DNA of 45,215 nt from Puniceicoccaceae bacterium MED-G32. GTDB lineage: Bacteria; Verrucomicrobiota; Verrucomicrobiia; Opitutales; Coraliomargaritaceae. The translations under genes and the position numbers were made by a program. Position 1 is the stretch's first letter. Every line of letters starts with the position of its first letter. The stretch is from NCBI GenBank assembly GCA_002457235.1, contig NTJV01000002.1, positions 1 through 45,215 of the forward strand, in the 5' to 3' direction. Shown here piece by piece: positions 1-45,215 of this stretch. The notes beneath the pieces are model-generated. The model made no database searches and had not been told where the DNA came from. It was given only the letters and a program-made list of their open reading frames with translations.

Positions 1-1
1 G

Positions 2-133
2 CCGAGGATTCTCTTCCAAGCAAGTGTTTTGTCTTTAAGAAAAAAACTGAAGGTTTTTACAAGGCCTCGCCCTGTTTCGAAAGATACAATAATTGACGAT
101 ACTATCCACAAAGATCCAAATTCAAAGCTCTGA
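2..133 (+). CDS. Possible 3' end of an unidentified gene (5' end off the window)
   Basis: One plus-strand frame is open from base 2 to a TGA at 131-133, giving 43 residues that end in DDTIHKDPNSKL. The residues are mixed basic and polar with no domain I recognise. If real, the gene would be convergent with the dehydratase gene ending at 159. An opening of this length can occur by chance, and a second plus-strand frame is also open for 31 codons. On the minus strand I see no coding frame in 1-158. This is a weak call, recorded so that the edge is not left blank. Confidence 0.2.
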   Translation, partial: PRILFQASVLSLRKKLKVFTRPRPVSKDTIIDDTIHKDPNSKL

Positions 134-158
134 TCGTACAGTCAAGGTATATTAATAA

Positions 159-2036
159 TTAATCTAAATCTGGTAACGATGGGGTATATTCTTGAACCAA
201 ATTTTTGACGGTATCTTTTATACCATCAGCTTTGTGAAGTGTCATTGCTTCAAATAATTGGGATTCAATAGCTTCTAAAGAAATTGGAGTATCGTTATTC
301 GTAACAAATTTAAAAATTCGCAGGTGGTCGGTCTGTGCATGAACTTCATCAAAATGTTGTACCTCTTCGTACAATTTTTCCCCTAACTTCAATCCCGTGT
401 ATTCAATATCAATATCTACGTTTTCCTTAAACCCACTTAACGCAATCATTTGCCGTGCCAGCTCAGCAATTTTAATAGGCTCACCCATGTCCAAAACAAA
501 AATTTCTCCACCGATTCCTTGTGTAGCTGACTCAAGAACCAAACCAATTGCCTCACTGACAGTCATAAAATATCGAGTGACTTCTGGATCGGTAACCGTA
601 AGCGGCCCACCTTTTTCAATTTGAGCTTTAAAAATATTAATCACACTTCCTGAAGAGCCTAAGACATTACCAAATCGCACGGCCATAAACTTGGTGCGAG
701 TCCCTTCCCTAATTTGAATTTTCTGCATAGCAATTTCAGCAAGACGCTTACTCACTCCCATGACACTGGTAGGATTAATTGCCTTATCTGTTGAGATAAA
801 AATAAATCGATCGACCGATAATTCACATGCCAGTTCCATCAACCTTATCGAAGCAAAAAAATTATTCCTTAAGGCTTCTTCAGGCTGATCTTCCATTAAA
901 TTGACATGCTTGTGAGCAGCCGCATGAAATATAATAGTCGGTTTAAAGTCACTTAAATGGTGCTTCAAATAATCTCCTTGCGTAATATCCAAAATGCAGG
1001 TTTTGACTCGCTCCTTTAATGGATGATTTTCTAAAAGGGTAAAATTTAAATTAAAGATAGCGAGTTCAGATTTATCGACACACATGAGAGACTCTGGATC
1101 ATGCTCTAAGATTTGAGCCACTAATTCTCTCCCAATACTTCCACCTGCACCAGTAATTAGTATTCTCTGTCCCGTTAGCATTTTTCGAATATTATCAAAA
1201 TTCAAATCAACGGTTTCTCTCCCTAATAAATCTTCGAGCTCTATTGGTCTAATTTGAGTGGCAGTTGCACGTCCACTCACCAAATCGGTTAAAGCAGGGA
1301 CTATATCAACATCCATGCCTAAGCTTCTTGCATTTTCTGCAACTTCCCTAATTCGCTTCGAGGGTGCCGAAGGAAATGCAATGATCACTTTTTTAATTCG
1401 ATATCGTGCTGAAACTTTCTCTAAGCCATCGACTGTATCGACCACGGGAATTCCATTGAGCAATCGACCTACTTTAGTATCTGAATCATCAAGATAAACA
1501 ATGGGCTTCATCCCTAGCGACCTTTGTTTAGACAGTAAATCTGCACCAATAACTGCGCCGACTTCACCAGCACCTACAATAGCAACATAGTCGTACTCTT
1601 TGATCCCGGACAACCAATTTACGAAATTCTCACCACTGTATATTCTTAAAAATATTCGCATACCCGAAATCATAACAAAATATAATAACAAATTAGTGAT
1701 GATAACGGATCGTGGAGGCACTCCATCCCCATTGTAGATATACCATAGAAAAAGCACATACAGGGAGCTCAAAAGTAAGCTTACAAATAAACGGAATAAG
1801 TCGGGTAAACGGAATTGTGAAAAAACGGCATCAAATTGCCCAAAGGCAAAAAGAAAAGCAATCTGAGTCCCTATGTACCATACATAAGCAGAATTTCTTC
1901 CTTCAATAAAAGTATCGGGTATTTGAAAATCAAATCGCAATAAATAAGCCATCGATAAGCTGATGAAAGCTAATACAACATAGGTAACAAATATCGCAGC
2001 AAATTTAAAATTCAGGTACGGCTGTAGAAATTTCAT
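159..2036 (-). CDS. Membrane-bound UDP-GlcNAc 4,6-dehydratase family protein (PglF/WbpM/CapD type)
   Basis: The 625-residue protein has the long two-part layout of the PglF/WbpM/CapD family. Hydrophobic segments cover about residues 10-130 (four probable membrane spans). A first Rossmann-like domain follows with GAGEVG at 155-160. The catalytic SDR domain has GAGGSIG at 296-302, HAAAHKHV at 371-378, STDKA at 415-419 and MGVSK at 426-430, where Met replaces the usual SDR Tyr, as in WbpM and PglF. Family members convert UDP-GlcNAc to the 4-keto-6-deoxy sugar at the inner face of the membrane. The start lies 6 bases after the stop of the aminotransferase gene, so the two are probably co-transcribed. 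The exact UDP-sugar product is inferred. Confidence 0.88.
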   Translation of the reverse strand: MKFLQPYLNFKFAAIFVTYVVLAFISLSMAYLLRFDFQIPDTFIEGRNSAYVWYIGTQIAFLFAFGQFDAVFSQFRLPDLFRLFVSLLLSSLYVLFLWYIYNGDGVPPRSVIITNLLLYFVMISGMRIFLRIYSGENFVNWLSGIKEYDYVAIVGAGEVGAVIGADLLSKQRSLGMKPIVYLDDSDTKVGRLLNGIPVVDTVDGLEKVSARYRIKKVIIAFPSAPSKRIREVAENARSLGMDVDIVPALTDLVSGRATATQIRPIELEDLLGRETVDLNFDNIRKMLTGQRILITGAGGSIGRELVAQILEHDPESLMCVDKSELAIFNLNFTLLENHPLKERVKTCILDITQGDYLKHHLSDFKPTIIFHAAAHKHVNLMEDQPEEALRNNFFASIRLMELACELSVDRFIFISTDKAINPTSVMGVSKRLAEIAMQKIQIREGTRTKFMAVRFGNVLGSSGSVINIFKAQIEKGGPLTVTDPEVTRYFMTVSEAIGLVLESATQGIGGEIFVLDMGEPIKIAELARQMIALSGFKENVDIDIEYTGLKLGEKLYEEVQHFDEVHAQTDHLRIFKFVTNNDTPISLEAIESQLFEAMTLHKADGIKDTVKNLVQEYTPSLPDLD

Positions 2037-2042
2037 TGAAAA

Positions 2043-3167
2043 TTATTTAAGTGCAGAGGTTAAGGTTGAAATGACTTTTTCTCGCTCTTCATCAGATAAA
2101 CTCGAGCCACTGGGCAAACACAATCCATTATGAAATAAAGCCTCAGAAACTGACCCACCAAATATTTGTTTATCCTGAAATACTTGTTGCAAATGAAGCG
2201 GTTTCCAGGTCGGACGAACTTCAATAGATGCTTGGTCGCAAATTGATATTAACTCATCTCGAGTTACTTTTGTTTTTGAGGCATCCATAATCATACAACT
2301 CAGCCAATAGTTCGGAGTACCTTCACTCGATATAGGCATAAAAGAAACTCCCGGAAGATGTCCGATCGATTGTGCATACACTTCAAAATGTTTTTTTCGA
2401 ATAGCGATTTTGTGATCTAAATCAGTGAATTGGCTACGGCCTAAGGCCGCAAGTAGATTACTCAAGCGATAATTGTAACCAATAGCCTTATGTTCGTAGT
2501 GTAATACCGGTTCTCTGGCCTGCTGAGAAAAGTAACGCGCGCGCGCGACCAATGCTTGATCATTTCCTAAAAGCATACCACCCCCAGAAGTCGTAATGAT
2601 TTTATTTCCATTAAATGATAAGAAAGAAAGATCCCCAAAAGATCCTGCTGGCTTGCCCTGATAAGTTGCACCCAAGGATTCTGCAGCATCTTCAATTAAT
2701 GGAATTTGGTGTGCATTACAAATTGCGAGTATCTGATCCATTTTTGCACACTGCCCATAAATTTGAACAACGATCACTGCCTTTGGTTTATTGCCCTGAG
2801 AAAGCAAGTTTTCTATAGCACTTTCCAATAAGTTCGGATCCATATTCCAAGTATCTGTTTCGCTATCCACAAAGATAGGTTCGGCACCACAATAATTGAT
2901 TGGGAAAGCACAACCCGCAAAAGTTAAACTAGGGCATATCACTCGATCCCCAGGCTGAATATTCAAGGCCAAAAGTGCCAAATGTAAGGCAGAGGTTCCA
3001 GAATTCACAGCACAGGCATAGCCACGGTTTAATCGCTCTGCTACCTCAGCTTCAAAAGCATCAAGATCTGGTCCAATAGGAGCTACCCAACCAGAATCAA
3101 ATGCCGACTCAACGGCAGATCGATCTTTCTTGCTGATGTCTGGAGGAGATAGATAAATTCGGCTCAT
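2043..3167 (-). CDS. DegT/DnrJ/EryC1/StrS-family PLP aminotransferase (PglE-like)
   Basis: The 374-residue protein is a sugar-nucleotide aminotransferase. It opens with the RIYLSPPD motif followed by WVAPIGPDLDAFE, typical of PglE-type enzymes that aminate UDP-4-keto-6-deoxy-GlcNAc. NSGTSALHLAL at about 55-65 is the phosphate-binding region, IEDAAESLGA holds the Asp (D160) that contacts the PLP ring nitrogen, and FNGNKIITTSGGG supplies the probable Schiff-base lysine K189. Length is normal. It precedes the 4,6-dehydratase gene by 6 bases, so the two encode consecutive steps (dehydration, then 4-amination). An N-acetyltransferase (PglD) would complete UDP-diacetylbacillosamine and is not in the window. 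Other diamino or amino-deoxy sugars remain possible. Confidence 0.85.
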   Translation of the reverse strand: MSRIYLSPPDISKKDRSAVESAFDSGWVAPIGPDLDAFEAEVAERLNRGYACAVNSGTSALHLALLALNIQPGDRVICPSLTFAGCAFPINYCGAEPIFVDSETDTWNMDPNLLESAIENLLSQGNKPKAVIVVQIYGQCAKMDQILAICNAHQIPLIEDAAESLGATYQGKPAGSFGDLSFLSFNGNKIITTSGGGMLLGNDQALVARARYFSQQAREPVLHYEHKAIGYNYRLSNLLAALGRSQFTDLDHKIAIRKKHFEVYAQSIGHLPGVSFMPISSEGTPNYWLSCMIMDASKTKVTRDELISICDQASIEVRPTWKPLHLQQVFQDKQIFGGSVSEALFHNGLCLPSGSSLSDEEREKVISTLTSALK

Positions 3168-3212
3168 ACGATATGGATATTCTCATAGATTGATTTAAAT
3201 CTTAGAAGAATC

Positions 3213-3249
3213 GACAAAAAAAAGCGTATTGTTTAAACAAGACGCTTTT
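3213..3249 (-). terminator. Intrinsic terminator after rplQ
   Basis: Read on the minus strand, AAAAGCGT and ACGCTTTT pair across a TTGTTTAAACAA inner palindrome and the ACGC arm runs straight into eight T residues. It lies about 30 bases after the rplQ stop and ends the long ribosomal-protein transcript before the sugar-nucleotide genes. Confidence 0.8.
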
Positions 3250-3277
3250 CTTTTAAAAGTCGTATCAATACGTGAGA

Positions 3278-3874
3278 TCAGTCTTTTTTTGCTGCTTCCT
3301 CCGCATCCGCATCTGCTTCAGCGACTTCAGCTTCAGGTTCAACTGCTTCAGAGGACTCTTCCGTTGCTTCTGCTTGTTCCGCATCTTCAACTACCTCTTC
3401 CACTACCTCCTCTGCTTCTGACTCAGCTTTTGCTTTAGCTTTTGTTTCAGACTTAGTTGCTTTTTTCTTAGGACGCTTTGGATATCCTTCGTCATTGGCA
3501 TCGATCAATTCAATCAATCCCATTTCCGCGGCATCGCCTACACGCTGACCTAGTTTATAAATACGAGTATAACCACCCGCACGATTTGAAAATTCTGATA
3601 CTTTATTGTCAAATAGCTCCGCTACGGCTTTTTTATCTCTCACACGAGCGATCGCCAATCGACGAAAGTGCAATTTTCTTGCCGCATCATTCGCTTGATC
3701 TGCTTTTTTAGCTAGTGTGATAATTTTCTCAATAAAAGGACGTAATGCTTTAGCTTTAGCCAAAGTTGTCTTAATTCGTCCATGTGTAATGAGTGCAACC
3801 GATAAATTGCCCAACATTGCAGAACGATGGGAACTAGAAACGCCTAAAATATGTCTTCTTTTGCTGTGACGCAT
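3278..3874 (-). CDS. rplQ: Ribosomal protein L17 (bL17) with long acidic C-terminal tail
   Basis: Large-subunit protein L17, recognised from the start MRHSKRRHILGVSSSHRSAM and the conserved LRPFIEKIITLAKKA and GGYTRIYKLGQR segments. The family is usually about 120-130 residues; this one has 198. After the core ends near residue 130 comes a short Lys-rich stretch, then about 55 residues almost entirely of Glu, Ala, Val and Asp, ending EAAKKD. The tail is low complexity and strongly acidic, unlike the basic core. It is the last gene of the alpha-type cluster, 27 bases after rpoA, and is followed by a strong terminator. I see no Shine-Dalgarno sequence before the ATG. Confidence 0.95.
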   Translation of the reverse strand: MRHSKRRHILGVSSSHRSAMLGNLSVALITHGRIKTTLAKAKALRPFIEKIITLAKKADQANDAARKLHFRRLAIARVRDKKAVAELFDNKVSEFSNRAGGYTRIYKLGQRVGDAAEMGLIELIDANDEGYPKRPKKKATKSETKAKAKAESEAEEVVEEVVEDAEQAEATEESSEAVEPEAEVAEADADAEEAAKKD

Positions 3875-3901
3875 GATCGTTTAAATTATTGGATTATCGG
3901 G

Positions 3902-4903
3902 TTATAGTTCAATTGGATTATCGAGTAATCGCTCGTCAATTTTCATTCCTAAAGATAAGCCAAGTTGCTCTAGTTTATCTTTAATTTCATTCAACGATTT
4001 CTTACCAAAGTTTCGATATTTAAGCATTTCTTGCTCAGACTTCATCGCTAATTCTCCTACCGTTGTGATGTTAGCATTATTTAAGCAGTTTGCCGCACGA
4101 ACAGAAAGTTCGATTTCATTCACACTCATATTAAGGAGCTTACGTAAACGATTTTGTTCTTCACTAATTTCCTTAGTTTCATTTTCGAACTCTATCGCTT
4201 CATCAGATAATTGTTCAAAGACTTCTAAGTGATGTTTCAAAATCGCTGAACTCTGTTTAATCGCTTCATCAGGAGTGATTCTTCCATCTGTAGTTATTTC
4301 GAGAATAAGCTTATCATAATCAAGCTCTTGTCCAACACGTGTATTTTCTACTGAATATTTTACAAGCTTAACAGGACTGAACAAAGAATCGATAGGAATC
4401 ACTCCAATTGGTTGATCTTCTTTTTTGTTCTCTTCACCAGGGCAATAGCCACGTCCTACACGAACTTCGAGTTCTGCAAAAAAGCGTTGTTTTTTATTTA
4501 AGTTACAAATGACGTGCTCTGGATTAACCACAGAAATACCATTTACGAGCTGAATATCACCGGCAGTAACAGCACCTTCTTTTTCAACATCAATGATTAA
4601 GTTGACTGTATCTCTGCCCTCGGCAACGAACAAAATCTTCTTCAAGTTAAGCACAACATCTGTGACATCCTCAACGATCCCTTCGATGCTTTGAAATTCA
4701 TGCTGAACTCCTTCGATTTTTACAGATGAAACAGCAGCACCTTCGATTGAACTAAGCAACACACGTCGCAAAGCATTCCCAATAGTGTGTCCATAACCTG
4801 ATTCAAATGGCTCTGCTTGAAAAACAGCAAATGTGTCTGTTGAAGTATCGTCCCCTTTGGATAGACGATTTGGTAATTCAAATTTCCCTAAACGTTTCGG
4901 CAT
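3902..4903 (-). CDS. rpoA: RNA polymerase alpha subunit
   Basis: The 333-residue alpha subunit. The N-terminal dimerisation and assembly domain includes GYGHTIGNALRRVLLSSIEGAAV (about 37-59), the hallmark of the family. The C-terminal domain (about 255-333) has the helix-hairpin-helix pattern ELSVRAANCLNNANITTVGE followed by KYRNFGKKSLNEIKDKLEQLGL, which binds UP-element DNA and activators. The linker between them is acidic and somewhat long (EFENETKEISEEQNR). It lies between rpsD and rplQ as in most bacteria. The start ATG follows an AT-rich stretch with no clear Shine-Dalgarno motif; the MPKRLGKFELP start fits the family. Confidence 0.97.
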   Translation of the reverse strand: MPKRLGKFELPNRLSKGDDTSTDTFAVFQAEPFESGYGHTIGNALRRVLLSSIEGAAVSSVKIEGVQHEFQSIEGIVEDVTDVVLNLKKILFVAEGRDTVNLIIDVEKEGAVTAGDIQLVNGISVVNPEHVICNLNKKQRFFAELEVRVGRGYCPGEENKKEDQPIGVIPIDSLFSPVKLVKYSVENTRVGQELDYDKLILEITTDGRITPDEAIKQSSAILKHHLEVFEQLSDEAIEFENETKEISEEQNRLRKLLNMSVNEIELSVRAANCLNNANITTVGELAMKSEQEMLKYRNFGKKSLNEIKDKLEQLGLSLGMKIDERLLDNPIEL

Positions 4904-4956
4904 AATAATAAATTGTTAAATATGAGTTAAAATAAAATAATTAAAATTGGATTTAA

Positions 4957-5565
4957 TTAGCGACTGTAGTACTCAACGATTAGTTGAACATTGATACTCT
5001 GTTCTGTTTCATCAACAGAAGGAATGCGGTTCACTGTAGCCTTTAAACTATCAGTATTTAGATTCAACCATTCAGGTACGATTCTCGCTTGGCTTCCTTC
5101 CAAACTTTGTGTGGCCAACTGACGAGAGGACGTACGCTCACGCACTTCAATCTCATCGCCTTCTTTGACACTGAAACTTGCTATGTCTGTTTTTTTGCCA
5201 TTCACAACAATATGTCCATGTCCAACAAATTGGCGAGCTGCTGCCCTTGATTTTGCAAGACCTAGTCGATATACAACATTATCTAATCGGCATTCCAACA
5301 TTTGTAAAAAGATTTCACCAGTCACACCACGCTTGCTTTTCGCACGCTCGAAAGTCAAACGGAATTGTTTTTCCGTCATTCCATACATGTAACGAAGTTT
5401 TTGTTTTTCATTAAGACCAATCGCATAATCACTTAATTTGCGACGTAGTCTTGGCCCGTGTTGCCCTGGCAAATGAGGCTTACGCTCAAACGCTTTTGTA
5501 GGCGCAAAAATCGCTTGGCTGAAGCGGCGATTGATTCGAGTAGTTGGTCCAGTATATCGAGACAT
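4957..5565 (-). CDS. rpsD: Ribosomal protein S4 (uS4)
   Basis: Small-subunit assembly protein S4 of 202 residues, a normal length. It starts MSRYTGPTTRINRRF and contains the S4 RNA-binding fold with CRLDNVVYRLGLAKSRAAARQFVGHGHIVVNGKK (about 92-125). The N-terminal region has no Cys cluster, so it is the zinc-independent form. In other bacteria S4 represses its own alpha operon; I see no recognisable pseudoknot leader here and cannot say whether that holds. It lies 61 bases after rpsK and 53 before rpoA. The ATG follows AAATTAGATATT with no convincing Shine-Dalgarno site. Confidence 0.96.
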   Translation of the reverse strand: MSRYTGPTTRINRRFSQAIFAPTKAFERKPHLPGQHGPRLRRKLSDYAIGLNEKQKLRYMYGMTEKQFRLTFERAKSKRGVTGEIFLQMLECRLDNVVYRLGLAKSRAAARQFVGHGHIVVNGKKTDIASFSVKEGDEIEVRERTSSRQLATQSLEGSQARIVPEWLNLNTDSLKATVNRIPSVDETEQSINVQLIVEYYSR

Positions 5566-5626
5566 AATATCTAATTTTATTATTTAACTGCTTAAGAAGT
5601 ATAAATGTATAGGTGGCAGTATCACC

Positions 5627-6148
5627 TTATACACGACGACGTTTAGGTGGTCTACACCCATTGTGTGGGACTGGAGTAACATCCATAATATCTGTTACAA
5701 TAATCCCTAAAGATTGCAAAGCACGAACCGCTGAATCACGACCCATACCTGGACCGTTCAATTTAACAACGACTTCCTTCATTCCATGAGACACAGCAAC
5801 TCGACCTGCATCCTGAGTCACGACTTGTGCCGCATAAGCTGTAGATTTTCTTGAGCCACGGAAATTACATTTTCCAGCACTAGACCAAGAAATCACATTA
5901 CCTTTCGGATCGGTAAAAGTGACCTTTGTGTTATTAAAAGTTGCTAGGACGTTAACGATACCTGAAGTAATATTTTTACTACCCTTAGCCTTACGAATCT
6001 TAATTCCTTCTAAATCACTCTTCAATAAGTCTTCAGCGGTTTCTGCCTTTTTAGGCTCTTCACTAGCTTCCGCTGCATTTGCTGTACCTGCTTCCGCAAC
6101 TACTTTTGTTGTCTCTTCGACTTCTTTTTCAATTTCCTCTTCGCTCAT
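5627..6148 (-). CDS. rpsK: Ribosomal protein S11 (uS11) with acidic N-terminal extension
   Basis: S11 forms part of the 30S platform. The conserved core starts near residue 50 ([20 protein letters not shown]) and runs to the standard end [15 protein letters not shown]. The usual length is about 129 residues; here it is 173 because of about 48 extra N-terminal residues dominated by Glu, Ala, Lys and Thr. The extension is in frame and preceded by no internal Met at the core boundary, so a shorter start is not available as ATG. It lies 23 bases after rpsM. The upstream sequence TTTTAAGTATT shows no Shine-Dalgarno motif. Confidence 0.95.
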
Positions 6149-6171
6149 AATACTTAAAATGTTTTGATCGA

Positions 6172-6534
<363 letters not shown>

Positions 6535-6625
6535 AATGTTTAATTGTAATTTGTTAAAGTGTTTAAAATGTGTATTGGATTAGAGAAAAAGAGAAGACCA
6601 TAGCAGTTAAATTGGACTTGAAAAG

Positions 6626-7393
6626 TTAATTCTTCACTTTTGTTAAAATTTTTGGATCTCCTTCTGTGACTAAAACCGTGTGTTCAAAGTGTGCAGAAGG
6701 CTGTTTATCAGCTGTTACGGCTGTCCATCCATCTTCTAAAAATCGTATATTGGGTGATCCGAGGTTAATCATTGGCTCTATGGCCAATGCCATGCCTGGT
6801 TTTAATAAAGGGCCAGTACCCCTTTTGCCAAAATTTGGAATTTGAGGCAATTCATGCATTGTTTTACCAACCCCATGTCCGACAAAGTCACGCACGATCC
6901 CGTAACCTTTTGGTTGAATAAATGATTCAATAGCATTTGAAATATCGCCGACACGATTACCTGCCCGAGCACACTTGATTCCTTTTAATAAAGCAGTGTG
7001 CGTATCTTCGAGTAAGTTTTCTAATTTAGGATTTACAGAACCTACAGCAATCGTTCTGGCATTATCTCCGATATATCCATTGTAACTCACACAGACATCA
7101 AGAGAAATAATGTCCCCATTTTGAACATTTCTATCGATACGACCGATCCCATGAACAATTTCTTCATTGACCGAGATACAGGTATGAGCGGGAAATATAT
7201 TAGCACCATGACGGTAATTGTAGCAGGCGCTCTTAGCACCGTATTCAGCAATTTTAGCCTTACCTAGTTGATCAAGATCGTAAGTAGAAATACCTTCGGC
7301 TGTTGAATCAACTAAGTTTTGCAATACTAAAGCGGCAATTTCACACGATTCCGCTATAGCAGAAATTTCAGAATCCGTACGAATTGCTTTCAT
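6626..7393 (-). CDS. map: Methionine aminopeptidase, type I
   Basis: Removes the initiator Met from new proteins. The 255-residue protein has the pita-bread fold and all five metal ligands at the positions expected for type I enzymes: D99 (SLDV), D110 (IGDNA), H173 (GHGVG), E206 (AIEPM) and E237 (HFEHT), plus the substrate histidine H81 (IVHGIG). There is no N-terminal zinc-finger extension. It sits between secY and rpsM, as in spc operons of many bacteria, but adk and infA, often next to it, are absent. The ATG follows TCTTCAAAAAT with no Shine-Dalgarno motif. Confidence 0.95.
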   Translation of the reverse strand: MKAIRTDSEISAIAESCEIAALVLQNLVDSTAEGISTYDLDQLGKAKIAEYGAKSACYNYRHGANIFPAHTCISVNEEIVHGIGRIDRNVQNGDIISLDVCVSYNGYIGDNARTIAVGSVNPKLENLLEDTHTALLKGIKCARAGNRVGDISNAIESFIQPKGYGIVRDFVGHGVGKTMHELPQIPNFGKRGTGPLLKPGMALAIEPMINLGSPNIRFLEDGWTAVTADKQPSAHFEHTVLVTEGDPKILTKVKN

Positions 7394-7447
7394 ATTTTTG
7401 AAGATGAAGAGTCAAAGAACAAGTGTAGGAACCTATTTCCCGGAAGT

Positions 7448-8962
7448 TTAATTTAATTTAAACAACCAAGAAGCGATTCCTAAAATAAATAAAATTATAG
7501 AAAGAATTAATAAAGGACTCCAAGCACTCCAGAAATCTTGAAGACCCGCTGAGTCGATCAACTGTTTATTTCTGGCTGCAGAACGTCCGCGAATTTTACC
7601 TTTTTTCAAAAAGCCATCATAATGGCGTTGAAGTAAGAAAGTCTCGATTTGGCGCATCGTATCCAAAAGAACGCCAACTGTAATCAACATACCCGTACCA
7701 CCAAAAAACAAGGCAACATTAAATGGGATATTGTAGCTAAAGAGCAAAATATCTGGGAACAATGCGATTAAAGTCAAAGACAGAGCACCCGCCATAGTCA
7801 AGCGAGTCATAATATGATCAAGAAATTTAGCCGTTGGGTCTCCAGGACGTACCCCAGGAATATATCCGCCATTTTTCTTAAGGTCATCAGCAATCTGAAC
7901 AGGCTTAAACATAAGAGACACCCAGAAATAACTGAAAATGAAGATTAAAAGTCCGAAGATAAAATAGTAGGCAAATTCACCACGAGCTAAAGCCTCAGCA
8001 AAATCAGTAAAGAAACGCATTCCTGTAGCGGATCCTAAAATATTTAATAACTGAGCAGGAAACATTAAAATAGCACTGGCGAAAATCACGGGCATAACAC
8101 CTGCATAATTAACCTTCAAAGGAAGGAATGAGGTTTGTCCGCCATAGACCTTACGTCCGACAACACGCTTTGCGTATTGAACAGGAATCTTTCTCTGGGC
8201 TTGTGTAATCGCCACCAATCCGGCGGTCACGATTAGCAATAAAGCTAGCATCAAGACACCTTGCACCACGCCTAAAGATTGAGTTTCAGAACCTACGGGT
8301 GCGACAAACATCTGATACGTTGAAACTACCGCGCCGGGCAATGCAGAAATAATACTTACGGTGATTAATAAAGAAATACCGTTACCAATACCTTTCTCGG
8401 TAATTTGTTCCCCCAACCATACTAAAATCAGCGACCCAGCAGTTAAGAAAATAGTTCCTGTGATTAAGAACTGTACCTTACTTGCGAGAACAATTTGCCC
8501 GTACTCTAGTGGATTAAATCCATAACCGATCAAAGTTCCTGGGTTTGTGGAAAGTGCGAATAGCAATAAGAAGCCTTGGACTGCACAAATAAGAATCGTC
8601 AAATAACGAGTGTAATCATTTAGCTTTTGTCGACCCACATCACCTTCTTGTTGAAGACGCGCAATCGATGGAAAAACTGCACCCATCAACTGCATAATAA
8701 TTGAAGCACTGATGTAAGGCATAATACCTAAAGCAAATAAGGCACCATTCAATAAAGCACCCCCAGTGAACATATTATAAAAACCTAGCAGACCCCCTGC
8801 TCCGCCTGATTGCTGAGCAAAAAACTCTTGGATCGGAGCGGTGTTCATTCCAGGTAAAGGAATATTAGCTCCTACTCGAGCAATGAACAGCAAAGCCAAA
8901 GTAAAAAATATTTTTTGCCTTAGTTCAGGAATTTTTAGGGAATTAGTAAAAGCAGAAAGCAT
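7448..8962 (-). CDS. secY: Protein translocase subunit SecY
   Basis: Channel subunit of the Sec translocon in the inner membrane. The 504 residues contain ten hydrophobic spans. Family marks include the start region LRQKIFFTLALLFIARVGANIPLPGMN, the plug-proximal GGALLNGALFALGIMPYISASIIMQL, GIGNGISLLI, and the cytoplasmic loop LKKNGGYIPGVRPGDPT. It is slightly longer than the E. coli protein (443), mainly in loops and at the C-terminus. It follows rplO by 27 bases and precedes map. Its partner SecE is encoded at 34041-34244; SecG is not in the window. Confidence 0.97.
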   Translation of the reverse strand: MLSAFTNSLKIPELRQKIFFTLALLFIARVGANIPLPGMNTAPIQEFFAQQSGGAGGLLGFYNMFTGGALLNGALFALGIMPYISASIIMQLMGAVFPSIARLQQEGDVGRQKLNDYTRYLTILICAVQGFLLLFALSTNPGTLIGYGFNPLEYGQIVLASKVQFLITGTIFLTAGSLILVWLGEQITEKGIGNGISLLITVSIISALPGAVVSTYQMFVAPVGSETQSLGVVQGVLMLALLLIVTAGLVAITQAQRKIPVQYAKRVVGRKVYGGQTSFLPLKVNYAGVMPVIFASAILMFPAQLLNILGSATGMRFFTDFAEALARGEFAYYFIFGLLIFIFSYFWVSLMFKPVQIADDLKKNGGYIPGVRPGDPTAKFLDHIMTRLTMAGALSLTLIALFPDILLFSYNIPFNVALFFGGTGMLITVGVLLDTMRQIETFLLQRHYDGFLKKGKIRGRSAARNKQLIDSAGLQDFWSAWSPLLILSIILFILGIASWLFKLN

Positions 8963-8989
8963 GAGTGTTTATCTCAGAAATTAATTGGT

Positions 8990-9472
8990 TTATTCGGCAT
9001 CGCCAGCGGCTTCAGTCGCTTCAGCCTTAGCATTAGTGATAATCACCTTGCCACCTGCTGCTTCGATCTTCGCACGAGCAGAAGCAGATACTTTATCAGC
9101 CTCTACCGTAAACGCTTTTTCCACGTTACCATCACCTAGCACCTTAATGCCCTGTTTGTTATCACGCACTAAACCTGCTTCGATCAAAACTGAACGGTTG
9201 ACTAGGTCGCCTTCAATTTTGCTCAATTCGGCAAGATTGACCACCTGATAAGAGGTACGGAAATTATAATTGTTAAAGCCACGACGAGGTAATTTACGAT
9301 ACAAAGGCATTTGACCCCCTTCGAAACCGATACGAATACCGCCACCTGAGCGAGCCTTCTGACCTTTATGGCCTTTACCGGAAGTCTTTCCGTGACCACT
9401 ACCATGTCCACGACCCAAACGCTTTGTTGAATGAGTCGCTCCTTTAATTGTTGGAATATTATCTAAATTCAT
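8990..9472 (-). CDS. rplO: Ribosomal protein L15 (uL15)
   Basis: L15 of the 50S subunit, 160 residues. The Gly-rich, basic N-terminus GRGHGSGHGKTSGKGHKGQKAR is the family signature, followed by the globular domain. The C-terminus ends in a short acidic run, KAEATEAAGDAE, not part of the usual core. The gene starts 11 bases after the rpsE stop, which leaves no room for rpmD (L30), normally found here. The nearest purine-rich element, AGAGG, lies well upstream of the ATG, inside the end of rpsE. Confidence 0.95.
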   Translation of the reverse strand: MNLDNIPTIKGATHSTKRLGRGHGSGHGKTSGKGHKGQKARSGGGIRIGFEGGQMPLYRKLPRRGFNNYNFRTSYQVVNLAELSKIEGDLVNRSVLIEAGLVRDNKQGIKVLGDGNVEKAFTVEADKVSASARAKIEAAGGKVIITNAKAEATEAAGDAE

Positions 9473-9483
9473 AAGACAAAAAT

Positions 9484-10008
9484 TTATACCTCTGAGTTAG
9501 CAGTTTCTCCAAAGCGAAGTGTTTTAATTTCTTCGTTGGAACGTAATTTTTTCAATGCATCCATAGTGGCATTGACCATAGCCAAATGATTATTTGAACC
9601 TAGTGACTTGGATAAGACATTATGAACCCCTACTGCTTCAAGCACAGCACGAACTCCACCACCTGCAATCACTCCCGTACCAGTTGACGCTGGACGTAAT
9701 AATACTTTACCCCCATCGGATTCACCGAGTACATGATGAGGAATCGTATCACCTCTAAGTTGAATATTGATGATATTTTTCTTAGCATCTTCTGTCCCTT
9801 TACGAATACATTCAGGAACTTCTTTTGCTTTACCGTATCCGATGCCAACGCCTCCTTTTTGGTCGCCGACAACTACGAGCGCAGAAAAACTAAAACGACG
9901 TCCACCTTTAACCACTTTAGCACAGCGGTTAATATGTACGACCTTTTCGATCATTTCAGAAGCATCTTCGCTAGCTTCTGAAGAAAATGTTTTTTTGTTA
10001 TTACTCAT
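9484..10008 (-). CDS. rpsE: Ribosomal protein S5 (uS5)
   Basis: S5 contributes to decoding accuracy in the 30S body. The 174-residue protein has an N-terminal extension of about 20 Ser/Glu-rich residues, then the double-stranded RNA-binding domain [19 protein letters not shown] and [19 protein letters not shown], then the C-terminal domain with [29 protein letters not shown]. All core motifs are intact. It lies 6 bases after rplR and 11 bases before rplO. No Shine-Dalgarno motif is visible before the ATG (TTTTAAAATACT). Confidence 0.95.
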
Positions 10009-10014
10009 AGTATT

Positions 10015-10365
10015 TTAAAATTTCAATCCTCCCTCTCTCGCTGCATCAGCAAATGACTTAACACAGCCGTGGTAAAGGCGTCCCGAACGGTCAAAAACAA
10101 CGGTTTCAATTCCAGCTGCCTTTGCTTTTTCTGCAACTGAAAGACCTAAAGTTTTTGCACTTTCTGTATTCGCTTTAAGCTCAGAGGATTTAATCGAAGA
10201 CACATGAATTAAGGTATGACCCTTCTCATCATCAATGCACTGAGCAGTGATATTTTTATTAGAAAAATGTACGGCTAAACGAGGACGCTCAGCTGTGCCA
10301 TTTATTTTTTTACGAATACGCCAGCGACGTTTTTGTAATAGTGAAAGTTTTTTTAATGTTTTCAT
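10015..10365 (-). CDS. rplR: Ribosomal protein L18 (uL18)
   Basis: 5S rRNA-binding protein L18, 116 residues, normal length. The basic N-terminus [30 protein letters not shown] and the C-terminal [23 protein letters not shown] are typical. It is followed after 6 bases by rpsE. The start is supported by an AAAGGAG motif about a dozen bases upstream of the ATG, which overlaps the end of rplF, suggesting translational coupling. Confidence 0.95.
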
Positions 10366-10382
10366 ACAAATTAATAACTCCT

Positions 10383-10919
10383 TTATGCAGATTTCTTACC
10401 TTCCTTACGGCGAACATATTTTCCTTCAATGTGAACACCTTTACCTTTGTAGGGCTCAGCTGGATAAAATGCGTAAATGTCTGCAGTGACTTGACCGACC
10501 ATTTGCTTATCCGCACCTTCTACGGTCAATTTAGTGTTTTCTGCAATGGTTACTTTAATGCCTTCAGGGATTTCTAATTCACATGGGTGTGAATAGCCTA
10601 GAGATAAATCGAGGATTTTGCCTTTCAATGCGGCACGGAAACCAACACCTTTAATTTCTAGCTTTTTAGTGTAACCATCTACGACTCCGACAACCATTCC
10701 ATTAATAATAGAACGAGCAGTCCCAAACATGGCACGAGCGTGACGACTGTCTGAAGTGGGTGCTACTTGCACAACATTTTCAACAAGCTCAATTTTCACT
10801 GAGTTATCAAATGATTTTTTCAAAGATCCCTTCGGTCCTTCAACGGATACCGTTTGTCCTTCAATGGACACTTTTGCCTTTTCAGGAATGGGGATAGGTA
10901 ATTTTCCAATACGACTCAT
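10383..10919 (-). CDS. rplF: Ribosomal protein L6 (uL6)
   Basis: L6 of the 50S subunit, near the sarcin-ricin loop. It has 178 residues, the usual length, with the tandem L6 fold: [20 protein letters not shown] at the N-terminus and the second repeat ending in the signature [24 protein letters not shown]. It lies between rpsH and rplR as usual. A GGAG motif about ten bases upstream of the ATG supports this start. Confidence 0.96.
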
Positions 10920-10934
10920 AATAAATTTTCTCCG

Positions 10935-11333
10935 TTACCAAACTTTACAAATTAGTTCACCACCGACACCTTGCTCACGAGCATCACGAGCACGCATCAC
11001 ACCTTTAGAAGTCGTTAAAATAGCAACACCAAGTCCACCTAATACACGAGGAATATCCTTTGATCCATAATATAAACGGCGACCTGGAGTACTATGACGT
11101 TCAATCCCAGTAATTGCAGGTGTGTTTTTCACATATTTTAATTTAAGTGAAATCTGCTTAAAGCCTTTGTCGTTTTCTCCTTCAGAATAATCCAAAATAA
11201 AACCTTCTTGTTTTAAGATCTTAGCTATTGATAAACGCATTTTTGAAATTTGCGTAGTGCATACGTCTTTCTTAGCCATACTCGCATTACGAATGATGGT
11301 TAAGAAATCGCCGATTGTGTCATGAACTGCCAT
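10935..11333 (-). CDS. rpsH: Ribosomal protein S8 (uS8)
   Basis: S8 binds the central domain of 16S rRNA. The 132 residues include DTIGDFLTIIRNASMAKKD at the N-terminus and the C-terminal STPGRRLYYGSKDIPRVLGG then GVMRARDAREQGVGGELICKVW, which is the family signature region. In E. coli S8 also represses the spc operon through an rplE leader; no such site was identified here. It follows rpsN by 48 bases. No Shine-Dalgarno motif is seen before the ATG. Confidence 0.96.
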   Translation of the reverse strand: MAVHDTIGDFLTIIRNASMAKKDVCTTQISKMRLSIAKILKQEGFILDYSEGENDKGFKQISLKLKYVKNTPAITGIERHSTPGRRLYYGSKDIPRVLGGLGVAILTTSKGVMRARDAREQGVGGELICKVW

Positions 11334-11381
11334 AGTATTAGTTAATTGTTTACTGCTGGGTTTTCGATTGTTGTGTTAAAA

Positions 11382-11687
11382 TTACCAAGAAGATTTTGTC
11401 ACTCCTGGAAGTTTACCTTTGCTAGCCAGTTCACGAAATGTGATTCTGGAAAGACCAAATTTTCTGATATGGGCGCGAGGACGACCTGTGATTGAGCATC
11501 GGTTCCTTGAACGGATGGGTGAGCTATTCTTAGGCAACTTAGTTAACTTAGCTTGTGCCTTGTAGAATTCCTCATCGGTTGTTTCAGGATTAGCAAGAAT
11601 TGCTTTAAGCTCTGAACGCTTAGTTGCGAATTTTGCAATTAAACGACGACGCTTAAGATCTCTCTGTATTGCTGATTTTTTTGCCAT
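11382..11687 (-). CDS. rpsN: Ribosomal protein S14 (uS14), zinc-independent form
   Basis: S14 of the 30S head. At 101 residues it is the long form that lacks the CxxC...CxxC zinc ribbon of the short (about 61-residue) form; only a single Cys is present. The C-terminal [27 protein letters not shown] is diagnostic. Position between rplE and rpsH is standard. The ATG follows AAAAAACTTTATT with no Shine-Dalgarno sequence. Confidence 0.96.
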
Positions 11688-11705
11688 AATAAAGTTTTTT
11701 GATAG

Positions 11706-12311
11706 TTATGCTTCTACGGTTGCTTCCTCTTTTTTCTCTTCTGATTCCTCTGCTTCATCTAGCTCAGAGCTTGATTTTCGGAAAGGCATGCCCAATAAAC
11801 TGAGTAACTCTTTAGCCACTTCGTCCGTCTCGGCACTTGTATTGATAGAAATATCCATACCAATAGTCGCTGTGTTTCCTTCGGCACTCACTTCTGGAAA
11901 GATTGAGTGATCTGAGATTCCTAAAGTATAATTACCCTGTCCGTCTAGTTTAGCCGGCACTCCTCTGAAGTCACGAATGCAAGGTAGCGCAATATGAATC
12001 AAGCGAGCAAGGAAATCGTACATTGCATTGCCTCTTAAAGTGACCTTACAACCAATTGACTGACCTTCTCTGAGTTTAAAATTAGAAATACTCAATTTAG
12101 CTTTGGTAGTTACTGGATGCTGACCTGCGATCTTAGCAATTTCATCACTAACATAAGCTATATGGTTTTTATCCACACTCGCGCCATAGCCAGAATTAAT
12201 GACCACCTTCTTAATTGAGGGCACGCAATGAATATTGTTGAAATTAAATTTTTTCTTTAATTCCGGAATTACAAATTCTGTGTATTGTTTCTTTAATATT
12301 GGAGTTTCCAT
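11706..12311 (-). CDS. rplE: Ribosomal protein L5 (uL5) with acidic C-terminal tail
   Basis: 5S rRNA-binding protein L5 at the central protuberance. The core is complete: VPSIKKVVINSGYG near residue 30, SISNFKLREGQSIGCKVTLRG, and the C-terminal GMDISINTSAETDEVAKELLSLLGMPFRK. The usual length is about 180 residues; here there are 201, the extra 20 or so being an acidic run that ends KKEEATVEA. An AGAAGG motif ahead of the ATG supports this start. The gene follows rplX by 28 bases. Confidence 0.95.
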   Translation of the reverse strand: METPILKKQYTEFVIPELKKKFNFNNIHCVPSIKKVVINSGYGASVDKNHIAYVSDEIAKIAGQHPVTTKAKLSISNFKLREGQSIGCKVTLRGNAMYDFLARLIHIALPCIRDFRGVPAKLDGQGNYTLGISDHSIFPEVSAEGNTATIGMDISINTSAETDEVAKELLSLLGMPFRKSSSELDEAEESEEKKEEATVEA

Positions 12312-12339
12312 AACCTAAATCCTTCTCTATATCTTGCTA

Positions 12340-12591
12340 TTACTTTTTGCTTTTAACTTTTGTATCAAATTTTTCGGCAAGCATAACATTCGAGTAATGA
12401 ATTGATGCTTCTCTTTGGATCGAAGAACCTTCTGGGTTTTCCTGTGTCTTACGCTCGTATTTGGTTATCATATTTACACCTTCTACAAGTACACGATCAT
12501 TTCCCATGATCTCTAATACTTTGCCACGCTTACCCTTGTGAGATCCTGCGATTACTACGACTTCTTGTTCTCTTTTAATTGATTTTGCCAT
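12340..12591 (-). CDS. rplX: Ribosomal protein L24 (uL24)
   Basis: Assembly-initiator protein L24, 83 residues, at the short end of the family's usual range (about 75-105). The KOW motif is [18 protein letters not shown] at about 11-28, followed by [39 protein letters not shown] good GGAGG site about ten bases before the ATG lies within the end of rplN, with a one-base gap between the genes, which points to coupled translation. Confidence 0.94.
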
Positions 12592-12592
12592 T

Positions 12593-12955
12593 TTATAAAA
12601 CCTCCGGTGCTAGTGATATGATTTTCATATACTTTGCGCGCAATTCACGTGCAACTGGACCAAAAATACGTGTCCCTTTAGGATTACCGTCTTGATTAAT
12701 AATCACTACAGCGTTGTTGTCGAAACGAAGATAGCTTCCATCACCACGACGGATTGGCGCACGTGTGCGGACCACCACTGCTTTTACCACCTCGCCTTTT
12801 TTCACAGACGCATCGGTTGTTGATTCTTTCACTGCACAAACAACGATATCGCCAACATCAGCCGTCTTTTTGTTTTGTCCAATTCTACGAATCATCTCAG
12901 CTGACTTTGCACCTGTATTATCCGCAATAAATACGCGACTGTTCATTTGTATCAT
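12593..12955 (-). CDS. rplN: Ribosomal protein L14 (uL14)
   Basis: L14 at the subunit interface, 120 residues. It starts [24 protein letters not shown] and has the signature [48 protein letters not shown]. Two fewer residues than the most common form, without effect on conserved regions. ACGGAGAATAAAGCT precedes the ATG and supplies a Shine-Dalgarno site. It lies between rpsQ and rplX as usual. Confidence 0.96.
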
Positions 12956-12995
12956 AGCTTTATTCTCCGTTTAAATTCTTCTTTTTAGTTTAAAT

Positions 12996-13277
12996 TTACT
13001 CGTCCCCTAATTTTGGTGCGACTTCAATCACTCGAGTCACTCTCCAACGTTTTAGTTTACTCAATGGACGTGTCTCCATAATTTCTACCTTATCTCCAAG
13101 GCCACACTCATTCTTCTCATCGTGGACATGCAACACAGTCTTGCGCTTAATTTCCTTACGGTACAGAGGATGAGGGATCTTATAAAAATAAGTTACCTTG
13201 ATCGTCTTGTCACCTGAACGACTTGTCACAGTTCCAATTAGATTTTTTCTAGAATTACGTTTTAAGACAGTTTCCAT
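12996..13277 (-). CDS. rpsQ: Ribosomal protein S17 (uS17)
   Basis: S17 binds the 5' domain of 16S rRNA. The 93 residues contain the OB fold with RKNLIGTVTSRSGDKTIKVTYFYKIPHPLYRKEIKRK and the signature LGDKVEIMETRPLSKLKRWRV. It follows rpmC by 18 bases and precedes rplN. The ATG is preceded by an A-rich stretch (AATTAAAGAAA) and no good Shine-Dalgarno site. Confidence 0.94.
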   Translation of the reverse strand: METVLKRNSRKNLIGTVTSRSGDKTIKVTYFYKIPHPLYRKEIKRKTVLHVHDEKNECGLGDKVEIMETRPLSKLKRWRVTRVIEVAPKLGDE

Positions 13278-13295
13278 TTTCTTTAATTTTATTAA

Positions 13296-13499
13296 TTAAG
13301 CAGAAGTGCTCGCCAATTTCTTCTCCTTTAAAATAGTTTCCAAACGAGCGATATCTCTTCTTAAATTTTTTAGTTTGTGCGTTTCTTCGACTTGCCCTGT
13401 CTGTTTGCTCATACGCATTTTTACATGCTCATCTCTTGTATCACGAAGTTTCTTTTCCACTTCGATTTCAGACAGTTCATGAATATCTTTTGTTTTCAT
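13296..13499 (-). CDS. rpmC: Ribosomal protein L29 (uL29)
   Basis: L29, at the polypeptide exit site and part of the docking surface for trigger factor and SRP. The 67 residues form the expected two-helix hairpin: MKTKDIHELSEIEVEKKLRD, then MRMSKQTGQVEETHKLKNLRRDIARLETILKEK. It lies in its standard place between rplP and rpsQ. The start ATG follows AAAAATAAAGAT without a clear Shine-Dalgarno site. Confidence 0.93.
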   Translation of the reverse strand: MKTKDIHELSEIEVEKKLRDTRDEHVKMRMSKQTGQVEETHKLKNLRRDIARLETILKEKKLASTSA

Positions 13500-13529
13500 A
13501 TCTTTATTTTTTAAATTCTTAATGTAGGA

Positions 13530-13946
13530 TTAAATCTCATCACGGCTGACAAACCGGCATCTGAATGGCAATTTAGTATCAGCCAAACGTAAAGCTTCTC
13601 TCGCTGCAGTTTCTGAGCAACCTGCCACTTCAAAGAGCATTGTTCCAGGACGAATAACCGCTACCCATTTTTCAACTGAACCTTTACCTTTACCCATTCG
13701 AGTTTCTGCTGGTTTTTTCGTCACTGGCTTATGAGGGAAAACACGAATCCATACCTTACCTTTACGCTTAAGACTACGAGTCATTGCCACACGAGCTGCT
13801 TCAATTTGACGTGATGTCATACGACCACGACTCAATGACTGGATACCAAATTCACCAAAAGCAATGGTATTCCCTTTTTGTGCAGTACCATAAATGCGTC
13901 CTGTATGAACTTTTCTGTATTTTGTTCTAGAGGGTATTTGTGCCAT
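13530..13946 (-). CDS. rplP: Ribosomal protein L16 (uL16)
   Basis: L16 contacts the A-site tRNA elbow and is needed for peptidyl-transferase activity. The 138 residues are normal in length, with [14 protein letters not shown] at the N-terminus, [27 protein letters not shown], and the signature [32 protein letters not shown] run AAGGAAG about seven bases before the ATG is a plausible Shine-Dalgarno site. It lies between rpsC and rpmC. Confidence 0.96.
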
Positions 13947-13990
13947 AATTTACTTCCTTATTCCGTTCTCTAAATGATTAAAAATTTTGA

Positions 13991-14626
13991 TTAAAGTGCG
14001 CTTTCTCCGTCAGGTAAACAGATCCAACATTTCACACCAATGATTCCATACACCGTACTTGCTTCACTGAAGCCGTAGTTAATATTGGCACGTAATGTTT
14101 GCAAAGGCACTTTTCCTGAACGTTGCTGTTCTGTACGAGCGATATCAGCTCCACCTAGACGACCTGAACATTGAATACGAATTCCTTCTGCTCCCAGTGA
14201 AGTGGTTGTCTGTACCGCACGTTTCATCGCACGGCGGAAAGCGATTCTTCGCTCAAGTTGTAAAGCTACGTTTTCTGCGACTAATTGTGCAGAAAGGTCT
14301 GGTCGTTTCACTTCTTGAATATCAAGCATCACATCCTTACCAACTTTTTTATTCAATTCAGTCTTTAACTTATCCAACTCTTGTCCTTTGCGGCCGATCA
14401 CAATACCAGGGCGAGCGGTATAGATCTTCACACGAATGCGACCTGATGCACGCTCAATAAAAATACGAGGCACAGAGGCATAACGCAGTTTCTTCTCTAG
14501 AAACGTTCTGATCAGATAATCTTCCTTAACATACACAGGAAAATCTTGTTTATTGGCATACCAGCGTGAATCCCAGTCCTTTGTGACTGCGAGACGGAAA
14601 CCTATTGGATGTGTTTTTTGACCCAT
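13991..14626 (-). CDS. rpsC: Ribosomal protein S3 (uS3)
   Basis: S3 lines the mRNA entry channel. The 211 residues comprise an N-terminal type-II KH domain with the GRKG loop (IVIGRKGQELDKLK) and a C-terminal domain with IRIQCSGRLGGADIARTEQ and NINYGFSEASTVYGIIGVKCWI, both family signatures. It starts MGQKTHPIGFRLAVTKDWDSRWYA, as in most bacteria, and ends soon after the core with no long tail. It follows rplV by 18 bases. AT-rich sequence (AAATATT) and no Shine-Dalgarno motif precede the ATG. Confidence 0.96.
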   Translation of the reverse strand: MGQKTHPIGFRLAVTKDWDSRWYANKQDFPVYVKEDYLIRTFLEKKLRYASVPRIFIERASGRIRVKIYTARPGIVIGRKGQELDKLKTELNKKVGKDVMLDIQEVKRPDLSAQLVAENVALQLERRIAFRRAMKRAVQTTTSLGAEGIRIQCSGRLGGADIARTEQQRSGKVPLQTLRANINYGFSEASTVYGIIGVKCWICLPDGESAL

Positions 14627-14644
14627 AATATTTATTTTCTAAAA

Positions 14645-14980
14645 TTAATTTTCGTCAGTTAAGACAATACGAATGTGACTAGTTCTTTTCTTATAAGGAT
14701 GAGCAGAACCTCTTGCGGCAGGACGAAAACGTTTAAATGCAGGACCTTCTTCAATGATCGTTGATTTGATAGTCAATGTATCTGACGATAAATTGTTATT
14801 GTTCTCTGCGTTAGCAATCGCTGACTTCAATGTCTTACCAATAAGGCGTGCGGATTTACGAGGGATTAGGCTTAACATTTCCAATGCCTCTCCTGCATTA
14901 CGTCCTTGAATCGCACGAGCAACCTTCCTCACCTTTAAGGGCGACATTCTTGTGTATTTTGTGTAAGCTTTAACTTCCAT
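14645..14980 (-). CDS. rplV: Ribosomal protein L22 (uL22)
   Basis: L22 lines the peptide exit tunnel. The 111 residues include YTRMSPLKVRKVARAIQGRN at the N-terminus, the ENNNNLSSDTLTIKSTIIEEGPAFKRFRPAARGSAHPY region with the beta-hairpin that reaches the tunnel, and a short C-terminus. In most bacteria rpsS is directly upstream; here a gene for an exported protein (14993-15382) intervenes, leaving only 12 bases to this start. Confidence 0.95.
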   Translation of the reverse strand: MEVKAYTKYTRMSPLKVRKVARAIQGRNAGEALEMLSLIPRKSARLIGKTLKSAIANAENNNNLSSDTLTIKSTIIEEGPAFKRFRPAARGSAHPYKKRTSHIRIVLTDEN

Positions 14981-14992
14981 AGTGATAATAAA

Positions 14993-15382
14993 TTAACTGT
15001 TTCTAAAAGTATTTAATTGAACATAATCTCCAGCTTCGATCACTCGATTGTCATTCAGTTCCAAAATCAGTGCCGCTGATTGATACTGCTCTGTTGCCAC
15101 AAAGATGACCGAGCCTATTTTTTCTGATCCACGAAAGACGGAAGCAGTCATTCCAATATCTAAGCCTGCGTCTAAACCATTATCTAAATAAACTACGGCA
15201 ATATTTGCTGAATCACTGACTTTGGTAACCTGTGCTAAATTTGGAGCATACAATCCAGATCCATCAGTCACAAAACTAGGAACGGAAGCCGATACTGCAC
15301 TCACTGAAAGCAAAAACATCACACATAAACTCCCAATGAGTGAGTGTGTGAGGGTCATAAGACTGTTACGTTTAGCTTTCAT
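14993..15382 (-). CDS. Small exported protein of unknown function inside the S10 operon
   Basis: I do not recognise a named family. The 129-residue protein has a Sec signal peptide: basic MKAKR, a hydrophobic stretch at about residues 13-30, and a probable cut after VSA near 32. The mature part (about 95 residues) has the pattern VVYLDNGLDAGLDIGMTASV, then IGSVIFV, then VIEAGDYVQL. This resembles the small beta-barrel seen in the C-terminal region of FlgT-like and other envelope proteins (a 'dGl..Gm...V.r....iG.v.v......a......... i..GD.V' pattern); that likeness is inference. It lies 21 bases after rpsS and 12 before rplV, on the same strand, so it must be co-transcribed with ribosomal proteins. 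No Shine-Dalgarno motif precedes the ATG. Confidence 0.85.
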   Translation of the reverse strand: MKAKRNSLMTLTHSLIGSLCVMFLLSVSAVSASVPSFVTDGSGLYAPNLAQVTKVSDSANIAVVYLDNGLDAGLDIGMTASVFRGSEKIGSVIFVATEQYQSAALILELNDNRVIEAGDYVQLNTFRNS

Positions 15383-15403
15383 TATTATTGTTTTCTAAAT
15401 CAA

Positions 15404-15673
15404 TTACTTCGCTTTACCTGCTGGGTGTCCTTTAAAAGTACGTGTTGGCGAAAATTCACCTAACTTATGACCCACCATATTTTCTGTCACATAGACAGGA
15501 AGAAATGATTTGCCATTATGTACGCTGAAATTGAGTCCCACAAAATCTGGAGTGATCGTAGAACGACGAGACCATGTTTGGATTGGCTTGCGATCATTAA
15601 TCGCCTGAGCCGCTTCCACCTTTTTTACAAGGTGAACATCAACAAAAAAACCTTTTTTAATAGATCGTGACAT
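15404..15673 (-). CDS. rpsS: Ribosomal protein S19 (uS19)
   Basis: S19 of the 30S head, 89 residues, normal length. It starts [20 protein letters not shown] and carries [50 protein letters not shown], the family signature. It follows rplB by 8 bases. Downstream the usual rplV is displaced by an inserted gene for an exported protein. The upstream sequence AATAATAAGTATT has no Shine-Dalgarno motif. Confidence 0.96.
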
Positions 15674-15681
15674 AATACTTA

Positions 15682-16527
15682 TTATTTGCGCTTCATTGGA
15701 CGTCCATTGCGACGCACAAGAATTTGTGAATTAGTTGGATTAGATTTCTTACGAGTTGGGAAGCCTTTAGATAATTGACCCCAAGGTGATTGAGGGTGAC
15801 CACCACCGGAAGTACGACCTTCACCACCACCCATTGGGTGATCGACAGGATTCATGGCCACACCACGAACACGTGGACGGCGGCCTAACCAGCGATTTCG
15901 CCCAGCTTTACCTAAGCTACGGCCTTCATGTTCATGATTACCCACTTCACCGATCGTTGCGCGGCAACGGGCATTTAAAAAGCGAATTTCACCCGAAGGC
16001 AACTTGATCGTGACACGCTCTCCATCGACCTTGATCAATTGAGCCGCCTCACCTGCAGAACGCACAAGCTGTGCCCCTCTTCCAGGGTGAAGTTCTACCG
16101 CATGTATTTTAGTTGCTGGTGGGATTAATGCTAGTGGGAAACTATAACCCACTGAAAATTCAATTTTTTTACTAGAGCTAATTAAAGTATCGCCTGCTTG
16201 AACACCTCTAGGTGCTAAAATATAACGCTTTTCACCATCCGCATAAGCGAGTAAAGCGATATTTGCGGAGCGATTTGGATCATACTCAATTGCTTGCACT
16301 TTAGCAGGAATATCAATTTTGTCTCTACGGAAATCAATCAAGCGGTAGTGCTTCTTATGGCCTCCACCTCTACGACGAGAAGTAATTCGACCGTAGCAAT
16401 TACGACCTTTCTTTTCATGCTTAGAAACAGTGAGTTGTTTCTCAGGTCTTTTCTTTGCGACATCCGCTTTGTTTCTAATTAGGAAACGTTGTCCGGGAGT
16501 CAGTGGTCTAGATTTTACAAGTGGCAT
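15682..16527 (-). CDS. rplB: Ribosomal protein L2 (uL2)
   Basis: L2 is needed for subunit association and peptidyl transfer. The 281 residues have the RNA-binding domain ([21 protein letters not shown] at about 51-71) and the C-terminal signature [19 protein letters not shown], which includes the conserved His of the peptidyl-transferase region, followed by [29 protein letters not shown] before the ATG is a good Shine-Dalgarno site. It lies between rplW and rpsS. Confidence 0.97.
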
Positions 16528-16546
16528 GGTCTTATTCTCCTAAAAA

Positions 16547-16837
16547 TTATACGATTTCTATAGTGTCTCCGTCCTTTAAGCTAACGATTGCTTTTTTATA
16601 CCCGCTTTTAGTTCCAGTCTTACCTCTACGGCTACGATCTGACTTCAGCTTCGGCTTTACGTTTAAAATATTCACACGAGTCACAGCGACGTTGAATAAC
16701 TTTTCAATAGCACGTGCGACCTCAATACGATTCGCATTTGCTGCTACCTTAAAGGTATACTGATTGATGTTAGCGGAGAGATTTGCCGCTTTTTCAGTCA
16801 CAATGTATGATTTGATGATTGTATCAGGAACTAACAT
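16547..16837 (-). CDS. rplW: Ribosomal protein L23 (uL23)
   Basis: L23, a component of the exit-site docking platform for trigger factor and SRP. The 96 residues contain IIKSYIVTEKAANLSANINQYTFKVAANANRIEVARAIEKLFNV and the loop with VNILNVKPKLKSDRSRRGKTG. Its ATG overlaps the rplD stop by one base (TAATG), and an AAAGGAG motif inside the end of rplD supports coupled translation. Confidence 0.95.
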   Translation of the reverse strand: MLVPDTIIKSYIVTEKAANLSANINQYTFKVAANANRIEVARAIEKLFNVAVTRVNILNVKPKLKSDRSRRGKTGTKSGYKKAIVSLKDGDTIEIV

Positions 16838-17481
16838 TACTCGTCTCCTTTCCCATCAGCCGCACGGGCGATGATTGTTTCAATCGCTTTTGAACTCACG
16901 ATCACGTTTTGAAATTTTACGATGTCTAAAACACTAAGGTCACCTGACTCAGCCAGAGACACACCTTGAATATTACGAGCCGCATAGGCTGTGTTTTCCT
17001 CAAAAGTATCATCTACAACCAAGACTTTACAGCGTTTTGGGTAAACATTCTTTAAGACATTATTGAAAATCTTTGTTTTTGGAGCTTCAACCGCTAAGTC
17101 CTCAATTACAGACAAGCCACCTGCTGATGCACGATCAAAAAGCGCTCTCTGCATCGCTAACTGACGCATCTTGCGATTTGTTTTTTGCGAGTAATCCCTT
17201 GGCTTTGGTCCATGGGCGACACCACCGTGTCTTTGGTGTGGGACTCGACGTGATCCTTGCCGAGCTGTACCGCTTCCTTTTTGGCGGAAGAGTTTCTTTC
17301 CAGAACCTGCGACTTCAGCACGAGTCTTAGTCGATGCATTCCCTTGACGCTTGTTCGCCTGCTGAGCAATGACCACTTGTCTTAAAGTTGCAATTCCGCG
17401 ATCTCCTTCAAACTCTGGGAAATGAGGAAAGTCTTTTTCTGTGCTACTTGAGCCGTCTGCTTTAAATACTTTTAATTTCAT
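16837..17481 (-). CDS. rplD: Ribosomal protein L4 (uL4)
   Basis: L4 lines the exit tunnel and in proteobacteria also represses the S10 operon. The 214 residues include the extended tunnel loop rich in basic residues, RAEVAGSGKKLFRQKGSGTARQGSRRVPHQRHGGVAHGPKPR (about 55-95), and the C-terminal domain with AIETIIARAADG. It is 21 bases after rplC, with AAGGAG ahead of the ATG. Because rpsJ is separated from rplC here, the classical S10-leader attenuation by L4 cannot work in its usual form. Confidence 0.95.
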   Translation of the reverse strand: MKLKVFKADGSSSTEKDFPHFPEFEGDRGIATLRQVVIAQQANKRQGNASTKTRAEVAGSGKKLFRQKGSGTARQGSRRVPHQRHGGVAHGPKPRDYSQKTNRKMRQLAMQRALFDRASAGGLSVIEDLAVEAPKTKIFNNVLKNVYPKRCKVLVVDDTFEENTAYAARNIQGVSLAESGDLSVLDIVKFQNVIVSSKAIETIIARAADGKGDE

Positions 17482-17502
17482 ACGTAATTCTTCGCTCCTT
17501 AA

Positions 17503-18147
17503 TTATGCGTGTGCTCGCTTTTGTTTCACCGCAGTTCGTACCGTCACTAAACTGCCTTTATTTCCAGGGACACTGCCCTTAATTAAAATCAAGTTCTTAT
17601 CAGCGATCACTTTCACCACTTTAAGATTTTGTACAGTACGCTGAACATCGCCCATATGACCTGGCATTTTCTTACCTTTAATCACGTGACCTGGCCATTG
17701 GCACATACCATAAGAACCACCACGACGATGGAACATAGAACCGTGTGATGCAGGACCCCCAGCGAAACCATAGCGTTTTACTACACCTTGGAATCCTCGA
17801 CCTTTACTTGTCCCGATGATGTCAATCTTTTGTCCCGCTTCAAAGCGATCCACTGTTAAAACATCACCCACATTCAATTCTGTGTCTCCCGAAGTTCTGA
17901 ATTCTTGCAAATTTGATATCGGCTCTACCTTTGCTTTATACACATGACCCAATTCTGCTTTAGATAAGCGATGGGCTTTCTGTGAACCGTAGCCGAGCTG
18001 TATCGCATCATAGCCATCAGTATCCACTGACTTAATTTGAACGACTGGACAGGGTCCAGCTTCTATCACTGTCACAGGCACGAGGCGATTGTCCTCATCG
18101 AAGACCTGAGACATACCTAATTTTTTTCCTAAAAGGGCTATATTCAT
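17503..18147 (-). CDS. rplC: Ribosomal protein L3 (uL3)
   Basis: L3, an early assembly protein near the peptidyl-transferase centre. The 214 residues start MNIALLGKKLGMSQVFDEDNRLVPVTVIEAGPC and contain the signature GFQGVVKRYGFAGGPASHGSMFHRRGGSYGMCQWPGHVIKGKKMPGHMG. It is the first gene of its run: upstream, in place of rpsJ, lies a 384-base gap and then a plus-strand PEP-CTERM gene. It must therefore have its own promoter between 18148 and about 18400, which I could not pin down. No Shine-Dalgarno motif precedes the ATG. Confidence 0.96.
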   Translation of the reverse strand: MNIALLGKKLGMSQVFDEDNRLVPVTVIEAGPCPVVQIKSVDTDGYDAIQLGYGSQKAHRLSKAELGHVYKAKVEPISNLQEFRTSGDTELNVGDVLTVDRFEAGQKIDIIGTSKGRGFQGVVKRYGFAGGPASHGSMFHRRGGSYGMCQWPGHVIKGKKMPGHMGDVQRTVQNLKVVKVIADKNLILIKGSVPGNKGSLVTVRTAVKQKRAHA

Positions 18148-18531
18148 AATACTAATTGGCAGGTGGAAAACCTCACAACTTATTACCTAGCTTATTAAGA
18201 CTCTATAATAGTGTCACTCGGAGAACCGTTTACTAACCTGCTTTAGTGGTTAAAATTTAAATGTGATAAATAAAATTACTAAAGAGCCGAGGAAAAAAGA
18301 GCTTTTTTAACCTCAGGTCAACCCTTGATTTTGTTTTTTTTGTTTTTTTTGAAAAAAGTCATTCAAACTCAGCAAATTTCAGCTCCAAAGCCAACACATA
18401 CCAGAAATCACTGACAGCGATACAGCCAATTGAAAAAAATTCATTTTTTTGGGAATATATTAGTCTTATAAGACATCTAACAAATCCCAAAACAAATATT
18501 TTATAGTTCATACTAAATCTGGAAAAATATC
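18148..18531. other. Divergent intergenic region between rplC and the PEP-CTERM gene
   Basis: This 384-base region holds no convincing gene. It must carry the minus-strand promoter for rplC onward. TATTAT-like and TATAAT-like boxes exist near 18200 on both strands but with no good -35 partner. Around 18285-18355 there is a GAGG...CCTC imperfect inverted repeat around A6/T6 runs, followed by long T tracts (two runs of eight T). Close to the PEP-CTERM start there is a perfect 12-base palindrome, GTCTTATAAGAC, at 18463-18474, a possible operator. TTGAAA and TATATT at 18430 and 18456 are 20 bases apart, too far for a standard promoter. Confidence 0.5.
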
Positions 18532-19314
18532 ATGAAATGGAATCTATTATTCAAATTATTATCTGTCCGTTCTAACTTCAGTAAATGCGGATTCTTATTC
18601 TTAGGCTCTATTTTAGCTATTAATCATAGCTTATTCTCTTATAATTTATTTATAGGAGACATTAAATTTTCTGATCCAGTTCACCCAAACCAGACAGAAA
18701 ATCTCCCTTTAGAAGAAGTCATTGATGGCGATACCTCTACCGCTGGTTGGACATTAGCAAAAGATGCTGGTGTTGGTAGTATAATAGCACACTCCATTGA
18801 TGTGACTCTGGCTCAGCCCACTATACCGACACTACAACCCGGTGAGCGAGTGGATCATTACACCTAAAGCATCTCTTACCATTACGAGGGTATAAACTCG
18901 CCCAAAGACTATATGTTGGAGACGCGGTTTAATGGACAGGATGAATCACAAGCTCAGATTAATTTCGATAGCCTAAGCACGAATTATGGGGCAAATACCA
19001 TTTCTGTAGGTCCTGCTCCAGCAGGCCATCCATTGGCACCACAAGGGTCCCCGGGTATGATAACCACGACCGATCCAGAATCGACTCCCCCCTCCATTGT
19101 TATTCATACACTAGTTTTTAAAGGCAATACTCCACTTGAATTTTTAAGACTTAATACAATTTTAAATTCAGGTTGGACTGATGGCAGTCTTGTACTCAAT
19201 GAGGTGACTGGCATTGTTTCAGCAGAAATTGTCCCTGAGCCTTCAACCTATGCACTGCTCGCTGGTATTGTCGCGTTTGCCTTTATCGCTAAGAGAAAAC
19301 GCACCAAAGCTTAA
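18532..19314 (+). pseudogene. PEP-CTERM surface protein gene interrupted by an in-frame stop
   Basis: A single plus-strand frame encodes 259 residues but is broken by a TAA at 18865-18867. The first part (111 residues) has a hydrophobic N-terminal segment (about 19-41) of signal-peptide type. The second part resumes in the same frame without any base shift (SISYHYEGINSPKDY...) and ends with the PEP-CTERM sorting signal: VPEPSTYALL, a hydrophobic segment, then KRKR. Such proteins are recognised by an exosortase and placed on the cell surface or in matrix. The only difference from an intact gene is one codon; CAA to TAA would suffice. No sense-recoding of TAA is known in related bacteria, so loss of function or a sequencing error is likelier. 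It lies against the flow of the ribosomal genes. Confidence 0.85.
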
Positions 19315-19335
19315 TTTATCTTTAAACACTCAACT

Positions 19336-19373
19336 AAAAAACCTCGAGAGCAATGGCTTATCGAGGCTTTTTT
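19336..19373. terminator. Bidirectional terminator between the PEP-CTERM gene and rpsJ
   Basis: CCTCGA (19342-19347) pairs with TCGAGG (19361-19366), and AGC with GCT inside, closing a four-base loop. It is flanked by six A on one side and CTTTTTT on the other, so an RNA from either strand ends in a hairpin plus U run. It would end the plus-strand PEP-CTERM transcript and the minus-strand rpsJ transcript (stop at 19412). Confidence 0.75.
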
Positions 19374-19411
19374 ATGGTTTGTTATTTTTTAAACCGTAAG
19401 AAATTTCTTAC

Positions 19412-19720
19412 TTAAACATTGATGCTGATATCAACACCTGCGGGTAGGTTGAGTTTTTTTAACTCATCTACAGTTGCCGCAGTAGGCTCAAGGATATCGA
19501 TCAATCGTTTATGTGTACGAACCTCAAATTGATCCATAGATTTTTTATCTACGTGAGGCGAACGATTGACAGTAAATTTCTCAATGCGAGTTGGCATTGG
19601 TACAGGACCCGAAACTCGAGCACCTGAGCGTTTTGCAGTTTCGACAATTTCACCTACTGATTGATCAATCACTCGGTGATCGAAACCTTTTAGGCGGATT
19701 CTTATTCTTTGTGCACTCAT
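19412..19720 (-). CDS. rpsJ: Ribosomal protein S10 (uS10, NusE)
   Basis: S10 works in the 30S head and, as NusE, in antitermination with NusB and NusG. The 102 residues are normal: [22 protein letters not shown], then the signature [30 protein letters not shown], and a C-terminus in which [14 protein letters not shown] closes the fold. It follows fusA by 46 bases. In most bacteria S10 opens the operon that continues with rplC; here it is the last gene before a bidirectional terminator. Confidence 0.96.
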
Positions 19721-19766
19721 AATAGATATTTTATTTTAGTTATTTGTTTGAATAGGTTATTAAATT

Positions 19767-21920
19767 TTAACTGATGAAGTTGGCATTGAGAATTTGTTGG
19801 AGGATATTCTCTGGGACAGGTTGAAAACTCTCTGGATTCATACTGTAAGAGGCACGCCCCTTACTCAATGAGCGAACGGTCGTGGAATAACCAAACATTT
19901 CCGAAAGCGGAACACTTGCCGAGATAATGGAATACAGCCCACGTGTACTCATATTTTGTATCTGCCCACGACGACGATTTAAATCCCCTATGATGTCCCC
20001 TTGATATTCATCAGGCGTTTCAACCTCAACTTGCATCATTGGTTCTAAAAGCAACGGCTGTGAAGATTCCATCGCTTCTTTGAAAGCGAAGATTCCTGCC
20101 ATTTTAAAAGCCATTTCAGAGGAATTGACTTCATCATGAGTCGCATCGTACAAGGAGATCTTAAAGTCGGTTACTGGATAGCTTGCGATTACACCATTAT
20201 TGGCCGCTTCTCGAATCCCTTCGAGCGTTGGCTCGATATACTGTTTCGGAATAGTTCCTTCTGGAAGCTTGTTTTCAATTACAACACCGGCACCTCGCTC
20301 TAATGGCTCTACTCGAATACAGGCATGACCGTACTGAGGGTTTTCGACTGTTTCTCGTATAAAGCGACCTTCACCCGAGGCCGATGCTCCAAATGTTTCT
20401 CGATAAGCAATCTGCGGACGACCGGCTTCTGCTTGAACTTTAAATTCTCTAAATAGGCGATCACGGATAATCTCCAAATGCAATTCGCCCATCCCTGCAA
20501 TTAAGGTTTGTCCTGTATCCTCATTGGTACTGACAAAAAAGGTAGGGTCTTCCTCAGATAAACACTTGAGCCCATGCTCTAATTTATCTTGATCCGCTGT
20601 TGTCTTAGGCTCTATTGACATAGAGATAACTGTTTCTGGAAATGTCGGTGGCTCTAATCGCATTGGATGGCTTTTTTCACAGAGCGTATCACCAGTCACT
20701 ACATCTCTTAAGCCAACGATTCCACATATATCTCCCGAGTGAGCTACTTCAATGTCTTCACGGGCATCTGCTTTCATGATAAGCAAACGAGCAATGCGTT
20801 CGGTCTTTCCTGTCCTAGGATTAAGTAAGGCCATACCTTTTTTCAAAGTGCCTGAATAAATACGGAAAAATACCAGCTTACCCACGTAAGAATCGTTCAT
20901 GAGTTTAAAAGCGAGTCCGCTTAATTTTGCTTGGTCACCAGGAACAACTGAGAGTTTTTTTCCTTTTAAGTCTTCTGCTTCAATAGCCGGCAGGTCGAGT
21001 GGGCAGGGCAAATAATTGATAACTGCATCAAGCAAGGCTTGTACTCCTTTATTTTTAAATGCCGTACCTGGAATTACAGGACAAAAATCGAGTGTTACGG
21101 TAGCCTTTCGTATCACGGATTGAAGAAACTCTGCGTCTATTGTTTGTCCTTCTAAATATTTTTCAGCGAGTGCCTCATCACAATCTGCTAAGGTTTCAAC
21201 GAGCGATTCGCGTTCAAACTCAGCATTTTCAAGCAAGTCTTGAGGAATGGATTCGATGTGAAAAGAATTTCCAGAGCTATCCTTTTCATCAAAGATGACC
21301 GCTTCCATTTTTACGAGATCGATCATGCCGGTAAATATTTCATCACCCTCATTCTCCTTAATGATTGGAATAAAAATCGCTTTCGCCTTGGCATTCAATC
21401 GTTTCTTCATCGATTCAATCGCCTGAGAAAAATTGGCCCCAACCCGATCCATCTTATTAATAAAAGCAATACGTGGAACTTGGTATTTTTCCATTTGTCG
21501 CCATACCGTCTCCGATTGTGGTTGAACCCCTGCGACCGCACAGAAAACGGCAATCGATCCATCGAGCACTCTGAGTGAACGCTCTACCTCAGCGGTAAAA
21601 TCAACATGTCCAGGCGTATCAATTAAATTTATTCGGTGCTCAATACCAGAAAAGATACCTGTGTCGTTTGTCCAATGACAAGAGATGGCTGCCGATGTGA
21701 TGGTAATACCACGCTCACGCTCTTGTTCCATCCAATCGGTTACAGAGCTGCCTTCATGAACCTCGCCCATTTTATGGACAACTCCTGTATAATAAAGAAT
21801 TCTTTCTGTAGTTGTTGTTTTTCCTGCATCTATGTGAGCGGCTATACCAATATTTCTCGTATATTCCATAGGGAATTTACGCTCTTGGGCATTCTGAGAA
21901 ACTATTTTCTGGGCTGACAT
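19767..21920 (-). CDS. fusA: Elongation factor G
   Basis: Translocation GTPase. From the ATG at 21920 the protein has 717 residues. The G domain has AHIDAGKT at 28-35, switch RGITI near 70-74, DTPGH at 101-105 and NKMD at 155-158. Domains II to V follow, with the domain IV and V regions GEGRFIRETVENPQYGHA and MFGYSTTVRSLSKGRASY. The start is uncertain: the frame extends 7 codons upstream only with TTG, while an ATG at 21869 would give 700 residues. I chose 21920 because a short extension before EYTRNIGIAAHID is familiar in this type of EF-G. No candidate has a strong Shine-Dalgarno site. It lies between rpsG and rpsJ; tuf is not adjacent. Confidence 0.95.
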   Translation of the reverse strand: MSAQKIVSQNAQERKFPMEYTRNIGIAAHIDAGKTTTTERILYYTGVVHKMGEVHEGSSVTDWMEQERERGITITSAAISCHWTNDTGIFSGIEHRINLIDTPGHVDFTAEVERSLRVLDGSIAVFCAVAGVQPQSETVWRQMEKYQVPRIAFINKMDRVGANFSQAIESMKKRLNAKAKAIFIPIIKENEGDEIFTGMIDLVKMEAVIFDEKDSSGNSFHIESIPQDLLENAEFERESLVETLADCDEALAEKYLEGQTIDAEFLQSVIRKATVTLDFCPVIPGTAFKNKGVQALLDAVINYLPCPLDLPAIEAEDLKGKKLSVVPGDQAKLSGLAFKLMNDSYVGKLVFFRIYSGTLKKGMALLNPRTGKTERIARLLIMKADAREDIEVAHSGDICGIVGLRDVVTGDTLCEKSHPMRLEPPTFPETVISMSIEPKTTADQDKLEHGLKCLSEEDPTFFVSTNEDTGQTLIAGMGELHLEIIRDRLFREFKVQAEAGRPQIAYRETFGASASGEGRFIRETVENPQYGHACIRVEPLERGAGVVIENKLPEGTIPKQYIEPTLEGIREAANNGVIASYPVTDFKISLYDATHDEVNSSEMAFKMAGIFAFKEAMESSQPLLLEPMMQVEVETPDEYQGDIIGDLNRRRGQIQNMSTRGLYSIISASVPLSEMFGYSTTVRSLSKGRASYSMNPESFQPVPENILQQILNANFIS

Positions 21921-21970
21921 AAATAAACTGGAAAAGAACAAAAAGAAAAAGCGAAGAAAAGGTTAAACCT

Positions 21971-22444
21971 TTACCATCGCAAATGTGCAAATGCACGATT
22001 GGCTTGAGCCATACGGTGAGTCTCTTCTTTCTTCTTTACGACTCCTCCGGTGTTGTTGTAAGCATCGATGATTTCATCGGCTAAGGCTTCATCCATAGCG
22101 ACACCTTTACGCTTACGTGCTGAACTGATCATCCAGCGAAAGGCTAATGTTTGTTGACGCTCAAATGCGATCTCAACTGGTACTTGATAGGTAGCTCCAC
22201 CAACTCGACGGCTTTTTACTTCGATCTTTGGACGTGCATTTTCTAAAGCACCCATTACCAAATCAACAGGATCTCCTTTAGCCAACTTTTCGCTCACTCT
22301 TTGGAAAGCAGTGTAGACGATACGTTGTGCAACAGTGCGTTTACCACGCTCCATAATCATGTTCACTAAATTAGTCACTAAGGTACTGTTATAGCGAGGA
22401 TCTGGAATTACTGGACGTTTAACGGCTTGGCGACGACGAGACAT
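21971..22444 (-). CDS. rpsG: Ribosomal protein S7 (uS7)
   Basis: S7 nucleates assembly of the 30S head. The 157 residues are typical: MSRRRQAVKRPVIPDPRYNSTLVTNLVNMIMERGKRTVAQRIVY, then KSRRVGGATYQVPVEI and the C-terminal NRAFAHLRW. It follows rpsL by 44 bases and precedes fusA, the standard str order. The ATG is preceded by TTTTTAAGAAAT, with no Shine-Dalgarno motif. Confidence 0.96.
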   Translation of the reverse strand: MSRRRQAVKRPVIPDPRYNSTLVTNLVNMIMERGKRTVAQRIVYTAFQRVSEKLAKGDPVDLVMGALENARPKIEVKSRRVGGATYQVPVEIAFERQQTLAFRWMISSARKRKGVAMDEALADEIIDAYNNTGGVVKKKEETHRMAQANRAFAHLRW

Positions 22445-22488
22445 ATTTCTTAAAAATTTTTTGGTTTATAAATGATAAATTGATTAGC

Positions 22489-22863
22489 TTATTCTTTCGG
22501 ACGTTTCACTCCATATTTAGAACGACTACGACGGCGTTTTTCTACACCCACACAGTCAAGAGTTCCACGAACAATGTGATAACGCACACCAGGAAGGTCT
22601 TTCACACGACCGCCTCGTACTAGTACAATACTGTGCTCCTGTAAACTGTGTCCTTCATCTGGAATGTAAGCGATCACTTCCATACCGTTTGTGAGACGTA
22701 CTTTAGCCACTTTACGAATCGCTGAATTCGGTTTTTTGGGCGTACGAGTCATCACTTGAACACAAACACCACGACGAAAAGGGTTACGGTCTAAAGCACG
22801 AGACTTAGACTTTACTTTTTGTATAATTCGAGGTGAACGAACGAGTTGATTGATTGTTGGCAT
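22489..22863 (-). CDS. rpsL: Ribosomal protein S12 (uS12)
   Basis: S12 of the decoding centre, 124 residues from the ATG at 22863 ([12 protein letters not shown]). The frame is open for 20 more codons upstream, but that sequence (MLGLRTFPY...) is not part of the family, so the shorter start is preferred. [19 protein letters not shown] holds the Lys equivalent to E. coli K43, and [15 protein letters not shown] the Lys equivalent to K88; both are the streptomycin-sensitive form. It begins the str-type group, with a 126-base gap to rpoC, and has no visible Shine-Dalgarno site. Confidence 0.96.
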
Positions 22864-22989
22864 TGTAATTTGTGTGTATCTAAATTGATTTCTTATATAA
22901 GGAAAAGTCCGCAAACCTAGCATTTACGCTATTGTGTGCAAGCTATTTGTTTAATTTTTCTATTTTTTTGTAAAACGAGCATATTTAAC

Positions 22990-25900
22990 TTATCCGGCTT
23001 CTTCTGATTCAGCAGGTGCTTCTTCTGCAGGAGCTTGACCGTCTGCATTTTCTGGAGTTTCCGATAAACCAGGGACTTGGTTTAAATCAACCTCAGGTGT
23101 TGGAATAGCCACACCTTCGACATGCTTTGCTGCTTCTTCAGGTGAAAGTTGTTCCATATCTGCACCTAGTGTATCGATTCTCAAACGACGATATGCGGGT
23201 AAACCTGTTCCAGCCGGAATCAAGTGACCCATGATCACGTTTTCTTTGAAACCTTTGAGCCAGTCAACTTTACCGAGAGTCGATGCGTCTGTTAGAACAC
23301 GTGTTGTTTCTTGGAAGGATGCTGCTGAGATGAAGGATTCTGTTTCAATTGAGGATTTTGTGATACCCAATAATACAGGCTCGCCTTCAGCTGGCTTACC
23401 GCCCGCTTCATCGATGGCATCATTTGATTTCATGAATTCAAATCGATCAACTTGCTCGCCCCAGAAGAATTCCGAGTCACCCGGATCGGTGATTCTTACC
23501 TTCTTGAGCATTTGAGCAATAATCACCTCAATGTGTTTATCGTTAATCGTCACACCTTGGAGGCGATACACTTTTTGAATCTCTTCAATCAGGTAATCAC
23601 ATACTTTCTCGCGACCTAAGATTTCTAATAATTCGTGTGGATCAGCGGCACCTTCTGTTAGGTGCTGTCCTTTGTGAACCAAGTCACCAATTTGCACGAG
23701 CAAATGTTTTCCATGAGGAATTAGGTGAACCTCTTCATTTCCGGTTTCTGGATCTGTCACTAATAATTTCTTCTTACCACGTAGGGTTCCATCAACGGAT
23801 ACTACTCCGTCAATTTTAGCCATTTCCGCTGCTTCCTTAGGACGGCGCGCTTCAAATAATTCGGCGACTCGTGGTAGACCACCAGTAATATCTTGTGTCT
23901 TAGAAGCTTGTCGCGGCGTTTTAGCCAACATAGCACCTTGTGTAATCGTGTCTTTTTCATTCACCACGATTTGAGCACCGGTTGGAATCGCATAGGTAGC
24001 AACGACTTTTTTACCCTCTAAGATTTCAATCTGAGGATTTAAATCATCTTTGTGCTCAACAACAACTGTTGCGATCTGGCCGGAAGAATCATCCATCTCG
24101 CGTTTGATTGTCACTCCAGGAATCATATCGCTGAAGCCAATCTTACCACCCTTTTCTGAAAGAATCGGAATGTTATGCGGATCCCACATAGCGAGAATCT
24201 CGCCTTTTTTGATACTACCACCATCTGGTTGAGTTAATACTGAACCGACTACGATTTTATAATCTTCAAGCACTCGACCATTATCATCTAAGATTAGGAC
24301 TGAGCCTGTCTTATTAAGTACGATACTTGCACCATCAATCGTTTGAACGATTCTTAAATTTTTATACTGAACAGTACCGCCAGTACGAACTTTGATTTCA
24401 GGATTCTTGAAAACACCACTCGCAATACCACCAATGTGGAAAGTACGCATGGTCAATTGTGTTCCTGGCTCACCAATTGATTGTGCAGCAATGATACCGA
24501 CTGAGGCACCTCGCTCAACCATTGAGTTGGTCGCTGGATTGATACCGTATTCAAGGGCTGTAATTCCAATCTTCTTACGGGTTGTCAGAGAAGAAAGTAC
24601 TTTAACTTTCTCAATACCGACTTCATCGATCTTATGCGCTATCTCCTCCGTGATGATTTCACCATTTTTAACAATGATTTCATCTGGGTTTAAAGGATTC
24701 TTAATGTCATTTGAAGAGCAACGTCCCACAATTCGGTCGAACAAGCTGACGATTTCGTCATCACCTTCGTAAATAGCATACTTCCAAATACCAGTGCGGT
24801 TTTGATCATCATAGGCTTCAACGATGCAATCCATAGCCACATCACAAAGCTTACGAGTCATATAACCAGCATCCGCAGTTTTCAAAGCGGTATCGGCTAG
24901 TCCTTTACGTGCACCGTGAGTAGAGATGAAGTATTCTAAGACTGATAAACCTTCACGGAATGAAGAAAGAATTGGACGTTCAATAATTTCACCTGATGGT
25001 TTAGCCATCAATCCACGAGTACCGCACAACTGTCTAACTTGTTGTTTGTTACCACGAGCACCTGAATCCATCATTAAGAACACAGGGTTCATGGCTTCTT
25101 GTCCGGAATTTTCTTTCAACTCATCGAATACTGCTTTGGCGATTTCGTCCGTTGTACCCGTCCAAATATCGATAATTTTGTTGTATCGCTCTCCTTCGGT
25201 GATGATACCTTTTTTGTACTGACCCTCAACTTCGTCAATTTTCTTACGTGCTTGTTTGACGATCGCTGGTTTTGATTCAGGGATGATCATGTCATCAATA
25301 CCGATGGAAACACCTGCTTTAGTTGCGATTTTAAAGCCAACATCTTTCAAGACATCGAGTGTCTTAACTGTTTCAGCTTTGCCCACCTTTCGGTAGGTTT
25401 CTAAAATAATATCCCCTAACTTGCCTTTCGCTACTGGAAAATTGATAAATCCTAATTCTTCAGGCCAAATTGTATTAAAAATAACACGCCCTACAGTCGT
25501 GCAGATAACTTTATCATTTGAATTACCGTAAGAAGTCGTTTCGTTACCAAAATCGGGGTTAATGAAATTAATCCAATCTTTGACATCTAGAGCGCCGTCA
25601 GCAACAGCTGTGTCGAGCTCGTCTTTATCAACGATCAATGGCAAACGTTTGCCTTTAGGTGCTTTATATCTTGGCTCACAGGTTAAGAAATAAGACCCTA
25701 AAACAATATCTTGTGAAGGAGTTAAAATTGGCTTTCCGCTAGAGGGCGAAAAGATATTGTGTGTAGCCATCATCAAAGTCTTAGCTTCCATGACCGCTTC
25801 CAAAGATAAAGGAACGTGAACCGCCATTTGGTCTCCATCAAAGTCAGCATTGTAAGCAGTACAGACGAGTGGGTGAACACGAATCGCATCACCTTCAATC

Positions 25901-27228
25901 AGTACTGGCTCGAAAGCTTGGATCGATAAACGGTGCAGAGTTGGAGCACGATTCAAAAGAACTGGATGCCCTTTTGTGACTTCTTCTAAAATGTCCCAAA
26001 CTTCTGGTGACTGTTTTTCAATCATCTTACGAGCACCACGTACAGTGTGAACGAATCCAAGTTCTTTTAGACGACGAATAATAAAAGGTTCAAATAAAAC
26101 CAATGCCATTTTCTTAGGCAAACCACATTGATTGAGCTTAAGCTCTGGACCTGTAACAATAACCGAACGTCCTGAGTAATCCACACGTTTACCAAGAAGG
26201 TTTTGACGGAAACGACCTTGCTTACCCTTCAGCATATCTGAAAGTGATTTTAAAGGACGATTGCCTGCACCTGTCACCGCACGACCATGGCGACCATTAT
26301 CAAATAAGGCATCCACAGCTTCTTGAAGCATACGCTTTTCATTGTGAATAATCACGTCAGGCGTTTTCAACTGTAAAAGATTTTTTAGACGGTTGTTACG
26401 ATTGATCACACGACGGTATAAGTCGTTCAAATCAGATGTAGCAAAACGTCCGCCTTCGAGAGGCACAAGTGGTCTAAGGTCTGGTGGTACTACAGGCAAT
26501 GCTTCGAGAACCATCCAATCTGGACTAGACCCTGAACTGATGAAACCTTGGATAGTTTTTAATCGTTTTGAAACTTTCTTTTTGATCTGCTTCGAACGAG
26601 TCGCATGCATTTGCTCATTCAATTCGATGACTGTTGCTTGTAAGTCAACACGCTTAAGTGCATCACGAACTGCTTCAGCGCCCATTCCAGCAACAAATGA
26701 ATCTTCACCGTACTCGTCTTGTGCTTGAAGATATTCCTGCTCAGTTAATAACTGGCGTTCTTCAAGGGGTGTCTTACCTGGATCAATCACCAAGTAGTTT
26801 TCATAATAAATAACACGTTCTAAATTTCTCGCAGTGATATCGAGTAATAGACCTAAACGACTTGGCATACTCTTTAAGAACCAAATGTGTGAAACTGGAA
26901 CTGCTAATTCAATATGCCCCATGCGGTCACGGCGAACACGTGAAACAGTCACCTCAACTCCACAACGGTCACAAATAACCCCTTTGTACTTAATACGCTT
27001 ATATTTTCCACACGCACATTCGTAATCCCTTACTGGACCAAATATACGCTGACAAAATAAACCACCTGGCTCGGGCTTAAACGTACGATAATTAATCGTC
27101 TCAGGGTTTTTCACTTCCCCTCTCGACCAATCACGAATGGCTTCAGGAGAAGCGACTGTGATTTTAACATGATCAAACGCTTTTGTTGCTTCGTAACCTA
27201 ATATATCTCGTGCGACTTCTGTACTCAT
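22990..27228 (-). CDS. rpoC: RNA polymerase beta' subunit, lacking the second zinc site
   Basis: Catalytic subunit, 1412 residues. The first zinc ribbon is intact (C71, C73, C86, C89), and NADFDGDQM at 460-468 holds the three Mg-binding Asp residues. The bridge-helix and trigger-loop regions (GGARGNK-like [10 protein letters not shown] near 721-730; [24 protein letters not shown] at 911-934) are present. The second zinc site, in E. coli C814, C888, C895 and C898, is absent: the aligned residues are Q809, T883, T890 and E893. The C-terminus has an acidic Ala/Glu-rich tail of about 28 residues. It follows rpoB by 26 bases. No Shine-Dalgarno motif precedes the ATG. Confidence 0.97.
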
Positions 27229-27254
27229 ATTTTTAAAAAATTAATGGTTATTAC

Positions 27255-30200
27255 TTATCCTTGATCGGCTATGCCACTTCCTAATTCAAATTTACCTTGA
27301 GATTCCAAACGGACATCTAAACATAAACTTTGGATTTCCTTCATCAAAACATTGAATGATTGAGGTGTACCCGCATTCAAGCTGTTATCTCCTTTAACAA
27401 GAGATTCATAAATACGTGTTCTACCAGTAACATCATCCGATTTGACGGTTAACAATTCCTGTAAGGTGTAAGCAGCACCATAAGCTTCTAGGGCCCAGAC
27501 CTCCATCTCTCCGAATCGCTGACCACCATATTGGGCTTTACCCCCAAGTGGTTGCTGTGTGATCAAGCTGTAAGGTCCAACAGCACGTGCGTGAATCTTA
27601 GAGGCCACTAAGTGGTTTAACTTCAACATGTACATGTAACCAACCACAACTTCTTGGTGAATCTTTTCTCCAGAACGACCATCATACAAAACACTTTTAC
27701 CTGTCTTAGGTAGACTTGCTTCTTCTAAATACTCACGAACTCGAGCTTCTGAAATACCGTCAAAAATTGGAGTCGCCACAGTGAGTCCGAGTTTCTTACA
27801 GGCCCAGCCCAAATGGGTTTCCAAAACTTGTCCTACATTCATTCGCGAAGGAACTCCAAGAGGATTCAAACAAATTTCAACTGGTGTTCCATCCTCTAGG
27901 TGAGGCATATCTTCTTCAGCAACAATCTTTGCGACAACACCTTTATTACCATGTCGTCCAGCCATCTTATCACCGACTTGCATTTTACGCTTTTTAGCAA
28001 TGTATACTTTTACGCTCTTTACGACACCTTGATCTGCGTCTTCTCCAGTTTCTACACCTTCGATCTTACGCTCTTTCTCGTAATCTAGCTCATCAAATTT
28101 ACCTTGGTAATTTTCCACGATCTCCATGATCTTAATGCGAACTGGAGAAGGATCGATTTCGATAAATTTAGAAACTGCAGCTAAGCGACGTAGTAATGTT
28201 TTTGTGATCTTGCGATTGGCAGGAATGATAATCTCATCCGTCTCGCTGTTTTTCACATCGAGAGGAATCTTTTCCCCAAGAAGAATATTGGATAATGCTT
28301 CTGTTAGGTCTTCTCGTAAGCGATCACTTTGTGAACGATACTCTTCATTGATCTTTTTGATCATTCTACGTTTATCTGAAGCAGACATTTGTTCTGATTC
28401 GCCATCCACTCGAGCAGATACTTTGACATCCATAATAATACCACGAATGCCTGATGGAACAACGAGTGATGTGTCTTTAACATCAGCAGCCTTTTCACCA
28501 AAGATCGCACGTAGTAGTTTTTCTTCAGGAGCTAATTCTGTTTCAGATTTTGGTGTTATCTTACCGACTAGAATATCCCCTGGTTTGACTTCCGCACCGA
28601 CTCGAATCACGCCATCGTGATTAAGGTCTTTTAATGCTTCTTCTCCGACATTTGGAATATCACGAGTGATTTCTTCAGGTCCTAATTTCGTATCACGAGC
28701 GGTCACTTCAAATTCATCAATGTGAATTGAAGTAAAGATATCTTCTTTAACGATCTTTTCTGAGATCAAAATCGCATCTTCAAAATTATAACCATTCCAT
28801 GGCATGAAAGCGACAAGGATGTTTCGACCAATCGCTAAATCACCCTTATCGGTTGAAGCACCATCGGCGATAACTTCTCCCTTTTTGACTGGCTGTCCTT
28901 TAACGACAATCGGCTTTTGATTGAAGCATGTACCTGCATTAGAACGCATAAACTTTCTTAAATTATACACATAAATATCTTTCTTATCATCGGTTTGGAT
29001 ATCATGTATTTTTGAAGGTAAGTTACCGTCTTTTGTTAAAATAATTTGATTTGCATCGACTGAGGCAATGATTCCATTAATCGAAGCAATTTCTACTGTC
29101 TTAGAATCAATCGCTACACGATTTTCGATTCCAGTACCCACGAAAGGTGCTTCAGATTGTAAAAGAGGCACACCTTGACGTTGCATGTTAGAACCCATCA
29201 AAGCACGATTCGCATCATCATGTTCTAAGAAAGGAATAAGACCGGCTGCCACTGAAACAAGTTGTTTTGGTGACACATCCATATAGTCAACTTCTTTTGC
29301 GGATAATTCTAAAACCTCATCTTGATTTCGACAAGTGACTCGTCCAGTTAACATACCTTTAGCATCAATTTCTGAATTTGCTTGGGCGATCATGAACGGT
29401 TCTTCTTGGTCGGCATTTAGATATTCAATATCATCCAATACTTTCCCGTTAACCACCTTTCGATATGGTGTTTCAATGAAGCCAAATTCATTAATTCGAG
29501 AGTAAAGACTGAGTGAATTTATCAAACCAATATTCGGACCTTCAGGGGTCTCAATTGGGCAAATTCGTCCGTAGTGTGATGGGTGAACGTCACGCACTTC
29601 AAAACCAGCACGTTCACGATTCAGACCACCGGGCCCAAGAGCGGATAGACGACGTTTATGTGTCAATTCAGCTAATGGGTTGATTTGGTCCATGAATTGA
29701 GAAAGCTGACTTCGCGCAAAGAAATCACGAATCACAGTACTCAAAGCCTTTGGATTAATCAATTTCTGTGGTGTAATTGAATCCACACTTTGATCATATA
29801 AAGTCATACGCTCTTTGACGAGACGCTCTGTTCGCGCTAATCCGATACGGCACTGGTTTGCAAGAAGCTCTCCAACAGTACGAACACGGCGACTGCCTAA
29901 GTGATCAATATCATCTAAAGTTCCTTCGCCTCTTTTGAGTCGAGTTAAATACTTAGTCGCTTGTACAATGTCCTCAGCACAGACCACACGGAAATCAAGA
30001 TCAATATCGATCTTAAGTTTTTGGTTAAGCTTATAACGGCCGACTCGCCCTAAATCATAACGTCTTGGGTCTTGGAAGAGACGTTTGAGCAATGCTTTAG
30101 CATTTGCTGTTGTTGGCGGTTCGCCAGGTCTTAGGCGTTTGTAAATATCTTTCAACGCTTCTTCTTCGTTCTGCGTTGGGTCTTTTTTCAAGCAACGAAT

Positions 30201-31046
30201 AATTGCACCGTCATCAACAGAAGTATCAATCGCTAAAACTTTTTTCAAGCCTGCTTTGGCAAATGAGCGAATGATAGTTTTTGTCAAAGGCTCAAAGGCT
30301 CTAGCTAAAACAACACCTTCATCTGCATCAACAATGTCTTCTGTAAGAATAAAATTTGAAACGGTTTCTAGTTTAAGTGCATTGGCCACTGAGATTTCTT
30401 CTAGGTTATAGAACAAGTTGAGAATCTCAGAATCTGAACTGTAACCCATGGCTCTCAATAGAGTCGTTAATAAAAATTTTCTTCTTCTACGGCGACGGTC
30501 TAAATAAACATAGAGAAGGTCATTTTGATCGAATTGTACCTCTAGCCATGTACCTCGATCTGGAATGATACGGTAGGCGTGCAAAATTTTACCACTGGTA
30601 TGAACGGATTCTTCAAAGGCAATACCTGGTGAACGGTGCAATTGGCTAACAACTACTCGCTCTGCTCCATTAATAATAAATGAACCCCTCTCAGAAATCA
30701 TCGGGAATTCGCCAAAAAAGATTTCTTCGTCTTTAATGTTTTCTCCTTCTCGCAAACGGAGTTTAACATAAAGTGCTACCGAATAAGTTAAGCCTTCTCG
30801 TATTGCTTCTATTTCTGACATTGCAGGCGGAGTGACGTTATAGCTCACGTACTCCAAATGGCTACGTCCATCATAACTTTCAATAGGAAAGACTTCAGAG
30901 AATACTGCTTCAAGTCCCACAGGCTTACGCTGAGTAGGAGCAGCATCCATTTGTAAAAATTCATTGAATGATTGGATTTGATTCTCAATCAGATTGGGTG
31001 GTTGAATCACTTCCTTGAGTTGACCGAAATTTTTGCGAGAAGACAT
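27255..31046 (-). CDS. rpoB: RNA polymerase beta subunit
   Basis: The 1263-residue beta subunit. The rifampicin-binding region is FFARSQLSQFMDQINPLAELTHKRRLSALGPGG at about 442-474, with the Asp, His and Ser positions most often mutated in resistance all in the sensitive form. Further marks are EVRDVHPSHYGRICPIETPEGPNIGLINSL, the GYNFEDAILISEKIV region, and QQPLGGKAQYGGQRFGEMEVWALEAYGAAYTLQELLTVKSDD near the C-terminus. There are no large lineage insertions. It is preceded by a strong hairpin (31122-31156), so expression relative to rplL is probably set by partial termination or processing. Confidence 0.98.
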   Translation of the reverse strand: MSSRKNFGQLKEVIQPPNLIENQIQSFNEFLQMDAAPTQRKPVGLEAVFSEVFPIESYDGRSHLEYVSYNVTPPAMSEIEAIREGLTYSVALYVKLRLREGENIKDEEIFFGEFPMISERGSFIINGAERVVVSQLHRSPGIAFEESVHTSGKILHAYRIIPDRGTWLEVQFDQNDLLYVYLDRRRRRRKFLLTTLLRAMGYSSDSEILNLFYNLEEISVANALKLETVSNFILTEDIVDADEGVVLARAFEPLTKTIIRSFAKAGLKKVLAIDTSVDDGAIIRCLKKDPTQNEEEALKDIYKRLRPGEPPTTANAKALLKRLFQDPRRYDLGRVGRYKLNQKLKIDIDLDFRVVCAEDIVQATKYLTRLKRGEGTLDDIDHLGSRRVRTVGELLANQCRIGLARTERLVKERMTLYDQSVDSITPQKLINPKALSTVIRDFFARSQLSQFMDQINPLAELTHKRRLSALGPGGLNRERAGFEVRDVHPSHYGRICPIETPEGPNIGLINSLSLYSRINEFGFIETPYRKVVNGKVLDDIEYLNADQEEPFMIAQANSEIDAKGMLTGRVTCRNQDEVLELSAKEVDYMDVSPKQLVSVAAGLIPFLEHDDANRALMGSNMQRQGVPLLQSEAPFVGTGIENRVAIDSKTVEIASINGIIASVDANQIILTKDGNLPSKIHDIQTDDKKDIYVYNLRKFMRSNAGTCFNQKPIVVKGQPVKKGEVIADGASTDKGDLAIGRNILVAFMPWNGYNFEDAILISEKIVKEDIFTSIHIDEFEVTARDTKLGPEEITRDIPNVGEEALKDLNHDGVIRVGAEVKPGDILVGKITPKSETELAPEEKLLRAIFGEKAADVKDTSLVVPSGIRGIIMDVKVSARVDGESEQMSASDKRRMIKKINEEYRSQSDRLREDLTEALSNILLGEKIPLDVKNSETDEIIIPANRKITKTLLRRLAAVSKFIEIDPSPVRIKIMEIVENYQGKFDELDYEKERKIEGVETGEDADQGVVKSVKVYIAKKRKMQVGDKMAGRHGNKGVVAKIVAEEDMPHLEDGTPVEICLNPLGVPSRMNVGQVLETHLGWACKKLGLTVATPIFDGISEARVREYLEEASLPKTGKSVLYDGRSGEKIHQEVVVGYMYMLKLNHLVASKIHARAVGPYSLITQQPLGGKAQYGGQRFGEMEVWALEAYGAAYTLQELLTVKSDDVTGRTRIYESLVKGDNSLNAGTPQSFNVLMKEIQSLCLDVRLESQGKFELGSGIADQG

Positions 31047-31103
31047 AGTCGTTAGTCAGTTATTAGTTTTTTGAAAATTATTTGAATTGATTTCAGTTGG
31101 AAT

Positions 31104-31156
31104 ATTTTGAGAAAAACAACAAGGCGATCTTCCTCGTTTGACTGAGGAAGTCGCCT
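31104..31156 (-). promoter_or_regulatory. Hairpin between rplL and rpoB (probable attenuator or processing site)
   Basis: AGGCGA, then CTTCCTC, pair with GAGGAAG and TCGCCT in one 13-bp stem (31122-31156) with a single bulged base at 31128 and an eight-base loop. On the transcribed minus strand it is followed by TTGTTGTTTTTCTC, a U-rich stretch. It lies 50 bases after the rplL stop and 75 before rpoB. In E. coli the same interval holds an attenuator and an RNase III site that make L7/L12 more abundant than RpoBC; the same role is inferred here. Confidence 0.7.
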
Positions 31157-31206
31157 AATCGTTGAAATTATAAGATAGTATTAATATCGTTTATTTGGAT
31201 TAAAGA

Positions 31207-31596
31207 TTACTTTAATTCTGCTTTAGAACCAGCAGCTTCTAGTTTCTTTTTGATCTCTTCAGCTTCGTCTTTTGCCACACCTTCTTTAACTGGTTTTGGT
31301 GCACCTTCAACTAACTCTTTTGCTTCTTTAAGACCTAAGCCTGTAATGGCACGGACTTCCTTAATCGCAGCAATTTTGTTAGCTCCAGCTTCAGTTAGAA
31401 TGACATCAAACTCGTCTTTTTCTTCAGCAGCGGCTTCGCCTCCACCAACAGCAGCACCACCGGCGGCAGCAACAGCAACAGGAGCAGCAGCACTAACGCC
31501 CCACTTCTCTTCGAGTTCTTTAACGAGATCGGCAACTTCCAATACTGTTTGGTTGCTGAGCCAATCGATTACTTGATCTTTTGTTATATCTGACAT
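31207..31596 (-). CDS. rplL: Ribosomal protein L7/L12 (bL12)
   Basis: Stalk protein that recruits and activates translation GTPases. The 129 residues have the N-terminal dimerisation domain (to about residue 35), an Ala/Gly hinge ([20 protein letters not shown]) and the C-terminal domain with [67 protein letters not shown] lies ahead of the ATG. The gap to rplJ is 125 bases, longer than usual, and contains a few short inverted repeats but no sure promoter. Confidence 0.97.
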
Positions 31597-31721
31597 GTTT
31601 TTTTACCTTTCAATTGATTAGCACTCTTTATTCAGAGTATTTAAGGAGAATTTCCCCCTAATCGGATTATTAAGATTTATTTGTTTGTTTATTTTCCCCG
31701 AATATGAGGACTATAAAAATT

Positions 31722-32246
31722 TTATGCGTTATTGCCTCCTTCTTCTCGAACTTTTGCCTGCAATACATTCACAAGTCCTTGTGGTACTGCATTAATAATA
31801 CGAACAAAACCAGTACTTGGTTGTGTAAGTAATCCAAGCAACTGGGCACGAAGAACTTCGAGTCCTGGAAGTTTAGAAAGTGCCTCAATTTCATCTTTAG
31901 ATAAAGCGCGGTCGTTCAAGACTCCGGCTTTAAGCTCTACTTTTTCTTTCTTTTTGAAGAAATCAAAAACAATTTTTGCTACACCTGATGGATTGTTACC
32001 ACCTACGATTATTGCTGTAGGACCCGCTAAGTGATCTCCAAGATCGGGTAATGAGCGCTCTTTCGCTACAACATTGAGTAAGGTATTTTTCACCACATGA
32101 AATTCTGCATCATGCTCGGCCAATTGCCCTCTCAACTCAGCGATTTCATCAACGGTGATTCGCTCGTAATTAGTTAAATACACATAGTCTGATTTATCTA
32201 AGTGTGTTTTTACTTCTTCTGTTAAATATTTTTTTTCAAGTCTCAT
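31722..32246 (-). CDS. rplJ: Ribosomal protein L10 (uL10)
   Basis: L10 forms the base of the L7/L12 stalk. The 174 residues include the rRNA-binding domain (SDYVYLTNYERITVDEIAELRGQL, then FHVVKNTLLNVVAKE) and a C-terminal helix that binds L12 dimers (LLGLLTQPSTGFVRIINAVPQGLVNVLQAK). The start lies only 21 bases after rplA, so the long L10 leader used for autoregulation in E. coli has no space between the genes. Confidence 0.95.
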   Translation of the reverse strand: MRLEKKYLTEEVKTHLDKSDYVYLTNYERITVDEIAELRGQLAEHDAEFHVVKNTLLNVVAKERSLPDLGDHLAGPTAIIVGGNNPSGVAKIVFDFFKKKEKVELKAGVLNDRALSKDEIEALSKLPGLEVLRAQLLGLLTQPSTGFVRIINAVPQGLVNVLQAKVREEGGNNA

Positions 32247-32267
32247 ATGCTTACTATCTTCTGGTTT

Positions 32268-32969
32268 TTATTTGATGTAAGGTGCTGTATCTAGGCTAAT
32301 ACCTGGGCTCATAGTTGCACTTAAGGTTAAACTTTTCAAGAATGGCCCTGCAATAGATGAAGGCTTAGCTTCAACTAAGGCTTTGATTGCAGCTTCTGCA
32401 TTTTCTGTAATCTGCTCTTCGTTAAATGAACGCTTTCCTACGACTACAGCAACATTCGCTGTTTTATCCATTTTAAATTCTACACGTCCTGCTTGAACGA
32501 GTTTAATCGCTGCAGGGATATCATCACTTACTGTGCCTGATTTCGGATTTGGCATTAAACCTCTCGGTCCTAGTACACGTGCTACGGTACGAACACTTTT
32601 CATCGCACTTGTGGTTGATAAAGCGACATCAAAGTCTGTCCAGCCACCTGTTACTTTCTCGATAAGATCTTCTAGACCCGCTTCATCCGCTCCGTTATCA
32701 AGTGCTTCTTGAGGGTTTTCGGTAAAGACAATCACACGGACTGTTTTACCACTGCCATGAGGCAACTGTAATGTGCCACGTACCATTTGATCACTCTTTC
32801 GGGGATCTACGGTAAGATGAGCATATAATTCAACGGTTTCGTCAAATTTTGCTTTTGGTAATGTATTCAGTAACGCAGACGCATCTTGAAGTGAGTAAGA
32901 TTGAGTTAAATCAACTTTACTGGCAGCTTCTTTGTAACGTTTGCTTCCCTTGATTTGCTGGGTGAGCAT
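32268..32969 (-). CDS. rplA: Ribosomal protein L1 (uL1)
   Basis: L1 forms the mobile stalk near the E site. The 233 residues show the two-domain fold: KRYKEAASKVDLTQSYSLQDA at the N-terminus, FDETVELYAHLTVDPRKSDQMVRGTLQLPHGSGK, and the signature VARVLGPRGLMPNPKSGTVSDDI. The C-terminus closes with KSLTLSATMSPGISLDT. AAGGAG lies about 13 bases before the ATG. It follows rplK by 36 bases. Confidence 0.96.
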   Translation of the reverse strand: MLTQQIKGSKRYKEAASKVDLTQSYSLQDASALLNTLPKAKFDETVELYAHLTVDPRKSDQMVRGTLQLPHGSGKTVRVIVFTENPQEALDNGADEAGLEDLIEKVTGGWTDFDVALSTTSAMKSVRTVARVLGPRGLMPNPKSGTVSDDIPAAIKLVQAGRVEFKMDKTANVAVVVGKRSFNEEQITENAEAAIKALVEAKPSSIAGPFLKSLTLSATMSPGISLDTAPYIK

Positions 32970-33005
32970 AATAATAATATTTCTCCTTGATTTTTAGTTA
33001 ATAAA

Positions 33006-33431
33006 TTAGTCGGCGATTTCGAGTCCCATAGAACGGGCGGTACCGGCGATGATATGAAAGGCTTGATCGTCATCGTTGGCATTTAAATCTTTACGTTTGA
33101 TGTCAACGATTTCTAAAACTTGCTTACGAGTTACAGTACCCACTTTGTCTCGGTTTGGAACACCTGAGCCTTTAGCAATACCAGCTGCTTTCTTCAATAA
33201 GACTGCTGCTGGGGGGGACTTTAAGATGAAACTAAAAGAACGATCAGCATACACAGTAATCACTACTGGCAAAATCATCCCCGCTTGATCTTTAGTTTTC
33301 GCATTAAACTCCTTACAAAATCCCATAATGTTAACACCTTGTGCACCCAAAGCAGGTCCAACTGGTGGTGCTGGGTTCGCAGATCCAGCAGGTAATTGTA
33401 AACGAATTTCTCCAATTATTTTTTTAGACAT
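33006..33431 (-). CDS. rplK: Ribosomal protein L11 (uL11)
   Basis: L11 of the GTPase-associated centre. The 141 residues have the Pro-rich N-terminal domain ([36 protein letters not shown]), where thiopeptides bind against 23S rRNA, and the C-terminal rRNA-binding domain with [28 protein letters not shown]. It starts 6 bases after the nusG stop, and AGGAG inside that junction serves as the Shine-Dalgarno site. Confidence 0.97.
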
Positions 33432-33437
33432 GATAAA

Positions 33438-34016
33438 TTAATTCTCCTCGGCTCTTTCTATTTGCCAATATTCTAGTTCAACTGGGGTGTAACGCCCAAA
33501 AATAGATACAGAAACTTTAAGTTTCCCTTTTTCTGGATCAATCTCTTCGATTTTCCCATCCAAATTCATAAATGGCCCATCATTAACTTTAACTATTTCA
33601 CCAATTTCGTACTCAATCTTCGGTTTTTCTTTTCCTTCTGCATCTTCTACTTGATTTAGAATACGATCGATCTCGGTTTTTTTCAATGGACTTGGGTTAT
33701 CCCCACCTACGAAATTAATAACTCCTTGTGCTTCTCGAATAAAGTACCATGGCTTTTGTAGTAATTTACCTTCATCATCGTAAAGGCGCATCTTTACAAA
33801 GATATAGCCTGGGTAAAATTTTCTTGTTTTGGTCGCTTTCTTTCCATTCTTTACCTCTGTGACAACCTCGGTCGGCATAAGCACTTCGAAAACAAGTTCT
33901 TCCATCTCTTCAATTTCAATGAATTTATCGAGATAGCGTTTAGCTTTCTGCTCTTGGTTAGAAAGTGTCTGGATGGCGAACCATTGCGGTCCGGTTACTG
34001 ATGTAGCAGCTGACAT
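33438..34016 (-). CDS. nusG: Transcription elongation/antitermination factor NusG
   Basis: NusG couples RNA polymerase to the ribosome through S10. The 192 residues comprise the NGN domain (PQWFAIQTLSNQEQKAKRYLDKFI at about 10-33, FYPGYIFVKMRL, and YFIREAQGVINFVGG) and a C-terminal KOW domain (about 137-190: YEIGEIVKVNDGPFMNLDGKIEEI). A short insertion of charged residues is in the usual range. It lies 24 bases after secE. No Shine-Dalgarno motif precedes the ATG. Confidence 0.96.
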   Translation of the reverse strand: MSAATSVTGPQWFAIQTLSNQEQKAKRYLDKFIEIEEMEELVFEVLMPTEVVTEVKNGKKATKTRKFYPGYIFVKMRLYDDEGKLLQKPWYFIREAQGVINFVGGDNPSPLKKTEIDRILNQVEDAEGKEKPKIEYEIGEIVKVNDGPFMNLDGKIEEIDPEKGKLKVSVSIFGRYTPVELEYWQIERAEEN

Positions 34017-34040
34017 AAATTGAGTTTTGAAAAAGCGAGA

Positions 34041-34244
34041 TTAGCGAACAAGTGATGTTAAAAATTCTACTCCGTTAAGTAGTGAAAAATCGGATAAAGC
34101 AATAAAGGTTCCCAAAAGCACGGTTGCCAATAATACCACAATCGTTGAATCCCTTAATTCGACAAATGTTGGCCACGATGCTTTTTTTAACTCAGTGATC
34201 ATTTCTGAGAAGAATTCTCGGATACTGCGAAATGGATTTTTCAT
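34041..34244 (-). CDS. secE: Protein translocase subunit SecE
   Basis: Single-span SecE of 67 residues. The amphipathic helix FFSEMITELKKASWPTFVELRDST, with the conserved KKASWPT motif, is followed by one membrane segment at about 33-53. It clamps the halves of SecY in the inner membrane. It lies 36 bases after tRNA-Trp and 24 before nusG, the arrangement common to many bacteria. Confidence 0.94.
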   Translation of the reverse strand: MKNPFRSIREFFSEMITELKKASWPTFVELRDSTIVVLLATVLLGTFIALSDFSLLNGVEFLTSLVR

Positions 34245-34275
34245 AGATTTGTAATTTTAGTATTTTTAGCGGTAA

Positions 34276-34356
<81 letters not shown>

Positions 34357-34426
34357 TTGAAGTTGTTTCGGGCTTTTTTTAATTACGAAAAAGAATTTTT
34401 AATATTTTAAATTATAAGACAGTTAA

Positions 34427-34454
34427 GCCGAGGATCCAATTAAAGATCCTCGGC
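34427..34454 (-). terminator. Hairpin after tuf (terminator or processing stem)
   Basis: GCCGAGGATC and GATCCTCGGC form a perfect 10-bp stem with an eight-base loop, 23 bases after the tuf stop. On the minus strand the following bases (TTAACTGTCTTATAATTT) are AU-rich but not a clean U run. It may end part of the tuf transcript or mark a processing point before tRNA-Trp. Confidence 0.6.
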
Positions 34455-34477
34455 ATGAAAAATTTAACTTAAAGAGA

Positions 34478-35668
<1,191 letters not shown>

Positions 35669-35707
35669 GGTTAATTTGATTTAGTATTTAAATATTTTGT
35701 TGTTAAG

Positions 35708-35784
<77 letters not shown>

Positions 35785-35943
35785 AGACCTTTTTCGGTAT
35801 GGATTTAGTGAAGACTTTATCCTAAATTAGAATTGAGAAATAGAAGCCCGCGAATCTGCTCTTATACGCTTGCTCAGTCAATACTAATTTTAAAAAAATC
35901 TCTTTTTTCTTTATTTCTTAGCCTCCGTTTCCCTTAAGAGGTA

Positions 35944-36600
35944 TTAATTATTGAAAATTTTCCTTAAAAATAAAGTCCTGTGTTCGGGGCATGCACCCGC
36001 TAATTTGATTTGTTCTCTGTGAAATTTTGTCCCATATCCCTTGTTTTTTTGCCAATCATAGCGAGGAAACCGTTTGCCAAGTGACTTCATAAAGCGGTCA
36101 CGTTCAACTTTGGCCAAAATACTAGCACAGGCAATTGCTAGGGACTGGTCATCTCCACCAACAATAGCTTTATGTGTATAAGGAAAATCTTTCAGGGGCT
36201 TACCATCCATAAGAATAACGCTTTGAGCAAAAGAACGATTTCGCTCAAAGACTGCTTTAAGTGATCGCTCTAATGACAAACGAGTCGCCCCAGAAATATT
36301 TAATGAATCAATTTCTTCAACAGATGCAGAGGAAATCTCGAAATCAACCGATTCCATGTTTTTTAAATGAATTAAGTTTTGGTAAGCCTGTTCTCGCATA
36401 CTTGCACTCATTTTTTTGGAATCTCGAAAACTAGCAGTTAAGCTTAAATTTTCTTTATTTATAAAAAAATCTGTTTTCACTAAGCAGGCCGCAGTGAACA
36501 CAGGTCCTGCTAAAGCCCCTCGCCCGACTTCATCTAATCCAATGAGTGATCCAGTTTTACCCATCAATTTTGCATCGTATTCTTGTAATAAGGACTCCAT
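35944..36600 (-). CDS. rnhB: Ribonuclease HII
   Basis: Cuts RNA in RNA-DNA hybrids and at single ribonucleotides in DNA. The 218 residues carry GLDEVGRGALAGPV with D23 and E24, the MDGKP Asp (D132) and GGDDQSLAIACASILAKVERDR with the fourth acidic residue (about D150/D151). The Tyr-containing KNKGYGTKFH motif (about 186-194), which senses the ribose, is present. Length is normal. It is divergent from the ABC ATPase gene, with a 65-base AT-rich shared upstream region, and is followed by 159 bases before tRNA-Thr. That gap includes a TTGACT box near 35880 but no matching -10 at the usual distance. Confidence 0.93.
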   Translation of the reverse strand: MESLLQEYDAKLMGKTGSLIGLDEVGRGALAGPVFTAACLVKTDFFINKENLSLTASFRDSKKMSASMREQAYQNLIHLKNMESVDFEISSASVEEIDSLNISGATRLSLERSLKAVFERNRSFAQSVILMDGKPLKDFPYTHKAIVGGDDQSLAIACASILAKVERDRFMKSLGKRFPRYDWQKNKGYGTKFHREQIKLAGACPEHRTLFLRKIFNN

Positions 36601-36665
36601 TGTATTTATCTATTATATTTTATTGATGTAAAAATGAATCTTTTCAAACTTCTTTAATTCAAACA

Positions 36666-37643
36666 ATGGACGAAAATAGTAGCATCTCTGTAAGCGATTT
36701 ATCAAAAAGCTATGGCAAAGTATCCGCCATAAAAAATGCGAGCTTCCAAATAAACAAAGGAGAAATCGTTGGGCTGCTTGGGCCTAATGGTGCGGGCAAG
36801 AGCACTACTATGCGAATTTTAGGCGGCTTACTCAGCGCTGATAGTGGTAGCGCAACTGTGTGCGGATTACCTGTCGCTGATAATAGCCTAGCTATTAAGA
36901 GAAAAATAGGATTCATGCAAGAGAACAACCCATTACCTGAAGAGTTAAGGGTGATGGAATATTTAAAGCTTCGAGCTGAGCTTAAGGAAGTTGATCCACA
37001 AAAAATATCTAATGAGGTACGCCGAGTTATGGATCTTTGCGATTTATTTAGAACTGCCAGAAGAAAAATTATTCGTACTTTATCAAAAGGGTTTAAACAA
37101 AGAGTTGGTATTGCTGACGCCTTGATAGGTAGCCCAGAGATTATTATCTTAGATGAACCGACTATAGGTCTAGATCCTCATCAGATCCAAGGGATAAGAA
37201 AGTTAATTAACAGCCTAAGAGGACACTACACGGTCTTAATATCTTCACACATACTTTCGGAAATAGAGCGAAATTGCGATCGAGTCATTATTATCAACCA
37301 CGGAAGAGTTGTTGCTATGGGAACACTGCATGAGCTCTCAGAAGAATTCATAAATGAGAATTATTTGAAACTTCAAGTATCAGGAAAGATTGAGCACTTA
37401 ATTGACCATCTTAAAACAGCTGGCGAAGAGTATGAAATTGAAGAGGAAGCGAATGCTGAAAATGAAGCTTACACTATCTTAATCAAATCAACGAATGCAC
37501 TTGAAATTGCTCACTATACAAAAATGATCGATCAAATTAGTCATTGCCAACTCAAGGGGATAAACATAAAACAGCCTGACTTAGAAGCAATTTTTCTTGC
37601 TGCGACAAAACGCTCTTGGGAAGAAGTTCGAACCAAGTCTTAA
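36666..37643 (+). CDS. ABC transporter ATP-binding protein (GldA-like)
   Basis: The 325-residue ATPase has Walker A GPNGAGKST at 39-48, the signature LSKGFKQR at 139-146, Walker B IIILDEPT at 159-166, a D-loop GLD and the switch His H195. The pattern SKSYGKVSAIKNASFQINKGE and the LDPHQIQGIRKL segment fit the ABC-2 exporter group that includes GldA, NatA and CcmA-like drug exporters. About 100 C-terminal residues follow the nucleotide domain, as in GldA and BcrA-type subunits. It opens a five-gene plus-strand run with its permease and a GldG-like protein, which supports a Gld-type complex. The substrate is unknown. Confidence 0.9.
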   Translation: MDENSSISVSDLSKSYGKVSAIKNASFQINKGEIVGLLGPNGAGKSTTMRILGGLLSADSGSATVCGLPVADNSLAIKRKIGFMQENNPLPEELRVMEYLKLRAELKEVDPQKISNEVRRVMDLCDLFRTARRKIIRTLSKGFKQRVGIADALIGSPEIIILDEPTIGLDPHQIQGIRKLINSLRGHYTVLISSHILSEIERNCDRVIIINHGRVVAMGTLHELSEEFINENYLKLQVSGKIEHLIDHLKTAGEEYEIEEEANAENEAYTILIKSTNALEIAHYTKMIDQISHCQLKGINIKQPDLEAIFLAATKRSWEEVRTKS

Positions 37644-37675
37644 TCTTATACATTTAAACATAGAATTTTCATCAC

Positions 37676-38449
37676 ATGAAATTTATGGGACATTTTTTTA
37701 CTTTAGTTCGTCATGAGGTACGACTCCTCTTTATTGCACCTCCCACCTATGTCGCGAGTGTTCTATTTGTTTTACTTATGGGATTTATCTATTGGGCTAT
37801 ACTCAGGAGTATGACCTTGATGCCTCAAGACACTTCCTCCGTCTCTCAATTTTTTAGCCTGTTTTGGCTACCTGTATTTTTTACAGTTCCCCTTTTAACT
37901 ATGCGTAGTATTGCGGAAGAAAAAAACCAAGCCACACTACAAACTTTGTTCTCAGCTCCAATTCCAAAATACGCTATTGTTTTGAGTAAGTTTTTTGCTG
38001 CATATCTTCTTTATCTCATACTTTGGGCATTAACTCTATATTTCCCAATTATCACTTACAATCTTCTTCCAGACAATTTATCAAACGCGAGCTTAGTTGA
38101 TAGCTCTGCGATTTTGGGCAGCCTGCTCTTTATTTTTCTGAGCGGTATACTATTTATTGCGATTGGTATTTTTACTAGTAGCTTAACAAGAAGTCAGCTA
38201 GTTGCAGGAATGCTGTGCTTCACTTTTCTATTTATTATTTGCATCGGTGGGCAGCAACTTGAATATGCAACCTACAATTATTTCGCTCAAGGTAGTTTCT
38301 TTTTTGAAAGCATTCAATATGTGAATGTCATTCGACACTTTGAGGATTTCTCACTAGGAATTTTAGATACACGTCCATTTGTTTTCTATCTTTCTATTTC
38401 AGTTTTATTATTAAGCCTAACCGTAAACTTGATCGATTCAGAAACTTAA
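37676..38449 (+). CDS. ABC-2 type permease (GldF-like)
   Basis: A 257-residue membrane protein with about six hydrophobic spans (near residues 22-44, 58-75, 103-125, 142-165, 172-195 and 235-252). The segments RSIAEEKNQATLQTLFSAPIPKYAIVLSKFFAAY and LLFIFLSGILFIAIGIFTSSLTRSQLVAGM are typical of ABC-2 permeases of the GldF/NosY kind. It lies 32 bases after the ATPase gene and its stop overlaps the next start by one base (TAATG), so it is almost certainly the ATPase partner in the inner membrane. Confidence 0.88.
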   Translation: MKFMGHFFTLVRHEVRLLFIAPPTYVASVLFVLLMGFIYWAILRSMTLMPQDTSSVSQFFSLFWLPVFFTVPLLTMRSIAEEKNQATLQTLFSAPIPKYAIVLSKFFAAYLLYLILWALTLYFPIITYNLLPDNLSNASLVDSSAILGSLLFIFLSGILFIAIGIFTSSLTRSQLVAGMLCFTFLFIICIGGQQLEYATYNYFAQGSFFFESIQYVNVIRHFEDFSLGILDTRPFVFYLSISVLLLSLTVNLIDSET

Positions 38450-39930
38450 TGAATACCGAACAGATCAATAACTTCAGTTATATGAATAAAGTAAAGTTCG
38501 TGAGGCGAATTTTGCAGGCTATTTTGTTGGTTTCACTTGTTATTGGAATCAATGCGATTTCTGCACAATATTTTAAGAGAATTGATATTACAAAAAATGG
38601 ACTCTACTCTTTAAGTGCAGAAACCAAGGCACATTTGCGAGCCCTAGATCAAGCGACAAAGGTCATTGTATTAATTCCAAAAGATTCTAATCAACCTGAA
38701 CTAGAGCAAATCCATTCTCACGTTGGTCGTTTACTGAGGTCGTATGAAGCAGAAGCGATTCAAAACGGCGAACCATTGCTCGAAGTTGAATACGTAGACC
38801 CTTTTAGGCAACGATCTAAAGTTCAATCTATTTACAATAAATTCAAAATCAAAGAAGAGAATATTTTACTAATCGTTCAAGAAGAACGATTTCAAATCAT
38901 ACGCCAAGCAGATCTATATTCTGTGAAAGATAATGAAATCATTGGATTTAAAGGCGAGAGTGCGATCACTTCTGGTATAATAAATGTAAATTCAAAAACC
39001 ATTCAAAACATCTATTTTCTGGTGGGACATGGTGAAAAGGATATCAATGATAACGACCCACAAACTGGACTATCTTATTTAAAAACTTATTTAGAAAATA
39101 AAAATTTTAAAACAGAACGGCTAAATCTATATCAAGAGCCAAGTATACCTAAAGATGCTTCTTTGATTTTAATTGTTGCTCCACAAGGCAAAGTAGAAGC
39201 TTTTGAAGTTGAATTACTTCGCAGATATATGACTGAAAGAAATGGTCGAATCATAGCCTTAATTGATCCCGGTCGCGTCCATGGCTTAGACGAATTATTT
39301 TTTGATTGGGGAATCCTTTCTGAAAATAAATTTATCTTCGGCTCTGAACAATCCTTTGTTTCAAATTCAGAAGACTTTATCATTAACCAATTTGCCGACC
39401 ACCCGATCAACCAACTATTGCTTGATTACAACTTGAATGCAATTTTTGGACAACCCCGACCTGTAAAGATGGACCCACTAGCCATTAACAATCCTAGATT
39501 ATCGGTAACGGAAATTATTGGCTCAGGAAACACTACTTGGATTGAAAATAATTATGTAAATGAGACTCCAATAAGCTATGATCTTGAAACAGATATTCTC
39601 GGTCCAATCAGCATCGCCGCCATTTCCAATCTTAGCCATACCTCATCTTTAGGAATTAATATTCCAACTGGAAGAATGGCTGTCTTCGGAGATTCCACAT
39701 TTATTACTAACAATCATTTTCAAATTTTTGGAAACCAAATATTATTTTATAATACAGTGAATTGGATATTAGATAGGATTCATTTTTTAAATATCCCAAT
39801 AAAACCGATCGATACTTATCAAATAACTATGAATAAAAAAGATGCACAGTCGCTTTTATTTTATTATACGATATTACCGATTTTTATAGCCCTTTGGGGA
39901 AGTTTCATTCTTTATTTAAGAAAACGATGA
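38449..39930 (+). CDS. GldG-like membrane protein (ABC-type auxiliary domain)
   Basis: A 493-residue protein with one membrane span near residues 21-40, a large periplasmic part and a second span near 470-488. The segment RIDITKNGLYSLSAETKAHLRALDQATKVIVLIPKD and later YFLVGHGEKDIND and LIDPGR match the GldG/ABC_transp_aux layout, in which an inactive glutamine-amidotransferase-like fold sits outside the membrane. In Bacteroidota, GldG joins GldA and GldF to support gliding and secretion; elsewhere the function is unknown. It overlaps the permease gene by 1 base and the next gene by 4. A second Met at residue 12 is an alternative start. Confidence 0.85.
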   Translation: MNTEQINNFSYMNKVKFVRRILQAILLVSLVIGINAISAQYFKRIDITKNGLYSLSAETKAHLRALDQATKVIVLIPKDSNQPELEQIHSHVGRLLRSYEAEAIQNGEPLLEVEYVDPFRQRSKVQSIYNKFKIKEENILLIVQEERFQIIRQADLYSVKDNEIIGFKGESAITSGIINVNSKTIQNIYFLVGHGEKDINDNDPQTGLSYLKTYLENKNFKTERLNLYQEPSIPKDASLILIVAPQGKVEAFEVELLRRYMTERNGRIIALIDPGRVHGLDELFFDWGILSENKFIFGSEQSFVSNSEDFIINQFADHPINQLLLDYNLNAIFGQPRPVKMDPLAINNPRLSVTEIIGSGNTTWIENNYVNETPISYDLETDILGPISIAAISNLSHTSSLGINIPTGRMAVFGDSTFITNNHFQIFGNQILFYNTVNWILDRIHFLNIPIKPIDTYQITMNKKDAQSLLFYYTILPIFIALWGSFILYLRKR

Positions 39931-41837
39931 TTCAAAAATTTAGCCTTACTTTTGTTTTACTTATTTTAAATGCGATTGCATTTATTTCATTGTTTTTATT
40001 GTCCAATGGGCAATACAAAGATTACCAAGAATCACAAGGTCTCAATTATGAAATAACGTCTTTCACTCAAGCTCTAGAAAGTATTGAAATAGAAAGTAAA
40101 CAATTACAGGAAAGCTTAAAGATCTTAAGGCAAAACAATAACTGGTTCATTGATGAACCAATACAATGGCCAGCGAATAATTTTTCCGTAAACCAAATTA
40201 TTCACCAATTAAATTTACTTAAAGAGTCGGCAAAGTTTACTTATGATGAACTGATTGAAACAGATCAAAATCTAAAGGACTTCGGGCTAGATGAACCAAA
40301 ACTAGCTTTCAATCTGAAAAAGGGTTCGCAATCCCTCAACCTACTTGTTGGCAATTCAACCCCTCTAGGAAATAAACTTTACCTATACCTACCTGAAAAA
40401 GAATCTGTTTATGTTGTAGAAAGTGATCTCCTGAAAGACGATTTTCTTAAAATCAATGATCTATACCGAAAACAAATTTTTGATATACCCAATTTTGAAA
40501 TCGACGCACTCAACTATCAATTACAAACAAGCGAAAAGGATAATCGAGCTCAGCTTTCCGTACGCTTAGAAAAGAACATAAATGATCACTCTTGGCAGTT
40601 TAAATCACCTTTAAATGTAGAAGCGGATGCGCTTCTCGTTGCTAAAACACTTCAGGCCTTAACTGCAACCGGAGTAGAAAAATTCCTACCTCTAGAAATC
40701 GTTGATTCTACTATGCTAGGCTTTGATAACCCTTACATTAAATTAAGTCTTCAAGGGAACAAACGCAGAAATACTTTAATCTTGGGCAACACCCTTAGCG
40801 ATCCAAGCAATAAGAAAAGTTATTATGCAAAACTTGAAGGCAACCCTACTGTATTTACGGTAAAGGGAGATCAATATGATCAATTCATCAAAGCTCATAA
40901 AGATCTTCGAGAAAAAAACTTTATAAAAATCAACACAGACTCTATTTCCACTGTAGATATTTCAGATTTAGAGCACTATACAAAATTACAAAAATTAGAA
41001 AATAGTGAATGGCAGGGCCTCTCCTTAAATGAAAATACGCCAACAAAACCATTTCTAGCAGACAGTGAAGTCATCATTGGTTTCATCAAACATTTAAATA
41101 CCCTTAGGGCAGTCGACTTCTTTGCTGATAATCCTACAGAGGAAGATTTAGATACACTTAATTTTAATAACCCACTTCTACAAATACTAGCATTCAGCAA
41201 TGAAGAAAATATTCTTACATTAAATGTAGTACAGCACCCAGATGTAGAAATGCTTTTACTAGCCAAAACTCAAAATGATCCGACCATTTATACAGTTGAT
41301 AAAGCCTCGTATTTCAAAAACTTTAGCGCACAACCTCTCTTTTATAAAAATAGAATCATTGAAAAATTGCCCGAAGCCGCTCGAATTCTTTCAGTTCAAA
41401 TAAAGGATATTCAAAATGATACCCTATTGCTTAATTATCCATCCGATGAGCTTACAGAAAATGACTCAAAAAATTTATTAGCATCACTCAAAGAATTTAA
41501 AGTAGCTCGATATGTCGACACTGCTATTCTCAAACAAAATAATGAAGATGCCATGATTGATTGGAACTATGAATTAAGTTTCAAAATAGCTCTGCCAGGA
41601 GACAGTGAAGACAAACTAGAAGAACGTATCTATTATTTTAACAAAAGATCTTCTGGCAGCTCACAACTTGCACGAACAGCCAACCAGAATCTTGTATTTG
41701 AGCTTTCGCAAAATTTAATTCAAATACTAGATCCATTTATTAATTCCTTTGAATTAACTCCTGAAAGCATGAACCAAGAGGTAGCTGACCCCACAATTAT
41801 AGAAAAAATTTCCACCTTAAGTTTGCCAGAACAATAA
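39927..41837 (+). CDS. DUF4340-type membrane-anchored protein
   Basis: From the ATG at 39927 (MIQKFSLTFVLLILNAIAF) the protein has 636 residues. That start overlaps the preceding stop as ATGA; the frame also extends 11 codons upstream with TTG, which I reject because it lies inside the previous gene. After one N-terminal span (about 6-27) the rest is periplasmic and built from repeated blocks such as LKDFGLDEPKLAFNLKKGSQSLNLLVGNS followed by LYLYLPEKESVYVVESDLLKDD, the pattern of DUF4340. It is usually encoded next to GldG-like proteins. Its role is unknown; a structural partner of the transporter is likely. The C-terminal third is less alike and very Asn/Ser rich. Confidence 0.8.
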   Translation: MIQKFSLTFVLLILNAIAFISLFLLSNGQYKDYQESQGLNYEITSFTQALESIEIESKQLQESLKILRQNNNWFIDEPIQWPANNFSVNQIIHQLNLLKESAKFTYDELIETDQNLKDFGLDEPKLAFNLKKGSQSLNLLVGNSTPLGNKLYLYLPEKESVYVVESDLLKDDFLKINDLYRKQIFDIPNFEIDALNYQLQTSEKDNRAQLSVRLEKNINDHSWQFKSPLNVEADALLVAKTLQALTATGVEKFLPLEIVDSTMLGFDNPYIKLSLQGNKRRNTLILGNTLSDPSNKKSYYAKLEGNPTVFTVKGDQYDQFIKAHKDLREKNFIKINTDSISTVDISDLEHYTKLQKLENSEWQGLSLNENTPTKPFLADSEVIIGFIKHLNTLRAVDFFADNPTEEDLDTLNFNNPLLQILAFSNEENILTLNVVQHPDVEMLLLAKTQNDPTIYTVDKASYFKNFSAQPLFYKNRIIEKLPEAARILSVQIKDIQNDTLLLNYPSDELTENDSKNLLASLKEFKVARYVDTAILKQNNEDAMIDWNYELSFKIALPGDSEDKLEERIYYFNKRSSGSSQLARTANQNLVFELSQNLIQILDPFINSFELTPESMNQEVADPTIIEKISTLSLPEQ

Positions 41838-41878
41838 TCCACCTAAGTAGAACTATAGCCTATCTTTTTTAAAGTAAC

Positions 41879-44479
41879 ATGATAAGTAATTTTTTAAACA
41901 TCTTTTACCAGACGTTACTTTTCATTTTGCTCTTTGTTCAAGCTTCATTGATTTACTTGAGTCTCAGTTTTTCAGGAATTCCAGTATCCAAAACGCTGAT
42001 TCAAAAATATCTGCCGCAAAATGTAAATCTTAGTACTAAAGAAGTATTATTTTTTCTTCCTTATCACATAAAGCTGATTGAACCAAAATTTACCCCCAAA
42101 GCCGACAACCTATTTCAAATTGACTCCCCCGAAATATTTGTATCGTGGCAGCCTAGTCTAAAGAACTTAACCTTTAATGATTGGAGAATCCATAGCTACT
42201 CAGGCAAAGTAAGCTCTAAGCTTTATCCGAATCTGCTTGAAATAAATCGGCTGAATCTAGTCTTTAAAAGCGATCAGATTCAAAATGCAAGATTACTCCT
42301 AAGATCTGATGATAAAATAGTCTACTTAGATTATTCCGCTGATAAATACTTAGTACAAGGTGACAATACTTCGGAACTCGAGGAATCAATAAATTCAATA
42401 GAAGTTTTATCACCAATAATTGAGCAAGACAGTCCCCTCTATACTATAATCAAAGCATTACATGCTTCAAAAAATACCTACATTGAATGCTTTATAAATG
42501 GGACTGCTGATAGATCGCACACTTTATCTACAATACTTTCTTCAGAAGAAATAAACGTTTTCGGTAATGAAGTTCAATCCTTACAAATCCAGAGCCAACA
42601 CAGTTTAGATTCCTTAAGTGACATCGTCTTTTTTCAAGCTGACAATTTATCCAATCCAAAACTAGACATAAACTTTGATTCAATAAGAGGAAAATTAATT
42701 TTAGATAAACAAATGCAGATTGATTCAATTGAAATCGATTCTGGCTCTACCCTTATAAAGAACGCAGTACTTGATTCAATTTCAGCTCAAGTATTCCCTA
42801 GAAATAATGGAAATTATCTAATTAATGGCATTCTATTTTCGAAAGACCATTTTTTGAATGTCCTATCTGACTACAATATTAATGCACACAAAAATGCATT
42901 TTTGATTAAAGCATATTTAGATATAAACGAATTACAAAAAGATTACATACCGCAGGTTCAAGATATTGAAATACAATCTCCAAGATCCATTTTTGCTAAT
43001 ACAGAAATCATCTTAGATAATAATTTACGTCTTCTCGAGGCACAAGGGCATATTCAAGGAGAAGTCATCACGGCTAACAAAACGCCTTTTCAATATTTAA
43101 GAAGTGATTTCCAATGGATTAATAAGCGATTCATAGCCAATACCATCTTACGAATTAATCAGAGAAAATCATCCATAAACACAGATTTTGATGCAGAATC
43201 GGGCGATTACATATTTACGCTCAATGGCTCTACCTTTTCGTCTGATTTTAATTCTATATTTCCAAAATGGTGGCAAAATACCTTTAAAGATTTCTCTTAT
43301 ACCAATAATACAAAATGTTTTCATGATTTTGCGTTTTACGGCACGAGCGAATCACCTATTCCCGACTACTTCATGGGCTCAGTTCATACAGAGAACATCG
43401 AGTACAAAAGTGTTCCTGTAAAATATGGGGATGTGCTAGTAAAAGGTAAAAATTATTGTACAGAGATCACATTAAGAGATTTGCAAACTCAAAAAGGTCA
43501 TGCAGTGGGTGTGATAAAAATCACAATAAAACCAGATGGCTTTAAAAAACCAGAATCCGTTAGAACTAAGCTAAAATCCGAGCTTACTTTTAAAACAGCT
43601 GAAAAAATTTTTGGAAATGATATCAAGCAAATACTCTCCAATTTTGATTCGCCTTACATACACAAGGTAAACTTTGAAAGCGCCTTTTTTCACCCACACT
43701 ACACTCAGCATAATAACAAGTCTTATTATAATTTATCAATCGACCGCTCCAACCCTATTTTATTTTTTAACAGACCTTTTAATCAATTATCCGCCAATAT
43801 TTACGGAAGAAATTCCCAACACTATATTCGCTCAGCTAGTGCTGAATTTGCTGATGGTTTGCTTGTATTTGAAGCAGACATACTTGATACCTCAAATGAA
43901 GACCCACAGCTTAGAATCGACCTAAGCCTTACCGATTGTAACTATAGCCAAAGTATTAAAGATGCTTTCCAAAATGAATTTGAAAATACTTCCTTTAACG
44001 AGTCTTCGCCTCTTTCTTTAGACCTCACCTTAAAAAGTAAGGGTTCCCTGCTCGATTTAACCGAACATAATGGATATGGTAGCATAACTGTCAAAGGATC
44101 CGATTTAGGAAAAATTCACTTACTTGGACCACTTTCAAAAGCACTGGATGAACTGAATCTTTCAATCGGCGTTTTTTCGCTGAATCAACTTGAAAGCGAT
44201 TTCCTCATTCAAAAGAAATGGATAAATGTACCTAATTTAGAAATTAATGGCGAGCAATCTTATGTTTTTGGACAAGGTAAAATATTGATTCCTGATCAAA
44301 GCATAAACTTCAAAATGAAAGTCGACCTTTTTAAAAACAAAAATTTATCTTTTTCAAATCTAGGAAGTCTGGGGAAAATTTTAAATCCAATGACTAAAAT
44401 TTTTAACTTCAATGTGACCGGGACACTCCAAGATCAAAAATGGCTTTCTGTATTTGATCCAAGAAATCTATTTCAATGA
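41879..44479 (+). CDS. Large AsmA/TamB-like envelope protein
   Basis: An 866-residue protein with a single N-terminal span (about 10-32) and a long beta-rich remainder with alternating hydrophobic and polar residues. The C-terminal part reads GSITVKGSDLGKIHLLGPLSKALDELNLSI and later INFKMKVDLFKNKNLSF with FNFNVTGTLQDQKW, typical of AsmA-like C-terminal regions. AsmA/TamB/YhdP relatives bridge the envelope and are thought to move phospholipids to the outer membrane; that function is not shown here. It lies 41 bases after the DUF4340 gene on the same strand, so it is probably in the same operon. Its last 12 bases overlap the oppositely oriented oxidase gene. There are no recognisable catalytic motifs. 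Confidence 0.72.
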   Translation: MISNFLNIFYQTLLFILLFVQASLIYLSLSFSGIPVSKTLIQKYLPQNVNLSTKEVLFFLPYHIKLIEPKFTPKADNLFQIDSPEIFVSWQPSLKNLTFNDWRIHSYSGKVSSKLYPNLLEINRLNLVFKSDQIQNARLLLRSDDKIVYLDYSADKYLVQGDNTSELEESINSIEVLSPIIEQDSPLYTIIKALHASKNTYIECFINGTADRSHTLSTILSSEEINVFGNEVQSLQIQSQHSLDSLSDIVFFQADNLSNPKLDINFDSIRGKLILDKQMQIDSIEIDSGSTLIKNAVLDSISAQVFPRNNGNYLINGILFSKDHFLNVLSDYNINAHKNAFLIKAYLDINELQKDYIPQVQDIEIQSPRSIFANTEIILDNNLRLLEAQGHIQGEVITANKTPFQYLRSDFQWINKRFIANTILRINQRKSSINTDFDAESGDYIFTLNGSTFSSDFNSIFPKWWQNTFKDFSYTNNTKCFHDFAFYGTSESPIPDYFMGSVHTENIEYKSVPVKYGDVLVKGKNYCTEITLRDLQTQKGHAVGVIKITIKPDGFKKPESVRTKLKSELTFKTAEKIFGNDIKQILSNFDSPYIHKVNFESAFFHPHYTQHNNKSYYNLSIDRSNPILFFNRPFNQLSANIYGRNSQHYIRSASAEFADGLLVFEADILDTSNEDPQLRIDLSLTDCNYSQSIKDAFQNEFENTSFNESSPLSLDLTLKSKGSLLDLTEHNGYGSITVKGSDLGKIHLLGPLSKALDELNLSIGVFSLNQLESDFLIQKKWINVPNLEINGEQSYVFGQGKILIPDQSINFKMKVDLFKNKNLSFSNLGSLGKILNPMTKIFNFNVTGTLQDQKWLSVFDPRNLFQ

Positions 44480-45215
44480 TTTAATCAATGCCTCTGCCGC
44501 AGACAGTCCTGACATAGCAGCCGATTCAACTCTAGAGGATAAAAAAGCATCACCAGCAATAGATATGTGCATATCTTCATCACTGTAGAATGGTATTTTT
44601 AAAGGGTTTTTTGCAAAAGCATACAGCCACCGATGAATATGCCAATCGACTACACTTGAACCGAGTAGTGGCTCGATAGATTTAATTATCCCCTCTGCAA
44701 CTTCATTGTTTTCATCATTCCAAGTCTCGTCAGCATATTGGGGATTTGCATTCACAGTTATACAATATTGATCCGAAAATCCTTCTTTTTGAGAATTGTC
44801 TGCAATCCATGACACCGGCCCACTTTCTAATTTCAAACACCCAGGGTATGGTATCGTACAAGGCTTATCTAAAACTAGCAAAAGCGATAACCCTTTTTCA
44901 TACTCAACCGATGTTAAGCTTGCACCCTCTTTTAGCTGATTTAAAAGATTTGACCCTTGTAATAAACTCACAACTTGGGGAAGCGGTGGAGTCAGCACTA
45001 ATTCCTGACAAGAAAGAATTTCTCCTGATTTCATGACTAACTGCCAAATTGAATCCTCGTAGTGTAGCTTTTCCACACACATACTTTGATAGATATTAAG
45101 TCCCAATGATAAATGCTGAGGGATGGCATTCATCCCATTGATTCCAATATATCGTGCCTCTTTCTTTTCTGGAGATTGTCCAGGCAACAAATCAAACCAT
45201 TCGCTAACCACTGCT
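44468..45215 (-). CDS. Flavin-containing amine oxidase-like protein, C-terminal part (5' end off the window)
   Basis: About 249 residues are visible and the frame runs off the right edge, so the GTG near 45211 is an internal codon. The C-terminus SIAGDAFLSSRVESAAMSGLSAAEALI is the FAD-binding GD motif of the NAD(P)-binding amine oxidase/renalase-like group, where it contacts the flavin pyrophosphate. EILSCQELVLTPPLPQVVSLL fits the middle Rossmann strand of that fold. The N-terminal GxGxxG dinucleotide motif should lie beyond the window. The likely job is a flavin-dependent oxidation of an unknown substrate. Its stop (TAG, 44468-44470) overlaps the AsmA-like gene tail to tail by 12 bases. Confidence 0.75.
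   Translation of the reverse strand, partial: AVVSEWFDLLPGQSPEKKEARYIGINGMNAIPQHLSLGLNIYQSMCVEKLHYEDSIWQLVMKSGEILSCQELVLTPPLPQVVSLLQGSNLLNQLKEGASLTSVEYEKGLSLLLVLDKPCTIPYPGCLKLESGPVSWIADNSQKEGFSDQYCITVNANPQYADETWNDENNEVAEGIIKSIEPLLGSSVVDWHIHRWLYAFAKNPLKIPFYSDEDMHISIAGDAFLSSRVESAAMSGLSAAEALIKSLK

Follow-up and report, generated by a model that had tools for sequence, protein, structure and literature searches.

The rpsS and rplV genes are adjacent in most bacteria, and few bacterial gene orders are as stable as that of the S10 operon. Non-ribosomal genes do occur in ribosomal-protein operons, as secY, map and rpoA illustrate, all three being near-universal housekeeping genes of known function. 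They are also present in the 45,215-nt stretch of the Puniceicoccaceae bacterium MED-G32 genome analyzed here (hereafter the window). Like them, the gene described in this study, which we call X, is a non-ribosomal gene inside the S10-spc-alpha run; unlike them, X is uncharacterized and its product is predicted to be exported.

Among envelope proteins of known structure, the C-domain of FlgT (PF16538; flagellar H ring; PDB 3w1e, 8z5n) and MreC (PDB 7eft, 2j5u) come closest to X in fold, which agrees with an earlier sequence-only reading of X as an envelope-type protein. The FlgT C-domain shares its barrel fold with X, and X is predicted to be exported, as FlgT is. MreC and the long form of X found in other lineages have a common order of N-terminal signal or transmembrane (TM) segment, coiled coil and beta-barrel. 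The differences are equally clear. X, at 129 aa, has one barrel and none of the other FlgT domains, and it lies in the S10 operon, not in a flagellar context; MreC has two barrels, whereas the models of X and of its long form have one, and X is not in an mre operon. A further point of comparison is the PVC signature protein CT421.2, which occurs in Chlamydiae and measures about 53-80 aa (PMC3444138). Both it and X are small conserved superphylum proteins without an assigned function, but they are different proteins.

Gene X between rpsS and rplV

X extends from 14993 to 15382 on the minus strand of the window, 129 codons from ATG to stop. Its upstream neighbour is rpsS, encoding S19 (15404 to 15673, minus strand; Pfam PF00203 match at 15425-15667), and its downstream neighbour is rplV, encoding L22 (14645 to 14980, minus strand), identified by tblastn orthology across loci. 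On the same strand, 21 bp separate the rpsS stop from the X start (15383 to 15403) and 12 bp the X stop from the rplV start (14981 to 14992). The sequence-only reading had described a 129-residue ORF packed between rpsS and rplV, 21 bases from the former and 12 from the latter, all on one strand; the ORF coordinates confirm each of these points and place the three genes on the minus strand. The remaining S10-spc run, rplC to rpsE (9484 to 18147), is likewise on the minus strand. The plus strand of 14993-15382 contains 11 stops. Within 14600-15720, no promoter-like site was seen on the minus strand and no terminator-like site at all, and no Rfam family matched near X.

The window's own genome, an incomplete assembly of 671 kb, holds one copy of X. 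The codon-usage log-ratio of X is 0.003, compared with 0.015 to 0.138 for ribosomal genes (one at -0.032) and -0.066 to 0.004 for the others. By this measure X shows no sign of ribosomal-level expression and borders the non-ribosomal genes.

Elsewhere in the window, two plus-strand ORFs (18532-19314) lie between rplC and rpsJ, on the opposite strand inside the S10 operon. The second ends in a PEP-CTERM-like tail (VPEPSTYALLAGIVAFAFIAKRKRTKA), and together the two resemble one broken sorted-protein gene.

Predicted export signal and barrel fold

By eye, the N-terminus of X, MKAKRNSLMTLTHSLIGSLCVMFLLSVSAVSA with the next residue S, has the signature of a Sec signal peptide, comprising an n-region KAKR, a hydrophobic core and an AXA-type site. 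The putative signal peptide covers residues 1-32 (15287 to 15382, minus strand), with an AF2-modeled helix at residues 7-25 and predicted cleavage between VSA and S after residue 32. Across the copies found in the rpsS-rplV slot, 134 of 135 carry at the N-terminus a hydrophobic segment for export or anchoring, and the start of the sole exception may be misplaced. A lipobox pattern is matched by 12 of the 135, some of them doubtful. The signal peptide claimed by the sequence-only reading fits both the signature in X and the N-termini of the slot copies, and the X product is a candidate for export via a cleavable Sec signal.

That reading had also expected a beta-rich mature region carrying the pattern 'D.GLdiGM...V.RG..kiGsv'. 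AF2, Foldseek and VIA-align delimit a six-stranded beta-barrel domain at residues 46-126 (15005 to 15247, minus strand); in the AF2 model the six strands lie at residues 49-123, with pLDDT above 90 in most of the barrel. The quoted motif proved to be the conserved core of the X family. Two columns of alignment A1 are invariant, G69 and G77, and the C-terminus is variable in both alignments (A1 and A2), the folded barrel being the conserved part. The AF2 model of the long form shows helices followed by the same barrel, at a pTM of 0.37, so that the mutual placement of helices and barrel is uncertain.

FlgT heads the structural matches of both forms. For the long form, the Foldseek list is led by FlgT 8z5n (E 4.6e-5) and 3w1e (E 1.6e-4), with MreC entries below. 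For X itself, VIA-align places FlgT 8z5n_0 at Z 10.6 (rmsd 2.2, 75 aligned residues) at the top of a tied list that includes the F1-ATPase N-barrels (Z 10.2-10.6). Because the X barrel matches the F1-ATPase chains equally well, the likeness to FlgT indicates a shared fold only, and the fold alone is no proof of envelope function.

Sequence searches gave weaker signals. The X protein had no Pfam match even at E up to 10, and among the matches listed for X and the long forms no Pfam or NCBIfam model reached its cut-off. FlgT_C matched 6 of 14 long forms weakly (best E 3.5e-4), below its gathering cut-off of 27 bits: the first long form scored 14.3 bits, and the best of the 14 is estimated near 22. 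Matches to NCBIfam MreC models were weak as well, with E 0.019 for X (14.1 against a cut-off of 505 bits) and a best E of 7.7e-6 for the long forms (17.8 against 343 bits). PDB sequence searches returned nothing convincing. Weak matches to FeoA, SMC, INO80F and similar entries were set aside as single or coiled-coil matches. Overall, profile search and structure prediction yielded family-wide homologues and a predicted envelope-type barrel behind a predicted export signal, and not the structure bare of export features that would have spoken against the sequence-only reading.

Distribution, loss and selection in the Verrucomicrobiota

Among the window's kin, 42 of 57 genomes gave an X homologue. 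Within its own family, X lies between rpsS and rplV in all 30 loci read, and 34 of 37 genomes keep it, the reverse of the absence from close relatives with signs of decay that would have spoken against the sequence-only reading. For the order Opitutales, we found rpsS in 93 of 103 genomes and read the interval downstream of it; X is present in 47 of the 89 intervals with both neighbours, representing 13 of 26 families. One additional case at a contig break would raise the families to 14. In the large Opitutales intervals, the ORFs match the X profile, short overlapping frames aside.

At class level, the profile search matched 118 of 141 genomes. By coordinate matching, at least 75 of 114 class genomes outside Opitutales have X immediately after rpsS, a lower bound to which interval reading added at least one more. 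These copies are mostly 236-290 aa and consist of a signal peptide, a coiled coil and the same barrel. Among 195 genomes of the phylum, by-eye coordinate matching and the reading of 13 intervals put X in the slot in ten further families. We define the slot family, to which X belongs, by barrel homology and by position between rpsS and rplV. The gene's retention at this place in relatives, to which the sequence-only reading had pointed as a check, extends across Verrucomicrobiota, the phylum within which we traced its range. Over 109 distinct proteins, the gaps of X to rpsS and rplV have medians of 19 and 12 bp, the latter ranging from 2 to 97 bp. These results show an ancient retention of X in the Verrucomicrobiota S10 operon. 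A recent insertion in a single genome is ruled out by this distribution.

One genome (G336) has rpsS elsewhere, and its X remains 1 bp from rplV, with the frame broken near a run of A. The S10 operon of G336 is split (locus L204, 1500-2400), with a transposase-like ORF upstream.

Where X is missing, rpsS and rplV are nearly always less than 200 bp apart. The distribution of interval lengths is bimodal: among 199 loci, repeats included, 53 measure 60 bp or less, 137 exceed 330 bp and nine fall between. No X remnant was detected in the intermediate empty intervals (61-218 bp), nor in the sole large interval without X, one of 552 bp. On a tree of rpsS, rplV, rplB and rpsC, built by a quick method, the presence and absence of X needs at least 17 changes, which suggests that many lineages do without it. 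X has probably been lost repeatedly. One origin followed by many losses is the simplest reading, since independent gains would need the same homologue to enter the same slot; the change count alone fits gain as well as loss, and transfer of operon segments may also have taken part.

In twelve pairs, the dN/dS of the mature part of X is 0.05-0.22, and in most pairs the signal region changes faster than the mature part. Mature X is therefore under purifying selection, which implies that the protein itself matters and says nothing about whether its place does. Homologues in the same slot phylum-wide, together with this selection, make X more than a product of chance; homology, slot and dN/dS rule out a chance ORF or artefact.

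Copies with a TM segment, a coiled coil and the barrel also occur elsewhere in the genomes as X paralogues in mixed neighbourhoods. In genome G220, two of them stand in tandem (locus L218, 3984-4760 and 4808-5623) beside dnaX-like and ybaB-like genes.

G220 belongs to a genus (g70) that we take to be Akkermansia, given that an A. muciniphila 16S primer site occurs three times in G220 and G156. The gene order in G220 is rpsJ-rplC-rplD-rplW-rplB-rpsS-X-rplV-rpsC-rplP. In A. muciniphila, rplP and rpsJ carry the tags AMUC_RS01690 and AMUC_RS01735 (PMC7671984), and counting tags between them, X would be AMUC_RS01705. The ribosomal cluster Amuc_0294-0308 of this species is reported to be upregulated together (PMC11480725), and by the same counting X would lie inside it. 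The S10 and spc runs of A. muciniphila seem to be apart, the L24, L5, S8, L6 and L18 genes carrying the distant tags AMUC_RS04995-05015 (PMC7671984).

Possible role of X and of its position

Our judgement is evenly balanced on whether the product of X, made from the S10 mRNA, serves outside the cytoplasm as a scaffold or adaptor of the envelope. X would be translated between S19 and L22, and its N-terminal signal would take the chain through Sec, after which the product would be cleaved or, in some lineages, anchored by a lipid or in the membrane. In the cell envelope, the FlgT-C/MreC-like C-terminal barrel may then serve protein-protein contacts as a scaffold or adaptor, the coiled coil acting as a spacer in the long form and the short Opitutales form doing without one. 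Its position in the operon would tie the dose of X to ribosome synthesis. We infer the scaffold role, the co-transcription and the dose coupling alike. The link of growth rate to the envelope or the Sec pathway that the sequence-only reading proposed gained no support here: the codon usage of X borders that of non-ribosomal genes, and many lineages lack X. It seems unlikely that X is part of a circuit keeping envelope growth or Sec load in step with the making of ribosomes, whether through the dose of X or through its nascent chain acting on rplV.

The main rival, which we regard as possible but doubtful, is that an exported-protein gene came into the operon a single time, in an ancestor, and is a passenger there, with a job unrelated to ribosomes or growth rate; it would have stayed because constitutive expression does no harm and its removal could upset rplV translation. 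It owes its rank to the scattered absence of X, with 17 or more changes across the tree and intervals down to 0-60 bp, and to its ordinary codon usage. Paralogues with the same barrel that live elsewhere without ribosomal neighbours point the same way, yet one slot has been kept phylum-wide, no copy was seen to have moved away from rplV, and the X protein is under purifying selection, silent though this is on place.

Two further explanations give the nascent chain or its signal the leading part. X could act in cis on rplV as SecM, VemP and MifM do, letting Sec capacity adjust the synthesis of ribosomal proteins. Its location directly upstream of rplV at a short distance would suit such a sensor, as would the copy in G336 that stays beside rplV in spite of the displaced rpsS, although that copy is frame-broken. 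We consider this quite improbable, as A1 and A2 lack a conserved arrest-like motif at the C-terminus, where the residues vary while the barrel is conserved, many lineages that keep rplV lack X, and no Rfam element lies nearby. Still more remote is the idea that the signal peptide of X serves to bring the S10 polysome to the membrane, with the exported product secondary: nearly every copy does keep an export or anchor segment despite fast sequence change, but conservation is higher in the mature domain than in the signal.

The envelope scaffold or adaptor thus remains our preferred reading. In the literature we found no report of localisation, expression or phenotype for X, and no paper naming X, its slot or its Akkermansia tag or accession; subscription literature lay mostly outside this search, which is accordingly no proof of novelty. 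What seems new here is a non-ribosomal gene in a ribosomal operon that is predicted to be exported, is uncharacterized and is retained across a phylum. X offers a clearly delimited target for work on Akkermansia muciniphila and further Verrucomicrobiota in culture, as well as a genomic marker, and the many lineages without it provide a natural test of what such a position is worth. In this way, X could make it possible to test how envelope growth and ribosome output are matched in bacteria.
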